From positions 62,001 through 126,000 of the forward strand of contig JABLXE010000009.1 of NCBI GenBank assembly GCA_013178225.1: 64,000 bases of DNA, given 5' to 3'. The notes under the pieces are model-generated. The model was not told the DNA's origin, made no database searches, and saw nothing but the letters and a program-made list of their open reading frames with translations. Position 1 is the stretch's first letter, and every line of letters begins with the position of its first letter. Below, one piece after another: positions 1-64,000 of the stretch. Made by a program: the position numbers and the translations under genes. The stretch comes from Methanotrichaceae archaeon (GTDB lineage Archaea; Halobacteriota; Methanosarcinia; Methanotrichales; Methanotrichaceae).

Positions 1-446
1 GAGCGGCTGATGGCCGGCTTTCCCTGCGCTGCACACAGCCCGGCTTTGGTTATCAGTCCGATCCCCTCTCCGGCCAGGATCTCCGTCTGCTCCGAAGCAC
101 TGGCGGTGGCTATGACCTCGATTCCCCGGGTCACATCGAACTGATGATCACCACTGTCCTTGATCGCGACCCCCACGCCGTCTTTGGCCCGAATGGGGAG
201 ACTGACCCGGAGCCCGGCAGGGGTGGAAACCTCGACCGAGTCGAGCGGGCTTTTCAAAGAGAGCACCGCCCCCTTACAGGCGGCGGCAGCAGTGGTCCCG
301 GTGGTCAGCCCCCGTCTCAGCAGCCGGCCGTCGCTGAGGATGACCCATCTGCCGCTCCTGATCTTCGCCAGAACATCGGGATCGGATGACCTTGTGATCC
401 AGCCGGGAGAAATTTCGAGGCCGGTTACCGGGTCAACCTCGGGCAT
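1..446 (-). CDS. cbiD: Cobalt-precorrin-5B C1-methyltransferase CbiD, 3' part beyond window
   Basis: Partial gene, the last of the cbi operon visible here; it runs off the left edge after about 148 residues. CbiD methylates C1 of cobalt-precorrin-5B in the anaerobic cobalamin pathway. The translated N-terminus begins MPEVDPVTGLEI and contains the family signature LRRGLTTGTTAAAACKGA near residues 42-59. The next part, with VEVSTPAGLRVSLPI, fits the family. The ATG overlaps the end of cbiC by 14 bases, which implies translational coupling. It was found by reading the reverse strand, because no stop codon lies inside the window. Confidence 0.93.
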   Translation of the reverse strand, partial: MPEVDPVTGLEISPGWITRSSDPDVLAKIRSGRWVILSDGRLLRRGLTTGTTAAAACKGAVLSLKSPLDSVEVSTPAGLRVSLPIRAKDGVGVAIKDSGDHQFDVTRGIEVIATASASEQTEILAGEGIGLITKAGLCAAQGKPAISR

Positions 447-1056
447 GGATGTTTATGATCTCGTTTAGGGCTGCGACCGCGATGGGCGTTCCCCCGCGCG
501 TTCCGACAACAGATATCGACGGTACATCCAGGGTACGCAAAAGTTCCTTGCTCTCGGCGGCGTTGACGAATCCGACAGGCACTCCTATCACCAGCTCCGG
601 CCGGGCCTGTCCTTCCTGGATCAGTCCGCAGAGAGTCAGAAGCGCCGAGGGAGCATTTCCGATCACCACTATGGCCCCGTCGAGCTCTTCACGCAGGGCC
701 AGAACTCCGGCTGAACTCCTGGTTATGCCCCGTTCCTGGGCCAGAAGATCGCCCTTGTCGATGAAGGTCTCAATCCGGCTGTTGTGACCTTTTTTCACCA
801 CTCCGGACTTCACCATCATTATGTCCACCAGAATGGGGGCCTGGTTGCCGAGCGCTTTGAGGCCTGCGTTCACCGGATCGTTCTTAAACCTCAGAATGTC
901 TGCCACGCCCGGATCGCCGGTGGCGATTACGCATCTCTGACGGATCTTGTCTTCGACGCTGCGATCCCCGACCAGTTCGGATATGAGCTGGCGGCTCTTT
1001 CTGCTGATCTCCAGGGCCTCAGGGGTAGTAGCGCCAATGTCTGTGTATTTATCCAT
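433..1056 (-). CDS. cbiC: Cobalt-precorrin-8 methylmutase CbiC
   Basis: Moves the methyl group from C11 to C12 of cobalt-precorrin-8 to give cobyrinic acid. The 207-residue length is usual for the CbiC/CobH family. Recognisable blocks are ATGDPGVADIL near residue 45, a ...DIMMVKSGV... strand near 78, GITRSSAG near 114 and VIGNAPSAL near 132. By eye, the His that acts as general acid in CobH/CbiC (as in RVIHTTAD of the Salmonella protein) aligns with Ile here (RCVIATGD); see findings. It lies 13 bases after cbiH and overlaps cbiD, so it is cotranscribed. Confidence 0.93.
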   Translation of the reverse strand: MDKYTDIGATTPEALEISRKSRQLISELVGDRSVEDKIRQRCVIATGDPGVADILRFKNDPVNAGLKALGNQAPILVDIMMVKSGVVKKGHNSRIETFIDKGDLLAQERGITRSSAGVLALREELDGAIVVIGNAPSALLTLCGLIQEGQARPELVIGVPVGFVNAAESKELLRTLDVPSISVVGTRGGTPIAVAALNEIINIHARG

Positions 1057-1069
1057 TCCAAACTCCGCT

Positions 1070-2473
1070 CTAGTAGCTGTATTTGTTCTCGTATCCTCTT
1101 CTCACGATTATTCGCCCGCCTTGCAGGAAGGAGCCGGCTGAGGCCACCAGCAGCGTGTAGCGATGGCCGCTGGGGTTGGCCTCTGCCAGGTCTCCGGCCT
1201 TCATGACCATCATCTCCTGGCCGGCGCGGGTTACGTCTCTTCCCAAAGCGCAGGGCCGCAGAGGATCTATCTCCTCAAGAAGAGGCCTGATCTCATGGCC
1301 GCGAGCGTTGTAGATCACTGCTCCGAACCCGGCATTGGCCAGGCGGCTCAGATCTCCGGCCCCGGCCTCGTTCAGCAGGACGAAGTCGTTTACCAGCGGG
1401 GCTCCGGCGCTGGCCGCAAGCGCCCCAAAGGCGCTGACTCCCGGACACATATGGACCGGCAGCTCTTTTTCGGCCATCTCCAGGACCCTCCAGGCAGAGC
1501 TGAACAGAGATGGATCGCCGCCGGTCAGGATGGATGCCGTCTTGTCCTGAATCGCAGTCTCCCTGGCCTCCAGAAAGCGGGCTCTCATCCTCTCGGGAAA
1601 CGGTCCCTGGTGAGAGATAAGCTCGGCCGGGGAGATCTCCTTTGCCGTCTGCAGGTACCTTCCGGCAGCAAAGATTCTAACAGATCTGCGGAGCAGCTGC
1701 TCAGCCTCCCGGGTCAGCTCTCCGCTGCCTCCCGGACCTATTCCCACCACGTTTATCTTCGCACCAGAGGCAACCGAACCCCGCCAGGCTCCCCGGCCGC
1801 AGAGTATCAGCAAAGAGTTCATGTCGATTCTCTCCCGCAGATCGACGTCCTCCTGCAGCCTATCGGACCCGGTCCAGATCAGCTCCTCGCCAGGCCGGCC
1901 CACATTCTTGGCCACCAGCGCAACTCTGTTCAGCCCCAGGATCTCCAGGGCCCTTAACAGCTGCCAGTCCCGTTTCTTGCTGCGGGGGTTGTAGAGGGCC
2001 ACGGGAAGGTGCAGCTCTGCCGCCGCCCTGAGGCGGTCTTCGATGGCTGTCCAGGGCGTGAGCAGGTCGCTTAAGCTGATCACCGCCACAGCTTCCCGAA
2101 AGACCAGCCCTGCCCGGCAGGCGGCCGCAGTAAAGGAGGTCACTCCGGGGACGATCTCCACGCTCCCCTCCGCCTCTCCTGCCATCTCCAGGCCCAGGCC
2201 GGCCATGCCGTAGACGTTGGGGTCTCCGCTGCTGATCAGAGCCACGTTTCCTTCCTCCAGGAAGTCCAGCGCGGCCTTGACCCTGTCCACCTCTCTTCCC
2301 ATTCCCGAGGAGAAGACCCGCTTTCCCGGCAGCAGATCGGATATGAGGTCCAGATACGGCCGGTAGCCCACCACGAAGTCGGCGGCCCTGATGGTCTCCT
2401 CGGCCCGCAGGGTGCGAAGGCCTGGGTCCCCGGGGCCTATTCCGACAATTGACAGCTTATTGTCCCAGGGCAA
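1070..2473 (-). CDS. cbiH: Precorrin-3B C17-methyltransferase CbiH/CobJ with a second CobJ-like domain
   Basis: C17 methylation and ring contraction step of the anaerobic corrin pathway. At 467 residues it is about twice the usual length. Residues 1-235 are a clear CobJ/CbiH methylase: VGIGPGDPGLRT at the N-terminus, SSGDPNVYGMAG near 81, VPGVTSF, and LYNPRSKKRDW near 161. Residues 238-467 repeat the fold in a diverged form: VVGIGPGGSGELT, LTGGDPSLFSSAW, CPGVSAFGAL, and an RRGYENKY tail resembling the usual CobJ C-terminus. The second half could instead be a CbiE-like methylase, but the tail argues for CobJ. It overlaps the cbiG stop by 17 bases. Confidence 0.88.
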   Translation of the reverse strand: MPWDNKLSIVGIGPGDPGLRTLRAEETIRAADFVVGYRPYLDLISDLLPGKRVFSSGMGREVDRVKAALDFLEEGNVALISSGDPNVYGMAGLGLEMAGEAEGSVEIVPGVTSFTAAACRAGLVFREAVAVISLSDLLTPWTAIEDRLRAAAELHLPVALYNPRSKKRDWQLLRALEILGLNRVALVAKNVGRPGEELIWTGSDRLQEDVDLRERIDMNSLLILCGRGAWRGSVASGAKINVVGIGPGGSGELTREAEQLLRRSVRIFAAGRYLQTAKEISPAELISHQGPFPERMRARFLEARETAIQDKTASILTGGDPSLFSSAWRVLEMAEKELPVHMCPGVSAFGALAASAGAPLVNDFVLLNEAGAGDLSRLANAGFGAVIYNARGHEIRPLLEEIDPLRPCALGRDVTRAGQEMMVMKAGDLAEANPSGHRYTLLVASAGSFLQGGRIIVRRGYENKYSY

Positions 2474-3338
2474 CCGTCACCCTCCCGTAAGCCCTCTTGG
2501 GCAGGATCAGCCTATCTGCCAGGGCCAGGACCGCGGGCTCGGCGACACCCGTCAGTCCCAGATCGCCGGCCCGGGAGGCAGTGGTGGGGGATTGGGCGTT
2601 CAGAACCTCACGGGGGAGATAGACCACCTCTTTTCCCAGGCTTTCGGCCGCCCTGCGGATGCCCTCTTCGTCCTTCTTGAGCCAGGCCGTGGCCAGGAGG
2701 GCCAGGTCCTCGCGGGAGCAGCCTGCTTCTTTCAGTGCCAGGTCAAGCGCCCCCAGTACCTCGTCCTCTCTTACTCCTCTCCTCGCTCCCAGGCCAGCCA
2801 CCAGGCCTTTCATCTTCAAGACCGCCACATCCCGGTCAACGATCACTATTTTTGGCCCCTTCAATCGCAGGACCGGGACTTCCTGGCGGATGCAGGCCAA
2901 ATTGACCTCCTTGCTGGCTTCCCGGTTCACGATCTCGGCGTTCAGCCGGGCGGCTGTCCCCTCCAGAGAGGCCCGTCCCAGAGAATCGGTTGCGGTGGTG
3001 ATGGCCGGGTACAGTCCCAGGGCCGAAGAAAGTGCCAGTGCCAGGTCGTTGGCACCGTGATGCCCTCCCACCACCGGAACCGCGCAGGATAGACCGGAGT
3101 CCACGGCCACTACCGGGCGGTCCTGCCACTTGTCCTTGAGCAGGGGACAGACGGCTCTCACCACTATCCCCGTGGCCATCACCGCCACCAGCAGGTCGAA
3201 GCGCTCCATGATCTCCTCCATGCTTCCCGTCCGGTAAAGGACCAGGGAGGGAGAATAGTCCCCTTCCAGGGCCCGGACGATTTTATCGCCCTTTTCCCGG
3301 TCGCGGGGAAAGACCAGGACCGCTACCGATTTCGGTAT
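2457..3338 (-). CDS. cbiG: Cobalamin biosynthesis protein CbiG, probable ATA start
   Basis: CbiG opens the delta-lactone of cobalt-precorrin-5A. Family signatures are [29 protein letters not shown] and [14 protein letters not shown] in the N-terminal half, then ITTATDSLG. The first in-frame ATG (3221) would cut off the first strand of the N-terminal domain. Homologous-looking sequence continues upstream as [16 protein letters not shown] up to an ATA codon at 3336-3338, with AGGAGGT about 8 bases before it and no in-frame ATG, GTG or TTG near. I therefore place the start at ATA (293 residues). The C-terminal domain with [12 protein letters not shown] is present. It overlaps cbiF by 16 bases. 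Confidence 0.85.
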
Positions 3339-4033
3339 AGGTGCGACCTCCTGTATCCGCTGCGCTTCACGACTCCGCCCACCAGTATCAGGGCGCTTCT
3401 GACGATTTCCGCTGCCTCCACCTTCTCGGCGATGTCGGCGACCGTTCCCACTATCACCTGCTGGTCGGGCCAGGAGGCGTGGTAGATCACAGCCACCGGG
3501 GTGTCACCCGGACGGTCCAGGCTGGCGACGACCTCCCGGATCTTGTCCACTCCCAGGAAGATGGCCAAAGTGGTTCCGTGCCTGGAGAGCGCTGCCAGCT
3601 CGTCTTTTTCCAGGGTGGTACCGGCCGGCCTGGTGATGATCAGGGACTCGGAGACCCCCTTCAGGGTGAGCTGGGTTTTGAGCGCGGCCGAGGAGGCGAA
3701 GAGAGACGAGACTCCGGGGACCACTTCGACCTCCACTCCGGCCTCTTCCAGGGGAGCCATCTGCTCGATGATGGCTCCGTAAAGGGCAGGGTCTCCGCTG
3801 TGCAGCCTCACCACTTTCTGTCCGGAGGAGACGGCCTTCAGCATTCGGTCGGTGGTCTCCTCCAGCGACAGGCCGTTGCTGTCCACCAGCTCGGCCCTGA
3901 GGCTTTTTAAGAGATCGGTGTTCACCAGAGAGCCGGCATAGACCACCAGATCCGCCTCCTCCAGCAGCCTCTTTCCCTTCACCGTGATCAGGTCCGGGTC
4001 GCCGGGCCCTGCTCCCACGAAGTAAATTTTCAT
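3323..4033 (-). CDS. cbiF: Cobalt-precorrin-4 C11-methyltransferase CbiF
   Basis: SAM-dependent methylation of C11 of cobalt-precorrin-4. The product of 236 residues begins [20 protein letters not shown], the classic tetrapyrrole-methylase start. It also has [16 protein letters not shown] near 83, [11 protein letters not shown] near 111, and the CbiF-type middle [14 protein letters not shown]. The reading frame is open 28 codons further upstream, but that stretch is antisense-like and inside cbiL. The ATG at 4033 overlaps the cbiL stop as ATGA, so it is the start. Part of the cbi operon. Confidence 0.95.
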
Positions 4034-4638
4034 CGCCTTCTCCTCGCCAACAGCACGCTGAAGTACTCGCTCTTCTCCGGCATCGAACCCCGTATCACCT
4101 TCTCCTCCGGCGTGCACAGCCTGGTTCCCAGGGTGAAATCGCCGAAGCCCTCTTCCTCCAGCTCCCGGGCTATCTCTTGCGGACGGGTGGCCTTGATCCT
4201 GATCACCGCGTCCAGCTCTGAGCCGTCCGAGACCAGGAAGGATCTGTCCAGCGCAGCGCCAAATCGCGAGGCTAAAGCGGGGACTACTCCCACGCCGGGA
4301 ACGGTCTGTACATCGATTGCGGGATTCACCCGTTCAACCATCTTCCTCAGGTGAGAGAAGGTGGAGAAGGTATTGACGTCCCCGATGCAGGCAAAGCCGG
4401 TCTGTCCCTCAAGGGCGTATCCGGCCACTATCCGGGCGTTCGTCGTCCACACCCTCTCCAGCTCCTGCGGATCTTCGATCATGGGAAACTCCAGAATCTC
4501 AGGAGAGCAGTAGGGGCGGGCCAGATTTGCGGCCATCTCTCCGGGAACAAAGACTTTCTTGCAGGTCTTGAGCACCTTGGCCGCCTTGAAGGTCAGAAGA
4601 TCAGGATCGCCGGGCCCCAAGCTTATTCCTATCAGCAT
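4030..4638 (-). CDS. cbiL: Cobalt-precorrin-2 C20-methyltransferase CbiL
   Basis: First methylase of the cobalt-specific branch; methylates C20 of cobalt-precorrin-2. At 202 residues it begins with a methylase loop, [20 protein letters not shown], and has [16 protein letters not shown] near residue 83 and [15 protein letters not shown] near 113. The N-terminus carries the ...VFVPGEMA... segment seen in CbiL rather than in the other methylases. It overlaps cbiT by 7 bases and cbiF by 4, so all three are translated from one transcript. Confidence 0.92.
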
Positions 4639-5144
4639 CTTCCCACCACCATGAAGATGGGATTTACAGGTCTTAAAGCCATATCTCCTGCCAGTTCGTA
4701 CCCCTTGCTTATATGTATCTGCAACAGCTCCTGAAAGATTCCGGCCTCCTTCATCAGCTCAACCACCCGGGAGGCAATTCCCAGCCGGGCCAGGTCGGCC
4801 ACCACGATGCAGCCGGGGGAGGCCTTCTTGAGCAGAAGGGGAAAGTAGGACTCGATATCCCTGGTGCCGCCGATGAAGCACCGGTCAATGGCCGGAAGAG
4901 TCGGCAGAATATGAGCTGCCTCTCCCTGCAGAAAAATGCCGCCGGGAACTGCCGACTGCGAAAGCTGTACAGCCTCAGGACGCCGGTCGATGCCGTAAAT
5001 TCTATCGGTGAAACGGGACGCTGCCCTGGACACAGCTCCTGAGCCGCAGCCCAGGTCCAGGAAAACCTGGCCCGGGCGGAGGTCGAGCTTGCCCATGGCG
5101 ATGTGGATGTTCTCCTCCTGGGTGGCGGTTCCGGGAAGCTTCAT
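4632..5144 (-). CDS. cbiT: Cobalt-precorrin-6B C15-methyltransferase / decarboxylase CbiT
   Basis: Methylates C15 and decarboxylates the C12 acetate side chain; it normally works with CbiE. It is a class I SAM methyltransferase of 170 residues: the N-terminal motif TQEENIHIAMGKLDL is typical of CbiT, followed by the SAM loop LDLGCGSGAVS at 29-39, YGIDRRPEA near 49, and a cbiT-type FIGGTRDIE segment near 90. First gene of the operon; a TATA-like element lies about 28 bases upstream. No cbiE was found nearby; it may lie to the left of cbiD or be supplied elsewhere. Confidence 0.92.
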   Translation of the reverse strand: MKLPGTATQEENIHIAMGKLDLRPGQVFLDLGCGSGAVSRAASRFTDRIYGIDRRPEAVQLSQSAVPGGIFLQGEAAHILPTLPAIDRCFIGGTRDIESYFPLLLKKASPGCIVVADLARLGIASRVVELMKEAGIFQELLQIHISKGYELAGDMALRPVNPIFMVVGRC

Positions 5145-5168
5145 GCCTCATCAGGACTCCCCGAAAGA

Positions 5169-5176
5169 GATATAAG
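5169..5176 (-). promoter_or_regulatory. TATA-like box for the cbi operon
   Basis: Read on the minus strand the sequence is CTTATATC, about 28 bases before the cbiT ATG. The spacing would put the transcription start at or next to the ATG, giving a leaderless message. No clear Shine-Dalgarno site precedes the ATG, which agrees. A TTTATTTAAAT stretch further upstream is an alternative. Confidence 0.4.
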
Positions 5177-5226
5177 GTTAATCCAAGTGCATTTGTCCGG
5201 ATTTAAATAAAGTAAACTTTCAGACT

Positions 5227-5772
5227 TCAATCGAAGGGTTCGTCCTCGAAGGCGCTCCGGCTGGATATAATATCGTAGTAGCCGGATATGCGCTCGATGT
5301 CCAGCCTGGTGACGATGTAGCATCCGCCCTTTCTCTCCAGTGCCGGATGGGCCTCGATCTCATCTCGGGAAAGTCCCACTCTCCCGTCGGAATAGCTCTG
5401 CCTGGCCTCGCCCCAGGGTACCAGGTGAGCGGTTCGAGGCCGCCCGGCGCCGTGTCGAAGCTCGACCGCCAGTATCCCCTGCCGTCCGGACCGCTCCAGG
5501 AACGCGGTCTCGCGGTCTAGCTGATGTGCGCCGGCAGCGGAGCTGAAGTGCTGTTTGAAGTACAGCGTCTTGGCCTTGCGAGCGTCGAGGCTCTTGCATT
5601 CGATGGCCAGGTAGTATTCCGGAAATCTGGAGTCAACCAGGATGTCCGCGAACTGAGGCGAGAAGCGGGACTGCTTGAGCCGGTAGGCTATGGCGTCGAT
5701 CTTCTCGGCGGCAAAGAAGGCGTTCAGGGCTGCCACCAGCGCCCATTCGAAGTCCGGCATTGCCACTTTCAC
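5227..5772 (-). CDS. Possible PD-(D/E)XK-type nuclease, uncharacterised
   Basis: Protein of 181 residues. The segment FADILVDSRFPEYYLAIECKS (residues 41-61) has the spacing of a PD-(D/E)XK nuclease core: an Asp at the start of one strand, then E-x-K on the next (IECK). Archaeal Holliday junction resolvases and restriction-like nucleases share this arrangement, but I see no closer match to Hjc. The rest has no signature I know. It lies just upstream of the cbi operon in the same direction, separated by a promoter, so no link to cobalamin is implied. The nuclease call is inference from one motif. Confidence 0.6.
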   Translation of the reverse strand: MKVAMPDFEWALVAALNAFFAAEKIDAIAYRLKQSRFSPQFADILVDSRFPEYYLAIECKSLDARKAKTLYFKQHFSSAAGAHQLDRETAFLERSGRQGILAVELRHGAGRPRTAHLVPWGEARQSYSDGRVGLSRDEIEAHPALERKGGCYIVTRLDIERISGYYDIISSRSAFEDEPFD

Positions 5773-5894
5773 CCCGTCCCGCTACAATTGGCATCCTTAT
5801 CTTAGATCACTTTCGCCTTCCCCCCGTCCTCAGGGCTTAAGAGTTTTGGGAGGCGATCTTTTCAGGTACGGCTCATTGGGGCAGGAGAGAGACG

Positions 5895-6116
5895 ATGGTT
5901 GTGGGGAGAACGCTGTGGGATTTCGTAATCGAGATGATGGAGACGCCCGGCCTGAGACTGTGGCTGCTAGCCCTGGTGATCGTCATGGAATTCATATTCA
6001 TAATAATATTAATATTGGTACAGGCCGGGTTCCTGAGCCTGAACCTGAGCTACGGCGGCCTGGGAGTGGAGATCCGGCCCTTTGCGGCAAATTTGGCCAT
6101 GGCTCATCAATTTTAA
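5895..6116 (+). CDS. Small membrane protein, unknown
   Basis: 73 residues with one strongly hydrophobic segment (LWLLALVIVMEFIFIIILIL, about residues 22-41), preceded by a short charged N-terminus. A GAGAGA-type purine stretch lies before the ATG. No family recognised. It sits just before the small SAP-like gene in the same direction. Support is moderate: the length and the clean transmembrane helix are the only evidence. Confidence 0.5.
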   Translation: MVVGRTLWDFVIEMMETPGLRLWLLALVIVMEFIFIIILILVQAGFLSLNLSYGGLGVEIRPFAANLAMAHQF

Positions 6117-6150
6117 GTATCTTTGTATGAGATGGGCTTAGCGATCTAAT

Positions 6151-6306
6151 ATGGATGCCGAGGAGATAGCCAAGAAGTACACCATGAACGAGCTGCGGCC
6201 GGTGGCCAAGAAATACGGGATTGCCACCAGCTGCGTCAAGAAGGCCGATATCGTCCGGAAAATGCCACCTGAAGCCCTGGCCGAGCTGGAAGCGATCAAG
6301 AAATAA
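6151..6306 (+). CDS. 51-residue SAP-like helical protein
   Basis: Short gene reading MDAEEIAKKYTMNELRPVAK and ending in LAELEAIKK. The core MNELRPVAKKYGI...KKADIVRKM has the helix-turn-helix pattern of SAP or Rho-N-terminal nucleic-acid-binding modules (L/I at the helix ends, K near the turn, then KxxIVxxM). A SAP-like role in binding nucleic acid is inference. Codon use matches the neighbours. It lies 32 bases before thyA in the same direction and may share its transcript. Confidence 0.6.
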   Translation: MDAEEIAKKYTMNELRPVAKKYGIATSCVKKADIVRKMPPEALAELEAIKK

Positions 6307-6338
6307 TCTTTTTTACAATCCCGCTTCATCTCTTCAAC

Positions 6339-7028
6339 ATGGCAAAGCTTGGCAGGTTCATCCGGGCTCGGACCATCTCCGATGCCTGGCAGCGCGGCCT
6401 CAACCTGATCTGGAGGCAGGGCCAGGAGATCAGGGACGAGAGGGGCACCAGAATTAAAGAGCTGCTGTCGCTGCAGGTGGTGGTGCAGGACCCCTTTAGC
6501 GACATGATCCCCTCGTGCTACTCCTGGAACCGGGACCGACTGGAGGAGTACGCGGAGCAGCTTCAGAGCGGCACAAACCCCGGATTCGAGTACACTTACG
6601 GCGAGCGCCTGCGGGCCTGGAAGATCCCCGGAATTCCCGGGCAGGCCGACCGGCCTCTGGACCAGATTGCAGAGGTGATCCGCAGGCTGCAGAACTCATC
6701 CTCCACCAGGCGGGCAACAGCCGTCACCTGGATTCCGCCGGTCGACAACCTTCGCGAGGAGATCCCATGCATGATAGTGGACGACTTCAAGCTGCGCGAT
6801 GGACGGCTGAATCTGTCGATATTCTTCCGCAGTCACGACTTTGCCGGAGCCTATCCCGCCAACCTCTACGGCCTGGCCAGGCTGCTGGAATACGTCTCTT
6901 CCCAGGTGGACGCAAAGCCCGGCAGCATCTCCACCCTTAGCTCGTCGGCCCACATCTACGATCACGACTGGGACTGGGTGGAGGAGATGGTACAGGGCGC
7001 TTTTCGAGCGGAAATGAGCGGCCTCTGA
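6339..7028 (+). CDS. thyA: Methanogen-type thymidylate synthase
   Basis: Makes dTMP from dUMP. The 229-residue length and the sequence match the methanogen-specific ThyA branch, not bacterial ThyA. The catalytic Cys lies in EEIPCMIVDDF near residue 146. The nucleotide-binding block FFRSHDFAGAYPANLYGL matches the RS.D..LG.PFN..Y signature of the family. HIYDHD near the C-terminus corresponds to the conserved H-x-Y that contacts dUMP. The C1 donor in methanogens is thought to be a methanopterin derivative; that is family knowledge and is not visible here. Confidence 0.88.
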   Translation: MAKLGRFIRARTISDAWQRGLNLIWRQGQEIRDERGTRIKELLSLQVVVQDPFSDMIPSCYSWNRDRLEEYAEQLQSGTNPGFEYTYGERLRAWKIPGIPGQADRPLDQIAEVIRRLQNSSSTRRATAVTWIPPVDNLREEIPCMIVDDFKLRDGRLNLSIFFRSHDFAGAYPANLYGLARLLEYVSSQVDAKPGSISTLSSSAHIYDHDWDWVEEMVQGAFRAEMSGL

Positions 7029-7080
7029 GGCCCGTCAGGTCTTTAACTCCCAGATCTCAACCACTCTGTAAAATTTCACG

Positions 7081-7425
7081 GTGACTCTGATGATTAGCAA
7101 AGCCGTAACCGAGAAGGATCTGGAGCTGGACGAGAAGAAGGTATTCGGGGCCGTAATCAACCTGTGGTGTATCGGAAACCCCAAGGACCCTTACCAGCAC
7201 AGCACTGAGAGCCAGGTGATCAAGGACGCGGAGAAGGCCGGCCTCTCCAGGGACAAAGCTGCAGAGGTGCTGAAGGGTCTGGAGGACAAGAAGCTGGTCC
7301 GGGTCGAGGAGAGGAACGGAAAGCGATATATTGAATACCGGATGGAGGGCGAGCATATCGTAAAAGAGCTGCAGAAGACCACCTACGTGGACAGCAGGTT
7401 CGAGTTCAAGCCTCCTCACCATTGA
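7081..7425 (+). CDS. Small winged-helix-like protein, unknown
   Basis: About 114 residues. The middle (ESQVIKDAEKAGLSRDKAAEVLKGLEDKKLVRVEERNGKRYIEYRM) has a winged-helix pattern: two helices, a recognition-like helix ending in LEDKKLV, then a two-strand wing. It may bind DNA or mediate protein contacts. The start may be GTG at 7081 or ATG at 7090; neither has a strong ribosome binding site. No family name is known to me. Confidence 0.6.
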   Translation: MTLMISKAVTEKDLELDEKKVFGAVINLWCIGNPKDPYQHSTESQVIKDAEKAGLSRDKAAEVLKGLEDKKLVRVEERNGKRYIEYRMEGEHIVKELQKTTYVDSRFEFKPPHH

Positions 7426-7555
7426 TCTGCATGCTTGAATCTTAATCTTTTGCCGGGGCTGGCCTCAATAGCAGGGCCTCTGCCGTCCCAGCAGCAAATT
7501 ATTTTATCCTTTCCAGCAGACCGCCAGGCTGGAAAGGCTGGAGGAGGCTTAAGGT

Positions 7556-7858
7556 ATGATTAGACATATCGTCATGTTCAAGATGAAGGAGTCGGCCGAA
7601 GGGGCCAACAGAGAGGAGAACGTCCAGCGGGTCAAGTCCGGGCTGGAGGCCCTGACGGGAAAGATCCCTGAGATCAGGTACTTCGAGCTTGGGAAGAACG
7701 TCATAGACTCTGCGGCTGCCTATGACCTGGTGCTGGTCTCCGAGTTCGAGGACCAGGAGTCCCTGGTCAGCTATCAGAGGCACCCCGAGCACCAGAAGGT
7801 TTTTGGGCTGGTGCAAAAGGTATGCGAAAACCGGGCGGTGGTGGACTACTCGCTGTGA
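7556..7858 (+). CDS. Stress-responsive alpha/beta barrel (Dabb) domain protein
   Basis: 100 residues beginning MIRHIVMFKMKE, the characteristic first strand of the Dabb fold (xxHxVxFKxK). It continues with IPEIRYFELGKN, DLVLVSEFEDQESLVSYQRHPEHQK and ENRAVVDYSL. The Y-x-x-H-P-x-H motif is typical of the family. These are small dimeric barrel proteins of varied or unknown function. AAGGT lies shortly before the ATG. Confidence 0.88.
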   Translation: MIRHIVMFKMKESAEGANREENVQRVKSGLEALTGKIPEIRYFELGKNVIDSAAAYDLVLVSEFEDQESLVSYQRHPEHQKVFGLVQKVCENRAVVDYSL

Positions 7859-7964
7859 TGGAGCCGTTGGCTTCATATCCTCTTTTAGAGGAATTGCGCA
7901 TCCGATCGGGGACGCGATCAGAGCCTCGAAATATTTATTCTTCTCCTATTAAAAATTAAAAACT

Positions 7965-8033
7965 GCACTAACAGTGATTTTTCTGATGCCATTTTGGGAC
8001 AAATCCATAAAATTTCCGGATCTGGCACTAACA
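7965..8033 (+). repeat. Pair of 9-base direct repeats (GCACTAACA) upstream of the ATPase/MscS operon
   Basis: GCACTAACA occurs at 7965-7973 and 8025-8033, 60 bases apart, in the 235-base AT-rich gap before the ATPase gene. The first copy lies in a small CACT-AAC-AGTG dyad. An AAATATTTATT TATA-like stretch lies just upstream. The pair may be an operator; there is no direct evidence. Confidence 0.35.
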
Positions 8034-8093
8034 AGGATCCCAGGATAGGTAAATTCATATTCCTGCCGGGCGAAAATTATTCAAGGATCAAGG

Positions 8094-9158
8094 ATGGCTT
8101 CACCTCAATGCATCATCAAGGAGACCGACCATTCTTCGGAGATATTCGGATTCGAGGAAATCCTCAATAGCATAGAGGCGGCTATCGAAGAGCCGGATTC
8201 GGATCGGAGATCCAATATCGCCATCATTGCCGAGCCCTTCTCGGGCAGAAGCGAGCTTTTCCATAAAATCTCTCTGATGTGCGGAGAACGGGAGACTAAG
8301 ATCCTTTTAAACCGGTTGGTGAACGACGAGAATTTTTGGAATGTTCTTGAAAAATCAGGAGATCTCGTGCTGGTAGATAACTGCCATCTTCTTTACTCTC
8401 AAAAAATTGGCGGATTTGAAAGACTTGATCGTTTCCTAAATGCCGCATCATCTGAAAAGCTGTTCATCACCACCTGGAACCAGTTCTCCTGGAACTATTT
8501 GCGCTTCGTGTTTCCGCTGGAAAGAGTTTTTCCGGTTCGAATCGAGCTTCCCAAGCTGGGCGCAGCCGAACTTGAGAAAATGATTATGGCCACTTGCGAG
8601 AGGGAGCTTACCTTTGATGAGGAAGTGGCACCAAAGAAAAAGGAATGGATGGAACTATCGGAATTCTCGGTTGACCTGGGGCTCTTCAAGAGGACATTGA
8701 AATTGCCGGTTCCCAGGATCGATTATTTCGGCCTAGAATCCCGGATTAAGGAAAAGGTCTGGCCATCGAAGCAAAAGACGGAAGAGGCCTCAGTAGAAGA
8801 CAAGGTATTCCAGCGTTTGAGAGACTACTCAGATGGAAATCCGGGCGTAGCCAAAGCGATCTGGAATAAGAATGTTCCCGAAGCCGAAGGCGTGATTAAG
8901 CCGGAGGTCATCATTAAGCCCCAGTACAAGATCGACCTGAGCTATGATCAGGCTTTTTTGCTGTATCTGCTCCTTTGTATGGAGACCGTAAGCATCGATG
9001 AGCTGAAGGATATAGTTGATTCCAGCTCAGATGTAAATCGATTTGTCCGCGAGCTGGAAAGAACCGATCTGATCTTGTTCGAGAACGGGCTCTTGAGCCT
9101 CATGCCTGAGGCGCTGCACAGCATAGAAAGCTATCTGAAAAGTGTGCGGTTGGTGTGA
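8094..9158 (+). CDS. AAA/STAND-like ATPase paired with MscS channel
   Basis: 354 residues. Residues 42-56 (NIAIIAEPFSGRSEL) resemble a P-loop in which the usual GK(S/T) reads GRS, so ATP binding may be altered or lost. LVLVDNCH near residue 98 looks like Walker B (hhhhD). LFITTWNQFSW resembles the sensor-1 strand. The C-terminal 80 residues look like a winged helix. The gene ends 3 bases before the mechanosensitive channel gene, so the two are probably cotranscribed and may work together at the membrane. The family is only recognised in general terms. Confidence 0.7.
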   Translation: MASPQCIIKETDHSSEIFGFEEILNSIEAAIEEPDSDRRSNIAIIAEPFSGRSELFHKISLMCGERETKILLNRLVNDENFWNVLEKSGDLVLVDNCHLLYSQKIGGFERLDRFLNAASSEKLFITTWNQFSWNYLRFVFPLERVFPVRIELPKLGAAELEKMIMATCERELTFDEEVAPKKKEWMELSEFSVDLGLFKRTLKLPVPRIDYFGLESRIKEKVWPSKQKTEEASVEDKVFQRLRDYSDGNPGVAKAIWNKNVPEAEGVIKPEVIIKPQYKIDLSYDQAFLLYLLLCMETVSIDELKDIVDSSSDVNRFVRELERTDLILFENGLLSLMPEALHSIESYLKSVRLV

Positions 9159-9161
9159 TAA

Positions 9162-9992
9162 ATGGCTGACGGAGATCTGGTTTCGGAGCTCGTCCAATCC
9201 ATAAATGCCTCTACCGTTTTAAGCTCGCTGGCACTGATCCTGCTGGCCTATGCTGCCAGCAGTATATCCACCTATGTACTGACCCGCCTCTCAGAATGGA
9301 GGCTCCTCAATGTTTTCGGGCTGAACAGAATTACCGTCAAGATGGTGATACCGCTCTTGAAGTTCGCCTTCTATTTCGGAGCAATCTATTACATTCTGGC
9401 GGAAATCTTTAACCTCGCTTCCGATCAGCTAATCCTCTTTTCCGGCCTGTTGGGTGCAGGTATCGGTTTCGGTTTAAAGGATCTGTTTGCAGATGTGGTG
9501 GGCGGTCTGCTGGTAATTCTGGAACGGCCCTATCAGATCGGCGACAAGATAACCATGGGCGGCTATTACGGAGAGATAAAAGATATCGGTCTTCGGTCCA
9601 CCAGGCTGGTGACTCCGGATGACACACTTGTCTCGGTTCCCAACAGCTCGGTTTTCCAAAATCCGGTGGCGAATGTCAACGCCGGAAACCTGGAGATGCT
9701 GGTGGTCATCGATCTGTTCATCGATCCGAGATGCGATGCTACCCTGGCTATGAATATTCTAAAAGAAGCGCTGGTAACTTCCAAGTATATCCGCCTGTCT
9801 GAAAAGCACCCCTATGTAATTCTGATGAAGGATTATCCCTTCTACAAGCGCGTCCGGGCCAAGGGGTACGTCAATGATTTGCGGTACGAGTTCCCCTTCG
9901 AAACCGATGTGACCAGGAGGGCCTGGAAGGAGTTCAGGCTTGCAGGCATCCGGCCTCCGAGGATGGGAGTAATTGAAGAGCAAAAACAATAA
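9162..9992 (+). CDS. mscS: MscS-family small-conductance mechanosensitive channel
   Basis: 276-residue membrane channel that opens under membrane tension and releases solutes in hypo-osmotic shock. Three predicted transmembrane helices: about residues 17-40, 58-85 and 90-125. The last contains the pore signature GAGIGFGLKDLFADVVGGLL followed by ERPYQIGDKI, which is diagnostic for MscS. The beta domain follows with STRLVTPDDTLVSVPNS. The C-terminal alpha/beta domain is present, so the gene looks intact. It is coupled to the upstream ATPase gene. Confidence 0.93.
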   Translation: MADGDLVSELVQSINASTVLSSLALILLAYAASSISTYVLTRLSEWRLLNVFGLNRITVKMVIPLLKFAFYFGAIYYILAEIFNLASDQLILFSGLLGAGIGFGLKDLFADVVGGLLVILERPYQIGDKITMGGYYGEIKDIGLRSTRLVTPDDTLVSVPNSSVFQNPVANVNAGNLEMLVVIDLFIDPRCDATLAMNILKEALVTSKYIRLSEKHPYVILMKDYPFYKRVRAKGYVNDLRYEFPFETDVTRRAWKEFRLAGIRPPRMGVIEEQKQ

Positions 9993-10096
9993 CCGTGGGC
10001 CAGAGAACTTGGACTGGATTCATGTTGGTGCACGAAGGCCACGATCGCTCCGACTTTCAGGTCCGCGGAGAAGTGAACTTCAGGCGCTAAAAAGGT

Positions 10097-10124
10097 GCCA
10101 CCACCTCATCGCCACCACCTCATC
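10097..10124. repeat. Tandem 14-base duplication at the 3' end of msrB
   Basis: GCCACCACCTCATC is present twice, head to tail. The second copy contains the msrB stop codon (TGA on the minus strand) and the first copy lies just after it. It looks like a recent slippage duplication; no function is proposed. Confidence 0.7.
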
Positions 10125-10581
10125 TCTTCACGAATCTCAGAGCAGCCGAGTTCAGGCAGTATCGTTTGTAGGTGGGAGCAGGACCGTCGTCGAAGACGTG
10201 GCCCAGGTGGGCATCGCAGCGAGCGCACAGCACCTCGGTCCTGATCATGAACAGGCTCCTGTCCTCCTGGAGTCGGACGTTGTGCTCGGAGACGGGCTGC
10301 CAGAAGCTGGGCCAGCCGGTTCCCGACTCGAACTTGGCAGATGAGTCGAAGAGGTCGGTTCCGCAGCAGACACAGACGTAAATCCCGTCTTCGTGAAAGT
10401 CGTGGTACTGGCCGGTGAAAGCCATCTCGGTCCCCTTCTTCCTGGCCACCCGGAACTGCTCGGGGCCGAGCATCTTTTGCCATTCCTCATCGCTCTTCAC
10501 CACCCTTTCCAGCATCTCCACCTTTCCGGTGCGGGCGACGTAGATGGGCACCCTCTGCCCTGGCTGAGGCTGATCGGTCAT
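10120..10581 (-). CDS. msrB: Peptide-methionine (R)-S-oxide reductase MsrB
   Basis: Repairs methionine-R-sulfoxide in proteins. Of 153 residues, the core has the structural zinc pairs CVCC near residue 70 and CARC near 118. GTGWPSFW, HLGHVFDDGP and the catalytic RYCLNSAALRF near the C-terminus are all family signatures. The Cys in RYCLNS is the nucleophile. An N-terminal extension of about 30 residues precedes the core. Convergent with mscS. Confidence 0.95.
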   Translation of the reverse strand: MTDQPQPGQRVPIYVARTGKVEMLERVVKSDEEWQKMLGPEQFRVARKKGTEMAFTGQYHDFHEDGIYVCVCCGTDLFDSSAKFESGTGWPSFWQPVSEHNVRLQEDRSLFMIRTEVLCARCDAHLGHVFDDGPAPTYKRYCLNSAALRFVKR

Positions 10582-10730
10582 ATCTCCTCCATCATCATCT
10601 GAAAATACTAACTAATTATGGATGTGCATATTATTTAAATCTGTTTTGCGTTTGAAGTCCTGATACGACCTCGATACGGCCGGCCAGAATATGACCTGCT
10701 AGAAGAATGAAAAAGCATTTCCGGCATCTG

Positions 10731-10740
10731 TTTATATATC
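10731..10740 (+). promoter_or_regulatory. TATA box for leaderless DUF3795 gene
   Basis: TTTATATATC, a near-consensus archaeal TATA box. Its centre is about 27 bases upstream of the ATG at 10762, so transcription would begin at that ATG. This spacing decides the start in favour of 10762 over an in-frame ATG 12 bases earlier. Confidence 0.6.
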
Positions 10741-10761
10741 TTTGGATTTATGGTTGGTCGC

Positions 10762-11041
10762 ATGAAGGTCGGAGTATGCGGCATTGCCTGCGAGCGCTGC
10801 CCCAGGATGACGAAAGGAACCCGTCCCAACGGAGAGGCGGGCTGCCTTCCCAGAACCAACCGGATGTGCGAAGTCGCCACCTGTGCCTACCAGAAAGGAG
10901 TCCGCCTGTGTTTCGAATGTCCTGAGTTCCCCTTGCCAGACCACCAGCAAGGGGCCCATCGCCTACGGCTACTGCCTCTACCTATCCGGAAAGGAGCTGC
11001 CTGAAGAGGAGTCGAACCCAGACGGAATGAAACCGGAATGA
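10762..11041 (+). pseudogene. DUF3795-type Cys-rich protein with a single-base frameshift
   Basis: The first frame reads MKVGVCGIACERCPRMTKG then GEAGC, CEVATCAYQKGVRLCFECPEFP, a Cys-rich pattern typical of DUF3795 (probable metal binding). At 10928-10933 a run of four C shifts the frame. Removing one C restores CQTTSKGPIAYGYCLYLSGK and a normal stop at 11039-11041, 8 bases before the next gene. Restored length is about 92 residues. Either an assembly error or a recently broken gene. Confidence 0.75.
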
Positions 11042-11048
11042 AATCGGC

Positions 11049-11954
11049 ATGAAATTTAAGCTGGCTCCGCTGCCCCCCTTCGATTTCGATCTCAGTGCAG
11101 GCATCTTCTCCTCCGGACATTCTCTGGTGCAGAGCTACGAATCGGGAACCTTCTGGCGGGTCGTCAGGCTGAGCGACGGGCCTGCTCTGCTGTCTGTCGC
11201 CTCGCTGGGGAGCGCTGATGAACCGCTCATGTCGATTGAGGTCGAGTGCGACGGCCCGATCCCTCAAAGGGGCAAGAAGGAAGCTCAAAGGATAGCGGTC
11301 CGGCTTTTCAACCTGGATCTGGACCTCTTGCCATTCTATCGTTTTATAGAGGGCGACCCGGTAATGGCCCGCCTGACCAGGCTCCTGAGAGGTCTCAAGA
11401 GCCCCTGCACGGAAACTGTCTTCGAAGCCCTGATCGAGTCCATCATCGAGCAGCAGATCTCCCTCTCGGCTGCCTGGAGCCTTCAGAGGAGGGTCATCCT
11501 GGCCTTCGGCGATATCCTGCAACTGAAGGACAGGAGCTATTATGCCTTTCCGAGGGCTGAACGGCTGGCTGCGTCGGGATTGGAGCAGCTCAGGGACTGC
11601 GGTCTCAGCTGGAGAAAGGCGGAATACGTGCGGGACGTGTCCCGGTTGGTGGCCGGGGGCCTGGACCTGGAAGCCCTCAAAGGCCAGGAAGAATCCCAGA
11701 TAGTCGGGGAGCTGAGCCGCTTGAGGGGTGTAGGCCGCTGGACGGCGGAGATGACCATGATCAGAGGCATGCAGAAGCTGGACGCCTTTCCCGCGGACGA
11801 CCTGGGTCTGCGGAGAGCAGTTTCGCATTACTACCACCAGGATCGAAAGATCAGCCCGGAAGAGGCTCTGGAGGCGGCATCGGCCTGGAAAGGATGGAGG
11901 GGCCTGGCCGGATTCTATCTCATAAGGGCGGATATGATCGGCCTTCCTCCCTGA
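11049..11954 (+). CDS. DNA-3-methyladenine glycosylase, AlkA/HhH-GPD family
   Basis: Base-excision repair glycosylase of 301 residues. The N-terminal 110 residues resemble the AlkA/OGG beta domain. The catalytic part has ETVFEALIESIIEQQIS near residue 120, then the helix-hairpin-helix LRGVGRWTAEMTM near 222 and the GPD-region Asp in FPADDLGLRRAV near 253, which is the catalytic aspartate. No Fe-S cluster Cys motif is present, so it is not an EndoIII/MutY type. The substrate (3-methyladenine or 8-oxoguanine) cannot be decided from sequence alone; AlkA is favoured. Confidence 0.88.
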   Translation: MKFKLAPLPPFDFDLSAGIFSSGHSLVQSYESGTFWRVVRLSDGPALLSVASLGSADEPLMSIEVECDGPIPQRGKKEAQRIAVRLFNLDLDLLPFYRFIEGDPVMARLTRLLRGLKSPCTETVFEALIESIIEQQISLSAAWSLQRRVILAFGDILQLKDRSYYAFPRAERLAASGLEQLRDCGLSWRKAEYVRDVSRLVAGGLDLEALKGQEESQIVGELSRLRGVGRWTAEMTMIRGMQKLDAFPADDLGLRRAVSHYYHQDRKISPEEALEAASAWKGWRGLAGFYLIRADMIGLPP

Positions 11955-11963
11955 AAGGCGCGG

Positions 11964-14465
11964 TCATAGCTCGTCCTTAATACCCTTCAGGAAGTGGCCG
12001 GCGGTAATTCCCCCCAGAGACCGGGCTTTAGCCTCCTTTTTCAGGGACTGCAGACCTTCGCCCAATCCCGGACCGCCTTCTATCGTCATGCGAATGGCCC
12101 GCTGGTAGATCTCGGTCATCTCGTGGGCATAGCTTTCCGTCCTGCCCCTGGCATCGATGGCTATTCCGTCCAGGCCCAGGCCGAACAGCTGGGGCATGAA
12201 GTCCAGGAGACAGGTCTCCACAGAGTTGTAGATGTGGGTTCGGCCGTCGTCGTCCAGCCGGGCCGGGAATATCCTCTTGAAGTCCTGCAGGCCCCAGAAA
12301 CGGCTGGGGTCAGCCTTCAGTCCGGGGAGGCGGTCTTCAGCCACGGAGACCTCGCAATTGCCCTGCACTATCAGCTCCAGATGAGGCGCTCCTTTTAATC
12401 GCGCCCGGCCTGTCAGCTCCGAGATCTGCGCCTGGGACAGCTCCGGAGAGAGGGTCAGCATCCTAAAGGGGGGGAAGAGCGCCCTCACGGTCAGATGGTT
12501 GCACACGTTCAGGCCCGCTCCGCCATAAAGCCTGATATCGGGCCGCCCTGCCAGCGCCGCTTCGGCCGCACCCGTTCCTTCCACCATCACCGCATCCACT
12601 TCCGCCAGCAGAGGACGGGCCCAATCGATGAAGCCGTCCTTGGTAATGCGGGGCCATTTCCAGACCAGCTCGGCTTCGGCCTGCCGGCACAGAGATGCGG
12701 CATCCTGCAGCATCTGCCGCGTTTTAGGAGTGCGGTCCCGTCCCTCTGTGCCTGCCAGGGGCTCGAAGTATATTCGCCGGCATCCGCCCTGCAGCGCTCC
12801 TTTCAGCTCCGGCAGGCTCTCGACGTAGACGGCCAGAGACGGCGCCCGGCTGGACCGCGGCAGCGTGGCGGAAAGGTCCAGGCGGGAGAGCCTCTCTTCG
12901 GCCTCTTTTATGATTTGCGAATCGGGCGAATAAGCCTCCAACACCGCTCTTTCTGCCTGTGCCAGGAGATCGCGCCGGAGCCCGTTCAGGGCGCTGAGAG
13001 GAGCAAACAGGCCTCCTGGATAGTCCATCTCCAGGTTCCGGACTGAGAAGGGGGTCCCTCCACTGCGGCGCAGCTGGGTCTCGATCTGGCTTTTGGTCAG
13101 AGGCTGGCTCTGCGCCTTCTCCATCTGAAAATCCGCTTTCACCATGATCCTGAGTTTCTTAGGCCTCTCCAGGAGTGCCTCTACCAGCGGCCTTCCACCT
13201 TCCCAGGTCACCCGCAGGTCGAGCGGAATCTGCCTTGAGGCGGCCATGATCTTCTTCGCCTTGCGCGATAGTGCGGTGCTGCCGGTGAGAAAGACTTTTG
13301 CTCCGGGCCGGACCCGCTCGGGAGTCTTTATCCGCAGCAGACCGTCCTGAAGGTGCGGCCGGACCGCCAGCAGGCCCAGCTCGCCTCCGGGGTAAATGAT
13401 GACCAGGCCGTCTCCCTCCTGGGGAAGAATGCCTCCGGAGGGCTTCACCGCCGCCTCGGCCGTTCCGGCGTTGTACGAGGTCACGGTTCCTATCAGCAGT
13501 CCGCGGTTATCGGACATCTCCCGGCCCATGACATCCTTTGCCGAGAGCAGGTGCCCTTCGGTAAATTCGCGGTTAAACGCCAGAGCAAGATCTCTCCCGT
13601 CCTCTGGGGAGGGCTTCCATTTGCCGTGTGCTATTCCGTCCAGTGCCCGGCGGTAGACATCGGTCACAATGGCCACATACTCCGCCGACTTCATGCGGCC
13701 CTCGATCTTGAGCGACTGCACCGGAGAGCGGACGATCCTGTCCAGATGGCGGTAGACAGAGAGGTCGCGGGTGGAGAGCAGGTATTTCTCCTTTAGGGGA
13801 AGGGCTGAGAGGCCGGAAGGCCTACCGTATCGATCCTTTTCTCCTTGCAGCAGCACATAGGGCTTCCTGCAGGGCTGGGCGCACATCCCCCGGTTTCCGC
13901 TGCGCCCGCCTATGGCCGAGGATAGCAGGCACTGTCCGGAATAGCAGTAGCACAGTGCACCGTGAACGAAAACCTCCAGCCCGATGTTCAGGCCTCTGGC
14001 CATGGCCTCGATCTCATCTATGGAGACCTCCCGGGAAAGAACGGCTCGCTTGAACCCTTTTCCTGCTGCAAAGGCCAGGCCTTCCCTGTTGTGAACGGTC
14101 ATCTGGGTGGAGGCGTGAAGCTCCAGGCCGGGTGCAATCTCTCTGGCCAGGGCTGCGACACCCAGGTCCTGCACCAGCACAGCGTCGACTCCCGTCTCGT
14201 AGAGCTGGAGCAGGTATCTCGCCACCTCGGGAAGCTCCTGGTCTCTCACCAGTATGTTCACGGTCACATAAACTCTGACTCCGCGCAGGTGGGCGTATTT
14301 TACGGCCTCTTCCAGCTGGGATGAATCGAAGTTGGCTGCAAATTTCCGGGCTCCGAACTTCTTGCCGCTGAGGTAAACAGCATCTGCACCTGCAGCCACC
14401 GCCGCTCTCAGGGCCTCGGGCGATCCCGCCGGGGCCAGCAGCTCGGGAATTCGTCTCAAAACCAT
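11964..14465 (-). CDS. Peptidase U32 family protein with C-terminal extension
   Basis: 833 residues. Residues 1-280 form the U32 domain: ELLAPAGSPEALRAAVAAGADAVYL, FGARKFAANF, HASTQMTVHN, and the Cys cluster CYCYSGQC...GNRGMCAQPCRKPY near 172-200. Bacterial relatives (RlhA, TrhP) act in RNA hydroxylation rather than proteolysis, and the four-Cys pattern suits a metal or Fe-S site. The middle has the DUF3656-like segment. The C-terminal half resembles a second, weaker barrel with ...YNSVETCLLDFMPQLFGLGLDGIAIDARG. The exact role in archaea is not known. Confidence 0.85.
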   Translation of the reverse strand: MVLRRIPELLAPAGSPEALRAAVAAGADAVYLSGKKFGARKFAANFDSSQLEEAVKYAHLRGVRVYVTVNILVRDQELPEVARYLLQLYETGVDAVLVQDLGVAALAREIAPGLELHASTQMTVHNREGLAFAAGKGFKRAVLSREVSIDEIEAMARGLNIGLEVFVHGALCYCYSGQCLLSSAIGGRSGNRGMCAQPCRKPYVLLQGEKDRYGRPSGLSALPLKEKYLLSTRDLSVYRHLDRIVRSPVQSLKIEGRMKSAEYVAIVTDVYRRALDGIAHGKWKPSPEDGRDLALAFNREFTEGHLLSAKDVMGREMSDNRGLLIGTVTSYNAGTAEAAVKPSGGILPQEGDGLVIIYPGGELGLLAVRPHLQDGLLRIKTPERVRPGAKVFLTGSTALSRKAKKIMAASRQIPLDLRVTWEGGRPLVEALLERPKKLRIMVKADFQMEKAQSQPLTKSQIETQLRRSGGTPFSVRNLEMDYPGGLFAPLSALNGLRRDLLAQAERAVLEAYSPDSQIIKEAEERLSRLDLSATLPRSSRAPSLAVYVESLPELKGALQGGCRRIYFEPLAGTEGRDRTPKTRQMLQDAASLCRQAEAELVWKWPRITKDGFIDWARPLLAEVDAVMVEGTGAAEAALAGRPDIRLYGGAGLNVCNHLTVRALFPPFRMLTLSPELSQAQISELTGRARLKGAPHLELIVQGNCEVSVAEDRLPGLKADPSRFWGLQDFKRIFPARLDDDGRTHIYNSVETCLLDFMPQLFGLGLDGIAIDARGRTESYAHEMTEIYQRAIRMTIEGGPGLGEGLQSLKKEAKARSLGGITAGHFLKGIKDEL

Positions 14466-14590
14466 CTCTCTTCTCTGCCAAGGCCCGCCCCGGATATCAT
14501 CTTTGTCATGGATCGATTGCGTACGCGGATTCGGATATTCGAGGCTACAAACCTACATAGGTCTTTTATTGGAGAAGATTGTAATCATAT

Positions 14591-15616
14591 ATGGTGAAAA
14601 TGATGAAATTCTCTGCCTTAATTTTGCTTATTCCGGCTCTGGTCCTGCTCTCTTCCGCAGGTCTGGGGCTTGAGACCTTTTCAGGGGAGATCGTCTCCAT
14701 AGATTCTCCCGTTGATGATGATGTGTTTGCCGCTGGCAATATCGTCAATATCAACGCCCCGGTGGACTCAGCGGTGGTTGCCGGCGGAACCGTAAACGTC
14801 AACGCTCCCATCAAGGGCGACCTCCTGGCTGCCGGCGGCCAGGTCTATGTCAACGCCGATATTGGCGGAAAGGTGATGGCTGCAGGTGGAACAGTGAACC
14901 AGGGGGGCAGTGTAGGGACCAATCTGGTGGCCGCAGGAGGCCAGGTCAATATTCTCCGCGGCAGTGAGATCGCACGCGATGCCCTGATCGCTGGGGGGAA
15001 TGTGGTCAACGCCGGTCAGATCAACGGCACGCTGACCGTTAGCGCGAACAGCCTGCAGAACCGCGGAAATGCCTCCCAGGTAGACTTCTATCAGACCGAG
15101 AGGCACGAGAGAGAGCGCCCCTCTGAGCCTCTTGACAGGATCAACCTCTTCGCCGGGCTGATGATCATAGGCTACTTCATTCTGGGCCTGATCCTGGTTC
15201 GCATCCTGCCGGGAATTTTCACCGCCGTAGACGGTGAGATAATGGCCTCTCCGGTGGTGAGGACCATCGTCGGTTTCGTAGCCCTGATTGCCGCTTTCAT
15301 CGCCATCCTGCTGGTAGCGGTAACCGTGGTCGGCCTCCCCATCGCCGGGCTTTCTCTCCTGCTGGTGATGCTGGCCATGATGCTCTCCGGAACCTTCGTC
15401 TCCTTCTCTCTAGGACGGTGGATCGGCAGGGCGGTTAAGATCAGCCAGAACAACCTGGCCTTCTTCACCATCGGCTTCGTGATACTGAACATCCTGTTCC
15501 TGGTGCCTTACCTTGGTGCGCTGGTGAGCTTCATCTCCATATCCCTGGGCTTTGGAGGAATCATTTATGCGGCTCACCAGGCCATGTCCGGCAAAGAAGA
15601 AGCTCCTGCTGCCTGA
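14591..15616 (+). CDS. Secreted bactofilin-like beta-helix protein with membrane domain
   Basis: 341 residues. Signal peptide about 1-26. Residues 30-165 are built of short repeats such as VFAAGNIVNINAPV, AVVAGGTVNVNAPI and LLAAGGQVYVNADI with period about 18-20, a right-handed beta-helix like polymer-forming bactofilins. Then three or four hydrophobic helices span about 180-330. The repeat domain probably faces outside and the helices anchor it. Function unknown; a cell envelope role is inferred. Confidence 0.8.
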   Translation: MVKMMKFSALILLIPALVLLSSAGLGLETFSGEIVSIDSPVDDDVFAAGNIVNINAPVDSAVVAGGTVNVNAPIKGDLLAAGGQVYVNADIGGKVMAAGGTVNQGGSVGTNLVAAGGQVNILRGSEIARDALIAGGNVVNAGQINGTLTVSANSLQNRGNASQVDFYQTERHERERPSEPLDRINLFAGLMIIGYFILGLILVRILPGIFTAVDGEIMASPVVRTIVGFVALIAAFIAILLVAVTVVGLPIAGLSLLLVMLAMMLSGTFVSFSLGRWIGRAVKISQNNLAFFTIGFVILNILFLVPYLGALVSFISISLGFGGIIYAAHQAMSGKEEAPAA

Positions 15617-15717
15617 AGTCGATTTGGAGGCCCGGTTTTCTCCTCGGGCTTCCGCAAACGTTTTTTCCTTTGGCTGCCAACATTAGAGGACCGGTAGAGG
15701 ATGTGGTTGGTGAAGCC

Positions 15718-16503
15718 TTGAAGTTAATCGTATTCTACAGCGGCGAGTTTGGAGAGCGTGTGGTTGGAAACCTGGTCAACTACTCCGGGTTCTGCATATC
15801 CTGTGGTGAGGCCTGCACCGAGTGCCGGACAGTAGCGCCGAATCTCTCCCCCGACATCGTGGCCTTGATGGAGATGCCGGACCCTGCGTCTTTAGGCGAC
15901 TTCATCGATGACCCGGATCCCCTCCTTCCCAAGGACATTCCCCAGGCGGACATAGCGCTGGTAATCAATGTCCATCCCGACCTGCTCTTCGGGCTTCTTC
16001 CCCGGCTCAAGGAGGCCGGGATAAAGGGCGTGGTGGGCGGCTCGGAGTCTCCGAGCCAGCTTCCGCTGGGCCAGAGACGGCAGCTGGAGGAGGAGGCCGC
16101 TTCTTTGGGGATGGAGGCTGCATTTGCCAAGCCCTTCTGCGCTCTGGCACCCGATCCGAAAAAGCCGGTAATAGCCGCCTTCCTGAAGGAGTCGAAGATC
16201 GGCGATCCGGTGATTGAGTTCACGGTGCAGAAGAGCCGGGAGGGAAAAGACGTGATCACAGCCGCCAACGTGGTCCGGAGCGCGCCCTGCGGGTCCACCT
16301 GGTACGTGGCCAAGAGAATGCTGGGGCTGGAGACCGACCAGCCGGACCTGCGGGAGAGGATCTCAGAGGCCCACCACGCCTATCCCTGCACGGGGTCCAT
16401 GGAACGCGATTCTGAGCTGGGCGACACGGTGCTGCACAAAGCGGGCTACATCATCCGCGATGCGGTGGAGGGTGCCCTAAAGAAGCCCAGGCGGATGGAC
16501 TGA
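15718..16503 (+). CDS. DUF166 family protein
   Basis: About 261 residues, of the archaeal DUF166 family of unknown function. N-terminal signature LKLIVFYSGEFGERVVGNLVNYSGFC, then a Cys group C-x2-C-x3-C-x2-C (FCISCGEACTECR) and, near the end, APCGSTWYVAKRM and HHAYPCTGSM. Several Cys suggest metal or Fe-S binding. The frame is open from TTG 15670, but TTG at 15718 with GGTGA a few bases before it gives the N-terminus expected of the family. I chose that start. Confidence 0.78.
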   Translation: MKLIVFYSGEFGERVVGNLVNYSGFCISCGEACTECRTVAPNLSPDIVALMEMPDPASLGDFIDDPDPLLPKDIPQADIALVINVHPDLLFGLLPRLKEAGIKGVVGGSESPSQLPLGQRRQLEEEAASLGMEAAFAKPFCALAPDPKKPVIAAFLKESKIGDPVIEFTVQKSREGKDVITAANVVRSAPCGSTWYVAKRMLGLETDQPDLRERISEAHHAYPCTGSMERDSELGDTVLHKAGYIIRDAVEGALKKPRRMD

Positions 16504-16520
16504 TCATTTTTTAAAGTTTT

Positions 16521-17285
16521 TCAAGGCAGTTCGTCCTTCTCTTCTTTTAGCGGAGCCGCTGCGGAATCGCCCTTCCCGCCGTCTATCTTCCAGCGCAGGC
16601 TCTTGATGATTCCCAGAAGCGTCCTGGCCTCCCGCTCGGTCAGCTCGGCCCGGCCCAGGATGCGGCGGAGCATCAGCAGGCTGTACTCCACCTTGTGCTC
16701 GGGATATCCGGCCTCGCAGAATAGATCCCGGCCACGGTCCTGCAACAGCCTGAGGCTCAGCGGGCTGGCCATATCCCTATCTCCATCTCCATCTTCGATC
16801 CGGGACAGCTCGTAGAGCAGCACTGTGGCGGCGTGGGACAGGTTCATGATGGGGTAGTCAGGGCTGGTGGGAATGGACACCACCATGTCGCACTCCGCCA
16901 ACTCCTCGTTGGTGAGGCCGATGTCTTCTCTTCCCAGCAGCAGGGCCACGGTCCCATCTTTTCCCTTCAGCTTCTCCGCCAGCTGGGCTGGCGTGAGGCA
17001 GGGAACACGCAGGTGAAGCCGCAGGTGTCTCTGTTCGTTGCCCATGCGCTTTCCGGTGGTGCCCACGGTCAAGTTGGCCCCATCGAGAGCCTCTTCCAGG
17101 CTTCCGGCTGTCCGGGCGCTCTCCAGCAGGTCTCTGGCGTGTGAGGCCATGGCCCGGCCGAAGTCGTCGATCTGGCAGGGCCGAACCAGCACCAGCTCGG
17201 AGAAGCCGAAGTTCTTCATGGCCCGGGCCACAGATCCCACGTTTCCATCGTAAAGGGGCTCCAACAGGACCACGCGCAAATCCAT
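16521..17285 (-). CDS. trmJ: tRNA/rRNA methyltransferase, TrmJ-type SPOUT
   Basis: SPOUT-class methyltransferase that 2'-O-methylates tRNA, probably at position 32. The 254-residue length matches TrmJ. Motifs: VLLEPLYDGNVGSVARAMKNFGF (motif 1), LLLGREDIGLTNEEL (motif 2, SAM knot) near residue 113, and IPTSPDYPIMNLSHAATVLLYEL (motif 3) near 138. The C-terminal 80 residues are the helical dimer/RNA extension of TrmJ. Confidence 0.9.
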   Translation of the reverse strand: MDLRVVLLEPLYDGNVGSVARAMKNFGFSELVLVRPCQIDDFGRAMASHARDLLESARTAGSLEEALDGANLTVGTTGKRMGNEQRHLRLHLRVPCLTPAQLAEKLKGKDGTVALLLGREDIGLTNEELAECDMVVSIPTSPDYPIMNLSHAATVLLYELSRIEDGDGDRDMASPLSLRLLQDRGRDLFCEAGYPEHKVEYSLLMLRRILGRAELTEREARTLLGIIKSLRWKIDGGKGDSAAAPLKEEKDELP

Positions 17286-17491
17286 TTTTGAGTTTCTCCC
17301 CTAGGTTCAGGTCATTCAATCGACGCTAATGCCCGAGCGATAAAATACATTTGGATTATGATTGCAGGCCTTGTCATCGGAAATAAAGTCAAATGATTTT
17401 CCTCTTAAAAGTTCCCCCTGCCAGCAAAAAGCAAATAAAAAAATGATTGGGATGTTCCAAGAATCTGGAATTGGGATCGATTCTAATGCGC

Positions 17492-17809
17492 CTATCCGTC
17501 CAATTCCTTGTTTAGCCTGGCTATTGTTTGGAACAAGGTCTCATTTATCTCTTCGGATAAATCCATCTTAGGCCTTGCTTCCGGTTCCGCAGTTTCCCTC
17601 ACTATTCCCACGGCAATCATTGTTGGCGGCTCTACCTCTTTTAATTTCTTTAGCAGAAATAGCGCCTCCCCGCCGTAGTAACGGTTCAGGAATTCCCTGG
17701 CCTCCTCTTTCCAGGAATCAAATAGCATCCATGCCTCTTCCTCTTCGCCGTCTTTATAAATCCATACCTTCCTGCCAGGCTCAAAATTGAAGCTTCGTGA
17801 CATTTTCAT
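17492..17809 (-). CDS. Hypothetical protein, 105 residues
   Basis: No recognised family. The sequence is charged and helical (KDGEEEEAWMLFDSWKEEAREFLNRYYGGEAL), with no signal or membrane segment. A GGGGATGAAAATG run precedes the start and could serve as ribosome binding site. It is flanked by AT-rich gaps of 206 and 258 bases, so it is probably transcribed alone. Confidence 0.6.
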   Translation of the reverse strand: MKMSRSFNFEPGRKVWIYKDGEEEEAWMLFDSWKEEAREFLNRYYGGEALFLLKKLKEVEPPTMIAVGIVRETAEPEARPKMDLSEEINETLFQTIARLNKELDG

Positions 17810-18047
17810 CCCCTTTTCGGTATCTGTTACTTCGATAGTATAAAACTTTTTTGATATTAAAATAACTTATTAAAATATTGAATAACTTCGATCGCTTGTA
17901 GTATGAGTGATCGGACCAGCTCCTGGGAGTTGATTGCATGGATGAGTGAATTTTTTTGTGAGCATCTGCTCGCCTGCCCTACAATGGGAAATAGGGTTAG
18001 AGTTGCGCGCCCTCAACTCCCGGTGCTTTCATCTCATGCCTTGGATT

Positions 18048-18061
18048 CTGGCAATTGCCAG
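18048..18061. repeat. 14-base perfect palindrome downstream of rtcB
   Basis: CTGGCAATTGCCAG, 7 bases beyond the rtcB stop. Its core GGCAATTGCC recurs at 60434-60443. The 258-base gap around it also has GGGAGTTGA and TCAACTCCC about 80 bases apart, and an AGAGTTG/CAACTC hairpin. It may end or regulate the rtcB transcript; no function is established. Confidence 0.4.
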
Positions 18062-18067
18062 CTTGAT

Positions 18068-19489
18068 TTATCCCTTCGTCACTCCCAGCGGCACCAGCCG
18101 GGCGACTTTGGTGGCGATCCCCAGGTTGTGGACCACGTCCACCACCTCCACCGAGGGCTTGTACACCTGCGGAGCCTCCTCGGCCAGCATCTTGGGGTTG
18201 GTGGCCCGGACCTTGATTCCCTTTATGGAGAGTGAAGCCTTCACGTCCTGGCCGGTGTAGGTCTTGAGCGCCTGGCTGCGGCTCATGATCCTTCCCGCGC
18301 CGTGACAGGCCGATCCGAAGGTGAGGTCCAGGGCCCGGTCGTTTCCGCACAGTACGTAGGACGCGGTTCCCATGCTTCCCGGAATCAGCACCGGTTGGCC
18401 CACATCCCTGTACACCTCCGGCACCTCTTCCCGGCTGGGTCCAAAGGCCCGGGTCGCGCCCTTGCGGTGCACGTACAGCCTCTCCCGCCCGCCATCCACG
18501 TTGTGCTCCTCGATCTTGGCCACGTTGTGAGCCACGTCGTACACCAAATCCAGCTTGGGGGAGCCGAAATATTTGTCGAACACCTCTCGTGTCCAGTGGG
18601 CGATGATCTGCCGGTTGGCCCAGGCGTAGTTGGCAGCGCAGACCATGGCCCCGAAGTAGCTCTTGGCCTCCGGCGAGCCCAGGGGCGCGCAGGCCAGCTG
18701 CCTGTCGGGAATGTCGATCTTGTACTTTTGCACCGCCCTTCCCAGGACCTCCAGGTGGTCGGTGCAGATCTGGTGACCTGCCCCGCGAGAGCCGCAGTGG
18801 ATCATGACTGTGATCTGTCCCTTGAACAGCCCGAATTTTTTGGCGGTATTTTGGTCGAAGATCTCCTCGACCCGCTGAATCTCCAGGAAGTGGTTGCCGC
18901 TCCCAAGCGTTCCCAGCTGGGGGCGGCCGCGCTTGCGGGCCTTGACGCTCACCTGGGCCGGGTCCGCTCCGGCCATGGAGCCGTTCTCCTCGCAGTGCAC
19001 CAGGTCTTCTTTGGTGCCGTAGCCCTCCTCCACCGCCCATTTGGCTCCGGCCAGGAAGGACTCGGTCAGCTGCTTATCGGTGGCCCGAAGCCGTCCGGTG
19101 GCCCCGACGCCTGAAGGTACGGCCTCGAAGAGTGCGTCGACCAGGGTTGAGATCAGCGGCTGGACGGTCTTGTATTCCAGGTCGGAGCGCAGCAGCCGCA
19201 CCCCGCAGTTGATATCAAAGCCCACTCCGCCCGGACTGATGACCCCGCCGTCCTCGCGGAAGGCGGCCACTCCACCTATGGGAAAGCCGTAGCCCAGGTG
19301 GGCATCGGGCATGGCCATGGAAAATTTGACGATTCCAGGAAGCGTGGCCACATTGGCCACCTGGTCTATAGTTCCCGGTTCCACCAGGTCCAGCAGGGAT
19401 GAGGAGACGAATATCCTCCCCGGAACCCTCATTCCCGGCCGGTGGTCGAGGGGAACCTCGTAGATGTTCTCTTCAATCTTATTGAGCAT
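18068..19489 (-). CDS. rtcB: tRNA-splicing ligase RtcB
   Basis: Joins tRNA exon halves (2',3'-cyclic phosphate to 5'-OH ends) with GTP and Mn2+. The 473-residue length is that of an intein-free RtcB. Metal and GTP-site motifs: MPDAHLGYGFPIGG near 60, GVGFDINCGVRLLRSD near 88 (Cys ligand), LGSGNHFLEIQ near 197, HCGSRGAGHQ near 231, GSMGTASYVL near 375 and ACHGAGRIMSR near 399 (the His that forms the GMP adduct). The archease gene lies 3 bases upstream, so enzyme and cofactor are made together. Confidence 0.97.
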   Translation of the reverse strand: MLNKIEENIYEVPLDHRPGMRVPGRIFVSSSLLDLVEPGTIDQVANVATLPGIVKFSMAMPDAHLGYGFPIGGVAAFREDGGVISPGGVGFDINCGVRLLRSDLEYKTVQPLISTLVDALFEAVPSGVGATGRLRATDKQLTESFLAGAKWAVEEGYGTKEDLVHCEENGSMAGADPAQVSVKARKRGRPQLGTLGSGNHFLEIQRVEEIFDQNTAKKFGLFKGQITVMIHCGSRGAGHQICTDHLEVLGRAVQKYKIDIPDRQLACAPLGSPEAKSYFGAMVCAANYAWANRQIIAHWTREVFDKYFGSPKLDLVYDVAHNVAKIEEHNVDGGRERLYVHRKGATRAFGPSREEVPEVYRDVGQPVLIPGSMGTASYVLCGNDRALDLTFGSACHGAGRIMSRSQALKTYTGQDVKASLSIKGIKVRATNPKMLAEEAPQVYKPSVEVVDVVHNLGIATKVARLVPLGVTKG

Positions 19490-19492
19490 GAT

Positions 19493-19912
19493 TCACACAT
19501 CCAAAATGGCCTGCAAGCACCACAGGCTGTTCTTTTTTACCTGGAACTGATGCCAGGTCACGGCTTTGACTTCGCTCAAGAAGGAGTGTCGATCGAGGTC
19601 GATCGTCTCTCCTTCGATCTCCGCCTCCAGCGTCCATTCCCGATCCTGAGAGAGCCGCACCCGAAATTTCGAAAACACTGCCGACTCGGTCTCGAACAGG
19701 AAGACGATCTCCGAGAGCCAGCGGTAGGCCAATTGCTCCAGATCGGGGGCTTCCAGCGTCACCTTCCAGGTCTTGCCGGCTCTGACCTGGGAGGTGTCGA
19801 TCATGGCGTTGAAGAGGGCGGCCCCGGCGTTCTCCAGCATCTCCTCCGGGCTTTTTCCGTAGGCGCGGAACTTCACATCGGCGGTATGCTCCAGGTACTC
19901 GAAGGGCTTCAT
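19493..19912 (-). CDS. Archease, RtcB cofactor
   Basis: 139 residues. It speeds RtcB guanylylation and allows several turnovers. The signature EHTADVKFRAYGKSPEEMLENAGAALFNAM lies near the N-terminus; the archease acidic motif and the C-terminal ...KAVTWHQFQV...LWCLQAILDV with the terminal Asp are all present. It lies 3 bases upstream of rtcB in the same direction, the classic archaeal arrangement. Confidence 0.95.
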   Translation of the reverse strand: MKPFEYLEHTADVKFRAYGKSPEEMLENAGAALFNAMIDTSQVRAGKTWKVTLEAPDLEQLAYRWLSEIVFLFETESAVFSKFRVRLSQDREWTLEAEIEGETIDLDRHSFLSEVKAVTWHQFQVKKNSLWCLQAILDV

Positions 19913-19939
19913 CTGATAAATATTGGCCCGGCATAGGCT

Positions 19940-20845
19940 TTAAAAGCATTCCAGACCGCGCACCAGGCCCGCCTCCGCAGCCAGCCTCACAGCATCCCGA
20001 TACTCCGCCAGCGTTACTCGCCGGTCGAGCTCCGGATAGCGAAAGGCATCGTACACCGGACGGTACTGGGCCATTACGTTGAGGTAGGTGTTGGGGGATA
20101 TCTCTTCTGCCAGGAATCTGACCACCTCTGTGGTGCCGGCCAGGTCGTGGGGCAGCACCAGGTGGCGGACCAGCAGTCCTCTCACGGCAATCCCATCTTC
20201 GTCCAGCACCAGGTCGCCCACCTGCCGGTGCATCTCCTTTACGGCCGCCTTCATGTGCCTGGCATACTCGGGCGCGGCTGAGTACTTGCGGGCCAGCTCG
20301 TCTGAGCTGTACTTGGCATCGGGCATATAGATATCGATTATTCCCTCCAGCAGCTGCAGCGTCTCCACGCTGTCGTAGCCCCCGCTGTTGTAGATCAGAG
20401 GGACGGAGAGCCCTTCATCCCTGGCCAGCACCAGGGCTTCCAGGATCTGAGGCACCACGTGGCTGGGGGTCACGAAGTTGATGTTGTGACATCCATGATC
20501 CTGCAGCCTCAGCATCATCTGCGCCAGATCTCCGGCGCGGGTCTCCTTTCCACTGTCCTGCTGGCTGATGTCGTAGTTCTGGCAGAAGACGCAAGCGAGG
20601 TTGCAGCCGGAGAAGAAGATAGTTCCGGAGCCGCTGCTGCCGACCAGAGGTGGCTCTTCGCCGAAGTGGGGAGAATAGCTGTACACCTTGGCCAGTCGGC
20701 CGATGCGGCAGAATCCTCGCTCGTCTTTGAGCCGGTTTATGCGGCAGCGGCGGGGACAGATCTGACAGGCCTGTAGCCTTGAGATCGCTTCACAGGCACG
20801 ATCTTCCAGGACTTCGGCCGGCAGCTGATTGTAGCTGGCGATCAT
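19940..20845 (-). CDS. Radical SAM protein, PflX/COG1313 type
   Basis: 301 residues. The radical SAM cluster is FFSGCNLACVFCQNYDIS (C-x3-C-x2-C) near residue 80. An N-terminal Cys group CQICPRRCRINR...GFCRIG near 31-49 suggests a further metal site. The family resembles pyruvate formate-lyase activase and is called PflX; its substrate is not known. It precedes archease and rtcB on the same strand with a 27-base gap, so it may share their transcript; a role in RNA repair would be inference only. Confidence 0.85.
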   Translation of the reverse strand: MIASYNQLPAEVLEDRACEAISRLQACQICPRRCRINRLKDERGFCRIGRLAKVYSYSPHFGEEPPLVGSSGSGTIFFSGCNLACVFCQNYDISQQDSGKETRAGDLAQMMLRLQDHGCHNINFVTPSHVVPQILEALVLARDEGLSVPLIYNSGGYDSVETLQLLEGIIDIYMPDAKYSSDELARKYSAAPEYARHMKAAVKEMHRQVGDLVLDEDGIAVRGLLVRHLVLPHDLAGTTEVVRFLAEEISPNTYLNVMAQYRPVYDAFRYPELDRRVTLAEYRDAVRLAAEAGLVRGLECF

Positions 20846-20894
20846 TTACAAGCAATACCTAAGGATAATAATGCTAAAAATAATTAATGACTCT

Positions 20895-20977
20895 GGGCGG
20901 CTTCCAGGGGCAGGTCCCGGGAGGCTTACCGGATGTTAGGCCTCTGCCCTTCTGAGCGGTACAGATAGTCGCCCGGC
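20895..20977. other. Noncoding gap with a nested hairpin, possible structured RNA
   Basis: The 277 bases between the radical SAM gene and serS hold no convincing gene. Within them GGGCA (20908-20912) plus GAGGC (20921-20925) can pair with GCCTC-TGCCC (20940-20949), and GGGCG (20895-20899) with CGCCC near 20973-20977, giving a nested fold. The strand cannot be told. It does not match the RNase P, SRP or tRNA signatures I know. Confidence 0.3.
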
Positions 20978-21122
20978 CAGACTTCCGGAAAATGAGGCAC
21001 AGAACTTGGGACATGTCGAGACCGGTCCTTCATCCTGAACTTGGGCGGGAGTGTGGGAATTAGGTCTACCTTGCGTTCCAAGAATCGAACAGCTGAACGT
21101 CAGAAAAAATCTAGTGCAGGGA

Positions 21123-22622
21123 TCAGAGGAACCTGATCCCCTGTGGCATCTCGCCGAAGCGCTTTCGGAAGGCATCCGGCCAGTTCGCAGGGTCCAGCCC
21201 CTTCTGGCTCAGGAAGGCCGAAGTCCAGCGCTCCAGGCCCACACCGCTGCACCCGGACCAGAGCGAATCTCCTGATTGGGATTTGACGGTGAAGCCCTTG
21301 GGGTACTTCTCGCCGTTCACCGACAGGTTCTGGAACTCGATCCAGTTGCCGTTGTAGGGAAGAACCGCCTCGTAGTCCACGGTTCCGGCCCCGGCCATCT
21401 CCGAGAGCCCGGTCTTTCCCTCCTGGGCCATGAACCAGGGAGTGACCCAGGCCATCCTCCAGGTGAGCTCCAGGATGTCCTCGAAGATGTGACTGTAGCA
21501 GGCCTTCAGCTTCTCGGCCTCTTCCAGGGTCTGCTCTTTGGTTCCCAGCCACACGATCTCGATCCGGTGAAACTCGTCCACCCTCTCGATGCCGTGAATG
21601 CCGCCGGATTCGTAGCGGTGACTGGTTCCGGAGCGGTCGAACACCTTCACCGGCAGCTCGTTGGAAGGAAGAGTTGTGCCCTGCAAAAAGCCCCAGAAGG
21701 TGGGACACTGGGCGTAGCACATGCCGCCGATGGGAACATCGATCTTCTCCTTGACCAGCTCCAAAGGCACCTCGTGGGTCACCTTGTAGTAGTCCATGAC
21801 CTCTTCCCAGAAGGCCGGGTCGCGGGTCTTGGGAGGACAGACGAAGTAGATCTCCGGATATACGCCCTGAGCGTGCCCGCTCTTCTTCCAGACGTCCCAG
21901 GTGTCCAGCTTGGGAAAGATCATCTCCCGGTAGCCCAAAGGCCGGATGATCTCGTCCAGCACTATCTGCTCGAAGGTGCGGAACACGTGGGTAGCTTCAG
22001 GACCGTAGATCCACTGGCCTCGGGAAGCTCCGTGCTTGATCCAGCCCTGCTTGACCATCTCCTCCGTCGGGTCGCGGCTGAACTTGGGCTCCCGAGCAAC
22101 GCTTTCCCAGAGCAGCTCCCAGTGCTCGGCCTTGCCGCCGTAGGTCTGCAGCTTCTCTTCCAGCAGGCTCACGATGCGGTCAGGAATGCGGTTCTCGATC
22201 TCAGACTGGCCCAGGGTTCCTGCAGGACCCACGTCCAGCTCTAGGTAGAGCCAGCCGTTCTCGAATTTCATATCCCGCACGTAGGGTATCTTGTGCTCGA
22301 TTGGGCGGTCGGACTCAACCTCTATCTGGAACCTGTTCAGGTCAAAGCCGCGCACTCCGATGCGGTGCTTCTTTCCCAGCAGCTCGGAGAGCGGCCGGCG
22401 CAGCCTCAGCAGGGCGTCGTGGGCGCGGACAAAGCGGTCGCTCTCGATGGTCAGATCGATTCGGTTTTTATCAAGTTTCCAGTTGATTATTCGGGCGCCA
22501 TGCCCCTCTGGCGCGCCCTTTTGCAAGATCGGGCCTGATTCGTCCAGGAACTTGGCGATGTCCACTTCTGCGGCTGAGGCATCGCCGCTCAGACGAAAGC
22601 TGGCCTCCAGGTGAAATTTCAT
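21123..22622 (-). CDS. serS: Methanogen-type (type 2) seryl-tRNA synthetase
   Basis: Charges tRNA-Ser. The 499 residues match the rare SerS2 class found in methanogens, not the common form. Instead of the long coiled-coil arm, the N-terminal 165 residues form the idiosyncratic tRNA-binding domain. Class II core: [19 protein letters not shown], then the zinc ligand Cys in [12 protein letters not shown] near 307, an acidic ligand in the EFHRIEIVW region, and the third Cys in [14 protein letters not shown] near 461, matching the Cys-Glu-Cys site known for this class. The start overlaps pcc1 as ATGA. Confidence 0.95.
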
Positions 22623-22840
22623 CTCTCCTCCAGAGAGACTAGCGTCTCTTCAGCTATTTTAATATTCATGAGCAGATCATCGGCCGTGGACAGCAGAGTG
22701 CCTGTCTTCTCCACAGCGAAGGTGAGACTGAAGCAGTCTTCAGTCACGTCCAGGTGCATTCCGGGAAGGTTGTCGGGCTCTAGCGATCTGGCGATCTCTT
22801 CTGCGCCCTTCCCGCAAAAGACCATCCGGGCCCGGATCAT
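22619..22840 (-). CDS. pcc1: KEOPS complex subunit Pcc1
   Basis: 73 residues, the usual size of archaeal Pcc1, which forms the dimer core of the KEOPS complex that makes t6A37 in tRNA. The C-terminal helix ([19 protein letters not shown]) and the two-strand start match. It overlaps recJ (4 bases) and serS (4 bases). The order rps15-recJ-pcc1 is a known archaeal gene neighbourhood, which supports the call for so short a protein. Confidence 0.82.
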
Positions 22841-24138
22841 GCGGAACCTGCGGATGCGGCTGAAAGCTGCTCTCCAACCATCTGGTCCACCAGGGCCAGG
22901 AACCGGTCCTCGGTTCCGGGAGGAACTGCAGCTCCGCTGGCCACGGTGTGCCCGCCGCCGTTTCCGCCTACCGCTTCGGCGGCGCTCTTCAGGGCGATTG
23001 AGAGGTCCAGTCCGGAGGCCACCAGAAGCTTGTTCCCACGGGCCGATACCTTGACTATGTCCTCCTTGCGGTTCAGGGTGAGAAGCGGCCGGTCGGTGTA
23101 GAGGTAGCGAATGCCCAGGCCGGACACTATCGCACCAGCCTCCATGTCGTCCAGCAGCAGGTAACGGATGTTCTTCAGGTCCTTGTGCTGGTCCCGCAGC
23201 AGCCTGATCTCCCGCAGGATGTGGCCGCGATACTCAGAGGCGAACTTCTGTGCCTCCGGCAGAGCGCTCCGGTCCCGAAGGCACAGGGTTAGCCCCAGTC
23301 CTGGCACCTCCCTGTTCCCGCAGGCGTTCAGCAGCTGGACCATCTCCAGCGAGTTTTCCACTACCTCTCGCTTGAGCCTGATCACTTCTCCGATCACGGA
23401 ATCGGCGGCAAAGCTTCCCTGAACCAGCAGCTTGAGGGTAAGAGCGGTGCACAGCCTGGAAAGCATGTCTCCTTCCAGGCTCTGGACTTCGCCCTCCACC
23501 TTCAGCGACCGGAGAAACTCCCGGATCTTCTCGGAATCGCCGGTGATATCCATCAACGGCTCCACGGAGCGCGAAAAGACCTCTTCTGCCGGGCCGTCTT
23601 CGGACATCTTCAGGCCGGCTCTGACCTCCACGGCACCTGCAGATACGGCCTCTTCCAGTATGGCCCTGTTAGCGCCGACCATGGCCTGCCGGTCTCCCAT
23701 GGCTCCCACCAGGGCCAGGCCGGCCAGATCGGCGTTGTCTCCCATGTGGCGAACCACAGAATAGACGGTGCCTGCGGCGCTGAGCTCAAACGCCCCGTCT
23801 ATTCCGAAGAGATGGGGGTTCAAGTGCATGCAGGGAAGAGTTCCCACCGGGCGGTGGTGGTCCAAGACGAAGCAGTCCCCCTTCACCCGGGAGATCAGCT
23901 CCGGCTTGCCGCTGCCCATATCGCAAAAGACCATCGGCCCCTCCAGCGAGTCGACCACCTTCTGGTCCAGCCGGTTTAGAAGCGTAGCTTGAAACGGTAT
24001 TCCTGCTCTCAAAAGAGCGTTGCAGATCAGACCTGCTGAGGTGATCCCGTCGGCATCGTTGTGCGAGATCACCCGCATGCTGTCGCAACGCAAGATCGAA
24101 TTGGCGATGGTGTTTGCAGTCTTGTCGAGCCTATTCAT
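22837..24138 (-). CDS. recJ: Archaeal RecJ-like single-strand exonuclease (DHH/DHHA1 family)
   Basis: 433 residues. DHH phosphoesterase motifs: ISHNDADGITSAG near 24-36, FCDMGSGKPE near 72, VLDHH near 90-94, and the DHHA1 motif GGNGGGHTVASGA near 396. Archaeal members (RecJ/GAN) associate with GINS at the replication fork or act in repair. It overlaps rps15 by 4 bases upstream and pcc1 by 4 downstream. Confidence 0.9.
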   Translation of the reverse strand: MNRLDKTANTIANSILRCDSMRVISHNDADGITSAGLICNALLRAGIPFQATLLNRLDQKVVDSLEGPMVFCDMGSGKPELISRVKGDCFVLDHHRPVGTLPCMHLNPHLFGIDGAFELSAAGTVYSVVRHMGDNADLAGLALVGAMGDRQAMVGANRAILEEAVSAGAVEVRAGLKMSEDGPAEEVFSRSVEPLMDITGDSEKIREFLRSLKVEGEVQSLEGDMLSRLCTALTLKLLVQGSFAADSVIGEVIRLKREVVENSLEMVQLLNACGNREVPGLGLTLCLRDRSALPEAQKFASEYRGHILREIRLLRDQHKDLKNIRYLLLDDMEAGAIVSGLGIRYLYTDRPLLTLNRKEDIVKVSARGNKLLVASGLDLSIALKSAAEAVGGNGGGHTVASGAAVPPGTEDRFLALVDQMVGEQLSAASAGSA

Positions 24139-24590
24139 GTAACAAGCATCTCAGCGATCTCTGGCTTGTACTCCCAGCCCTTGGCTAGCCTTCCCGAGCT
24201 GTGGTAGTATCGCACCATCCGTCTGATCTTGCTCTCGATGAGCTGCAGCGCCCTCTTATTGTGGACATCTTTAGCATTGTTCTTCAGGTGTCTCCTGATG
24301 TGCAGGGCCCTCCTCATGAGGTTTCCCAAATCCTCCGGTATCTCCGGAAGGGCACTGTTGTCCTTGAGGACGCGGTTCAGGTTCTTGCCCGTGATGAGCT
24401 TTACGCTCGGTATTCCGTATTGATCTCTCAGCGTGAGGCCTATTTTACTGGGCGATAGGCCGGTGTTGTGAAGCTTCATAATGAGCTTCTCGAGCTCCTC
24501 TTTGGATGTGTCACACCACTCCGGGTTCTTGGCAATCGCCGGAGGTCGTGATCTAGAGGAACCCTTCTTTCGGCTGTGCATTCTGGCCAT
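24135..24590 (-). CDS. rps15: 30S ribosomal protein uS15
   Basis: 151 residues, the archaeal and eukaryotic long form. N-terminal MARMHSRKKGSSRSRPP, then the archaeal extension with EELEKLIMKLHNTGLSPSKIG and the conserved core LRDQYGIPSVK, HNKRALQLIESKIRRMVRYY. The gene heads the operon that continues with recJ, pcc1 and serS. GAGGAT lies 7 bases before the ATG, and a TTTTTATT stretch near 24650 may be its TATA box. Confidence 0.97.
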   Translation of the reverse strand: MARMHSRKKGSSRSRPPAIAKNPEWCDTSKEELEKLIMKLHNTGLSPSKIGLTLRDQYGIPSVKLITGKNLNRVLKDNSALPEIPEDLGNLMRRALHIRRHLKNNAKDVHNKRALQLIESKIRRMVRYYHSSGRLAKGWEYKPEIAEMLVT

Positions 24591-24708
24591 TTTTTATCCT
24601 CATAGAATTCATAAATGCGAAGGCATTAACCTCCTGGCCACATGGAATAAAAATCTTGCGCCGCGGCCTCGCATCCGCCCGGCCGTGCTAGAACTTGACA
24701 CTGCCATG

Positions 24709-24718
24709 TTTTATAAAC
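24709..24718 (+). promoter_or_regulatory. TATA box of the DUF116 gene
   Basis: TTTTATAAAC with its centre about 27 bases upstream of the ATG at 24740. This implies a leaderless transcript and rules against the earlier in-frame ATG at 24695, which lies before the box. Confidence 0.6.
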
Positions 24719-24739
24719 CCTGAGCATAACTCACAGTTC

Positions 24740-25408
24740 ATGCTCATCGGGTACCTGGATCATCTCTTCTACCTAGTGGGCAAGTCTGTGGTTCTTCTAG
24801 CGGCACTGGTACTGATTCTTTCCATTATCGGGGCCGTGCTCATCCTGTACTCATTTAGGACCGGCCATTTCTTCGCGGCCAAGCTCATGCTCATCAGCAT
24901 CAGCCTGCTGGAGAGCGTGATAAAGCCCATCTTCTGGCTGATGCGGGCGGACTACACAATCGTGGACGATGTTGGGGTGCGCTTGAGAAACTACGTCAAC
25001 CGGACCAAGTTTCTGGAGGTGCCGATCGAGAAGAGGTTCATATTCATGCCCCAGTGCGTGCGCAGCACGGAGTGTCCCGCCAAGCTGACTCCGGAGGGCA
25101 TCAAATGCGTGAATTGCGGCCGTTGCGAGGTTGGGGAGGCCAAGAGGAGGGCGGAATCCATGGGCTACAAGTTCTTCATAGTCCCCGGCTCGAGCTTCAT
25201 AAAGAGGATTATCAAGAAATACCGGCCGGGGGCCATCGTTGGCGTGGGCTGCCAGATGGAGATCAAGGAGGGCCTGGACCTCTGCCACAGCCACGATATA
25301 CCGGCTCAAGGGGTGCCCTTAACAAAATCTGGATGCGTAGCCACAACTCTGGATTGGGATCAGCTCTATGATGTCATATCCGACCAAGCCGGAGCGGGGA
25401 AAAATTAG
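24740..25408 (+). CDS. DUF116 family membrane-anchored Cys protein
   Basis: 222 residues beginning MLIGYLDHLFYLVGK. Two hydrophobic helices in the first 70 residues anchor it; the rest is soluble. Cys motif FMPQCVRSTECPAKLTPEGIKCVNCGRC near 107-134, plus GVGCQMEIKEGLDLC and KSGCVAT near the C-terminus, suggests an Fe-S or other metal site. DUF116 is widespread in methanogens and anaerobes with unknown function. The start was chosen by the TATA box spacing. Confidence 0.85.
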   Translation: MLIGYLDHLFYLVGKSVVLLAALVLILSIIGAVLILYSFRTGHFFAAKLMLISISLLESVIKPIFWLMRADYTIVDDVGVRLRNYVNRTKFLEVPIEKRFIFMPQCVRSTECPAKLTPEGIKCVNCGRCEVGEAKRRAESMGYKFFIVPGSSFIKRIIKKYRPGAIVGVGCQMEIKEGLDLCHSHDIPAQGVPLTKSGCVATTLDWDQLYDVISDQAGAGKN

Positions 25409-25436
25409 TCGTTAAAAAAAGGAATGAGCGGCGCAA

Positions 25437-25613
25437 TTATTCCATGCTGATGGCTTCGGATGGACAAGCCTCGACGCAGGTGCCGCACTCGTTGCACTTT
25501 TCCTTGTCAACTACTGCTATTTCTTCGTCGTCCAGGGAGATGGCTTCTTGGGGGCACTCCTCGACGCACGTTCCACAGCTTACACATTCCTCTCTGTTGA
25601 CTACTGCTACCAT
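25437..25613 (-). CDS. 2[4Fe-4S] ferredoxin
   Basis: 58 residues with two C-x2-C-x2-C-x3-C clusters ([12 protein letters not shown] and [12 protein letters not shown]), so it should carry two [4Fe-4S] clusters and act as a low-potential electron carrier. The frame is open 5 codons upstream from a TTG, but GGAGG sits just before the ATG at 25613, so that is the start. It lies just downstream of nrdD on the same strand and might supply electrons to it or its activase; that is inference. Confidence 0.92.
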
Positions 25614-25690
25614 TATTTTGTCCTCCAATTTGCCGCACTGGCAAATTCACCAGTAGGTATATCCGATATATAGTTTTCGTCAGGCATCGC

Positions 25691-27967
25691 TTACTTCAGA
25701 TCGTCGTAGCGTTTGCGATCTTTCAGCTCTTGCTTCTTGGCACTGTTCCAGCCGCTGACCGCCTGCAGGTAACCGGTGATCCTGCTGATGTGATCCACCT
25801 TCGCCGAGCCGCAGTTGGGACACTGATCCTTCAGGCCGGCCGAGACCTGATAGCATCCCAGGCACACGGTCATGTCCTTGGTGAAGGTGAAGTACCCGAT
25901 CTGCGTCTCTTTAGCCAGCCTCATTCCGAAGTCCATCAGGCCGCGGGGATCGGGAGTGGCCTCCCCCAGGAAGATGTGGAAGATATTTCCGCCGTCGACT
26001 ATGGGGAAGAAGACGTGCTCCAGCTTGGCCCTCTCGAAGAGAGAGATCCCGGCGCTGGGGGGAAGATGGGTGCCGTTGGTGTAGTAAACCGGGAGATCGC
26101 GAGTTTTTTGAATGTCCCTCTCTACCGCAGCCAGGTCTCCTTTCACCACCTTCTCGGCGCAGTCCCTGAATTCCTCATGGATCAAGTCTGAGACCGCAAA
26201 TCTCTGCGCGGTGGTCTCGGCGGGGGTGCGCGCGAGGGCAATGGTCATGCCATGCTGGGCGGAGAGCTTTTTGGAGTAAATCTCCATCTCGGTCATGGCC
26301 CGAACCGCCAGTTTCCAGGCCTCTCTGGATTCATGCATCTGGCATCCGGTGTGGAACTGCACCATCTCGTTTACTCCCACCACGCCGATGGTGTAGACCA
26401 ATCCCTCCAGGTCGACTGCCACCGAGCCCTTTTCTCCGTTCTGCGGGTCGCGAGGCTGCTGCATGGCGAACGGCATGCGGTGGTTCTTGACTATCTGGTT
26501 CATCCATTCCCGTTTGACCTTGAATATGTCCACGGAGATGTCCATCAGCTCTCGCAGGTACTCGAACAGCAGCTCGTCATCGCCGCGGGCCAGGTAGGCG
26601 GCACGGGGACAGTTCAGCGAGACCACCTGCCAGGACCCCATGGAGAAGTGCATGCCGTCCTTGAATTGCAGCTTATCGTCGAACTGGGAGTCGCTGTCAT
26701 AGGTAGCGGCGAACTGGTAGGCGCAACACTGGTAGCACGATATGCCCTTGCCCGCTCCGCGATACGCGGGAAGCTGATTGTCGAAGTAGGGGGTTCCGTA
26801 CTCGGCTGCCAGCTTGAAGGTGAGCAGATACAGGTCCTGGTAGGTGGGAAGGTCGGGGTGTGAGGCGTTGAAGCTCCCGTCCTCCTTCATGAAGTCCGGC
26901 TCCAGGCTGATCTCCGGCTTGGGGAAGTTGAACGGCTTTCCCCAGTGGTCTCCCTTCAGCATGACTTCCATCAGGGCTTTGAAGGCCAGGCGAACCTCTC
27001 TCTCGAACTGGCCGTAGGTTCGCAGCGGCGCTTCCGGAGAAGATCCGTCCCAGACCCGGCCCGCATATACTGCAGGCTTATCCTTCCACAGCGTGGGCAC
27101 TCCCGGCGTCAGCTGCACTGAGGAGAAGACCAGCTGGCCGCCGCGGGCCACCATCATCTGGGTCATCTCGTAGACGAACATCTGCATCAGCTGCTCGATC
27201 TCCTTGTAGGCGAGCCCTTCGAAGTAGGGGGCGATGAAGGTCAGGAAATTGTAGAAGCCCTGGCCTCCGGCGAAGTTGGTCTGGGCGCTGCCCAGCGCTT
27301 TTACGGCATGCAGGATCGCCACCTCTGCCTTCTTGGCCGGGCCGGCAACGGATGCCTTGGTGCCCAGGCCGTCGGGCATGAGGCCGTAGTAGAAGAAATA
27401 GCGAAGGTCCCAATCTTGGCAGAACGGTCTGGTTCCAAAATACTCCAGGTCGTGGATGTGCAGATCCCCGGCCAGATGGCGGTCGGCCAGGTATGGCGGC
27501 AGCAGCAGCAGGTACTGCTCCTTGCTGATCTTGTCCGCCTTCTTCTTGTGGGAGGTCTCGGCGTTCTCCTGCAGGTTGGCGTTCTCCTTGGACTCAAAGC
27601 CCGTGCCGATGTCGATTAGGTGGGCATCGAAGACCGGGGTGCCGACACGAGTGCAGATGTTGCGCCACTCAGGATGGTGTCTCTCCAAAAGCACCACGTT
27701 CATGATCTCGCGGACCAGCGGGCCGCTCAGGTACTTCACGTTCATCCAGCGCACACGCCGCTCCACCTCGCGGGCGATGTCGCGGGCCTCCTCTTCGCTG
27801 ATGCTGGAAACTTTATAAAATTGTTCTGATAGCTTGGTCTCCTTAATAAGCTGCTTGGCTATGGCATCCCGGTCCCAGTCCAGGAGATGCCCATCGGTGG
27901 TCCTCACCCTGGGCATGGCAGAAACGGCCAGCCCTTCCAGTGTCTGCTGGACGATTCTGCTGCTCAA
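25691..27967 (-). CDS. nrdD: Anaerobic ribonucleoside-triphosphate reductase NrdD
   Basis: Class III reductase that makes dNTPs without oxygen. 758 residues: N-terminal ATP-cone (about 20-110), then the glycyl-radical barrel with DLHIHDLEYF, GGQGFYNFLTFIAPYF and CYQCCAYQF. The C-terminus has the zinc Cys pairs at about 702/705 and 716/719, followed by the radical glycine in SRITGYL at about 732. The start is TTG at 27967 with AGAGGGG before it. The activase NrdG is not adjacent. Confidence 0.95.
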   Translation of the reverse strand: MSSRIVQQTLEGLAVSAMPRVRTTDGHLLDWDRDAIAKQLIKETKLSEQFYKVSSISEEEARDIAREVERRVRWMNVKYLSGPLVREIMNVVLLERHHPEWRNICTRVGTPVFDAHLIDIGTGFESKENANLQENAETSHKKKADKISKEQYLLLLPPYLADRHLAGDLHIHDLEYFGTRPFCQDWDLRYFFYYGLMPDGLGTKASVAGPAKKAEVAILHAVKALGSAQTNFAGGQGFYNFLTFIAPYFEGLAYKEIEQLMQMFVYEMTQMMVARGGQLVFSSVQLTPGVPTLWKDKPAVYAGRVWDGSSPEAPLRTYGQFEREVRLAFKALMEVMLKGDHWGKPFNFPKPEISLEPDFMKEDGSFNASHPDLPTYQDLYLLTFKLAAEYGTPYFDNQLPAYRGAGKGISCYQCCAYQFAATYDSDSQFDDKLQFKDGMHFSMGSWQVVSLNCPRAAYLARGDDELLFEYLRELMDISVDIFKVKREWMNQIVKNHRMPFAMQQPRDPQNGEKGSVAVDLEGLVYTIGVVGVNEMVQFHTGCQMHESREAWKLAVRAMTEMEIYSKKLSAQHGMTIALARTPAETTAQRFAVSDLIHEEFRDCAEKVVKGDLAAVERDIQKTRDLPVYYTNGTHLPPSAGISLFERAKLEHVFFPIVDGGNIFHIFLGEATPDPRGLMDFGMRLAKETQIGYFTFTKDMTVCLGCYQVSAGLKDQCPNCGSAKVDHISRITGYLQAVSGWNSAKKQELKDRKRYDDLK

Positions 27968-28252
27968 CGCCCATCCCCTCTAAGCTGCAGGAACATAACT
28001 CATCCTCTCGATCATCAATCTGTTAGAGCAGTATTTCATCCCGCCTTTATTGGCTTTGCGCTCCAACTCACTCAAAATTTTTTAGCAAGTATTGCATGCT
28101 TCAGTAATAAAGGAATCGCTTGAATCATCTATTTATCGGCTATAACTAGCCTCTCTGGGGAGGGCGAAAGTAACCTGGCAGGTACAGCCGGAAAGCTATT
28201 TACTACCGGATTGACCATCGAAGGACTTCACGCAATTCAAGAGGTGAACCTC

Positions 28253-28891
28253 ATGAACACTAAGATCTTAACGGGCCTGTTGCTGCTGGCGTTCATCCTG
28301 GTTTTGGCGGGATGCCAGGCTCAGTCCTGTCCGGTGCTGCCGGAAAACTCCGGTGAGGTGTACGACAATGTAACCGAGGAAGAGCCGGTTGACACCAGTG
28401 GCGCGCTAACGCTGTCCGAGATGGACGGATACGAGCTCTACGAGAACGCCAATTATGGATTTGCAATGACCTATCCCTCAGATTGGATCGCCCAGGAGTC
28501 GGATTCGAACGAGCTGGGGATTGTGGTGGGCTTCCTCGCGCCTGGAGAGGACTTTGATGATCCTCTGGACTATGTGACCGCGCAGATCGAAAAACTGCCT
28601 TCCGATCAGACGGTCTCTCTGGACTATTACACGCTGGTGGTTCTCGACAACCTGAAGCGCTCCTATCCCGATTTCCAGTCACTGGGCGAAGGCGATATTC
28701 AGCTCTCTGATCAGCCTGCCCATGTGCTGGCCTATACCGTTACCGTAGATCAGGTGCCTTACCAGGTTCTCCTGGCTTACACCATACTGGACGACAAAGC
28801 CTACATTCTGACCTACAATGCCCTGGAAGATAGCTATTCTCAGTACGAAGACGACGCCAAAGAGATGATAAATTCCTTCGAGTTTTTATAG
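28253..28891 (+). CDS. PsbP-like secreted lipoprotein
   Basis: 212 residues. Signal peptide with lipobox-like LVLAGCQ at about 16-22, so the Cys may be lipid-attached. After a short acidic linker, the region YENANYGFAMTYPSDWIAQE matches the PsbP/Mog1-type domain found in many archaeal surface lipoproteins. GAGGTGA just before the ATG at 28253 makes this start better than the open frame further upstream. Role unknown. Confidence 0.8.
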   Translation: MNTKILTGLLLLAFILVLAGCQAQSCPVLPENSGEVYDNVTEEEPVDTSGALTLSEMDGYELYENANYGFAMTYPSDWIAQESDSNELGIVVGFLAPGEDFDDPLDYVTAQIEKLPSDQTVSLDYYTLVVLDNLKRSYPDFQSLGEGDIQLSDQPAHVLAYTVTVDQVPYQVLLAYTILDDKAYILTYNALEDSYSQYEDDAKEMINSFEFL

Positions 28892-28949
28892 GGCCATCAT
28901 CTTTTTTGGAGATGTTGCCCGGAGCTTACTAAAGAATTTTTTTGAAATA

Positions 28950-28967
28950 TATAGTGCCTATAGTGCC
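28950..28967 (+). repeat. Tandem 9-base repeat TATAGTGCC
   Basis: Two perfect adjacent copies of TATAGTGCC, the first overlapping a TATA-like AAATATATAG. It lies in the 200-base gap before the pentapeptide protein gene. Such a pair at a TATA box could be a repressor site; this is inference. Confidence 0.4.
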
Positions 28968-29039
28968 GCCCTGAAGGCGTAATTGGACCTTAAGGTTGAC
29001 CGTCTCCCGCGAGGTCATTCATAAGCCCGTCAGGATGTT

Positions 29040-29076
29040 TTGACTATCTGGTGCAAAAACTTTTTTTAATAGTCAA
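29040..29076 (+). promoter_or_regulatory. Inverted repeat TTGACTAT / ATAGTCAA before the pentapeptide gene
   Basis: TTGACTAT at 29040-29047 pairs with ATAGTCAA at 29069-29076, a perfect 8-base stem with a 21-base spacer that contains a T-run. It ends 16 bases before the chosen start, so it could act as an operator or as an mRNA hairpin near the start codon. Confidence 0.4.
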
Positions 29077-29092
29077 GCGATATCATTGGCAT

Positions 29093-31726
29093 ATGAATAT
29101 GTTCTCGATCAGTCGTCTCCTGCTCATAGGCCTGCTGGTCACGCTATTGTTTTTTCACCCTGCAGCTTCCGTCTCCGTGAAGGAATCCGGACCCAAGGAG
29201 GTTCTGATCCTTGCCTCCTATAATCCCGGCATGCAGTGGGAGGACAATATCATTTCTGAGATAAAGCTTCACTTCGCCATGAAGATGCCTTCCGCCCGTT
29301 TCACCACTGAGTATATGGACACCAAGCGAATAGAACCAGATGCCGCCCGAATAGCCGATCTGAAGGAACGGTTTATCGAGAAATACAAAGATCGTCGCTT
29401 CGATGTGATCATCTCCTGCGACACCGATGCATTCAATTTCCTGCTCGACTATCGAGACGAGATCTTTCCTGAAACGCCTGTGGTCTTCTGCGGCGTAGTG
29501 TACTTCGACGATTGGATGCTGCAGGGCAAGACCGGGTTTACCGGGGTCCTGGAAGCTTATGACGTGGCAGATACCATCTCCTTGATGCGGAATCTCCATC
29601 CTGAGACCGAGCATATCGCCATAGTCAATGATATGACCGCAACTGGCCTTGCCGCAGAGCGGGTTTTGGATGAAGTCATTCCCGCCTTTGAGAACAATGT
29701 ATCGTTCGAGTACCTGAACAACCTCACCGCAGATGAGCTTCGAGCGAATCTTTCCGCACTCTCCGAGGACAGCCTGGTCCTGCTCATGACTTTTAATCGC
29801 GACAGAAACGGACTGTTTTTAACCTATGGAGATGCCGCACACTTAATCCTGGAAGCGAGTCCTGTTCCCTTTTACAGCGTGTACGAATTTTACCTCGGTT
29901 ACGGCGTTGTGGGAGGAAAAATGGTCAGCAGCTACCTTCAGGGAGATATGGCTGCCGATCTCGCCATCCTAATCCTGCAGGGCGTTCCTGCCGACGAGAT
30001 TCCTGTGGTGACCGATGTCCACAATGAGTACATGTTCGATTACTTCGAGCTGGTTCGAAATGGGATCGACCTTGACCGATTGCCATCTGATGGCAGGATT
30101 ATCAACCGGCCTTTTCAAGCCCAGGCCGATCTTACGGATGAGGACCTCTCCGGCCTGGACATAAGCGGCCAGAACCTGAGCCTATCGGCGCTGGACGGAT
30201 CGAATCTCAGCTATGCGAACTTGAGCGGCACCGACCTGCAAAGGGCCAACATCGCCGGCGCCAACCTGGTGGGGGCAAACCTGAGTGATGCCAACATGAG
30301 GGAGGCCGATCTGCATGGTGCGAATCTCTCTTCTGCCATTGTGGTAGGTGCCAACCTGGTGGCAGCCGATCTGGCTGGTGCCGAACTGCAAGGCGCCAAT
30401 CTGACCGGAGGCAATCTCAATCAGGTCATGATGAGCAATTCCAATCTGACCGGGGCGGCACTTGATATGTCGGATTTGGAGGCAGCAAACCTGAGCTTGT
30501 CCGATCTGACCGGTTCTAGCATTCGTGACGCGTTCATGAATCGCATCAGGCTTCGCGATTCGACTTTAATAGGAGCCAATCTAACGGGATCAAGTATGGT
30601 GGGTGCCAACCTGATTGGTGCTGATTTTTCCCGTGCAGATCTTGCTGGGGCCGATCTCTCTGAGGCAAGAGTCTTCCAAGCCAATTTCTACAAAGCAGAC
30701 ATTAAACGCTCCTTAATGATGGGTTCCAATCTGAGCCAAGCCAATCTCAGCCTTGCAGATTTATCTGGCTGCGTTGCACCTGCATCGAGTTTTGAAAGGG
30801 CAAATCTCTCGGGCGCAAAAATTGAAGGCGCCATGCTAGTGGCGGCCTTCCTGGTTCAGTGCAATCTGACAAATGTCAAGGCCAGTGGTGCCAATCTAAG
30901 AATTGCCCAGCTGAACGATTCTGATCTGTCCAAAGCTGATATGAGCGGGTCGGATTTGACTGGAGCAAACCTTGAAAGTGCCAATTTGACTGGAGCCGAT
31001 CTCAGCGGCACAAGGTTTGTGGGCGCAGATCTCACCATGGCAGTACTTGAGGATACAAGTCTAATTGGCACCAGCTTCATGAACGCACGGTTGAACTGGG
31101 CTCACCTCGACCGAAGTCGGCTTCTGAGGAACATGTTCGCGCGGGCTGAGCTGTTTGGTGTGCATCTGAACGATTCGGATCTGAGCGGATCAGATTTTAC
31201 CAGGGCTTATCTCCCAAGAGCCAATTTATCTGGCGCTAAAATGGAAGGAGTCGTGCTGGATCATGCCGATCTCACCAACGCCAACTTATCGAGAGCGCAG
31301 TTGAGAGACGTGAGGCTCACCAAGACCTACTTGGATAGTGCCGACCTATCACATGCTGATTTGAGCGGAGCTGTTATGTCGTTGCTGAGCATTAAAGATG
31401 CCGATTTTCACGATGCCAAGCTGAGAGCTGCGTCATTGAGATCGATGAACCTGGACGGTGTTGATCTGAGCGGCGCTGATCTGAGGGATACTGATATTAG
31501 CTTGGTCTCCCTGACGAATGTGAACCTCTCGGGCAGTGACCTCAGTGGTGCAAATCTGACAGATGTGGCATTAATCGGGGTCAATCTCAGCCGATCCAAT
31601 CTTGAAGGGCTGAAGTATAACCCGGTAACTCTTCACTTCCTGGTGCATTCGAACCTGGATGGGGCCAAGATCAGTGTAGCTATGCAAGAAGATCTGCGAA
31701 GAGCAAAGGCCGAATTGGATTCTTGA
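29093..31726 (+). CDS. Secreted substrate-binding domain fused to about 100 pentapeptide repeats
   Basis: About 877 residues. Signal peptide (SRLLLIGLLVTLLFFHPAA) at the N-terminus. Residues about 33-330 resemble a periplasmic binding protein of the ABC-type (COG2984-like) class also found as sensor domains: KEVLILASYNPGMQWEDNII, FDVIISCDTDAFNFLLDYRD, TPVVFCGVVYFDDWML, HIAIVNDMTATG. Residues about 345-866 are nearly unbroken A(D/N)LxG pentapeptides, roughly 26 turns of a right-handed quadrilateral beta-helix. I know of no described protein with both parts. The start is ATG 29093, or 29099 just after. Confidence 0.85.
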   Translation: MNMFSISRLLLIGLLVTLLFFHPAASVSVKESGPKEVLILASYNPGMQWEDNIISEIKLHFAMKMPSARFTTEYMDTKRIEPDAARIADLKERFIEKYKDRRFDVIISCDTDAFNFLLDYRDEIFPETPVVFCGVVYFDDWMLQGKTGFTGVLEAYDVADTISLMRNLHPETEHIAIVNDMTATGLAAERVLDEVIPAFENNVSFEYLNNLTADELRANLSALSEDSLVLLMTFNRDRNGLFLTYGDAAHLILEASPVPFYSVYEFYLGYGVVGGKMVSSYLQGDMAADLAILILQGVPADEIPVVTDVHNEYMFDYFELVRNGIDLDRLPSDGRIINRPFQAQADLTDEDLSGLDISGQNLSLSALDGSNLSYANLSGTDLQRANIAGANLVGANLSDANMREADLHGANLSSAIVVGANLVAADLAGAELQGANLTGGNLNQVMMSNSNLTGAALDMSDLEAANLSLSDLTGSSIRDAFMNRIRLRDSTLIGANLTGSSMVGANLIGADFSRADLAGADLSEARVFQANFYKADIKRSLMMGSNLSQANLSLADLSGCVAPASSFERANLSGAKIEGAMLVAAFLVQCNLTNVKASGANLRIAQLNDSDLSKADMSGSDLTGANLESANLTGADLSGTRFVGADLTMAVLEDTSLIGTSFMNARLNWAHLDRSRLLRNMFARAELFGVHLNDSDLSGSDFTRAYLPRANLSGAKMEGVVLDHADLTNANLSRAQLRDVRLTKTYLDSADLSHADLSGAVMSLLSIKDADFHDAKLRAASLRSMNLDGVDLSGADLRDTDISLVSLTNVNLSGSDLSGANLTDVALIGVNLSRSNLEGLKYNPVTLHFLVHSNLDGAKISVAMQEDLRRAKAELDS

Positions 31727-31773
31727 GCAACTTTTTCAAGATCCAGGCGCTAAGAATCCGGTACTTGAGAAAA

Positions 31774-32061
31774 ATGTTCGGAAGATGCAATGCCACCCGG
31801 CGGCTGATCGTTATCTCGATCACGGCCTCACTTCTGTTCATGGCGTCTCCTGTTCAGGGCAGCCATTCGGACCTGGAGAAGTTCGTCCTGGAAAATGAAG
31901 ATTCCAGGATCGATGCCCGCGACCTGGCCTTTCTGCTGGTCACTCATGATTTCGATGCCATGCCCAGAGGGGACTATGTTGTGGTTAAGATAGACGGGGC
32001 CGCCTACAGGCTGACGCCCAATGGCAATCGGCCAGGGTTAGCCGATATATCTGCCGGTTGA
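31774..32061 (+). CDS. Small secreted protein, unknown
   Basis: About 95 residues from ATG 31774 (MFGRCNATRRLIVISITASLLFMASPVQGSHSD), with a signal peptide ending near VQGS. The rest (EKFVLENEDSRIDARDLAFLLVTHDFDAMP) has no family I recognise. The frame is open from TTG 31723, which overlaps the stop of the pentapeptide gene, so the two may be coupled. The start is not settled. Confidence 0.55.
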   Translation: MFGRCNATRRLIVISITASLLFMASPVQGSHSDLEKFVLENEDSRIDARDLAFLLVTHDFDAMPRGDYVVVKIDGAAYRLTPNGNRPGLADISAG

Positions 32062-32182
32062 GGGCTCTGCCTTGCAGAGGAGATAGCTTGATATTTGGGA
32101 TGGCTCAAGGGATAAGGCGCTTTGGGCTGCTGGAGGTATTCAGACCCCGGGGCGGAAATTCATAAATTAGGAGATTGGCATA

Positions 32183-32673
32183 ATGGAATTCGAGTTGCAG
32201 CAGGTCTGCAAGAGCGATGGACCTGCAGTAATTGACATCTTCAACCACTACGTGGAACATACATTCGCGGCCTATCCGGAAGCACCTGTTCCTTACGAGT
32301 CTTTTGCCATGTTCCAAAGCATGGCCGAAGGCTATCCCTTTCTGGTAGCAAGGACGGCAGTGGAAACGTTCTGGGCTTCGGGTTCCTGCGCCCTTACAGC
32401 CCCATGCCGGCCTTCTCCAGGACGGCGCTGATCACCTATTTTCTGGCCCCTGAGCATACCGGAAAGGGAATCGGCAAGGCCCTGCTGGAGCAGCTGCTCT
32501 CTGGGGCCCGGCATAAGGGCATCAGGACCATCCTGGCCAGCATCTCCTCCCTCAATCCGGGGAGCATCGGCTTTCACCAGAAGAACGGGTTCGTGCCCTG
32601 CGGGCGCTTTGTGGGAGTGGGGAGAAAAAAGGGGCAGGATTTCGACGAGGTCTGGATGCAGAGGATGGTTTAG
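32183..32673 (+). pseudogene. GNAT-family N-acetyltransferase with a single-base frameshift
   Basis: The first frame gives MEFELQQVCKSDGPAVIDIFNHYVEHTF...SMAEGYPFLVA, the second gives FSRTALITYFLAPEHTGKGIGKALLEQLL...GSIGFHQKNGFVPCGRFVGVG to the stop. Near 32349-32353 (GTAGCAAGGAC) one base, probably an A, is missing; inserting it restores KDGSGNVLGFGFLRPYSPMP between the halves. The acetyl-CoA loop HTGKGIGKALL is intact. Whole length would be about 163 residues. Broken gene or assembly error. Confidence 0.85.
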
Positions 32674-32677
32674 CTGC

Positions 32678-33445
32678 TCATAGCTCAAATCCCGGCTCTT
32701 CGGATGCTTTCTTGAGCAGCTTCTCTGCAGCCTCCTCCTGGCTGGGGCTGCCTTGCAGGAGGAGCCAGACGCTTCCTTCAGCTCCGCAGACTCCGCCAGC
32801 TGCGACCAGCTCTGCCTCAGCGCCGGTCAGCAGCCGGATGGCATCGATCTCGGTGAAGACCTCTCCCGGAACTGGCAGCAGGCGCGGCCCGCTGGCCCCG
32901 GGAGCGTTGAGCTTTCGCGCCAGCTCGTTCAGGTCGCCGGAAATCCGCTTCTCCAGGCCAACGGGAAGGATCAGCTGCACCCGCCGTCCCACTGCGGCCT
33001 GCAGGGCTGCCAGTATCGTCCCTCCCTTCGGATGGCCGATTAAAACCGCTGCCTGTTTGCGAGACAGGTCGAGAGCGTTCGCGCCCTTCAGGACAACGTC
33101 GCCTTCCGAAAGCTCATCGATTACATCGAAGATCGTCTTTCCCTTCTGCCAGACGCCTTTTTCGATGATCACATCGCCCGGAAACCCGCTCTGGTCCTCC
33201 AGCCGGCCATCTTCAGTCGTTTTATGCCAGGGCGGCAGGATGATGCCGCGGAAGAACCGCCGGCGTGAGAAGCCTTCAGCCTGGCCGGTGGATTTCAGGA
33301 TCTCTTCTGCTGCGTAGCCGTTGGTGGTGCCGGCGACGATGGCCACCGTACCTGACTGCAAGGCGGATTGAAGGGCTGGATGACCTGCCAGTGCTCTGGC
33401 CATAAGGCGCTTGCCGGCTGCGGGGGTTAGCGAAAGCTGTTTCAT
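32678..33445 (-). CDS. Conserved hypothetical protein, 255 residues
   Basis: No family recognised with confidence. Seen: an N-terminal helix [31 protein letters not shown] near 33, [12 protein letters not shown] near 114, and [36 protein letters not shown] near 133, a Gly-rich nucleotide-binding-like pattern. No signal or membrane segment. GGAGATC lies before the ATG. A TATA-like AAATATATT lies a little upstream. Convergent with the GNAT gene. Confidence 0.7.
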
Positions 33446-33741
33446 GAAGGTCCCTTGATCTCCTTTTGGAATATATTTAGCTGCCCCGCTAAAAAGGGTT
33501 CCTGCCTCAACTCACAGGCCTGCTTCCAGACGCTTCTAAAATATCATTCGCAGAAGATCTCCTGGCAAAGCTTTTAATCACAATAAATATTTTCAAGAAC
33601 TGAGCAGACAGATAAAAGGGTCCCGCGGTGAGGAACAGATGACCGGGCGGGAATTGGTCGCTGGAGGAACCGGCATTGGTTAGATGAAGCATGAAGATCG
33701 AAAAGACATCAACCAAAAGCAGAAAGAGGTGTCATGCTGAA

Positions 33742-34455
33742 ATGACGGGCTTGGAAGTTCTGGCGGCGATCCGGGAAGAGCTGATACAGGCAGCGGATGA
33801 GAAGACGAGGGAGAGTTCAAACCGGTTCTTCAAAGAGGAGGTAAAGGTCTACGGCGTCAAGACCGCAGCGGTGAGAGATATTGCCAAGAGGCACTTCCGG
33901 GAGATCGAGGGCCTGGAAAAGCCCAAGATCTTCTCCTTGTGCGAGAAGCTTCTGCAGTCCGACTACATGGAGGAAGCCTTCATCGCCTCAGAGTGGGCCT
34001 ATGCGCTGCGAAAGACGTATCAGCCTGCCGACTTTCAGGTGTTCGAGCGCTGGGTCGAGAGTTACGTCAACAACTGGGCCAAGTGCGACAGCCTCTGCAA
34101 CCACACCATCGGCTCCTTCATCGAGCAGTATCCTGAGTACATCCAGAACCTCAAGGGCTGGGCCCGCTCGGAGAACCGCTGGGTGCGGCAGGCCTCCGCG
34201 GTGACGCTGATCCTTCCCGCCAGGAAGGGCATGTTTTTGGAAGATGTCTTCGAGATCGCCGATATCCTGTTAAGAGACGAGGACGACCTGGTGCAGAAGG
34301 GCTACGGCTGGATGCTTAAAGAGGCCAGCCGGAATCATCAGCAGGAGGTCTTCGACTACGTCGTGGCCAACAGGGTCGAGATGCCCAGAACCGCGCTCAG
34401 ATATGCCATCGAGAAGATGCCGGCGCAGATGAGAAAGAGGGCGATGGAGAGGTGA
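33742..34455 (+). CDS. AlkD-like DNA alkylation repair protein (HEAT-repeat glycosylase family)
   Basis: About 237 residues from MTGLEVLAAIREEL. The helical HEAT-like repeats and motifs YGVKTAAVRDIAKRHF, EEAFIASEWAYALRK, WVESYVNNWAKCDSLCNHTIG and ENRWVRQASAVTLILPARKG fit the AlkD/AlkC-type glycosylases that remove alkylated purines. The W-x-x-C-D aspartate matches the conserved active-site Asp of the family. The frame extends 17 codons upstream, but the ATG at 33742, with GAGGTG before it, is the better start. Confidence 0.85.
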   Translation: MTGLEVLAAIREELIQAADEKTRESSNRFFKEEVKVYGVKTAAVRDIAKRHFREIEGLEKPKIFSLCEKLLQSDYMEEAFIASEWAYALRKTYQPADFQVFERWVESYVNNWAKCDSLCNHTIGSFIEQYPEYIQNLKGWARSENRWVRQASAVTLILPARKGMFLEDVFEIADILLRDEDDLVQKGYGWMLKEASRNHQQEVFDYVVANRVEMPRTALRYAIEKMPAQMRKRAMER

Positions 34456-34793
34456 GTCGATCTGCGATTTGACAGAGGCGATATTCGAATTGAGGCGATG
34501 GAAGATATTTCTAAAAGTTCATCCGGCTAACTGCATTAAAAAATATTTGTTGATACGACTAATCATATGCGTTATGCCCTATGGCCTTCTTGATAATGTA
34601 CTTCCTGGGACCGTTGATGGTTTTAGAGAGGCCTTCCAGTCCTTTGGCCAGACCGTCTGGACGCCGAAATGAGAATGGTGCAGATATCGTGATCTCTATA
34701 TTACAGAGAATTACAAGCATATCAATGTTGACAAAAGTTGATGTCTGTACTCCAAGGCAGCTCAATAGATAGTTGAGAATGGAGAGGAAAAGG
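34456..34793 (+). other. Noncoding AT-rich gap before the NosD-like gene
   Basis: 338 bases without a supported gene. The open frames here are short, lack ribosome sites and match nothing. An AAAAAATATTTG TATA-like stretch lies near 34537-34549. A short dyad CTCAATAGATAGTTGAG lies just before the next gene's ribosome site. Confidence 0.5.
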
Positions 34794-35492
34794 ATGAAAA
34801 TTGAACTCGCTGCAATACTGATCATTTCAGCACTGGAATGCGTAAGCGGCACGACAATAGAAGTGGGACCCGGCCAGGCCGATTATACCAGCATCCAGGC
34901 AGCAATAATTGATGCCGGTGAGGGAGACGTAATTCAGGTGCACAGCGGAACATACGTGGAGAACCTGTACATCGATAAAAGTCTGACCTTGATGGGAATG
35001 GACGATGGAAAAGATCTTCCGGTGATAGATGCCGGAGGAATAGGCAGTGTCGTCTCCTTAAATGCAGACGGCATCACCATCAGGGGCCTGAATATAACCG
35101 GATCGGGCCACTGCGGCTGCGGAAATGCCGGAATCTCAATTCAATCCAGCAACGATACCATAATAGGAAATATCATCTACAAAAATAAATATGGGATCTA
35201 TATAAGAGATGGAAAGGAGAACAAGATCCTTTTCAACGACCTCATAGATAATGAGATCAGCATATTCGAGAACCATAGCGTCCTGCCGGCGGGCAATGCG
35301 TCGTTGGAGAACACCACAACCCAGGATATCAAAGCATCAGAAAACACAATTCTGGGAAATCACTACCTGGATTTTGCGGCAATGGATCAGGTTTGCAGCG
35401 ACGCCAATCAGGACGGCATCTGCGACTTCCCGCGGGAATTCGGGGCCGCGGGATCAGACCCTTACCCGATCACGTTGCCCTGGAGGAGATGA
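34794..35492 (+). CDS. Secreted NosD-like right-handed beta-helix protein
   Basis: 232 residues. Signal peptide MKIELAAILIISALECVSG. Then a classic parallel beta-helix entry: VGPGQADYTSIQAAIIDAGEGDVIQVHSGTYVENLYIDKSLTL, followed by GITIRGLNITGSG, NDTIIGNIIYKNKYGIYI and NKILFNDLIDN. The C-terminus has a Ca2+-loop-like DANQDGICDFP. Related archaeal surface proteins bind sugars or calcium. GGAGAGG lies before the ATG; the open frame further upstream starts at a weak TTG. Confidence 0.85.
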   Translation: MKIELAAILIISALECVSGTTIEVGPGQADYTSIQAAIIDAGEGDVIQVHSGTYVENLYIDKSLTLMGMDDGKDLPVIDAGGIGSVVSLNADGITIRGLNITGSGHCGCGNAGISIQSSNDTIIGNIIYKNKYGIYIRDGKENKILFNDLIDNEISIFENHSVLPAGNASLENTTTQDIKASENTILGNHYLDFAAMDQVCSDANQDGICDFPREFGAAGSDPYPITLPWRR

Positions 35493-35497
35493 CCGGT

Positions 35498-38400
35498 TCA
35501 ATCAATTTGGAAGCAGTCGTAGTGCGAAATGGAGCCTCCCGGCAGCTCAAAGTCCATCCAGTTTTCAGAGGCGCACGCGCAGGGTTCGTCTAGAGTCGCC
35601 AAACAGTGTCCCGAGTCGCTGCAGTACTCCAGATCCGCGGGTGGAGCAACGGGGCAGCAGCCCAGCCAGCTCTGTCCGAGGGCGGTGCAGTTCTCGGCCC
35701 TGACCCACTGATCTCCATAACCACCTGAAGCCGAGATGCACATGACTGCCGGATCGGGAGATCTCGATATGTCAAGGACCAGATCCAGGATCAGGGAGGT
35801 GCCGATGGACAGATGGGTCAGCGTCCATGAAGACGAGTTCGGGGACATCTCATAGGGCTTGTGGGAGGTGTTCAGGAATTCGGAGCCCGCCGGGAAGAGG
35901 GCTTTCACATGGACCGGCCCCAGGGCAGAGTTGCCGTCGTTCAGTATGGTGATCCTGTAGCCGGCAACGGTTTCATTGAGAAGCCGCCCCTCTAACGAAA
36001 GGTTAAGATGAGGACGGTCGAACCTGGAGACGCCTTTTAGAAGGATCTTTCTTTTCACATGATAGTCGCCTGCCAGCACCTGGTCGACCTCTGTTGACTG
36101 GTTTTCCTTTCCGCCCGAAGAGGCTCGAAAACTGCTTTTCCCGGAGAATTCCGAATCGGATTCCATCTCGTTCAGGCCGCCGAAGACGGTTTTCTTCCTG
36201 AGCCGTTCGACAGTGGAATAGGCTTCGCCGACATAGCTGTCCTTGCTCTGAGACCACATCTCTTCCCGCCAATCCATTCCTTTGCCCAGTTGCGGAAACG
36301 GAGGGCCAAGAGAGACCGGGCGGGAGGCCAGCTCCAGCTCCTTGGACATGTAGCTGGTCTCGGTCCTGATCTGCTCTGACGAGCTATATATTCCAGCTCC
36401 GGCCTCGCTGCTGCCCTGGGCAGTCCCGATCTTTCTATCGGCAGCGACCAGGCCCCAGCCTGAGGCCGACCTGCTCCAGTGCAGGCTCTGGCCCTGCTCC
36501 TGCACGCTCAAGGATACTAGGATCCGGCCAAGATAGCTCTCGCTGGCCGAAAAGCTCAGATTTGCCGGATTGAGGGCCTTGAAGGGAGATTTCTTTCGCA
36601 ACTGCAGCTGGGACTGCCCCTCCAAATCGGATATCAGATCGATCTCCGAGCCGTTTTGATCCAGGAATACACGGGAACCGGCCTTCAATCGCGAGGCGTA
36701 CCGGACGGCATCCCTCAAATAGATCCCTGTAACGCCGTTTTCGGCTCGCACAGACCTGGCCCAGGGGGAGGTGATCTCCATTGCTTCCATTCCCGGAACA
36801 GGAAAGCCTACCGGCTCGAAGGCTGCGCTCATGTTCTGGTCCCAGGCGATGGATTTATTGGCTGACAGAAAGCGCAAGTTCTCCTGAAAGGCACAGCTTC
36901 CGCTGCCGTGATCGCGGATGGATAGCCCGGTTCCGGCGTCCCCCACAATCAGGACCTTCTCAGAGTCGGAGAGCATAGGGCCTTCATCGCTGCTGACGTA
37001 GACCCGGTTGGTCAGCAGATAGGGCTCTTCAGCAGTGCGAAAGTCCTGAAAAACGTTGGCAAAGCCCGTTCCCGATACGCCCTGCCGGGAAGAGAAGGCC
37101 ACATCGGTTCTGGGAACGCGCACTACCAGCTCGATTCGGGCGCACTCTCCGGGCTCCAGTGACCCAATGTGCCAGATGCCGGGGGCGGTTTGGGAAGGCC
37201 AGGAGTAGACCTGCTCAACCCTCGAGTCCAGGATGTCCTCTACCGTCACATTGCTGGCCCGCTCTCCGCCTCCGTTGCAGACTGTGATCTGGTAGAAGAT
37301 CTCCTCGCCCCGTCGGACTGACTTCTGCGCCGCGGTTTTGTTGACCTGCAGCCGGGTGCGGTTCAGCACCTCGGTGAGGAGCACTCCTGCCACCTGAGGA
37401 TGTCCCTCGCACTCGATAGAGTAGCGGTTTTCGAGCAAGGTGCCGTTCCTCAGGTCATTTCTGACTTTAACCTGTATCTCGATCTCGTGCGGCCCGTCTG
37501 GGGAGAGCAGTGGGAGGAACCAGGTATGGTTCGCGAAAGGTGGTGGATTGGAGGCGACCATCTCCACACCGGGATCGAGCCGGTCGGTGATGGTGACGTT
37601 TCTGACCTTTACAGAACCCTGATTTTGAAATGACAGCTTATAGGTGAGAAACTCGCCCACGCTCACAGGATCGGGAGAAGCGGATTTGGAGATCGAAAGG
37701 CGAATGCTGTTGACGGCAGCGCTGGCCGTTCGAAAGTAGTCGTTAAGCCCGCCTGATCCGCCCCGTTCATGTGGATTCTGTCCTGAGGCGCTGGACCAGG
37801 AGAGGCGGGCCGTGTTCTCCAGCACCTGGCCTGGGCCTGCTTCGGCCATGGTGGCGTTGTATTTTATGATGATCTTCGAACTCTCTACCCATTCCCGGGA
37901 AACGGCATCGAGATGCCAGCACAGGTCGGGACCATCTTCGAAGTCTGCCGCTGGACCGCTGAGGACCCTAGCGGAGCCCGGACAGTACTGGAGGCCTGGC
38001 GGCAGCTGGTCGCGCAGATCGACGTCAAAGGCCGTAGAACTGCTCTGAGCGCCGTGGCAGAGGGCGATGGTGTAGGTGATGAGGCTTCCCTCGCCACCGG
38101 CCGATGAGGACACGCTCTTCTCCAGCATCAGGTCCGGCTCGGCTATTGCGATCTCTCCTGCCGAATCGCTGTCGATATGAGGACCTTCTTCATCCAGCCA
38201 GCTCATGCAGGCCGCTTTTCCATTTAGGATCGTTCCAGCCTGGTTCTCGATGATGTTTACGACGCGGGCCCGGTAGCTGATCTCAATTCTTTTGGCCGAT
38301 CCGAGATCGCCCAAAAACCACGACCTTCCGGCAGAGCCGTCCTCTGACGTGCTTGTAAGCTCCCTCTGCACAACAGCTCCAGAGATCACGAAGCTCGATT

Positions 38401-39730
38401 GGTCGTAGATCAGTCCGGAAGAGATGCTGTCGTTGATCCACAGATTTTTCGCCCCTTTGGGAAGATTGGCCACAATCCGGAAGCCTACAGAGTCTCCGAT
38501 GGCCAATGGTGCCGAAGAATCCGGAAGCTTCTGAATCGCAGTACGCTGGTCCAAATCGGACCTCAGCACCAGCTGCTGACAGGGGCCGCATCCCCAAACG
38601 ACCTGCATAGCAGTCGAATAGTCTACCGCATCAAGCGCACGGGCCCGAAGATGGACAACCTCCTTCCCACCGGGGGAAAGAGCAGAATAGCTCCAGTTCA
38701 AGCATCCGCCCGGCGAATCCAGGCTTTCGGGCTCCAGGCCGCGTCCCAGGGTTAAATTTGCTAAAACATCATGGGCAGTGCCGTTTCCCTGATTGTAGAT
38801 CTCAATCTCCCACGATACCCGGTCCCCAGAGGCGACTTCGAAACGATCGGGAACCAGAGACAGGCTGAGATTGGCCCGGCTCAGATCCAGCGAAGGCGAG
38901 CTGACAGATAGGGAACCGGCACTGGAGGAGATCTCTGCCGATAGAGCCTGTCCCGGCCTCGCCTCACAGCCAGCGGTCAGGTCAAACCATAGGACTATCG
39001 ACTCACCTGAATAGAGATCGAAGCAGGCACCTCCGTTATGAGACCCACTGGTCGAGGCTTGAAAAGTCCAATCAGACGGTTGGTCCAGGTCCTTGCCGTT
39101 GGGGTTTCGTGCCCAACATCTCTCGTCGTCTTCCTCGTCTTTTCCTTCCAGACTTCGGTCCACCTCCCTGTCGGAGGAGTCGTACAGGACTATGCCCACC
39201 TGACGGGAGTTAATCAGGGTTCCGTTGCTCCAGGGTAGGGTCAGAAAAGAGCCGGGAGAAATCACATTTTCAGAGGATATGGCAACTGATTTTCCATAGT
39301 AGCTGTCCACCAGCTTCCATCCTGCGAGATTGATCTCCTCTGTGCCCGGATTGAACAGCTCCACCCACTCGTTTCCTCCATCGGGCCCGTCGGGGTTCTG
39401 CTCGAACTCGTTGATGACCACGTATCGACAAGACGACAAGGCCTCGGTCAGATGCCACCGGAGCGAGCCGCTGCTAATTGTGGGTGCGCATTCTGTTTCC
39501 CGTCCCCTGAAGCGGATTCTTGAATTTCCGGCGTAATAGAATCCATCAGGAAGACGAACGCACACTGCCAAATTATCTGCAGGCGAGCCGTCATTGGCAA
39601 TGGTCAGGCTATAGGTTTCAGGATTGCAGATCTCGACCTGTTCCGGAATGAAAAGGCTTCCATCGATGGCCACTACGGAATGAAGCGATGATAAAAGGAC
39701 GACTGCTAGGAGAAGTCTCTTGAGCGTCAA
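35498..39730 (-). CDS. Giant secreted surface protein with lamin-tail and DUF11 repeats
   Basis: About 1410 residues from a TTG that gives a clean signal peptide (LKRLLLAVVLLSSLHSVVA); an upstream GTG at 39832 would place 34 unlikely residues before it. A lamin-tail (LTD) domain lies at about residues 105-215 (VVINEFEQNPDGPDGGNEWVELFNPG). Four or five DUF11-type Ig-like repeats follow, with phrases like VSVGEFLTYKLSFQNQGSVKVRNVTITDRLDPG. The C-terminal part is less repetitive and ends in a Cys-rich tail (CCPVAPPADLEYC...CACASENW). No membrane anchor is seen. Adhesion or envelope role inferred. Confidence 0.8.
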   Translation of the reverse strand: MTLKRLLLAVVLLSSLHSVVAIDGSLFIPEQVEICNPETYSLTIANDGSPADNLAVCVRLPDGFYYAGNSRIRFRGRETECAPTISSGSLRWHLTEALSSCRYVVINEFEQNPDGPDGGNEWVELFNPGTEEINLAGWKLVDSYYGKSVAISSENVISPGSFLTLPWSNGTLINSRQVGIVLYDSSDREVDRSLEGKDEEDDERCWARNPNGKDLDQPSDWTFQASTSGSHNGGACFDLYSGESIVLWFDLTAGCEARPGQALSAEISSSAGSLSVSSPSLDLSRANLSLSLVPDRFEVASGDRVSWEIEIYNQGNGTAHDVLANLTLGRGLEPESLDSPGGCLNWSYSALSPGGKEVVHLRARALDAVDYSTAMQVVWGCGPCQQLVLRSDLDQRTAIQKLPDSSAPLAIGDSVGFRIVANLPKGAKNLWINDSISSGLIYDQSSFVISGAVVQRELTSTSEDGSAGRSWFLGDLGSAKRIEISYRARVVNIIENQAGTILNGKAACMSWLDEEGPHIDSDSAGEIAIAEPDLMLEKSVSSSAGGEGSLITYTIALCHGAQSSSTAFDVDLRDQLPPGLQYCPGSARVLSGPAADFEDGPDLCWHLDAVSREWVESSKIIIKYNATMAEAGPGQVLENTARLSWSSASGQNPHERGGSGGLNDYFRTASAAVNSIRLSISKSASPDPVSVGEFLTYKLSFQNQGSVKVRNVTITDRLDPGVEMVASNPPPFANHTWFLPLLSPDGPHEIEIQVKVRNDLRNGTLLENRYSIECEGHPQVAGVLLTEVLNRTRLQVNKTAAQKSVRRGEEIFYQITVCNGGGERASNVTVEDILDSRVEQVYSWPSQTAPGIWHIGSLEPGECARIELVVRVPRTDVAFSSRQGVSGTGFANVFQDFRTAEEPYLLTNRVYVSSDEGPMLSDSEKVLIVGDAGTGLSIRDHGSGSCAFQENLRFLSANKSIAWDQNMSAAFEPVGFPVPGMEAMEITSPWARSVRAENGVTGIYLRDAVRYASRLKAGSRVFLDQNGSEIDLISDLEGQSQLQLRKKSPFKALNPANLSFSASESYLGRILVSLSVQEQGQSLHWSRSASGWGLVAADRKIGTAQGSSEAGAGIYSSSEQIRTETSYMSKELELASRPVSLGPPFPQLGKGMDWREEMWSQSKDSYVGEAYSTVERLRKKTVFGGLNEMESDSEFSGKSSFRASSGGKENQSTEVDQVLAGDYHVKRKILLKGVSRFDRPHLNLSLEGRLLNETVAGYRITILNDGNSALGPVHVKALFPAGSEFLNTSHKPYEMSPNSSSWTLTHLSIGTSLILDLVLDISRSPDPAVMCISASGGYGDQWVRAENCTALGQSWLGCCPVAPPADLEYCSDSGHCLATLDEPCACASENWMDFELPGGSISHYDCFQID

Positions 39731-40038
39731 GAGAAATACAGGAAGCAGTATTCTGCCCCCGAGACATAGTTTTAAATTTTTTGAATTAGTGGGGTGCCAT
39801 ATCAAACCAACGTCCGATCCCATATCCAGCACATTGCCTTTGACGGAAGCGATAGTATCAGATCTGATCTACATCACACCTAGGTATTTTTGGTACGGAT
39901 GTTAGATCAGTAATATCATGTATAAATATTTTTTCTGTTAGAAAATGGGGTGCAACAAATCTCACTGCGTATAAAATAGATAAATATTCACCAATTTTTA
40001 GAAAATAAAATGCGCAACGCCAGAGCCTGCAAACAATG

Positions 40039-40254
40039 CTACTGCTTTTTCCGGGGGTGCCTGTACTTCGGCCAGGACTCGTACTTCAGCCTTCGGTCCC
40101 TGTAGCTTCTGGCCACGCTCTCCGCTGCGGCACGATCGATCCTCTCGTCGCGCTCCCTCCGGTTTCGCGCCATCCTGGTCACCACCAGGTAGTTGGCCAG
40201 AAAGAAAGCCGGGAGCATGAGCAAACAGATGAGCAGGATCTGCCAGAGTTCCAT
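40039..40254 (-). CDS. Small membrane protein, unknown
   Basis: 71 residues: MELWQILLICLLMLPAFFLA is a single N-terminal membrane helix, followed by a very basic cytoplasmic tail (RMARNRRERDERIDRAAAE...KYRHPRKKQ). The ATG at 40254 is about 28 bases after a TATA box read on the minus strand, so the message is probably leaderless. Further upstream the frame is open but lies in the promoter. Confidence 0.65.
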   Translation of the reverse strand: MELWQILLICLLMLPAFFLANYLVVTRMARNRRERDERIDRAAAESVARSYRDRRLKYESWPKYRHPRKKQ

Positions 40255-40278
40255 GATGACCGTTTTTGGGTCCCTTAA

Positions 40279-40286
40279 ATATAAAA
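40279..40286 (-). promoter_or_regulatory. TATA box for the small membrane protein gene
   Basis: On the minus strand the sequence is TTTTATAT, inside the imperfect dyad CCCTT-AAATATA-AAGGG. Its centre is 28 bases from the ATG at 40254. It lies between the stop of the MutS-family gene and that ATG, so the small gene is transcribed on its own. Confidence 0.55.
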
Positions 40287-40289
40287 GGG

Positions 40290-42305
40290 TCACTTGAACC
40301 GGGCCAGCAGCCGGGAATAAAACTCGCGCTCAGGGCCTGTGGCCGTCCGGGCCAGCCGCTCCAGGATCAGCTCCGGAGTGCTCCGGGCCAGGTAGTTGTA
40401 GCGGGGATTTCTGCTCACCAGCAGCCGGTTCTGATCGTCGAGGCCCGAGGCCTCTATCCCGTCTACGCGAACCGGCGTCTCCGTGAACCTGAGCACGTCC
40501 TCGGCCAGGTGGCTCACGAAGACCGAGACGCAGTCCCGCCGGTTCAATTCGTCCAGCATGCAGGCGATGATCCGGGCCGAGGCTCCGGGCTCGGTGATGG
40601 ACTCCAGCTCATCGGCCAGGACCAGCTTTCGTTTCTCATTCTCGACAACCGCGAACTTGCGCATGGCGGTCTCGAAGGCCCCGGCAGACAGGGTGCCCCG
40701 GCCCTTGCTGAAATAGTAAAGTTCCTGAAAGAGTGATATCCGGCACTCTCTTGCCGGAACCGGAAGCCCCATGTGAGCAAGAATCGCGATCTGAGCCACC
40801 AGATCCAGGAGCGAGGTCTTTCCCCCCGAGTTCACGCCGCTGAGAACCGCCACTGCTTCTTCATGCTCAACGAAGCCTGCGGCACCCAGAGAATAGCTGA
40901 CCGGATCGGGATCTTTCAGAAACAGATTTCGCCCCTCACAAAAGCCCAGGGCCGGCTCTGAGACGATCTCCGGAAAAGACAATCCTTCAGCCAGGGAGAA
41001 GCTTCCCAGGCAGTAAATGAAATCGAACTCCATCAGGGCGGCCACCATGTCGCGGACAAGATCCTCCTTATCAGCCAGGAGTCTGGCCAGATCCCTCTTG
41101 CCCTTCAGACCGCGAGACTCTATCCTGCTTCTCAGGTCCTGCTCGGCAGCATGAACCGCCCGGCGATCAAGCTCCAGGGGATACTTCAGCTCGGATGAGA
41201 AGATCTCCTCGAGCCAGATGCTCTCAGCACCGGTCATCTCAAGCTCAGTTGCCACCCGTTCCTTCGCCTCCTTCCGCACCTCCTGAAACACGCCTCTCAG
41301 CCGTATTTCGAATACATCCCGCAGGTCGTCCCGGCGGCTCAAGGCCTCCAGGAGGTCGTCTCCTGCCAGAGTGACCGAGGACGCGGCAATTCTCTTCTTC
41401 AATTCGGCGTTGGACCAGGAGACGGCCTCGTTCAGGCTGCGGCCCAGAGATGACAGCATCAGAGATAGCCGCTCAGACTCCGGATCGCCAGGCTGGCTCA
41501 ACTTATGAACTGCACCTTCAAGCACCTCCGCCGCAGGACTGCGGGCGGCACAGCAGTTAATTCCAGCATCAGACAGAAGCCTGGAAGCGGCCAGAGCTGC
41601 ACAGATCACGTCCAAATTATCCTGGTAGTAGCTGAGCACAGATTCCGGAACCAGATACCAGTCTTCCATAGAGCTGGCCGGCTCTGCACCATCCGGACAC
41701 TCGCCATCGCCCACCAGGGTGACCAGGGAATAGCTGCCCATCAGGTCCATCAGCTCAGCCGGGCTTTCGGCCAGGTGCAGGTCTATCATCCGGTTCAGGC
41801 CCCTGGATTTGAGGTCGCTAAAGGCCCCGGCATCCGAGGTGGCAATTGCCCGACCGCGAACCCGCGCGGCCTCCCGCACCCGGAGCGGCCTGATCTTTCC
41901 CAGGTGGTTCTCGATCTCTGTTCCCCGCAGCTTTTCAGCGCAGGCCGCGGCGGCCTCGGACGTCCTCCGGTTCTCGGCCAGCAGGGCGGGAGATGGTGAT
42001 GGAAAGAGGGTGTTCACCTTCATCCTGGCATATTCGGTATGTGCATGGGAGGATATGCTGGAGAGGAGATTCTGGTAAATGCGAACCGCCTCATCGGTTG
42101 CCAAAAAGCTACCCGGCTCTGCCCCGTGCATCATCCCCCGAACCCACTGGGACACCACTATGGCCTGGCGTTCGCTGACGATCTGCAGCAGGTCGGCAAC
42201 GTTTCCCTGAGAAAGAGAGAGGAGCGCCTGATCCTCACTGCCGTAATGGTTCAGCAGGCGTTCCCTTATCCGGCTGCCAACACCGGGAATATCTGCAAGC
42301 TTCAA
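40290..42305 (-). CDS. Archaeal MutS-family ATPase (MutS5/MutS2-like)
   Basis: 671 residues. An N-terminal helix-hairpin-helix (LADIPGVGSRIRERLLNHYG) precedes a long helical middle. The C-terminal ABC-type ATPase has Walker A GVNSGGKTSLLDLV near 494, a signature-like STLSAGAFETAMRKF region near 537 and Walker B KLVLADELESITEPG near 560, as in MutS proteins. There is no mismatch-reading N-terminal domain, so it is not canonical MutS. Role in recombination or repair is inferred. The TTG start lies about 25 bases after an AT-rich TATA element. Confidence 0.85.
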   Translation of the reverse strand: MKLADIPGVGSRIRERLLNHYGSEDQALLSLSQGNVADLLQIVSERQAIVVSQWVRGMMHGAEPGSFLATDEAVRIYQNLLSSISSHAHTEYARMKVNTLFPSPSPALLAENRRTSEAAAACAEKLRGTEIENHLGKIRPLRVREAARVRGRAIATSDAGAFSDLKSRGLNRMIDLHLAESPAELMDLMGSYSLVTLVGDGECPDGAEPASSMEDWYLVPESVLSYYQDNLDVICAALAASRLLSDAGINCCAARSPAAEVLEGAVHKLSQPGDPESERLSLMLSSLGRSLNEAVSWSNAELKKRIAASSVTLAGDDLLEALSRRDDLRDVFEIRLRGVFQEVRKEAKERVATELEMTGAESIWLEEIFSSELKYPLELDRRAVHAAEQDLRSRIESRGLKGKRDLARLLADKEDLVRDMVAALMEFDFIYCLGSFSLAEGLSFPEIVSEPALGFCEGRNLFLKDPDPVSYSLGAAGFVEHEEAVAVLSGVNSGGKTSLLDLVAQIAILAHMGLPVPARECRISLFQELYYFSKGRGTLSAGAFETAMRKFAVVENEKRKLVLADELESITEPGASARIIACMLDELNRRDCVSVFVSHLAEDVLRFTETPVRVDGIEASGLDDQNRLLVSRNPRYNYLARSTPELILERLARTATGPEREFYSRLLARFK

Positions 42306-42386
42306 ACAAGGACATATAATCAGGAATATAATATAGCTGTTCCGGCGGCGAGAAGGTTCTTATCCTCTCACCGTAAACCGATATCT

Positions 42387-43265
42387 GTGCTCTTAAACGA
42401 CATATTAGGAATAGCCGAAGAGGACAGTGTCTTCCTGGCAGAGGAGAGCTGGCAGGACCTGACCACTCTTCCCGTCACCCAGGAACTCCTGGAGTCCGGC
42501 CTGGAGGCTGAGGAGGCAGCTGTGATCGGAGGAAAAGGAATAGCCTTCCACCTGAGAGAGCCTGCTGATTTTTGGCTGCTGTTAACCGACAGATACGCAG
42601 ACCAAAAAGTGCTGCAGGACCGCTGGCCCGTGACGAAGGACCCTGAAGTCAGAAACCTGGAGGCGTCTGAAGACGAGTTCACTGCGGCCCTGGCCGAATA
42701 CTATGCCACCTCCCTCCGCGAAGAGCTCTTCTGTGACGGGTGTCAGATTGACGGACCAATCCTTTATGTGGAGGACCGAATTGTGAGGCTCACCGGCTTC
42801 CTTAGAGATTTGATTCCACCTGGGCAAAAAATCCTGGAGATCGGCTGCGGCAACGGGATGGCGACGCAGGCTCTGCTCCGGCTGGGCCATAAACCCTGGT
42901 CCATGGACCACGATCGCTGTGACCTGTGTCAGGCCCTAAAGAGGGGGCTGATGGACCCCCAAAGGTCGCTGGTCTTAGACGCCAGAATCCTGCCCAGAAT
43001 ATTCCCTGAGCGGTCTTTCGACATGGTTTTAGGGTTTATGGTGGGCCTGATCGACTCCTCCAACTGGCCTATGTGGAGAGAGGTCCTGCAGGCGGCATCC
43101 ACCCTCAGCCGGGAAAGGCTGCTCTTCACGACCTACAGCCGGAAGGAGGCGGACCTGATCGCGAAGCATTTTGCAGACCGAGGATTTGAGGGAGAAGTAA
43201 TCGACAATCGTGACAGCAAGGGAATTTATGACCAGTGGGCCTATCTGGCCACTAGGACGGACTGA
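42387..43265 (+). CDS. Class I SAM-dependent methyltransferase, unknown substrate
   Basis: About 292 residues from GTG 42387. The open frame extends upstream into the oppositely oriented MutS-family gene and is not coding there. The C-terminal half has the SAM loop ILEIGCGNGMATQALL near 148 and a following acidic MDHDRCDL segment. FDMVLGFMVGLIDSSNW near 212 is the usual post-IV region. The N-terminal half is acidic and unassigned. A shared TATA-rich spacer lies between it and the MutS-family gene. Confidence 0.75.
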   Translation: MLLNDILGIAEEDSVFLAEESWQDLTTLPVTQELLESGLEAEEAAVIGGKGIAFHLREPADFWLLLTDRYADQKVLQDRWPVTKDPEVRNLEASEDEFTAALAEYYATSLREELFCDGCQIDGPILYVEDRIVRLTGFLRDLIPPGQKILEIGCGNGMATQALLRLGHKPWSMDHDRCDLCQALKRGLMDPQRSLVLDARILPRIFPERSFDMVLGFMVGLIDSSNWPMWREVLQAASTLSRERLLFTTYSRKEADLIAKHFADRGFEGEVIDNRDSKGIYDQWAYLATRTD

Positions 43266-43312
43266 CGAAAAGGTTATTACTACCCAGGTGAGGGGAGAAG
43301 AGCGGTGAGATC

Positions 43313-43435
43313 ATGGCGGACTTCAAGAAGAGGGACACAGAGCGAAAGGGCGGCAAGAAGCAAGAGAACCTGCACAAGAAGCTGATGGAAGAGAACCTGG
43401 AAGACCTCAGAGGCCGCGGCGAAGAGGAGAAATAA
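43313..43435 (+). CDS. 40-residue charged small protein
   Basis: Reads MADFKKRDTERKGGKKQENL and ends DLRGRGEEEK. Very rich in Lys, Glu and Arg, probably one helix. GTGAGAT lies just before the ATG. It ends 3 bases before the ThiS-like frame and is in the same frame with it, separated by TAA. No family known. It may be a real microprotein or a leader for the next gene. Confidence 0.5.
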   Translation: MADFKKRDTERKGGKKQENLHKKLMEENLEDLRGRGEEEK

Positions 43436-43438
43436 GAG

Positions 43439-43642
43439 CTGATCGCCAAGCTGATCCTGGGCCATGACGTCCGGCTGGTCCGGGCAGAAATGGGCCAGGG
43501 GTCTACCTATGAAGACTTTTTAGCTGCCCAGGATATCAATCCCGAAACGGTTGTGGTGCTGAGGGATGGAGACCCGGTTCCCCTTGACGATGAAATCGAG
43601 GACGGTGAGATCTCCATCATAAGGGTGGTATCGTCAGGGTGA
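43439..43642 (+). CDS. ThiS/MoaD/SAMP-like ubiquitin-fold protein with unusual start
   Basis: About 67 residues. The core STYEDFLAAQDINPETVVVLRDGDPVPLDDEIEDGEISIIRVVSSG has the beta-grasp pattern of ThiS/MoaD and archaeal SAMPs. The C-terminus ends SSG instead of the usual GG. The first strand (AKLILGHDVRLVRAEMG) requires a start near CTG 43439, with GAGGAG about 9 bases before it. The first ATG (43490) would delete that strand. It could carry sulfur for cofactor or tRNA thiolation, but the altered tail makes this uncertain. Confidence 0.6.
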   Translation: MIAKLILGHDVRLVRAEMGQGSTYEDFLAAQDINPETVVVLRDGDPVPLDDEIEDGEISIIRVVSSG

Positions 43643-44032
43643 GGAGGGTACGGTCAGGCCGCGGCTGAGCTCTTTGAGCTTCTCGATGCTCTCCATGGTC
43701 TTGGCAGACTCCCTCTTTTTCTCATCCTCAAAGTGTTTTATGATTTCCTGCAGAGAGATAGTCAGCCGGTAGACCTTCATAGGCCGTCCTTTTCCATCCT
43801 TCTTGATCTCCCGCTCCTCTACCCAGTTATTATTGCGGAGAGTGCGCATGGCGATGCTCACTTCAGGCTGTCTGAGGTTAGAGCCGATCTCTATCTCCCT
43901 GGAAGTCGCTTCCTCCACGTTGGCCAGATAGGTGATCATCGCGGCCACGTTCCTGGGAATGCCCAGCTCCCTTAAAACCTCTACGAACTCCCTATCGCCG
44001 TCATCTAAAACTTTTACGGAGAACTGTCTCAT
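43634..44032 (-). CDS. Archaeal winged-helix transcriptional regulator
   Basis: 132 residues. The central block GIPRNVAAMITYLANVEEATSREIEIGSNLRQPEVSIAMRTLRNNNWVEERE is a MarR/TrmB-like winged helix (RQPEVSIAMRTL is the recognition helix), followed by a charged coiled C-terminus for dimerisation. It overlaps the ThiS-like gene tail to tail by 9 bases. The DNA target and signal are unknown. Confidence 0.8.
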   Translation of the reverse strand: MRQFSVKVLDDGDREFVEVLRELGIPRNVAAMITYLANVEEATSREIEIGSNLRQPEVSIAMRTLRNNNWVEEREIKKDGKGRPMKVYRLTISLQEIIKHFEDEKKRESAKTMESIEKLKELSRGLTVPSSP

Positions 44033-44122
44033 AATAACCTCATTCTAATTTTGTATATAACAAATACGTTATGATATAAATAGTTTATTTCTTGATTTCT
44101 TATTTTTGTGGAAATCAGGAAA

Positions 44123-44797
44123 TTATGCCTTTCCGATATGCTTCATGTCTTTTCTATACATATCGTCTCTCATCTCAGCGCGCCCTATATTCACCAGCTC
44201 AGCCAGCGCATCGGATAACAGCTGAGGAGCTACATCCAGGCAGTAACAGCTTTTCATGGAGGATCGAATTCCTTCAACAGACACAAATTCATCGCTGAGT
44301 ACTCGCTCTGAGAATCCCACCAGGTCTTCGTGCGCCGCCCAGGGGTAAATTATCCAGCGCCATTCTGAGATCAAATCTGCAAAGTAGTCCGGAGTGAATT
44401 GTGATGAGAGCTTGTGCTGCAGGACTGCGGTTTGAACGTGCAGGGCCCCCATCTCTCTCACGTAGCCTGAGGCCACCTGAAGAGTCTCTCCGGTGTCGGT
44501 CACGTCGTCGATAATTAAAACCCTCCGGCCAGCCACATCCAGTGACAGCGGAAATCTGATCCGGGCAGAATCTCCTTTGGTCGCGGCTATGCCCCAGTGC
44601 TCTATTTTCATGGAGGTCAGGTCCCGGAAGAGCAGGTAATCGCATACCACTCTTGCCGGAACAAAACCGCCCCGGCCGATGGCCACAATCAGGTCAGGGC
44701 GATCTCCGTCCGACTTTATTTTCCTGGCCAGATCTCTGGACAGAACAGCGGCCTCACTCCAGCTGACCAGCTGGCAGGGAAAGCATTTATTTTTCAT
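44123..44797 (-). CDS. Phosphoribosyltransferase family protein
   Basis: About 224 residues from MKNKCFPCQLVSW. The PRPP-binding loop is RRVLIIDDVTDTGETLQVA near residue 91, and VAIGRGGFVPARVV near 38 fits the PRTase fold. It resembles archaeal HPRT/GPRT-like proteins; the base used cannot be read. The frame is open 36 codons upstream into the start region of trpS and is not coding there. Confidence 0.85.
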   Translation of the reverse strand: MKNKCFPCQLVSWSEAAVLSRDLARKIKSDGDRPDLIVAIGRGGFVPARVVCDYLLFRDLTSMKIEHWGIAATKGDSARIRFPLSLDVAGRRVLIIDDVTDTGETLQVASGYVREMGALHVQTAVLQHKLSSQFTPDYFADLISEWRWIIYPWAAHEDLVGFSERVLSDEFVSVEGIRSSMKSCYCLDVAPQLLSDALAELVNIGRAEMRDDMYRKDMKHIGKA

Positions 44798-44834
44798 AAT
44801 AATAAATATGATAAGTTTGGAATTAAAAGACTTC

Positions 44835-44894
44835 GCCGTGGGCCGCTTCGATGACAAGAAGATAGATATATCAGCGGCTTCATTGCCCACGGCC
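44835..44894. repeat. Inverted repeat GCCGTGGGC / GCCCACGGC around the trpS promoter
   Basis: GCCGTGGGC at 44835-44843 and GCCCACGGCC at 44885-44894 are complementary and enclose the trpS TATA box, with the second arm ending at the trpS ATG. The position suggests a regulatory site, or a chance feature of a short spacer. Confidence 0.4.
44865..44872 (+). promoter_or_regulatory. TATA box of trpS
   Basis: GATATATC, centre 27 bases before the ATG at 44895. It predicts a leaderless trpS message and decides that start over earlier in-frame ATGs (such as 44808). Confidence 0.55.
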
Positions 44895-46229
44895 ATGGAA
44901 GTCAAGCTTGATCCCTGGGGCGCAGTTCACGTCGATGATTACTCAAAGCTTTTCCAGGAGTTCGGGATATCGAGCTTCGAGGAGATCCTGCCTTATATCG
45001 AACATCCGCATCCCTATATGAGACGCCGGATCATCTTCGGTCACAGGAACTACGACTCTGTTCTCAGAGCCATGCAGCAGCACAAGCCCTTCGCCGTCAT
45101 GAGCGGGTTCATGCCCTCGGGAAGGGCCCACTTCGGCCATCTGATGGTCATGAACGAGATCATCTGGCACCAGAGCCAGGGAGGAGACGCCTTTGCGGCC
45201 ATTGCCGATATGGAAGCGCATGCCGTTAGGGGCATCAGCTGGAGCAGATGCCGGGAAATGGGGATCAACGATTACATCCTGAGTCTGATCGCCCAGGGAT
45301 TCGAGCCCAGAGGCCACATTTACTTCCAGTCCGAGAACTACCCCATGAGAAACCTGGCCTTCGAGCTGGCGAGTTCTGCTAACTTCTCTGAGGTGTCAGC
45401 CATTTACGGATTCTCCGGCGAGACCAGCATCGCCCACATGGAGAGCGTGATGGCGCAAAGCGCCGACATCCTTCACCCCCAGCTGGAGCAGTACGGAGGC
45501 CCAAAACCGGTGGTAATCCCGGTGGGAGCCGACCAGGACCCGCACATCAAGCTCACCCGCGACCTGGCCTACAGGACCAGACGGTTCCTGGTCGAACGAA
45601 GGGAGGACTACATCAGCATCAGAGGAAAGGCCGCCAGCGAGGACTTGATGAAGGCGGCTGAAGAGGCCCTGCAAAAAACTGGCTATGGGGAGGTGAAGCG
45701 CTACGAGCAGCACATCGACGTCGTGGACGTCTCCGACAAGAATGCGCTGTACTCCGGCAGGATGGAAGAAGAGGTTGAAAGGCTGATAATAGGGGTGGAA
45801 ACGGAGCTTGGCGGCTTTGGCTTTATTCCGCCCGCATCCATCTATCACCGCTTCATGACCGGGCTTACCGGGGGAAAGATGTCCTCCTCCAAGCCCGAGA
45901 GCCACATCGCGCTCACCGAAGATCCGAAAGAGGCGGCCAGGAAGGTCATGCGCGCGATTACCGGCGGACGACAGAGCCTCTCCGAGCAGAAGAAACTGGG
46001 CGGCGAGCCCGAGAAATGCTCGGTTTATGAGTTCCTGCTATTTCATCTATCAGAGGATGATCGCGAATTAATCGAGCTGGACGAGGAATGCAGGAGCGGC
46101 AGACGGATGTGCGGAACCTGCAAAAAAGAAGTGGCCGAACGAATCGAGAGGTTCTTGCGGGAGCATCAGAGGGCACGAGAGGCGGCACGAGAGAGGCTGC
46201 CTGAGTTCGGCATAAAAGAGCCCGTCTAG
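44895..46229 (+). CDS. trpS: Tryptophanyl-tRNA synthetase
   Basis: Charges tRNA-Trp. About 444 residues from MEVKLDPWGAVHVDDYSKLF, the normal start of archaeal TrpRS (L-D-P-W). Class I signatures: PSGRAHFGHLM near 75 (HIGH-type) and GGKMSSSKPE near 327 (KMSKS-type). The earlier frame positions lie before the TATA box. The C-terminus has a Cys-rich RRMCGTCKKEVAERI segment. Divergent from the phosphoribosyltransferase gene. Confidence 0.93.
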   Translation: MEVKLDPWGAVHVDDYSKLFQEFGISSFEEILPYIEHPHPYMRRRIIFGHRNYDSVLRAMQQHKPFAVMSGFMPSGRAHFGHLMVMNEIIWHQSQGGDAFAAIADMEAHAVRGISWSRCREMGINDYILSLIAQGFEPRGHIYFQSENYPMRNLAFELASSANFSEVSAIYGFSGETSIAHMESVMAQSADILHPQLEQYGGPKPVVIPVGADQDPHIKLTRDLAYRTRRFLVERREDYISIRGKAASEDLMKAAEEALQKTGYGEVKRYEQHIDVVDVSDKNALYSGRMEEEVERLIIGVETELGGFGFIPPASIYHRFMTGLTGGKMSSSKPESHIALTEDPKEAARKVMRAITGGRQSLSEQKKLGGEPEKCSVYEFLLFHLSEDDRELIELDEECRSGRRMCGTCKKEVAERIERFLREHQRAREAARERLPEFGIKEPV

Positions 46230-46259
46230 GTATGGCCGGCATAGTGATCGGAAAATAAG

Positions 46260-46285
46260 AATCGGTGAATCAATCCGATTTTTTT
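46260..46285 (+). terminator. Hairpin plus T-run after trpS
   Basis: AATCGG and CCGATT pair across a 9-base loop (46260-46280), followed directly by a run of T to 46285. It lies 30 bases after trpS and overlaps the end of moaC, which comes from the other side. It looks like an end-of-transcript signal; archaeal termination depends mainly on the T-run. Confidence 0.45.
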
Positions 46286-46719
46286 ATCTTTTCAAGCACA
46301 GAAATGTTGCACATCTGAGTGTGAGGATAATTACCTGTCTCGTCTTTTTCCAGATATTTTACCATGTCCCAAATGTTTAGAAGAGCCGCAGCCACGCCTG
46401 TCAAGGCCTCCATCTCCACTCCGGTCTTTCCAACCGTGGTCACCGTGACACTGGCAGAGATCACATCCTGAACCACCTCAAAGACGACTTCAATCCCCGT
46501 AATTGGGATGGGGTGGCACATGGGAATCATTCGAGGAGTCTCCTTTGCCGCCAGTATTGCCGCCAGCCTGGCGGTGGTGAAGACATCGCCTTTCTTCACC
46601 GTCCCTGATTGGATGGCCTCAACTGTAGAGGACCTCAAGCGGATCGATCCAGAGGCTGTAGCCTCCCGGTAGACAGGAGGCTTATTTGTGATGTCCACCA
46701 TTCCGGTTCCCTTCGCCAT
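46270..46719 (-). CDS. moaC: Cyclic pyranopterin monophosphate synthase MoaC
   Basis: Second step of molybdopterin biosynthesis. 149 residues with the family motifs MVDITNKPPVYREATASG, MIPMCHPIPITGIEV near 71, and GKTGVEMEALTGVAAALLNIWDMVKYLEKD near 106. The active-site Lys and His regions are present. It follows the nnr gene by 4 bases, so the two are cotranscribed. Confidence 0.96.
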   Translation of the reverse strand: MAKGTGMVDITNKPPVYREATASGSIRLRSSTVEAIQSGTVKKGDVFTTARLAAILAAKETPRMIPMCHPIPITGIEVVFEVVQDVISASVTVTTVGKTGVEMEALTGVAAALLNIWDMVKYLEKDETGNYPHTQMCNISVLEKIKKSD

Positions 46720-46723
46720 CGGC

Positions 46724-48130
46724 TCACAACCTCATGGCCTCGGGAATCTTTTCCAGCAGATCAGTGGCCACCATGCCGAAATCCTTCTCCTTATAAACCA
46801 GGTCCCCGGCCCTGCCGTTGACAAACGCCGCCGCTACTGCCGCCCTCAAAGCCGGAACACGGGAATAAAACGAGGCCGTCACCCCCGCCAGGATGTCTCC
46901 GGTGCCGCCAACAGTCATTCCCGGGTTGCCGGTCAGGTTCCCCCTCACGACCTCACCATCGGTAATCAGGTCCACCCTTCCCTTGAGGAGGACTACCAGC
47001 CCGCGGGCCTTGGCAAAACCCTTGACTGGAGCTATGCGATCCTTGTATCCCTTTCCAATGGCCTCCGGAAGGCCGACCGAGCTGATCCTCTTGAACTCTC
47101 CCGCATGGGGGGTAACGATACCCTTCAAGGGCAGATCGGGCTGCAGGGCGTCGGCGTCGATTACAGTCTTGCCGCAAAGGGGAATTATCTCTGCCAGCGC
47201 CTCGACTGTTTCAGGATCGCGCCCGAGGCCCATGCCCATAACCACTACGTGATGCATTGGGATTAGCTGCTTCAATACCGTTAGGTCATCAAGGCATAGG
47301 TGATCACCGGAGAGTTCCCTCACTATCAGGTTGGGAGAAAAGCCGGCAATTATCTTGGACGCACTCTTGGGGGCAGCAACCGTCACTATATCTGCTCCGG
47401 CCCTCAAGGCCGCAGTGGCGGTCAGCGCAGGAGCACCTGTATAAGGTCCGCCGCCAATGACCAGGACCCGGCCGCTGTCACCTTTATGGCTATCTGCAGA
47501 TCTCTTGCCAACCAGCCACAAATCGCCAGGACCGACAAAGAACTCAGCGGCAGGAGGAATGCCGATATTAGCTACTTTAAATTGGCCTTCCATTCCGGTC
47601 TTTGGACGGTGAAAAGTCAAAGTCAGATCCGATCGAACCGCTAAATTCGTTCCCCAGCCGCTAGGAACATCAACCGATAGGACAGGCCTGTTACAGGTGT
47701 TGATGGCCTCAATGGCCGAGGCCTCCAATCCCCGAATCGGTCCCCTGACCCCCGTCCCGAAGATGCCATCGATGATGAGATCATAGTCCCCTAGATTCAT
47801 GTCCGCGACATCAGTTACCTCAACCAGGGCAAAACCCAGATATTTTAGAATCTGCCAGTTAGACCGGGCTTCTTCAGTGGATATGTCCCGGGATCTGCCC
47901 AGGAGAAAAACCGTAACGTCTAAACCGGCCAGATGTCTTGCCGCCACAAAGGCATCACCACCGTTGTTTCCCCGCCCGGCCACAATGGCAATCTTCCTGC
48001 CACGGGCCATGGATTTTGCCTCTGCTGCCAGAGCTGCACCTGCAATCTCCATGAGCTGCAATGGCAGAAGCCCAAAATATTGGCAATTCGTGTCCACGGC
48101 TCGCATCTCTTCCGCTGTGATCGGCAACAT
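46724..48130 (-). CDS. nnr: Bifunctional NAD(P)H-hydrate repair enzyme Nnr
   Basis: 468 residues with two domains. N-terminal epimerase NnrE (about 1-210) has VAGRGNNGGDAFVAARHL and DGIFGTGVRGPIRG. C-terminal dehydratase NnrD (about 225-468) has VLVIGGGPYTGAPALTATAALR, GMGLGRDPETVE, TPHAGEFKRI and the catalytic GGTGDILAGV. It repairs damaged NADH and NADPH hydrates using ADP or ATP. The fused form is common. It lies just upstream of moaC. Confidence 0.95.
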   Translation of the reverse strand: MLPITAEEMRAVDTNCQYFGLLPLQLMEIAGAALAAEAKSMARGRKIAIVAGRGNNGGDAFVAARHLAGLDVTVFLLGRSRDISTEEARSNWQILKYLGFALVEVTDVADMNLGDYDLIIDGIFGTGVRGPIRGLEASAIEAINTCNRPVLSVDVPSGWGTNLAVRSDLTLTFHRPKTGMEGQFKVANIGIPPAAEFFVGPGDLWLVGKRSADSHKGDSGRVLVIGGGPYTGAPALTATAALRAGADIVTVAAPKSASKIIAGFSPNLIVRELSGDHLCLDDLTVLKQLIPMHHVVVMGMGLGRDPETVEALAEIIPLCGKTVIDADALQPDLPLKGIVTPHAGEFKRISSVGLPEAIGKGYKDRIAPVKGFAKARGLVVLLKGRVDLITDGEVVRGNLTGNPGMTVGGTGDILAGVTASFYSRVPALRAAVAAAFVNGRAGDLVYKEKDFGMVATDLLEKIPEAMRL

Positions 48131-48365
48131 GAGACGAAGTTAGTGTGAGAACGGATAAGGTTCTCGGCCGAGAATCCGAGGATTGTATCTCTGATTCAAT
48201 TACTAATAATGTTTTAGTATCCCAGATTCACAATAACTTATTTACTATTAATAGAGAAAATAGCATTTACTCCTCATAAAAATCGATATTTAAAGCACTC
48301 AAGGAGGATAAGCCAATTCTGCTATTAACGCGGTAATTTGGCAATTAACTAAGGAGGCATGAAAA

Positions 48366-48744
48366 TTGAAGAGAATTGTAGTCGCTCTGGCGACATTTGT
48401 GGTCTTAGCCCTTGCCGGCCTTCAAGCAGCGACCGCCTGCTGTAACCCGGATATGCCGGTGCTCCCTGAAATAAGCTGTGCTATGCCAGAAATTCCGGTA
48501 GCTCCGATGGGCGTTTGCTGTCCGAATGAGCCGCTTCTCCCAGAGATGGATTGCGGTTTGCCAGAAATTCCGGTAGCTCCGATGGGCGTTTGCTGTCCGA
48601 ATGAGCCGCTTTCTCCCAGAGATGGATTGCGGTTTGCCAGAAATTCCGGTAGCTCCGATGGGCGTTTGCTGTCCGAATGAGCCGCTTCTCCCAGATATGC
48701 ATTGCGGCATGCCCGACATCCCCATAGTACCGGTGGGCTGCTAA
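48366..48744 (+). pseudogene. Secreted Cys/Pro-rich tandem-repeat protein with a one-base frameshift
   Basis: TTG start with AAGGAGG 8 bases before it. Signal peptide (IVVALATFVVLALAGLQAATA), then about three units of 25 residues, PEIPVAPMGVCCPNEPLLPEMDCGL. At 48610-48612 one extra T (CTTTC where the other copies have CTTC) shifts the frame and ends the reading early. Removing it restores the third copy and a final unit ending ...PIVPVGC at the stop 48742-48744, about 124 residues. High Cys and Pro content suggests a disulfide-linked surface protein. Confidence 0.75.
48485..48710 (+). repeat. 75-base tandem repeats
   Basis: Nearly identical copies beginning GCCAGAAATTCCGG start at 48485, 48560 and 48636 (75 and 76 bases apart), each coding for 25 residues; the third is slightly diverged at its end. 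The difference of one base is the inserted T. Such arrays are prone to slippage and to copy-number change. Confidence 0.85.
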
Positions 48745-48981
48745 GGCAAGGATGAAGCTGTAGCATCATTTTTTTAATACCTGTTTTAGAGCATTTTTAC
48801 TAACCCCAAATTTAGTCCTTGCCTTATAAGTGCTATTCAATTTAAAGCACAGCGATTTTGGAGCGGTTTTTAGGAAGCCTCTCTAGAATTGATTAATAGT
48901 TGATGCAACCAATATGAGTTAAAACAAAAATTTTAAAATTAAAAAATTTTAGAATAATTAAAGGGTTGAAGCTAAATATCG

Positions 48982-49560
48982 TTATTTTGTGCCGTGCTCA
49001 GTGGATTCGTTGAGATACCTCGATCTAATGCTGCTTAATTCCTCGTATGCAAGCTTGTAATGCTCCAAACTTTGGTTGTGGCTGATTTTAGTTCCATTGA
49101 GGTATCGCTGGTTATCGGTCTCGAACAATTTAGAGATGTTCCACAGGAATAGTCTTAGATTGAGCAACGCCAGGAGAGTGTTATTATAGGCACTTTCATA
49201 TAGCTCCGGTGGTCTGTTCGCCTCAACCTTAGATGCAGTATATGACGTCAATATTAGCGTGGACGTGGAACTATCCAGAGCATCTCTGCTCGAGATGGAT
49301 TTATTCACATAATCCTTCAGGATGCGCTCTGAAAAGTTGTAGTCCTCGGCATATTCAGCCAACGAGATGTATAAGAAATTGCCGTAAGTGAAATTGGCAT
49401 CCACATCGCTTACCCGTCCTGGATCTGTCGCAATATTCCCTTTAGTAGAAGTGGATTCAATATTTGCAGCAAATGAAGAGATGGTCATGGCTACCATGGC
49501 CAATATTGCTAGCAGCATAACCGATGAAGCACCAAGTGGTTTCATGCAAATAACGCTCAC
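48982..49560 (-). CDS. Secreted protein, unknown; last gene of the five-gene operon
   Basis: 192 residues with a signal peptide (MLLAILAMVAMTISSFAA). The mature part is helical with several Asn-glycosylation-like N-x-S/T sites and no Cys. No family recognised. The GTG start overlaps the preceding gene's TGA by 4 bases (GTGA), so it is coupled to it; ATG 49545 is the alternative. Codon use is more AT-rich than in the flanking housekeeping genes. Confidence 0.65.
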   Translation of the reverse strand: MSVICMKPLGASSVMLLAILAMVAMTISSFAANIESTSTKGNIATDPGRVSDVDANFTYGNFLYISLAEYAEDYNFSERILKDYVNKSISSRDALDSSTSTLILTSYTASKVEANRPPELYESAYNNTLLALLNLRLFLWNISKLFETDNQRYLNGTKISHNQSLEHYKLAYEELSSIRSRYLNESTEHGTK

Positions 49561-50477
49561 ATTTTAATATATGATGCGGGATTGTGCGCATCAAAAATAC
49601 ATTCAATGTCCCAACAGTAAGGCTCTTTCACAAATAGCGTATCACCTGCACAGCAGCCCAACCCGAATTCGAGGCTGGTCAGATTGAAGCGGCTCCGTCT
49701 CGATATCGTTCGATCGATCTTGAAGCTGCCAATATAAACCTCATCCGATAGTCGGTCGCTCGACCTATATCCAAGCCGTGAATACTTATCGGATATCGAC
49801 AGGACACGGAATGCGGTGGCAGAATTCTTCATCTCCCTTTCATCAACCTGGCCTGGAGCTATATTGACCCGAACAATGGCATTGGAATACACGCCTGCGT
49901 ATCTGACCGCCTTGGACAAGTTGGTAGCGTAATAGTTAGTACATATTGAATCTTCATCACTTTTATAATTGTTTCTGCTATAGATCCCCTCTCCAACATA
50001 GGCTGTATCGTCTTCATAGCGCAGCATGATGGGCAGGCTTTCGTTTATTTCCACATAATAATGCTCTTGGGGCTGCGTTGTAGGTAAGTCAACAAAGTCA
50101 TCCTCGACCGTGGTATTGTTCAGGGGTCCAGCATCATATTCTTCATTAATATAAATCCAATTGAATTTGGCTGTTAGATTAACTATATTTTTATTGGCCA
50201 TCCTACCTTCTTTGGTATAGGTATTCTCTTTGAGCCCTACACCACCAAATCCCGGCATATTGACATACTTTGAAGAATTTCCTTTTCCAGAGCAGTCACT
50301 ATCAGCCGTGAAAGTCATTACCTGAGTGGTTTGACTTCGCCCCCATTGGGTCCCGTCCATATCCACGTAAATGTTGTAGCCCACTTTCGCTTCACATGAA
50401 GAACTTAAAATAATAATTAAAATAAACAAGGATATTGCGGAGCTGCGCAATATCCCGATCCCTCCCAGTTGCACCAT
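49557..50477 (-). CDS. Secreted protein with Cys-rich C-terminus, unknown
   Basis: 306 residues. Signal peptide at about 1-29 (AISLFILIIILSSSCEA). Contains VDMDGTQWGRSQ, GDYF-like Tyr-rich strands and a C-terminal LEFGLGCCAGDTLFVKEPYCWDIECIFD with several Cys. No family recognised. It is 18 bases after the 383-residue protein gene and overlaps the next gene, so it sits within the operon. Confidence 0.65.
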   Translation of the reverse strand: MVQLGGIGILRSSAISLFILIIILSSSCEAKVGYNIYVDMDGTQWGRSQTTQVMTFTADSDCSGKGNSSKYVNMPGFGGVGLKENTYTKEGRMANKNIVNLTAKFNWIYINEEYDAGPLNNTTVEDDFVDLPTTQPQEHYYVEINESLPIMLRYEDDTAYVGEGIYSRNNYKSDEDSICTNYYATNLSKAVRYAGVYSNAIVRVNIAPGQVDEREMKNSATAFRVLSISDKYSRLGYRSSDRLSDEVYIGSFKIDRTISRRSRFNLTSLEFGLGCCAGDTLFVKEPYCWDIECIFDAHNPASYIKM

Positions 50478-50495
50478 CTCATCCGACCTCTCGAA

Positions 50496-51647
50496 TTATC
50501 TAGTAATCTCATAATACATATATAACATTTTTGGATTATCTCCATATCCGAGAGGAGTCAGGTGACTTGGACCGGCGACGTTATCTGAGAGACCATCTGC
50601 TTTGCCTTCTATCGCAAAATCGATATCCCTGTTGCCGTTCACTGCCTGGATTACGATCAAATCGTTAGCTGTACTTTCATCACTGTTTACTAATGTATTC
50701 CAAATATATTGTACCGGCTCGTCAGGACGGTTTCCGTAAGCATCGTATCCCGTCTCTAGCCAGGCATTTGTGATACAGTTTACGCCGCTGTGCCGCATTT
50801 GAATCATCTGTGTGAAATCGCTGTATTCGTCTTGGGTAACGGTTCCCTGGCCGCTAGATCGCAGCTTATCCGCTGCATTATTGATCGTCGCTTGATATCT
50901 GCTCGAATCGGTTTCAATCCATTCGAGCACTGAAGCATGTTGGTTGTAATATTCTGCAGTGCTTGCTCCCTGTTCGAAGGCATAGGTGACATCCGTCTTG
51001 GGAGCGGTTCCCAGACCAGTGTTGAAGCTCTTCTCTGCATGAATTGTCGTTTCCGCATCAGTTGTTAGGGATGTGCCAAACGGACCATCTACAGATCGGA
51101 CGACTATGTTATCGGCCAGATGGCCTAGCCCATCCAGCAAGTCAGCAGTTGCGCTACCTTGCAGGGCATTGGTGACAATTTTCGCGCTGTTAACATATTC
51201 AACGCTATCAACAACTACATCTTCGTCCACGGATCCGCCATTGGTAAAGTATCGCGCATTAGTTGAGCCATCGGAGAGGCTATGATCTATCGTAATATAG
51301 TCGCTGGCTCTGAATCCGGTAGCTAGACTCTGTCCGTAATTGAATTCTTTTTCCACCTCGGCATTAAGTTGCGAACCGAAGGTGCTTCCCTCTCCATGAG
51401 CCATAATGCGGCTCGAAAAGATGCCTTTCTTGCCAACATCTGACAATGACGCATCGGCGCTGGCGAAGAGGGAGTCCTGGTAAATGCTGACCTGATTTGC
51501 ATAATCGACGTTTTGAAGATCAATGCCCTCGGAGATATCTCCACCTTCCGTATAATAAGCATGAGATATTCTAATATCTCCTGCAGCTATGCTCACCACG
51601 AAAAGGGAGGCAAATAAGACCAGAAGCCGCCTAGCGTTGACGGACAT
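50496..51647 (-). CDS. Secreted protein with three ~100-residue tandem repeats
   Basis: 383 residues. Signal peptide ends near AAG. Residues 30-130, 131-230 and 231-330 are tandem repeats: their starts read AYYTEGGDISE, ARYFTNGGSVD and AEYYNQHASVL, and each continues with a D..Y.N/Q..I segment at about +20. The repeats are Asp/Ser/Thr-rich, typical of beta-rich extracellular proteins. The last 60 residues differ. It begins one base after the stop of the previous gene. Confidence 0.7.
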   Translation of the reverse strand: MSVNARRLLVLFASLFVVSIAAGDIRISHAYYTEGGDISEGIDLQNVDYANQVSIYQDSLFASADASLSDVGKKGIFSSRIMAHGEGSTFGSQLNAEVEKEFNYGQSLATGFRASDYITIDHSLSDGSTNARYFTNGGSVDEDVVVDSVEYVNSAKIVTNALQGSATADLLDGLGHLADNIVVRSVDGPFGTSLTTDAETTIHAEKSFNTGLGTAPKTDVTYAFEQGASTAEYYNQHASVLEWIETDSSRYQATINNAADKLRSSGQGTVTQDEYSDFTQMIQMRHSGVNCITNAWLETGYDAYGNRPDEPVQYIWNTLVNSDESTANDLIVIQAVNGNRDIDFAIEGKADGLSDNVAGPSHLTPLGYGDNPKMLYMYYEITR

Positions 51648-51648
51648 T

Positions 51649-52275
51649 TCAACTACCTCCTATTATAATAGTCTCTTCTTCACCCCAATTGCATCTCACG
51701 CCGAGGTCTTCATTGCTCTCTGAGAAATCCATCTTGCAGCCAGTAGAAAAGCCGATCCCATTGTCGTCACAATAATTGCTCAGCTCTTCTAGATCCTGAT
51801 CAGGCAATAACTCCAGCAACGAGCCGATCTCGAAGCTATCAAGGTCCAGATCATCGGGGAACTGCAGAGACGTTTTCCATTCAACATCAGGAGAGCCAAG
51901 TTTGTTGGCGCTAATGGCAATGGTCCCGTCATGATTCAAGACTATATTGGAATTATTCGGCAGAGTCAGAACATTGGTAATCTCCAAACCGGTGGTGTAA
52001 AGCGTACCGCTCTCGTCCACAAGAGTAAGAAATGCGGAACTGGTCATTGATACAGAAAGAACATCAGTAGCAGCGATCTTTGCATCGTAAACCTTAGTTA
52101 TGCCTGAATCATCAATTCCTAGATACTTCGTCATATCTGAGTAGACGGTTAAGTCATCTCCACCATCTACAAGAGCCGTCAAATCATCATTAGTTTTCCA
52201 TTGATCAATGCCAGCTACGCCGGATCCACAGCACAAGATGAATGCGACTCCCACCAATAGTGCAATTTCCTTCAT
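51649..52275 (-). CDS. Secreted acidic protein, unknown
   Basis: 208 residues from ATG 52275, with GGAGGAAAT just before it. Signal peptide MKEIALLVGVAFILCCGSGVAG. The mature protein is acidic, with repeating LTxxD and D-rich strands, and ends with four Cys-containing segments (YCDDNGIGFSTGCKMDF...RCNWG). No family recognised. It is the second gene of the operon, 70 bases after the curlin-like gene. Confidence 0.65.
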   Translation of the reverse strand: MKEIALLVGVAFILCCGSGVAGIDQWKTNDDLTALVDGGDDLTVYSDMTKYLGIDDSGITKVYDAKIAATDVLSVSMTSSAFLTLVDESGTLYTTGLEITNVLTLPNNSNIVLNHDGTIAISANKLGSPDVEWKTSLQFPDDLDLDSFEIGSLLELLPDQDLEELSNYCDDNGIGFSTGCKMDFSESNEDLGVRCNWGEEETIIIGGS

Positions 52276-52345
52276 ATTTCCTCCAAATTTGTAAACATTT
52301 CCTGGGGAAAATCCCACCTAATCATCAATCCCGTCCTTGATAGCC

Positions 52346-53275
52346 TCACAGATCGGTGACTGAAGAGGACTCCTGGTAGATAGTGCCATCAGTAAGCTCG
52401 TTTCCGTTTCCATTCAGTGAAATATCATAAGATGCAGAATTTCCGTTGCCCAGTATTGATGTCGATTCTGCAATATACTGGATCTGAGTTGCATTCGCAG
52501 TCAGGCAATTCCGATTAGCCGTCATCATCGACGATTGTGAGACGTCATTTTGGTTGCCGGTAACAGAAGAAATCTCATCGACCACCTGTTTCATCCTTGA
52601 ATCAACGAGTGAGTTATCTTCGGCAATCTGATCAATTTCCTGGCAAATGTTGTTTTCGCTACCCAATGTGCCGGCATCTTCGTAGGCTTGCTGCCAAACT
52701 TGCGAACCGGTAAGGCGGTTATATGCAGAATCTTGACCAATGCGCTGTTCAACCGTGTTGTCGTTTCCCACCAAGCAAGTGGCTTTGATCAGAGAGAACT
52801 GAATAAGATCGCTCATTGACAATGCGTTATTATACGAACCTGCAAAAGTGCTCTGAGATATTTTATTATTGTTCCCTGCTACCTCAGCCTTTTGTGTTGC
52901 TTCCTGAGCCAGCCCGGACATGATTAGACAATTCCTGTAGGCCTCCATCATCAGCTCTTGCTCCACATGATTGCCGTTGCCGGTAGCATTTCCAACCATT
53001 ACGCCAACTTGAATGATGCTTGATGGTGCATCCTCCGTTCCCACTAAGTCGTTGTCATTGGCGTACAAACCAGCTACTTGTCCAACATAATTGTTGTTAC
53101 CATCAACAAAGGCAACTGCATCAGTTACCTGAGCGATGAAGACGTCCCCGGTAATTGTATTACCCTCTGCTTCTTGATGTATCTCAACATAGACTTGATT
53201 GCCGTTACCTGTTGCTGATGCTGAGGATATCAAAATCATCAGGCCTACAGCTATCATCGCTAATCGATCATTCAT
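52346..53275 (-). CDS. Secreted curlin-like repeat protein, amyloid candidate
   Basis: 309 residues with a signal peptide (IAVGLMILISSASA). A GNxNxV/IxQ motif recurs at residues 23, 59, 99, 134, 170, 205, 240 and 276, that is, every 35-36 residues (one gap of 40), with a weaker N-x-L half-unit between. The Gln/Asn/Gly ladder resembles the curlin (CsgA) and other beta-solenoid amyloid repeats. First gene of a five-gene minus-strand operon of secreted proteins. Export, assembly and polymer state are inference. It could also be an ordinary beta-solenoid adhesin. Confidence 0.75.
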   Translation of the reverse strand: MNDRLAMIAVGLMILISSASATGNGNQVYVEIHQEAEGNTITGDVFIAQVTDAVAFVDGNNNYVGQVAGLYANDNDLVGTEDAPSSIIQVGVMVGNATGNGNHVEQELMMEAYRNCLIMSGLAQEATQKAEVAGNNNKISQSTFAGSYNNALSMSDLIQFSLIKATCLVGNDNTVEQRIGQDSAYNRLTGSQVWQQAYEDAGTLGSENNICQEIDQIAEDNSLVDSRMKQVVDEISSVTGNQNDVSQSSMMTANRNCLTANATQIQYIAESTSILGNGNSASYDISLNGNGNELTDGTIYQESSSVTDL

Positions 53276-53751
53276 AATTTGCCTCCTATTGGCTTCCCCC
53301 AGTAGAGATAACAGACCAAGCTCTTTAGTAATGTCAGAATTAATTTGCTCTGATATCTAATAAAAGGTTATGAAGAAGAATTCAGAAAACAATGTCAAGA
53401 ATGAGCTTAAGTATTTTAAGTTTGAACTGCAATTGCGGAGCATACATTCTAATGTTAATGATGGTGGCTCCAATGATCGAAACTTGAGATGGATTATACG
53501 CTTAATGATATCGGCAAATGAATTTTTGAAATATATCAAATTGCCAGAATACGGCGCGGATCAATTTGTTCATTGAGATAATGGTATCTAAATATTTTAT
53601 CCGGTTGTTTCTGATCATACATTCGATAAACTTTTATCGGTTGATAGATCTAATGAATATTGCTGAGTTTGTACAGGTAGTGCCTGATTGCAGCATTTGC
53701 CATTTGGCAAACAGAACGTTATGATCAAAATTTAAAAATGGAGCAGGGATT
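53276..53751. other. AT-rich divergent spacer between the secreted operon and the first winged-helix gene
   Basis: 476 bases. A 68-codon frame at 53370-53576 has no ribosome site and no family match; I do not call it. Two perfect hairpins, CGATAA-ACTT-TTATCG near 53625 and TTTGCC-ATTT-GGCAAA near 53695, lie close to the regulator gene. They may be binding sites or transcript ends. The operon promoter probably lies in the right part of 53276-53400. Confidence 0.5.
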
Positions 53752-54000
53752 ATGAAAAGAAGTAGGCACATGATAATCTCAGAAATCTTGAATATATGTT
53801 CAAATGGTGCGAGTAAGACCAAAATAGTATACCAAGCGAATCTAAATTTCAGGACGGTCAATCCATATATAGATCTTCTCATGAAGAACGATCTAATAAC
53901 GGTTAAGCAAGGATCGACTTTAATATACGAAACGACCGATAGAGGTCTTGTGCTTTTGGAAAACTTTAAGCAGATCAATAATGAGCTTACTGGAATCTGA
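53752..54000 (+). CDS. Small winged-helix regulator, copy 1
   Basis: 82 residues. MKRSRHMIISEILNICSNGASKTKIVYQANLNFRTVNPYIDLL is a typical archaeal one-domain winged helix (COG3432-like). The TVNPYID segment is the recognition helix and ITVKQGSTLIYETTDRGLVLL the wing. Paralogue of the gene at 54308. Its place beside the secreted operon suggests a link, not shown. Confidence 0.8.
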   Translation: MKRSRHMIISEILNICSNGASKTKIVYQANLNFRTVNPYIDLLMKNDLITVKQGSTLIYETTDRGLVLLENFKQINNELTGI

Positions 54001-54307
54001 TATCAATCACCCAACAGCACTGACCGATATTGAGATTATCTCTCAATACTTGATTGCATTTAAGGCGAATACTCAATTGGCTTCGCTTTTGCATTTGTTC
54101 TACTTTTCCAAAGAGCAATATGCTGTCTAGAAGGTCGGGCACGGAATTAGCTCAGTATTATAACACCTTACTTTTAGTTCGATAGACTTATATGGTCTTG
54201 TAGATCTTAACAAAATTGCTCGTAAAAGGAAAAATAATCCTGAGCCGTCAATCCACGGTCCAGAGAATACGAATAATCAGAGGCTTTTTGCGGAAAAGGA
54301 GATGGGC
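54001..54307 (+). other. Spacer between the two winged-helix genes
   Basis: 307 bases, AT-rich. A stretch near 54140-54190 with TTAGCTCAGT recalls the D-arm of a tRNA, but there is no matching T-arm or acceptor pair, so no tRNA is called. No other feature is supported. A small open frame overlapping the end of copy 1 is not convincing. Confidence 0.5.
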
Positions 54308-54583
54308 ATGAAGCGAAGCAAGGACATGATCATTTCGCAGATTCTGGATATATGCACGACAGGTGCGAGCAAGACCAAGATAGTCTATCAAGCCAACCTC
54401 AATTTTAGAACAGTCAATCCTTATCTAGAACTCCTAAGCAAGAACAACCTGATTGAGACAATCTGTGGCCCGATCACGATCTATAAGACGACTGGCAAAG
54501 GCATGAAGATGCTGAGAGAATTTAAAAATATACAGGAAGAGCTGCCTGAATTGTATGAGGGGGCATCCACCAAAGATAAATGA
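54308..54583 (+). CDS. Small winged-helix regulator, copy 2
   Basis: About 91 residues (or 93 from ATG 54302). MKRSKDMIISQILDICTTGASKTKIVYQANLNFRTVNPYLELL is nearly identical to copy 1 through the DNA-binding helices; GASKTKIVYQANLNFRTVNPY is unchanged. The wing differs (ETICGPITIYKTTGKGMKMLREF) and a C-terminal tail is added. Shared recognition helices suggest the two bind the same or similar sites. GGAG lies close before the ATG. Confidence 0.85.
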   Translation: MKRSKDMIISQILDICTTGASKTKIVYQANLNFRTVNPYLELLSKNNLIETICGPITIYKTTGKGMKMLREFKNIQEELPELYEGASTKDK

Positions 54584-54762
54584 GTCGATCCTTTTATTTA
54601 ATTGCGTTATCGTGGCTATTCAATGTTTTTAATTTTGACGCTTTGCGATTGAATGACCTGGTTGCTCTTTCGATCCCAATTGCAATGCCGCCTCAGCCTA
54701 TCCAGAAAATATAAAAATCAAAAATATAACTAAAGGACGTGGTTAACTGCCATCGTCCAGAT

Positions 54763-56007
54763 CTACCAGGAGATTTTTTTGCGGTAATGATTTCGAACTA
54801 ATATGGCAAGCATGTTCGTGCCTAAAACTAACGCTAACAGCACCAGCGCTGTGCCCCAGGCATTGGTTTCCACGTCCCAAGCTCCCAGGAAATAGATCAG
54901 GTTCAGCAGATGGTATCCCAGATTATTCACGGGCTGAAATACGTCGGGTACGATCCCGTAAATCCTGGAGACTGGAGTTGCCGTGAAGGTTACGGCGGTC
55001 CACATGATGGGGGCCGTCTCGCCGGCAGCTCTGGCCAGCCCTATGATCAGCCCGGTCAGGATGCCGGGAAGAGAGGCTGGAACCACAACTTTGCTTGTAG
55101 TCTGCCATTTGGTCGCTCCCAGAGCGAGGCTTCCTTCCCGCAATGAATTTGGAACGCTCTTCAGGGATTCCTGAGTGGTCAGGATTATGGTCGGTATGTT
55201 CATCAATCCCAGGATCACAGATCCTGATAGCAGGGATACCCCGAAAGTGGTGACCAGAAAGGCCAAACCGAAAAGGCCGAAGACCACCGAGGGAACCCCG
55301 TTCAGCACGCTTATGGCAATTGTGATCGACCTCTTGAGGCCGCTATGCTTGGAATATTCGTTCATGTAAATGGCAGCCCCAATTCCCAGAGGTGCTGATA
55401 CCAGCATGGCTCCGAGGATCAGCCAGAATGTCCCTTCTATGGCAGTGCTAATTCCGCCGGACTGGCCCAGCCTTCGGGAAGGCTCTGTGAGGAACTCCCA
55501 GCTAATGGCTCCGATCCCTTTCGAGACTATGAGAAAAAGTATTCCACCCAGGATCAAGAGAGCACAAAGGGCAGACAGTCTGATAGCAGTGAAGACCAAG
55601 ACCTCTCGGCCTTTGGCTCCATATCCGTACAGGATATTGATAGAGTCCTTTGCCGCCAGAATGCTCGATAGCACTACCAGCAATGGATAAATCAGATTGT
55701 AACCAAAAGAAGCGCCAAGTCCCTGCAGCTCGAGAATCACCTCAGGATTCAGAATTCCGGTAAAATTCAACAGAAATACCAGCAGCAAGAACAGAGCGTC
55801 AGCCAGAACTATGCGCAGGTTCTTTCGATCCTGACCGGATCTCAAAAAGGAGAGCGGCAAGAGAACAACCAAGGCCAGAAGCAGGACTTGCCAGACCAAA
55901 GAAAAGATGGTCAGATCGGGCTGTGCCAACAGGCAAAATACGGATGAGACAAATGTGACAGCGGCGAGGGCCATTGAGACATATACCAGGGGGCTTTTCT
56001 TCATCAA
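54763..56007 (-). CDS. pstA: Phosphate ABC transporter permease PstA, extended N-terminus
   Basis: 414 residues, about 110-130 longer than usual PstA. The first ~120 residues add several membrane helices. The core has the permease signature EGSLALGATKWQTTSKVVVPASLPGILTGLIIGLARAAGETAPIMW (EAA loop) and further helices. It imports phosphate with PstC, PstB and PstS; only PstC is adjacent. The start overlaps the pstC stop by 4 bases. Confidence 0.9.
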   Translation of the reverse strand: MMKKSPLVYVSMALAAVTFVSSVFCLLAQPDLTIFSLVWQVLLLALVVLLPLSFLRSGQDRKNLRIVLADALFLLLVFLLNFTGILNPEVILELQGLGASFGYNLIYPLLVVLSSILAAKDSINILYGYGAKGREVLVFTAIRLSALCALLILGGILFLIVSKGIGAISWEFLTEPSRRLGQSGGISTAIEGTFWLILGAMLVSAPLGIGAAIYMNEYSKHSGLKRSITIAISVLNGVPSVVFGLFGLAFLVTTFGVSLLSGSVILGLMNIPTIILTTQESLKSVPNSLREGSLALGATKWQTTSKVVVPASLPGILTGLIIGLARAAGETAPIMWTAVTFTATPVSRIYGIVPDVFQPVNNLGYHLLNLIYFLGAWDVETNAWGTALVLLALVLGTNMLAILVRNHYRKKISW

Positions 56008-56912
56008 TACCCCCCAAATTTCTTTTGGATCCTTGCCCGGACCAGATCAGCCAGTATGCTCAAGATAGAGACCAACACTAGTAAGACAAAACCAACTGCG
56101 AACAAAGCATGATAATGCAGCGACCCCCTGGCCACCTCGCCCATCTCACCAGCTATGACCGAAGTGAAGGTAGCTCCCTGGTCGAATACATCGAAGATGG
56201 GCGATGGAATTCTGGCCACATTTCCGACCACCAGGAGTGCGGCCATGGTCTCACCGATGATTCGTCCGACATTTAAGATTATGGCCACTGTGATGCCTGA
56301 GAACGCTGCCGGGATGACCACATGGCGTATCGTCTGCCATTTGGTGGCGCCCAGGGCCAGTGATCCTTCCTTGAACTCCTTGGGAACCGCCCTCAATGAG
56401 TCCTCACAGATGGTGGTAATTGACGGAATGAACATGATTCCAAGCAGGATGGCCCCGGCCAGGAGCGACCTACCGGTGAGCATATCCAAATTCTGCTGTA
56501 GATATGATACGAGTATCAGAACGCCCAGAAATCCGTAGACGATCGAAGGAACGCCTGCTAAAAGCTCGATGGCGGGTTTTAGTATGGCCTTTCCCCGCGG
56601 TCCCGACAGCTCGGCCAGATAGATGGCCAGGGGAATGCCTATGAGTATATTTATAAAAAGAGCTAATAGCGTTATTAGAAGAGAGGAAACGATCAACGGC
56701 AGCATTCCGAAAATTTCGCCGGCTGGATGCCACTTGGACCCGGCGATCAGACTGTACACGCCCACCTCGGCAAAGGCCCTCAAGCTCTCATGGATGAGAA
56801 AATAGAAGATCAGAAGCATTACCACAATGGATGTTATGGCGGTGATGAATAATACGGTTTCAATAAAACGTTCCTGATATTTCCGACGGAACTGCTTCCT
56901 GAGTAAATCCAT
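56004..56912 (-). CDS. pstC: Phosphate ABC transporter permease PstC
   Basis: 302 residues with six or so membrane helices. N-terminal helix VLFITAITSIVVMLLIFYFL. EAA loop EFKEGSLALGATKWQTIRHVVIPAAFSGITVAIILNVGRIIGETMAALLVVGN near 180-230, characteristic of PstC. The region GSKWHPAGEIFGMLPLIVSSL also fits. It precedes pstA; no pstS, pstB or phoU lies within this window. Confidence 0.92.
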   Translation of the reverse strand: MDLLRKQFRRKYQERFIETVLFITAITSIVVMLLIFYFLIHESLRAFAEVGVYSLIAGSKWHPAGEIFGMLPLIVSSLLITLLALFINILIGIPLAIYLAELSGPRGKAILKPAIELLAGVPSIVYGFLGVLILVSYLQQNLDMLTGRSLLAGAILLGIMFIPSITTICEDSLRAVPKEFKEGSLALGATKWQTIRHVVIPAAFSGITVAIILNVGRIIGETMAALLVVGNVARIPSPIFDVFDQGATFTSVIAGEMGEVARGSLHYHALFAVGFVLLVLVSILSILADLVRARIQKKFGGY

Positions 56913-57005
56913 CCAAAGCGTGGCAACTACATTATCGGTTAAAGCCCTTTTCTATAGGATCTATATAGAGAAAATACATGAATCCCTATTCTACGATAGA
57001 TATTT

Positions 57006-58145
57006 TCAGGCAGGGGGACGGATTCGGCTCAAAATCTCATCCGGTTCATAGCGCACCTTTACGATGCGGCTTCTGCCCCGCTTGCCTGCTCCGCTGAAAT
57101 CGGTATTGATGAGCCGGATGGCATCCAGCTTGTTGAGTATCTCATGAAAACGAGTGTAGCCTGCCCCGGTCTCCTCGTGAAACAGGCTGAACAGCTCCCC
57201 GGCACGGCAGCTCTCATGCTCGGAGGCCAGTCGGAGGACCTTCAGCTCGTCCTCCTTGAGGGATTTCAGGGCGTAGGTCAGGTGAATTAGACGCGAGCGC
57301 TGGTAAGAGCCGTGCACGTCCTCCGCAAAGATGCTCTTAGATGCCCTCTTCTCAGCGGAAAGTCCAGACCTCTTAAGCAGATCTATGCCCACCCTCAGGT
57401 CCCCCGACTTCTCCGAGTAGTCCACGGCCAGGTCCAATACCTCATCTGAGACCACACCCGAGTAGAAGCCCAGCTTAACTCTGCGGCCCAGGATGTCGCG
57501 GATCTCCTCACGGGTATAGAGGGGAAAGGCGATCTCTTCAGCCTGGAAGACCGAAGTCACACGCGGGTCGAACACATAGCGAAGGGAGGGCTCGCTCAAA
57601 ACCGCGATCACTCCCATTCGGGCTCCAGGAAAGGTCTCATGCGCCCTCAAGAGGGAGTAGAGGACATGGTCCACTTCTCGCTCATGAAAGAGGTAGTTCA
57701 CGTCGTCGAGTGCCACCACCAGGACCTGTGATTTCTCCGCCGATTGCCTGGCTATCTTCTCGAAGATGCGCTTGAAGGATATGCCGCTTGGCGGGGGGGA
57801 ATGTCCGAAGAGCTTCTTGTAGAGCTGATAGAAGACCGCATACCGGGTGTAGTCCATCTGGCAGTTGACATAGACCGGCACGACCTTGCTCGAATGGGCC
57901 TCGATCTCCTCAAATAGCTTGAAGATGGCGGTGGTCTTTCCCGTCCCGGGAGGGCCCAGGCATAAAGCGTTGACCGGCCTTGCCCCCTGCAAGGCAGGAC
58001 GGATGCAGAACTTGAGCCCGCTCATCTGCGCTTCGCGGTGCAAGAAATGCTCCGGGAGGTGGTCAAGCTCGAAGAGCTCCCGGTTTTTAAATAGGGTCTC
58101 TTCCCACAGGAGCATATCCGGTCTCTTGGGTTTCTCGGGGCTCAC
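57006..58145 (-). CDS. Orc1/Cdc6 replication initiator
   Basis: About 379 residues from the GTG that overlaps the gatE stop. AAA+ motifs: Walker A LGPPGTGKTT at about 63-72, Walker B VVALDDVNYLF near 144, and a sensor-like VIAVLSEPSLRYVFDPRV. The C-terminal winged helix (about 300-379) has GAGYTRFHEILNKLDAI. It binds origin repeats or acts as loader; no origin repeats are seen next to it. The open frame before the GTG is antisense to gatE. An ATG 10 codons in is the alternative start. Confidence 0.9.
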   Translation of the reverse strand: MSPEKPKRPDMLLWEETLFKNRELFELDHLPEHFLHREAQMSGLKFCIRPALQGARPVNALCLGPPGTGKTTAIFKLFEEIEAHSSKVVPVYVNCQMDYTRYAVFYQLYKKLFGHSPPPSGISFKRIFEKIARQSAEKSQVLVVALDDVNYLFHEREVDHVLYSLLRAHETFPGARMGVIAVLSEPSLRYVFDPRVTSVFQAEEIAFPLYTREEIRDILGRRVKLGFYSGVVSDEVLDLAVDYSEKSGDLRVGIDLLKRSGLSAEKRASKSIFAEDVHGSYQRSRLIHLTYALKSLKEDELKVLRLASEHESCRAGELFSLFHEETGAGYTRFHEILNKLDAIRLINTDFSGAGKRGRSRIVKVRYEPDEILSRIRPPA

Positions 58146-60046
58146 TCGTTCAGTATATTTTGTATCTCCTTCTTCAATATGGCGCTTACCAGGGCCCCAT
58201 CCGCCTTGCCCCTGAGCTCCTTCATCACCAGGCCCATGAGCGGCCCTGCAGATCGCTCGCCCTTGGACCTGACCAGATCGGCCTTGCCGGCCACCACCCG
58301 GCAAACAACCTCTGCCACAGCCTGGTCGTCCACGCCAGCCAGGCCGGCCATCTCCGCAGCTTCACAGGCCTCCATTTGCGGGTGCCGGCAAAATACCCTT
58401 AGGAGATCCACCAGCCCTTCTTTGGCGATCCGGCCCTCGGCCATAAGCTGGAAGGAAGCGATGTAGTGCTGCTCGGAGAGATTAGACACATCTGCGCCCT
58501 CCCTGGCCAGCTCGATTGGGACGGTCTCCAGGGCCCGAACCACAACTGCAGGAGAGATATCGTATTTGGCCAGGAGTTCCTCAAATAGCTGGTAGTTGGG
58601 AGATGACGCCATCAACCGGGACAGCTCCGGATTGAGTCCGTATTGACTCGCAAATCTGCTCGCTCGCTCTTGGAATAGTTCGGGAAGTGCGAGGCCGGCC
58701 AGCACATCACCGCTGACCGCAACTGATGGCACATCGGTCTCCGGATACATCCTGGCGGATCCGGGCAGGGGCCTCATATATTCCGAGCACCCGTCGGGCA
58801 GAGCACGCCTGGTCTCCTCCGGAACCCCCAAAAGGGCCCCAGCAGCCCGATCCAGCACCGCCTGCAGGGCTTTTTCCGCCCTATCCCGCGGACCGGTGAC
58901 CATAACTACGCAGTCCTCTTCTCGGGCTGAAAGCAGTCCTCTTACCCGCTCCACGTCCTGTACGGAGATGCCATAGGCAGGAAGCTCGTCGGTGTGAAAT
59001 ATGCCGCCCACCCCGGCTCGCTTGGCCCGGTCGGACATCTCGGTCCCAAGCCGCCTCCCGGGCTGGATCTCCCGGCCCACCAGGCCGTCAAAGCCCGGCA
59101 AAAGGCAGGCTAAAACCACGCCGCCGTTTTTCAAAGATTTTAAAATTACCTTGGAGCCGGATTCCGCAAACAGGGCAGTCACATCGACCAGCCCTTGTCT
59201 GACTGCGGCGCCGCGCTTTTGCAGCTCATCTCTGATCAAAAGCAGGTTGACCTGGCGCTGCGCCTCGAAGGCCACGATCTTCTCGATGAGGTTCAGCGCC
59301 TGCACGCCTTTGACCTCGACTCTCGCGCCGCCTCGAATGGAGACGTTAACGTCCTGACGAATGGTCCCCAGGCCCCGCTTGACCCGGCCGGTGGAACGCA
59401 GAATCATCCCTAAATGCTGGGCCACCTCCCGCGCATGAGAGGGACTGATGATGTCCGGAGCGGTTCCGATCTCCACCAGGGGAATGCCCAATCGGTCTAA
59501 AGAGAATATCAACTCGTCTCCGCGATCCTCAATGATCCTCGCCGCCTCTTCTTCCAGACAGAGAATGGAGATGCCCACCTCACCCTCAGAGGTATCGACT
59601 GCCCCGTCCGATCCTATGAATGCGGTGCGCTGAAATCCGGAGGTGTTGGAGCCATCTATCACAGTCTTTCTCATGGTTTGAACTTCATCCACGATCTTCA
59701 TCCGCAGCAAACGGGCAATGATCAGGGATATCTCCATAGCCTCAGGGTTAATCTCGGAGGGGGGCTCCTCGTCTGCCTCTACCAGACAGGTGGTATCGTA
59801 GGACTTGTAGAGGAACTTTCGCGAAACCAGGACCTCTTCCAGGGCCGCCCGGTCGATCTCCCCAAGCTCGCTCCTGGCGGGGCGAAGGTACCGGAAGAAT
59901 TCAAAGTCGGAATCTTCCATTTCCCGGTGCAATGTGGGACAGCCACAGAAGAGCTTGCATGCGGTATTGAGCTGCTGATGTATCTCGATGCCGCAAATCA
60001 GTCCCAACGCATGATAATCGAACCTCTCGGACATCTCGTTGGCCAT
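58142..60046 (-). CDS. gatE: Archaeal Glu-tRNA(Gln) amidotransferase subunit E
   Basis: Converts Glu-tRNA(Gln) to Gln-tRNA(Gln) with GatD. 634 residues, full length. GLICGIEIHQQLNTACKLFCGCP at the N-terminus, DGSNTSGFQRTAFIG near 128, the RQDVNVSIRGGARVEVKGVQ block near 232-251, then the AspRS-like insertion near 280-410 and the C-terminal helical/YqeY tail (ILKKEIQNILNE). GatE instead of GatB marks an archaeal system. It lies 3 bases after the histone gene and overlaps orc1. gatD is not adjacent. Confidence 0.96.
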   Translation of the reverse strand: MANEMSERFDYHALGLICGIEIHQQLNTACKLFCGCPTLHREMEDSDFEFFRYLRPARSELGEIDRAALEEVLVSRKFLYKSYDTTCLVEADEEPPSEINPEAMEISLIIARLLRMKIVDEVQTMRKTVIDGSNTSGFQRTAFIGSDGAVDTSEGEVGISILCLEEEAARIIEDRGDELIFSLDRLGIPLVEIGTAPDIISPSHAREVAQHLGMILRSTGRVKRGLGTIRQDVNVSIRGGARVEVKGVQALNLIEKIVAFEAQRQVNLLLIRDELQKRGAAVRQGLVDVTALFAESGSKVILKSLKNGGVVLACLLPGFDGLVGREIQPGRRLGTEMSDRAKRAGVGGIFHTDELPAYGISVQDVERVRGLLSAREEDCVVMVTGPRDRAEKALQAVLDRAAGALLGVPEETRRALPDGCSEYMRPLPGSARMYPETDVPSVAVSGDVLAGLALPELFQERASRFASQYGLNPELSRLMASSPNYQLFEELLAKYDISPAVVVRALETVPIELAREGADVSNLSEQHYIASFQLMAEGRIAKEGLVDLLRVFCRHPQMEACEAAEMAGLAGVDDQAVAEVVCRVVAGKADLVRSKGERSAGPLMGLVMKELRGKADGALVSAILKKEIQNILNE

Positions 60047-60049
60047 CGG

Positions 60050-60280
60050 TTACCTTTCTGTGATGGCAGGAGGTTTAACTCTTTTGACCGCTTCTCGGAT
60101 GTCTTCGGCCTTGACCGTCTTTCTCTTGGCATGATTTGCCCAGCCCACTGCCTCGCGGGCGACCTCCAATCCGTAGCTCTCCAAGACCTCGGCCAGGGCA
60201 TCTCTGGCACCTTCGCTTACTCTCTTAGCACCAGCCTCGCGTATGAGCCTGCTCACAGGGGCAACGGGAAGTATTGGCAT
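60050..60280 (-). CDS. Archaeal histone
   Basis: 76 residues: MPILPVAPVSRLIREAGAKRVSEGARDALAEVLESYGLEVAREAVGW then HAKRKTVKAEDIREAVKRV, the HMf-type histone fold. It wraps DNA as dimers and larger stacks. GAGGTGA lies 9 bases before the ATG. A strong BRE/TATA pair lies about 110 bases upstream. It leads a unit with gatE and orc1. Confidence 0.95.
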   Translation of the reverse strand: MPILPVAPVSRLIREAGAKRVSEGARDALAEVLESYGLEVAREAVGWANHAKRKTVKAEDIREAVKRVKPPAITER

Positions 60281-60622
60281 TCTTATTTCACCTCATAAAT
60301 CCGTATTTTGCGCCCAGAAGACCCGAAAAATGATTCTTCTAAGCCTACAAGCCTAAATTGGCAAGGTATTCTTCAATAAATCCATATATATAACTTTCGC
60401 AGGGTAAAAAGTAGATAAAATTGAGTTAAAGGCGGCAATTGCCAAAATTAAATCTCTAACGCGGCAAATGTCGCGATAAAGAATCTTTTCAGAATTTAGC
60501 CGGTATGAGCAGAGATATGGGCAAGTTATCTCCGGGAGTTCTTGGGTAGACCCGGGCAGATGTAGAGTCCCGGGCAGAGGAAATGTTATTAGACCTGAAG
60601 CGGCATGTAAAGTCAGGGCGAG
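60281..60622. other. 342-base intergenic gap: histone leader and upstream region
   Basis: Holds the histone promoter and an 83-base leader on the minus strand. On the plus side it has a perfect palindrome GGCAATTGCC (60434-60443) and two copies of CCCGGGCAGA near 60550-60580. No gene or known RNA is supported here. Confidence 0.5.
60384..60400 (-). promoter_or_regulatory. BRE/TATA promoter of the histone operon
   Basis: Read on the minus strand: GCGAAAG (BRE-like) directly followed by TTATATATAT. This is the strongest match to the archaeal promoter consensus in the window. Transcription would start near 60363, leaving a leader of about 83 bases before the histone ATG. Histone, gatE and orc1 are spaced 3 bases and -4 bases, so this promoter probably drives all three. 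Confidence 0.65.
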
Positions 60623-60967
60623 GTGCGAGAGTTGGCAGAATATTCATGTAAGGCGGTTATATTCAGGGATTTAGAGGATGTTTACGGACCTTGCGGCTGC
60701 GGGAAGACCCTGGCTACCCTTCCGGTGCTTCTCCCCAGGAGCTGGCTGATGGAAGAAAAACCTGCCGAGGTGGACGAACATGACTTCGGTTTGGGCCCCG
60801 ATTTCCGGCGCATCTCGGGCTTCAGCTGCAATCAGGTTCTGGAATACGAGGTAGAGGGAGTTGAGTTTCTGGCCAATTTCTCCTGCTGCCCGGAGTGCGC
60901 AGAGAGGGCCGTTGAGTGCGGCTATGCCGTCTGGTCAGAGAAGAAATATCCGATGATCCTCAGATAG
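60623..60967 (+). CDS. Hypothetical Cys-containing protein, 114 residues
   Basis: No family recognised. Contains VYGPCGCGKTLATL, which resembles a P-loop only by chance (no Walker B), and C-terminal Cys (NFSCCPECAERAVEC), suggesting metal binding. The start is GTG 60623 or TTG 60632; GAGGTG lies 6 bases before the latter. It lies 50 bases before the glutaredoxin gene in the same direction. Confidence 0.55.
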   Translation: MRELAEYSCKAVIFRDLEDVYGPCGCGKTLATLPVLLPRSWLMEEKPAEVDEHDFGLGPDFRRISGFSCNQVLEYEVEGVEFLANFSCCPECAERAVECGYAVWSEKKYPMILR

Positions 60968-61017
60968 CTCCATCGAGAACGTAAGACGGCTTTACGATTC
61001 ACAATGAGGTTTCGAAA

Positions 61018-61266
61018 ATGCGGTTCAGAGTTTATTCCACGTTCACCTGCCCCAAGTGCGAGCAGCTGAAAAAAGCTCTAGCTGAGGCCAAGATCAGGTA
61101 CGATAATATGGACATGGCCAGCCCGGAGGCGCTGACCGAGCTTCGGGTAAACGGGGTGTTCACGCTCTCCGCCCCTGTTCTGCAGGTAGAGGACAGGTTT
61201 TATACCGTGGATGATCTGTTTGACGGAGACCGGATGAAAAATTTAGCTGGAATTCTCAAAGGCTAA
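61018..61266 (+). CDS. Glutaredoxin-like protein
   Basis: 82 residues, thioredoxin fold with the active site FTCPKCEQLKKAL near residue 9-21. The cis-Pro region is FTLSAPVLQVEDRFY near 48. Small redoxins of this kind reduce ribonucleotide reductase or other enzymes in methanogens. The partner is not shown, and it is far from nrdD. It overlaps the ACT-domain gene tail to tail by 4 bases. Confidence 0.85.
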   Translation: MRFRVYSTFTCPKCEQLKKALAEAKIRYDNMDMASPEALTELRVNGVFTLSAPVLQVEDRFYTVDDLFDGDRMKNLAGILKG

Positions 61267-61919
61267 AATTCCTGGCCCCTGACTCGCGCAATATCGAAGA
61301 CCGCGGTGCTGGCCACATGCATCACGGCAAAGGTTCCGGCTTGAATGGGATCGGTCACCACCAGATCGGCCTGATACGGCACTGACCCGGCCATCTTCAG
61401 AGCTATTACCGGGATGCCCTCTTCCTGCAATCTCTTGACTTCTTCAGTTATGCGGCCGCCCATCAGTGCCCCGGCCAGGACCAGAATGGAGGCCCGGTGC
61501 AGCCTGGCCACGGCGCTGACCGCATCGGCGATTGCAGTTTCGCCTACTAGCGGTATGGTGTCAATGCTGATCCGCTCCCCCCGCAGATTGTGCCGGTCTG
61601 CCTCGTTGACGGCCCCGACCGCAGCCTGTGCCACCTGGGCCCCGCCTCCAATTATGATCACCCTGGAGCCGTAGATCTTCTCAAAGGGCGCATGGACGGT
61701 TACCTCAAATATGGAGTCCAGGTCTGATAGCTCTTCAACCATTCCCTCTTCCGGGCCGTCGATCTCCATGTAAACCGAAGCCCTGCCCCGGTTCACCCCG
61801 CGCTCTATCACAAACTGCTGGGTGTAAACGATATTTCCACCTCTTTTTGCCACCACACCGGCTATGTCGCGCAGCATTCCCGGGCGGTCGATACAGATTA
61901 CGTTTATGGCGATGCTCAT
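61263..61919 (-). CDS. ACT-domain regulator-like protein (DUF5612-type)
   Basis: 218 residues. N-terminal ACT domain AINVICIDRPGMLRDIAGVVAKRGGNIVYTQ, the usual small-molecule-sensing fold. The C-terminal half (GSRVIIIGGGAQVAQAAVGAVNEADRHN, VAGALMGGRI, VIALKMAGSV) forms a Rossmann-like or DUF5612 domain. Function unknown; amino-acid sensing is the likely class. GAGGAT precedes the start. Confidence 0.82.
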   Translation of the reverse strand: MSIAINVICIDRPGMLRDIAGVVAKRGGNIVYTQQFVIERGVNRGRASVYMEIDGPEEGMVEELSDLDSIFEVTVHAPFEKIYGSRVIIIGGGAQVAQAAVGAVNEADRHNLRGERISIDTIPLVGETAIADAVSAVARLHRASILVLAGALMGGRITEEVKRLQEEGIPVIALKMAGSVPYQADLVVTDPIQAGTFAVMHVASTAVFDIARVRGQEF

Positions 61920-61965
61920 GCTATCCTCGTGCTTTCCGACTCATGGTTTATAAGAGACTGGCAAA

Positions 61966-61975
61966 CTTTAATATG
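61966..61975 (+). promoter_or_regulatory. TATA-like box of the tfs gene
   Basis: CTTTAATATG with centre 28 bases before the ATG at 61998. This implies a leaderless message and decides that start over the open frame to 61929. Confidence 0.45.
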
Positions 61976-61997
61976 GCGAGTGGAAAACGTTTTGGCA

Positions 61998-62303
61998 ATG
62001 GAATTTTGTTCGCAATGCAAGAGCATGATGATGCCCAAAGACGGCATGTGGGTGTGCAGGAAATGCGGCCACAAAATCCCCCGCGACTCCGGCGAGAAGA
62101 TGGTGAGCAGAACCGAGCAGAAACCTCGCGAGGTACCCGTCCTGGAGGGCAATATCTCCCTTCAGCCCACCACCAATGCCCGATGTCCGGCCTGCGATAA
62201 CGGCACTGCCTACTGGGAGATGAAGCAGACCAGAAAGGCCGATGAGCCACCCACATTGTTCCTGACCTGCACCAAATGCGGGAACCGCTGGAGAAAATAT
62301 TAA
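61998..62303 (+). CDS. Transcription factor S (TFIIS/RpoM-like)
   Basis: 101 residues. Two zinc ribbons: CSQCKSMMMPKDGMWVCRKCG near 4-24 and CPACDNGTAYWEMKQTRKADEPPTLFLTCTKCGNRW near 63-98. The second ribbon has TRKADEPPT, where the acidic D-E pair stimulates RNA cleavage by stalled RNA polymerase. The start is ATG 61998 by the TATA box. It precedes the PCNA operon by about 200 bases. Confidence 0.95.
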   Translation: MEFCSQCKSMMMPKDGMWVCRKCGHKIPRDSGEKMVSRTEQKPREVPVLEGNISLQPTTNARCPACDNGTAYWEMKQTRKADEPPTLFLTCTKCGNRWRKY

Positions 62304-62354
62304 TATAATTATTGAATTAAAATCGCCCGCATGAGAATACGGTCAGGAATATAG

Positions 62355-62362
62355 ATATAAAT
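62355..62362 (+). promoter_or_regulatory. TATA box of the PCNA-primase operon
   Basis: TATAAATA. The predicted transcription start is near 62383, where a 9-base-pair hairpin begins. PCNA would then have a leader of about 117 bases. Confidence 0.55.
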
Positions 62363-62383
62363 AAGGGCTGCAAATATCGCAGT

Positions 62384-62446
62384 GAAACGTCCCTGTGATG
62401 GTGTAGGAGGACGTTTCCGCTACTAGGGTCCGCAAATGAGCGGATC
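62384..62446 (+). other. Two hairpins in the PCNA leader, possible regulatory RNA
   Basis: Hairpin 1: GAAACGTCC (62384-62392) with GGACGTTTC (62409-62417), 9 perfect pairs, 16-base loop. Hairpin 2: GGTCCGC with GCGGATC (62427-62433 with 62440-62446), 7 pairs including one G-U. They start at the expected transcription start and end about 54 bases before the ATG. No known riboswitch or C/D box signature was matched. Confidence 0.45.
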
Positions 62447-62499
62447 GGCAAGGGAAAGATTAAGTAAAATTAGAAGTGTTGCTCTTCAGAGGCTCTAGG

Positions 62500-63234
62500 A
62501 TGTTCAAGGCGGTAATAAACGCGGAATCCCTGCGCGATGCGGTTGAATCGGTCTCATCTCTGGTGGACGAGGTCAAGTTCTCCATCTCGGAGAAAGGACT
62601 AGAACTGAAAGCGGTAGACCCTGCCAATGTGGCCATGGTATCTTTAAAGATCGGCTCCGAAGCCTTCGAATATTTCAAGGCCACCGCTGGAGAGATCGGC
62701 GTGGACCTGGTTCGCTTGAGCGATGTTCTGAGCATGGCCGACAAGGGCGAGACCGTGCAGCTGGAGCTGGACGAAGAGAGCCACAAGCTCAAGATAGGAG
62801 TGGGCTCGCTGTCTTATACCCTCAGCCTGATCGACCCGACCGCCATTCGAAAGGAGCCCAGAATTCCGGAGCTGGACCTGCCGGCCCACGTCACGCTGCC
62901 CGGAAGCGAGCTGCGCCGTGCGGTCAAGGCCGCGGAGAAGGTGAGCGATCACGTGGTCCTGGGAGTCTCGGACGAGGGCTTCTACATGGAAGCCAAGGGG
63001 GATATAGACTCGTTAAAGCTCAAGATACCGAGCACCGAGCTTTTGGGAATGAAGCCGGGCGAGGCCAGATCGCTATTCTCCCTGGACTACCTGGAGGACA
63101 TGAGCAAGTCCATAGGCAAGTCCGGAGAGGTCACGCTGGAGCTTGGGGTCGACTATCCGCTGAGGGTTGCCTTTAAGCTGGGGCAGTCGGTGGAGGTCAA
63201 TTATCTCCTGGCTCCGAGAATCGAACAGGAATGA
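62500..63234 (+). CDS. pcn: DNA sliding clamp PCNA
   Basis: 244 residues from MFKAVINAESLRDAVESVSSL; the open frame upstream is an extra 8 codons. Homotrimeric ring that holds polymerase and repair enzymes on DNA. Motifs: ISEKGLELKAVDPANVAMV, DLVRLSDVLSMADKGE, LDLPAHVTLP (interdomain loop), and the C-terminal NYLLAPRIEQE. The start has AGAGGCTCTAGG upstream. It overlaps priL by 4 bases (ATGA). Confidence 0.96.
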   Translation: MFKAVINAESLRDAVESVSSLVDEVKFSISEKGLELKAVDPANVAMVSLKIGSEAFEYFKATAGEIGVDLVRLSDVLSMADKGETVQLELDEESHKLKIGVGSLSYTLSLIDPTAIRKEPRIPELDLPAHVTLPGSELRRAVKAAEKVSDHVVLGVSDEGFYMEAKGDIDSLKLKIPSTELLGMKPGEARSLFSLDYLEDMSKSIGKSGEVTLELGVDYPLRVAFKLGQSVEVNYLLAPRIEQE

Positions 63235-64000
63235 GGATTGCGGATTATCCCTTCACCCAACAGGCCGCCGATCATGTGAGAGCTGCAGGTTACTCCCTGG
63301 AGGACCTGCTGGAAAAACCCTCTTTTAGAATTTTCCGCACCCGGGCAGCGGATAGAGTGCGGGGCGCAATCGACGGCGATATATCCGACGTCAGGGCCCA
63401 GAGCGAGTCCGAGCTTCTCTCCGAACTGTTATCGTATCCCCTGGCACGAATCATGGTCTCGTGTCTGGATGACTCGCATCTCCTGCGCAGATACGCCCTG
63501 GCAGAGGCCAAGCTGGCACACCGGAGGATGGAGAGGGAGAAAGCGGATTTGATCCTGCTGGCCGAAGACCTGAACCTTCACCCCCAGCCGGCAGGCGATC
63601 TTTTCCGGCTGCATTTTTCCGAGTATATCGTTGCAGGACACCGCATGAAGAGCCCCAAATGGAAGCTGGTGAACCGAGACCTGGACCGGGGCTTCCTTAC
63701 GGTTACCAGAGACGAGCTGGTCCGGCTCATGGAGGAGCTGGTGAGGGACAGAGTTCTATCTGGACTTCCGCTGGAGGTCGATTCAGAGACCTGCTCAAGG
63801 CTGGACGAAATCCTGACCCCGCTGCGAAGAGATCTGGAAGCCATGAGGTCCTGGCATCAGACAGACCTTGGCAGAGTAGAGGAAGGCGCGTTTCCGCCTT
63901 GCATTCGGAGCATGCTGGCCGATGTGGCCGCGGGGAAAAATCTGGCTCATTCAGCCCGCTTCGCTCTCACCAGCTTTCTCTTGCGAATCGGCATGTCCTC
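63231..64000 (+). CDS. priL: DNA primase large subunit PriL, C-terminus beyond window
   Basis: Partial gene, about 256 residues shown, cut at the right edge. Begins MRIADYPFTQQAADHVRAAG. The N-terminal helical domain includes LEDLLEKPSF and YPLARIMVSCLDDSHLLRRYALAEAKLAHR, followed by DLFRLHFSEYIVAGHRM and KWKLVNRDLDRGFL. Near the edge FPPCIRSMLADVAAGKNLAHSARFALTSFLLRIGMS contains the first Fe-S cluster Cys and the conserved helix. It forms the primase with PriS. Its ATG overlaps the PCNA stop, so clamp and primase are made from one message. Confidence 0.93.
   Translation, partial: MRIADYPFTQQAADHVRAAGYSLEDLLEKPSFRIFRTRAADRVRGAIDGDISDVRAQSESELLSELLSYPLARIMVSCLDDSHLLRRYALAEAKLAHRRMEREKADLILLAEDLNLHPQPAGDLFRLHFSEYIVAGHRMKSPKWKLVNRDLDRGFLTVTRDELVRLMEELVRDRVLSGLPLEVDSETCSRLDEILTPLRRDLEAMRSWHQTDLGRVEEGAFPPCIRSMLADVAAGKNLAHSARFALTSFLLRIGMS

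Follow-up and report, generated by a model that had tools for sequence, protein, structure and literature searches.

A solute-binding domain carried on a long pentapeptide-repeat rod is encoded in a Methanotrichaceae genome (2.98 Mb, 28 contigs), and the same arrangement recurs in 31 complete relatives from this family, whose members are methanogens that use acetate. On balance, the protein is probably a secreted, rod-mounted solute-binding protein, with its head outside the membrane and docked via the C-terminal half of the rod. The gene lies in the 64,000-nucleotide stretch of DNA that was analysed, here called the window, and its features are collected in Table 1.

Results

A predicted secreted protein with a head and a rod

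The open reading frame at 29093-31726 of the forward strand encodes 877 amino acids counted from its ATG; an alternative GTG start 42 bases upstream would give 891. The N-terminal hydrophobic stretch is the sole membrane-type segment of the protein, with none beyond about residue 30, and by eye the small residues PAAS precede the mature start. Together, the signal-like N-terminus and the absence of a second membrane segment point to a mature protein that is extracellular in its entirety. An AlphaFold2 model built with 32 sequences had a mean pLDDT of 90.7 and a pTM of 0.63. Local pLDDT was mostly 94-98 on the rod and about 69-93 on the head, and was low for the linker at residues 21-32. Because of the pTM value, the modelled angle between head and rod is uncertain.

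Table 1. Coordinates in the window of the features of the 877-residue protein and of the linked small protein FAM1
Feature	Residues	Position	Strand	Basis
Predicted Sec signal peptide (cleavage site approximate)	about 1-25	29093..29167	+	Hydrophobic segment
Head, type I periplasmic-binding fold, TrpX/ABC_sub_bind-like	33-338	29189..30106	+	PF04392 and fold comparison
Rod, 100 in-register pentapeptides forming 25 predicted quadrilateral β-helix coils	345-844	30125..31624	+	Register count, PF00805, model
Most conserved surface strip of the rod, adjacent faces 4 and 1, coils 15-20	640-729	31010..31279	+	Outward entropy
C-terminal cap, two short helices	845-877	31625..31723	+	Model, conservation, MfpA alignment
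FAM1, candidate small secreted partner (95 amino acids from ATG 31774; open reading frame open from TTG 31723)		31774..32061	+	Linkage to rods

The rod was detected by PF00805 with an E value of 6.6e-100 (326 bits, cut-off 20.2) in 16 stretches. Over residues 351-862, the best register has 88 of 102 positions in agreement with the pentapeptide pattern, where 2000 shuffles gave 15 on average and 24 at most. The original prediction had counted about 104 repeats in a very long quadrilateral β-helix; the count was slightly high, the unbroken frame holding 100, and the long helix is reproduced in the predicted model. The modelled fold is a right-handed quadrilateral β-helix, and it matched HetL (3du1) with a Z score of 33.3 in VIA fold comparison. 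Pentapeptide β-helices rise 4.8 Å per coil, so that 25 coils would give a rod of about 12 nm. The cap that follows has modelled helices at 844-850 and 862-876, and its L855 and G857 are invariant in the alignment of complete headed rods. Fold comparison aligned residues 696-877 of the model with the C-terminal part of MfpA (2bm4; Z 20.5).

Likeness to MfpA and to QnrB1, which was also among the fold matches, brings up a cytoplasmic DNA mimic or gyrase protector of the MfpA/Qnr kind, in which the N-terminus would be a non-working signal; the net charge of the rod, -22, also fits such a role. This is highly improbable, since the N-terminus is hydrophobic, the head comes from an extracytoplasmic family, and the rod is about three times the length of MfpA/Qnr, which have 8-9 coils according to an excerpt of PMC8145042. 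DNA mimicry had been judged unlikely beforehand as well, and the signal-like N-terminus without a second membrane segment agrees with that judgement. A glycan ladder along the rod was considered and is not supported. N-X-S/T sequons occur 19 times at the i-1 position, with face 2 accounting for 11, and Asn is coupled to Ser/Thr less often than Asp is (odds 0.62, p 7e-6), so the sequons just reflect the repeat consensus.

The head has the fold of amino acid-binding proteins

PF04392 (ABC_sub_bind) matched residues 95-308 with an E value of 1.2e-5 and 25.1 bits, against a cut-off of 25.9, and gave 27.7 bits in another profile search; a PDB sequence search with the head returned no match. Because the Pfam signal is weak, the identity of the head was decided by fold comparison. 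The best VIA matches were 3lft (Z 25.7), 3lkv (Z 25.6) and 6hni (Z 25.1), over 275-278 residues at 11-14% identity; for 3lft, the Streptococcus pneumoniae structure with L-Trp, 275 residues aligned with an rmsd of 2.9 and 11% identity. These three are the ABC_sub_bind aromatic amino acid binders SP1069/TrpX, VC_1101 and CD0873, respectively, and the head has their two-lobed fold in common, but they sit on a lipid anchor, whereas the window head sits on a rod. Neither an ABC permease nor an ABC ATPase was found by Pfam in the eight window ORFs scanned between 25691 and 39832. The N-terminal part had been predicted to be a periplasmic binding protein of the type used in sensors, and this is borne out by the match to 3lft and by relatives outside the headed-rod group, which are sensor extracytoplasmic domains.

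Forty head positions are common to rod-mounted and sensor heads, e.g., S42, Y43, W49, D76, D104, D180, Y261 and the G269-G275 region, and on this ground the binding site is probably retained in the rod-mounted heads. Other residues, e.g., R86, D112, R238 and T244, are kept in the rods but differ in the sensors, and differences of this type suggest that the ligand of the rod-mounted head may have changed relative to that of the sensors, or may have been lost.

Headed rods form a single group apart from sensors

The head was found in 31 of the 50 family genomes searched. Forty regions were fetched from the family, of which 34 (L030-L063) are headed rods and six (L064-L069) are sensors; L034, L044 and L051, truncated at the ends of contigs, were left out of alignments. 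The 31 complete headed-rod relatives have 53 to 110 register units each. They rule out a contig chimaera as the source of the fusion and, with the ORF, the Pfam matches, the register count and the model, establish that the predicted order of head and rod is real. The sole relative obtained from the single-sequence contig search, Methanosaeta sp. PtaB.Bin018, has a head 68% identical to the window head, and the window genome is placed in Methanotrichaceae on this basis. In L061 (4918-7779), a partial tandem duplicate of the head's C-terminal lobe lies between head and rod, and a headed rod in one family genome is interrupted by a stop and by shifts of frame, and looks like a copy in decay (G001 C59 16136-16647).

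Across the phylum, the head was detected in 49 of 392 genomes at E ≤ 1e-8, ten of them within Methanotrichaceae. In all 21 genomes examined of the 39 outside the family, a membrane helix follows the head at a distance of about 10 residues or less, with no rod: pentapeptide-like matches number 0-12 in these loci vs 49-53 in the rods compared. Among plasmids, 158 records match, and the best four (Ilyobacter, Acetoanaerobium, Alloyangia and Sinorhizobium) all encode a head and a membrane helix, and no rod; in these loci and in the 21 of the phylum, signalling domains come next. No viral contig with the head was found by tblastn. The six family sensors have heads 25-32% identical to the window head, and one of them, L064, carries PAS, HisKA, HATPase and receiver domains by Pfam. 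For sensors of methanogens (e.g., L064 and L079) and bacteria (L130-L133) taken together, head identity is 25-42%, with conserved head residues in common, but these proteins go on to a membrane helix and signalling domains, and the window protein has neither; Pfam detected no kinase domain in it.

L067, which extends beyond its contig, was not included in the unrooted tree of 58 heads. In this tree, the 32 rod heads fall into a single group (support 96/99; 96% of 200 bootstrap trees) apart from the 26 sensor heads. The sequences therefore suggest that a sensor head was recruited apparently once onto a secreted rod, the direction from sensor to rod being inferred because the sensors are more widely spread.

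Rods vary almost only by whole coils and keep one conserved strip

Rod length was measured from anchor P340 to anchor D843 in 32 headed-rod proteins. Values of 303 (three proteins), 383, 463, 483, 484, 503 (16 proteins), 523, 543, 563 and 583 (six proteins) residues were obtained, and in 31 of the 32 rods the offset from the window rod is a multiple of 20 residues, i.e., whole coils, the exception being 484. The variation is confined to about residues 361-620, and the rod from residue 621 onward is kept in all.

The most conserved strip was sought with a frame of two adjacent faces by five coils placed at all starts, in every shuffle too. The best strip has a mean outward entropy of 1.00 vs 1.73 overall, and a value this low was reached in 2 of 5000 unit shuffles, or in 30 of 5000 if the C-terminal half alone is considered. 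It contains R641, W669, R684, E686, D701, R704, Y706 and D726, and these eight residues, plus D756 and D816, are present in all ten headless secreted rods aligned. The strip is probably a binding surface, and the rod, which carries a conserved strip common to headless rods, is probably not inert. The original prediction of a rigid spacer or surface rod bearing a ligand-binding head is supported in part: the head has the binding-protein fold, but "spacer" understates the rod, as coils 15-20 carry a conserved two-face strip. That prediction also did not include the small protein or the free solute-binding proteins encoded near rods, which are described below.

The many headless secreted rods with the same C-terminal strip would also suit a structural or adhesive part of the Methanothrix sheath or cell plug, the head of which would bind not a free solute but a polymer or a partner. 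In the available portions of two papers, the family is described as sheathed, with very diverse sheath proteins (PMC11576556), and CD0873, a fold relative of the head, as a protein that binds tyrosine and also acts as an adhesin (PMC6816091). We consider this alternative unlikely: the head residues shared with sensors are conserved over 32 proteins, and pentapeptides are not mentioned in those portions of PMC11576556.

A small protein, FAM1, is linked to rods

The small protein that we call FAM1 had no Pfam or NCBIfam family match; a hit to PF05348 (E 0.053) was at chance level and was rejected. It is present in 42 of the 50 family genomes (144 matches listed); a sample of the phylum gave FAM1 in 10 of 294 genomes, each of which belongs to Methanotrichaceae. 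Of the 50 family genomes, 38 contain the C-terminal rod module, and every one of these also has FAM1; four genomes have FAM1 alone and eight have neither. Seventy-four of the 144 listed FAM1 matches lie within 3 kb of a counted rod module, all 74 on the same strand, where about 1.8 would be expected assuming 2.4 Mb genomes and uniform placement; the other 70 lie away from any counted rod. A linked pair is found in 37 of the 38 genomes with both, and in the window genome three of the four FAM1 copies adjoin secreted pentapeptide genes. For headed rods alone, FAM1 lies within 3 kb in 19 of 35; of the 16 rods lacking it, eight have flanking sequence that is cut short on one side and eight do not. 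Our guess from this gene linkage is that FAM1 contacts the rod.

L061 and L070 encode a longer form of FAM1 with an extra stretch in which, by eye, a C..H..D pattern resembles that of transglutaminase-like proteins; this stretch has no Pfam match and was modelled at pLDDT below 60. In the FAM1 domain of L070 (5183-5845), residues 21-90 were modelled at block pLDDT 76-95. Foldseek gave no match to this model at E ≤ 0.001, and the VIA matches (best Z 6.4) fall mainly on residues 122-206, the poorly modelled part, so that no fold is assigned to FAM1.

Other neighbours of the rod genes

Free secreted solute-binding proteins cluster near rods. For genes of the PnrA/Bmp type, 16 of 24 matches have a rod no more than 3 kb away (11 on the same strand); for SBP_bac_3-Cache proteins, 4 of 16 do. 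Near the headed rods of L010 (4866-5867), L035, L039 and L063, of which L010 and L035 are the same locus, there is an ORF of one family that by eye is of the cobalamin/iron-binding type. Very large surface proteins with DUF11-type repeats are encoded near secreted pentapeptide genes in the window (35498-39832, with a lamin-tail domain by Pfam) and elsewhere in the same genome (L070 9942-14417, by eye). The window genome also encodes a secreted pentapeptide-like domain followed, by eye, by an apparent two-helix ion-channel pore (L073 795-2318, G000 C22). The anaerobic ribonucleotide reductase adjoining the rod gene has intein-like insertions at two different sites, in L030 (1-2460) and L031 (7597-9549); the window enzyme (25691-27967) is continuous across both sites, without such an insertion.

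A hybrid histidine kinase is encoded directly upstream of the rod gene, on the same strand, in L037, L049 and L052. Binding proteins are known to dock on receptor kinases, as TorT does on TorS and LuxP on LuxQ. Likewise, the secreted head, once liganded, could dock on a membrane receptor kinase that is a separate protein, and the rod would set the geometry. The use of the head family in sensors and the presence of TorT-TorS (3o1i, Z 17.3) among the head fold matches are in keeping with this. We nevertheless regard such a co-sensor as unlikely, because the upstream kinases look soluble by eye (that of L037 consists of PAS, GAF, HisKA, HATPase and REC domains by Pfam) and are found in 3 of about 35 loci, with none in the eight window ORFs scanned. 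A quorum-sensor link was rejected: according to an excerpt of PMC3991700, the sensor domain of FilI from Methanosaeta harundinacea is of the CHASE4 type, which is not that of the window head.

Discussion

The scheme that we favor, drawn from the anatomy, conservation and linkage, is that of a rod-mounted solute-binding protein. The 877-residue protein would be exported by Sec and would be located between the membrane and the sheath, or on the filament surface, where the head would bind a small molecule. The rod would separate the head by about 12 nm from a docking site on the strip of coils 15-20 and/or the C-terminal cap, to which FAM1 or another surface protein would bind, and whole-coil changes in length would set the reach while leaving docking undisturbed. 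The role could be ligand capture, concentration or presentation, or that of a ligand-sensitive adhesin. Without a membrane crossing after the signal, the protein cannot itself signal across the membrane, and this favors ligand capture or presentation. As a broader and more tentative possibility, Methanotrichaceae may have a modular extracellular apparatus composed of headed and headless rods of whole-coil lengths with one docking strip, FAM1, and free solute-binding proteins from two or more other families, which would act as a scaffold gathering or presenting solutes in or on the sheath.

There is precedent for a secreted pentapeptide protein in YjbI/sPRP of Caulobacter, as described in an excerpt of PMC12864828. 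Like the window rod, YjbI and the lumenal Rfr proteins of Cyanothece (2f3l, 2g0y) are exported quadrilateral β-helices, but the window protein adds a head and a much longer rod. According to the same excerpt, two conserved pairs of cysteines flank the helix of YjbI, and its C-terminal tail, which is charged, spans the outer membrane; the window protein lacks both features. The only cysteines of the mature window protein are C109, C133, C560 and C590, no rod cysteine is invariant in the alignment, and no C-terminal hydrophobic segment was found. Archaea of this kind are not known to have an outer membrane of the YjbI type. HetL and MfpA/Qnr share the fold of the rod (Z 33.3 and about 20-23, respectively), and MfpA also has a C-terminal helix cap, but these proteins are short, cytoplasmic and headless (in part from the excerpt of PMC8145042). 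No solute-binding domain on a pentapeptide rod was named in the open-licence papers searched. The parts are of known kinds. As far as this literature search shows, no description exists of their combination, of what appears to be its one origin, of the length steps by whole coils or of the linkage to FAM1.

Very little is known of what secreted pentapeptide proteins do. In the window protein, the head fused to the rod points to a class of function, solute binding; the strip suggests a docking site, and FAM1 is a candidate partner. The headed rods may also show how a sensor domain turned into a free binding protein on a rod, within one of the major groups of methanogens that use acetate.

Follow-up and report, generated by a model that had tools for sequence, protein, structure and literature searches.

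Does a compact operon for five exported proteins in a relative of Methanothrix encode the sheath of its host, a second surface fibre, or a system of another kind? The window that carries it, by which we mean the whole stretch of 64,000 nucleotides analysed here, belongs to a genome of 2.98 Mb in 28 contigs. The host, a methanogen that is probably ensheathed, falls in the Methanothrix family (Methanotrichaceae, which includes Methanosaeta sp. PtaB.Bin018), as the first-pass annotation had supposed, and represents a separate genus among the genomes compared. That annotation had also described five packed minus-strand genes with signal-type N termini and products of no known family, and each of these points was borne out. 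All five ORFs are present between 53275 and 48982, with intergenic gaps of 70, 1, 18 and -4 bases, the 70-base gap being counted with the start of P2 at ATG 52275, a few bases downstream of a GGAGG. P1 to P5 each begin with a strongly hydrophobic stretch and contain neither a second membrane segment nor a C-terminal anchor, export signals being called by hydropathy alone. None of the five matched a Pfam or NCBIfam family, and searches of PDB, NCBIfam and PHROGs with the operon proteins returned nothing usable. The features of the locus are as follows.

52346..53275, minus strand: P1, 309 aa, exported; eight-repeat protein, proposed polymer-forming subunit
51649..52275, minus strand: P2, exported, 208 aa counted from ATG 52275; conservation limited to the close form of the operon
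50496..51647, minus strand: P3, 383 aa, exported; core family, with an extra internal unit of ~110 residues in this copy
49557..50477, minus strand: P4, 306 aa, exported; 7 Cys and 7 N-glycosylation motifs; putative divergent member of the SH superfamily
48982..49560, minus strand: P5, 192 aa, small, exported; 8 N-glycosylation motifs
48366..48743, plus strand: Cys/Pro-rich repeat gene, convergent with the operon; frame lost in the third of its 75-base repeats
53752..54000, plus strand: HTH_45/Sso10a winged-helix protein 1, 82 aa; candidate regulator, transcribed away from the operon
54302..54583, plus strand: HTH_45/Sso10a winged-helix protein 2, 93 aa

A search for the same gene order in relatives, proposed earlier as a check, covered 41 family genomes and about 390 genomes of the phylum, a sample in which patchiness is partly due to draft assemblies. 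The operon recurs within the family, its close form being confined to a few genomes (the window, L011, L013, L014, and L012 with L159). The host genome itself carries a second copy (L011:5868-11056), in which a curlin-like protein of 716 residues is accompanied by P2, P3, P4 and P5. In Methanosaeta sp. PtaB.Bin018 (L014, on the same contig as L047), curlin-like proteins of 797 and 311 residues are followed by P2 to P5, while L013 comprises two P5-type genes, a rhodanese, two curlin-like proteins, P2, P3 and P4. L012 contains P1, P2 and the start of P3, with P4 and P5 on a second contig of that genome (L159). P5 was found in 10/41 family genomes. Beyond the close form, divergent operons in which other exported proteins precede a P3-P4 pair are present in L052, L053, L055, L160, L161 and L163; of these, L055 and L052 belong to other families of the phylum. 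The leading slot is taken by a short curlin-like gene in L055 and by an N-rich repeat protein in L163. P3 is significantly homologous throughout these divergent operons (E 2.4e-13), with a score of 98.5 where shuffles reached at most 17.8. Homology of P2 in them was not significant, and an exported protein of similar size occupies its slot. Judged from sequence, P3-P4 is a core that recurs across several genera of Methanotrichaceae as well as in other families, and the gene leading it is exchanged and often curlin-like.

The identity of P4 connects this core to sheath proteins. When an alignment of 16 P4-type proteins was compared by hhalign with 17 main-type proteins of the SH sheath-protein superfamily, the match had a probability of 98.8 and an E-value of 1.2e-16 over 241 columns, with a score of 119 as against at most 16.4 in 40 column shuffles. 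Single P4-type proteins also match the SH model alone (8.6e-17 for L160 and 7.7e-9 for L013). The homology is visible only with broad alignments of P4 and the main SH type, as narrow P4 profiles found no match among single SH proteins. Matches of P4 to two other SH-cluster types were weak, as was that of the main SH type itself to one of those, and profiles of P3 and P2 gave nothing against SH. P4 resembles SH proteins in size (306 aa, within their range of 150-350) and in its hydrophobic N terminus, as judged by hydropathy; for the SH fold, defined as two beta-sheets of six antiparallel strands, AlphaFold2 run on mature P4 with two sequences returned a pLDDT of 28.5, too low for a fold to be read from it. 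In L161 the P4 gene overlaps with a canonical SH gene. A P4 profile matched 24/394 phylum genomes, and in many genomes it picks up SH genes. These comparisons indicate that P4 is a divergent branch of the SH superfamily; those SH proteins that have been characterised join edge to edge into amyloid-like beta-arch rings (PMC11576556, PMC10593813).

Putative canonical SH genes lie elsewhere in the same genomes, identified by gene position, mass and distribution rather than by accession match. In a genome that we take to be that of M. thermoacetophila PT, from the mass of an MspA-like protein and an S-layer-duplication gene where Mthe_0677 is expected, putative SH genes (a trio at 701.8-704.6 kb) stand about ten genes before Mthe_0677, consistent with the published Mthe_0667 and 0668 (PMC11576556). 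One putative SH type was present in 41/41 family genomes, with 7 copies in the host genome, and the main multi-copy putative type in 21/21 genomes, with 24 copies in the host. Among 394 phylum genomes, the SH profile matched only Methanotrichaceae and three other families, with no sign of Methanospirillum SH proteins.

A second line of evidence comes from MspA (Mthe_1069 of Methanothrix thermoacetophila), an amyloid published from purified sheaths whose gene is one of the most highly expressed surface genes (PMC10470525); the 2024 survey of SH genes discounted it as a probable misidentification or secondary component. The MspA-like gene of the M. thermoacetophila-like genome (L222:4522-6249, at 1,154.5 kb of the genome) encodes a protein with a calculated mass of 60.9 kDa, the value that one published account gives for MspA (PMC6242892). 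The second gene of the operon encodes another exported repeat protein; a rhodanese and a P4-type protein (3.3e-10 with the P4 model) come after it, and a congener (L232) has the MspA-like gene, the second gene and the P4-type gene in the same order with no rhodanese detected. The rhodanese of the MspA operon is 46% identical to that of the curlin-like operon L013 (G013), and the same epimerase gene adjoins both kinds of operon. Relative to the epimerase gene, four congeners have their P4-ending operon directly upstream, while the two MspA genomes have theirs downstream, within an island of glycan genes; these positions on opposite sides weaken the idea of one identical site for the MspA operon and the congeners' operons. 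In a further genome (G015), the second gene and the P4-type protein stand beside the epimerase gene with MspA missing, and this arrangement supports the view that the first gene encodes an exchangeable subunit. MspA was found in 2/41 genomes, with no relative in the host genome; it is not homologous to P1, and P2 and P3 were undetectable in its operon. P1 may play the part that MspA plays.

P1 itself had been described as carrying eight curlin-like GNxNxVxQ-type repeats at spacings of 35-36 residues. The eight repeats are there, with GxxN at residues 23, 59, 99, 134, 170, 205, 240 and 276; one of the spacings (36, 40, 35, 36, 35, 35 and 36) departs from the described range, and six of the eight repeats fit strict GNxNxVxQ. 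An N-x-L/I motif stands 13 residues after the last N of every GxxN, and the 35-residue period scored 0.06, above all of 200 shuffles (maximum -0.09). P1 is an exported protein with G/N/Q repeats at regular spacing. AlphaFold2 run on the single mature sequence, as the check for a beta-solenoid proposed earlier, gave a pLDDT of 33, too low to tell for or against such a fold. A paralogue with 36% identity (G000:C22:393067-393957) is solitary, with none of the other operon genes beside it. A search of a genome-contig collection with P1 yielded no match, and the same search with P4 yielded one locus. P1 and its close relatives matched a second curlin-like Methanotrichaceae family by profile (E 1.2e-12; score 88.9 against a column-shuffle maximum of 19.9), a comparison that for repeat proteins can overstate kinship; the column-shuffle control covers composition and not repeat register.

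The likeness to curlin that the first-pass annotation saw held for pattern and did not extend to family membership. Curlin_rpt (PF07012) matched neither P1 nor any protein in the 41 family genomes, with an E. coli control positive, and the P1 profile scored 14.7 against CsgA/CsgB, below the shuffle maximum of 17.2. The second curlin-like archaeal family likewise had no CsgA/B match and no match to the Pfam curlin repeat. The minimal repeat QxGxxN occurs 0 times in P1 and 8 times in its G035 relative, and none of P1 to P5 belongs to a CsgE/F/G-type Pfam family. P1 thus appears curlin-like in pattern only and is not a detectable relative of curlin.

The genes on either side of the operon differ in how well they are tied to it. 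The Cys/Pro-rich repeat gene exists and converges on the operon as first described, but its frame is broken: its 75-base repeats are spaced 75 and then 76, so that the frame is lost in the third copy, and the reading continues past the break in another frame to about 48743. The break is a mutation or an assembly error. No such gene was seen beside other operon copies, and its membership in the system is doubtful. The two divergent winged-helix genes were both found as described; their HTH_45/Sso10a products are 65% identical to each other. Relatives of these Sso10a-type proteins adjoin 3/17 related operon regions (L160, L162 and L055) and 0/29 other regions, 445 kb in total, and a functional tie to the operon is favoured for this reason, on small counts. 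Sso10a proteins are described as DNA-binding, acting as transcription factors or chromatin proteins (PMC4941522).

Of the two roles first proposed for the locus, sheath or second surface fibre, the part that stood is the connection to sheath proteins, through the SH-type P4, rather than the repeat protein singled out at first, and through the MspA operon that ends in a P4-type gene. That the operon is the main sheath locus of its host is very improbable, even with a sheathed host family and an SH-type P4 in its favour, and we reject it because the host has a large set of putative canonical SH genes elsewhere, such genes occur in all 41 family genomes and the close operon occurs in few. An independent curli-like fibre unrelated to the sheath, with P4 as a nucleator or base that shares only ancestry with sheath proteins, is unlikely. 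It would suit the curlin-like pattern of P1 and most of its close-operon relatives, the solitary paralogue of P1 and the separate conserved curlin-like family of the same archaea. It fits poorly with a P4 of sheath-protein type, with the canonical SH gene that overlaps P4 in one genome (L161) and with MspA, which comes from sheaths according to the cited papers and heads an operon ending in P4.

The turnover of the leading gene could also reflect diversifying selection on variable adhesins, or on surface proteins for self-recognition or virus evasion, with polymerisation incidental. The great differences of the leading gene between close relatives and its patchy distribution are as such a reading would have them; the regular short repeats, free of adhesin domains, and the linkage to a superfamily of ring polymers make it improbable. 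A cassette of viral origin, comparable to proteins proposed to serve egress in viruses of sheathed archaea, might explain the low GC of the window (45% against 55%) as well as the patchiness, and SH-like proteins have been reported in such viruses (PMC11576556). However, no relatives of P1 or P4 were found in IMG/VR within the reach of a pattern search, PHROGs gave no match except a weak tail-fibre match of P2, and the genes are chromosomal with conserved order, so that we regard this origin as highly unlikely.

The product of the operon is, on balance, probably a switchable, secreted, sheath-associated extracellular protein polymer. All five proteins would be secreted through the Sec pathway; as archaeal cells have only one membrane to cross, a CsgG-type pore would be unnecessary. 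P1 would be an interchangeable fibre-forming subunit of stacked two-strand repeats, curlin-like in its working; P4 would join or cap the hoops of the sheath and so tie P1 to them; P3, together with P2 in the close form, would act as minor subunits, nucleators or adaptors linking P1 and P4; and P5 may aid assembly. The divergent Sso10a-type proteins could act as an on-off switch for the operon. It is through the surface of their sheath that Methanothrix filaments make contact with electron-donating partners and form anaerobic granules. The proposed polymer would alter the surface of the sheathed filament, with effects on adhesion, granule building or partner contact, and would not be the sheath itself.

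Somewhat less assured, and in our estimate a little short of even, is the broader proposal that sheathed archaea have a modular surface-polymer system, in which P3 and SH-type P4 form a fixed core and present an amyloid subunit that can be exchanged, curlin-like in some lineages and MspA in M. thermoacetophila. If true, this would give a sheath-type subunit its first conserved gene context and would account for the fact that MspA is abundant in the sheaths of one species yet missing from most of its relatives. The recurrent operon of P3, an SH-type protein and a swappable repeat protein, of which MspA is one, provides testable candidates for sheath accessory factors, and a repeat protein that is swapped while the rest is kept would offer a starting point for understanding how sheaths may be altered or added to. 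It would also represent a curlin-like repeat design in archaea with no detectable curlin ancestry.

Compared with the CsgA/CsgB proteins of curli, P1 has regularly spaced G, N and Q residues, a repeat length of 35 against 34 positions in the Pfam curlin model, and a repeat number that differs among its relatives; it differs in being archaeal, in lacking Curlin_rpt and CsgA/B profile matches, and in having no csgE/F/G-type family in its operon. Dueholm et al. 2012 (PMC3521004) mention, without a name, an archaeal protein whose curli-like repeats are regularly spaced as in P1; it may belong to the separate curlin-like family (alignment A15) rather than to that of P1. MspA resembles P1 as the exported, repeat-rich leader of a P4-ending operon beside the same epimerase, with a rhodanese in common with one curlin-like operon, but is unlike it in sequence and absent from the host genome. 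P4, finally, is exported like the SH proteins of Methanothrix and Methanospirillum, and its homology to them takes in the C-terminal ExYxGxFxIxK...CC region. It stands apart as a divergent branch with a recurrent P3-P4 operon context of its own, whereas SH genes in the published 2024 survey had no conserved genomic context (PMC11576556, PMC10593813).

Across 48982-54300, GC content is 45% in the operon and 36% in the regulator spacer, against 55% for the whole window, which is compatible with recent acquisition. In the adjoining Cys/Pro repeat gene, built of 75-base repeats, a spacing of 75 and then 76 breaks the reading frame in the third repeat, through a mutation or an assembly error. The loci concerned are:

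48366-48743 (window), Cys/Pro repeat gene
G000:C22:393067-393957 (L010:8056-8991), solitary paralogue of P1, the operon's curlin-like repeat protein
L218:1153-1866 (contig 23), the window genome's member of a separate curlin-like family
L205:1369-2097, another member (others in L203, L200, L197, L199 and L207)
L011:3702-5153, exported matrixin-like metalloprotease (PF00413, just over cut-off)
L013:5377-6303 and L222:7842-8678, mutually related rhodanese-domain proteins
L061:3-7826 and L059:9857-12262, in other genomes, very large repetitive exported proteins with neighbouring genes of the P4 (sheath-superfamily) type

The paralogue shares 36% identity with P1 and contains 6% cysteine; P2 to P5 are absent from its vicinity. 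The separate exported family (~240 residues; 51-94% identity across Methanotrichaceae) carries highly regular curlin-like repeats (VVGxNNxVxQxxxQxAxGNxIxQSAANA) without a Pfam Curlin_rpt match, and the same GTPase-like gene lies near it in both genomes examined.

The metalloprotease gene, which encodes a possible processing enzyme, lies immediately upstream of the operon's second copy within the window's own genome. The repetitive neighbours of P4-type genes reach 2607 (L061) and 801 residues (L059). The rhodanese-domain proteins, both with hydrophobic N termini, are encoded inside or beside a curlin-like operon (L013) and the MspA operon (L222).
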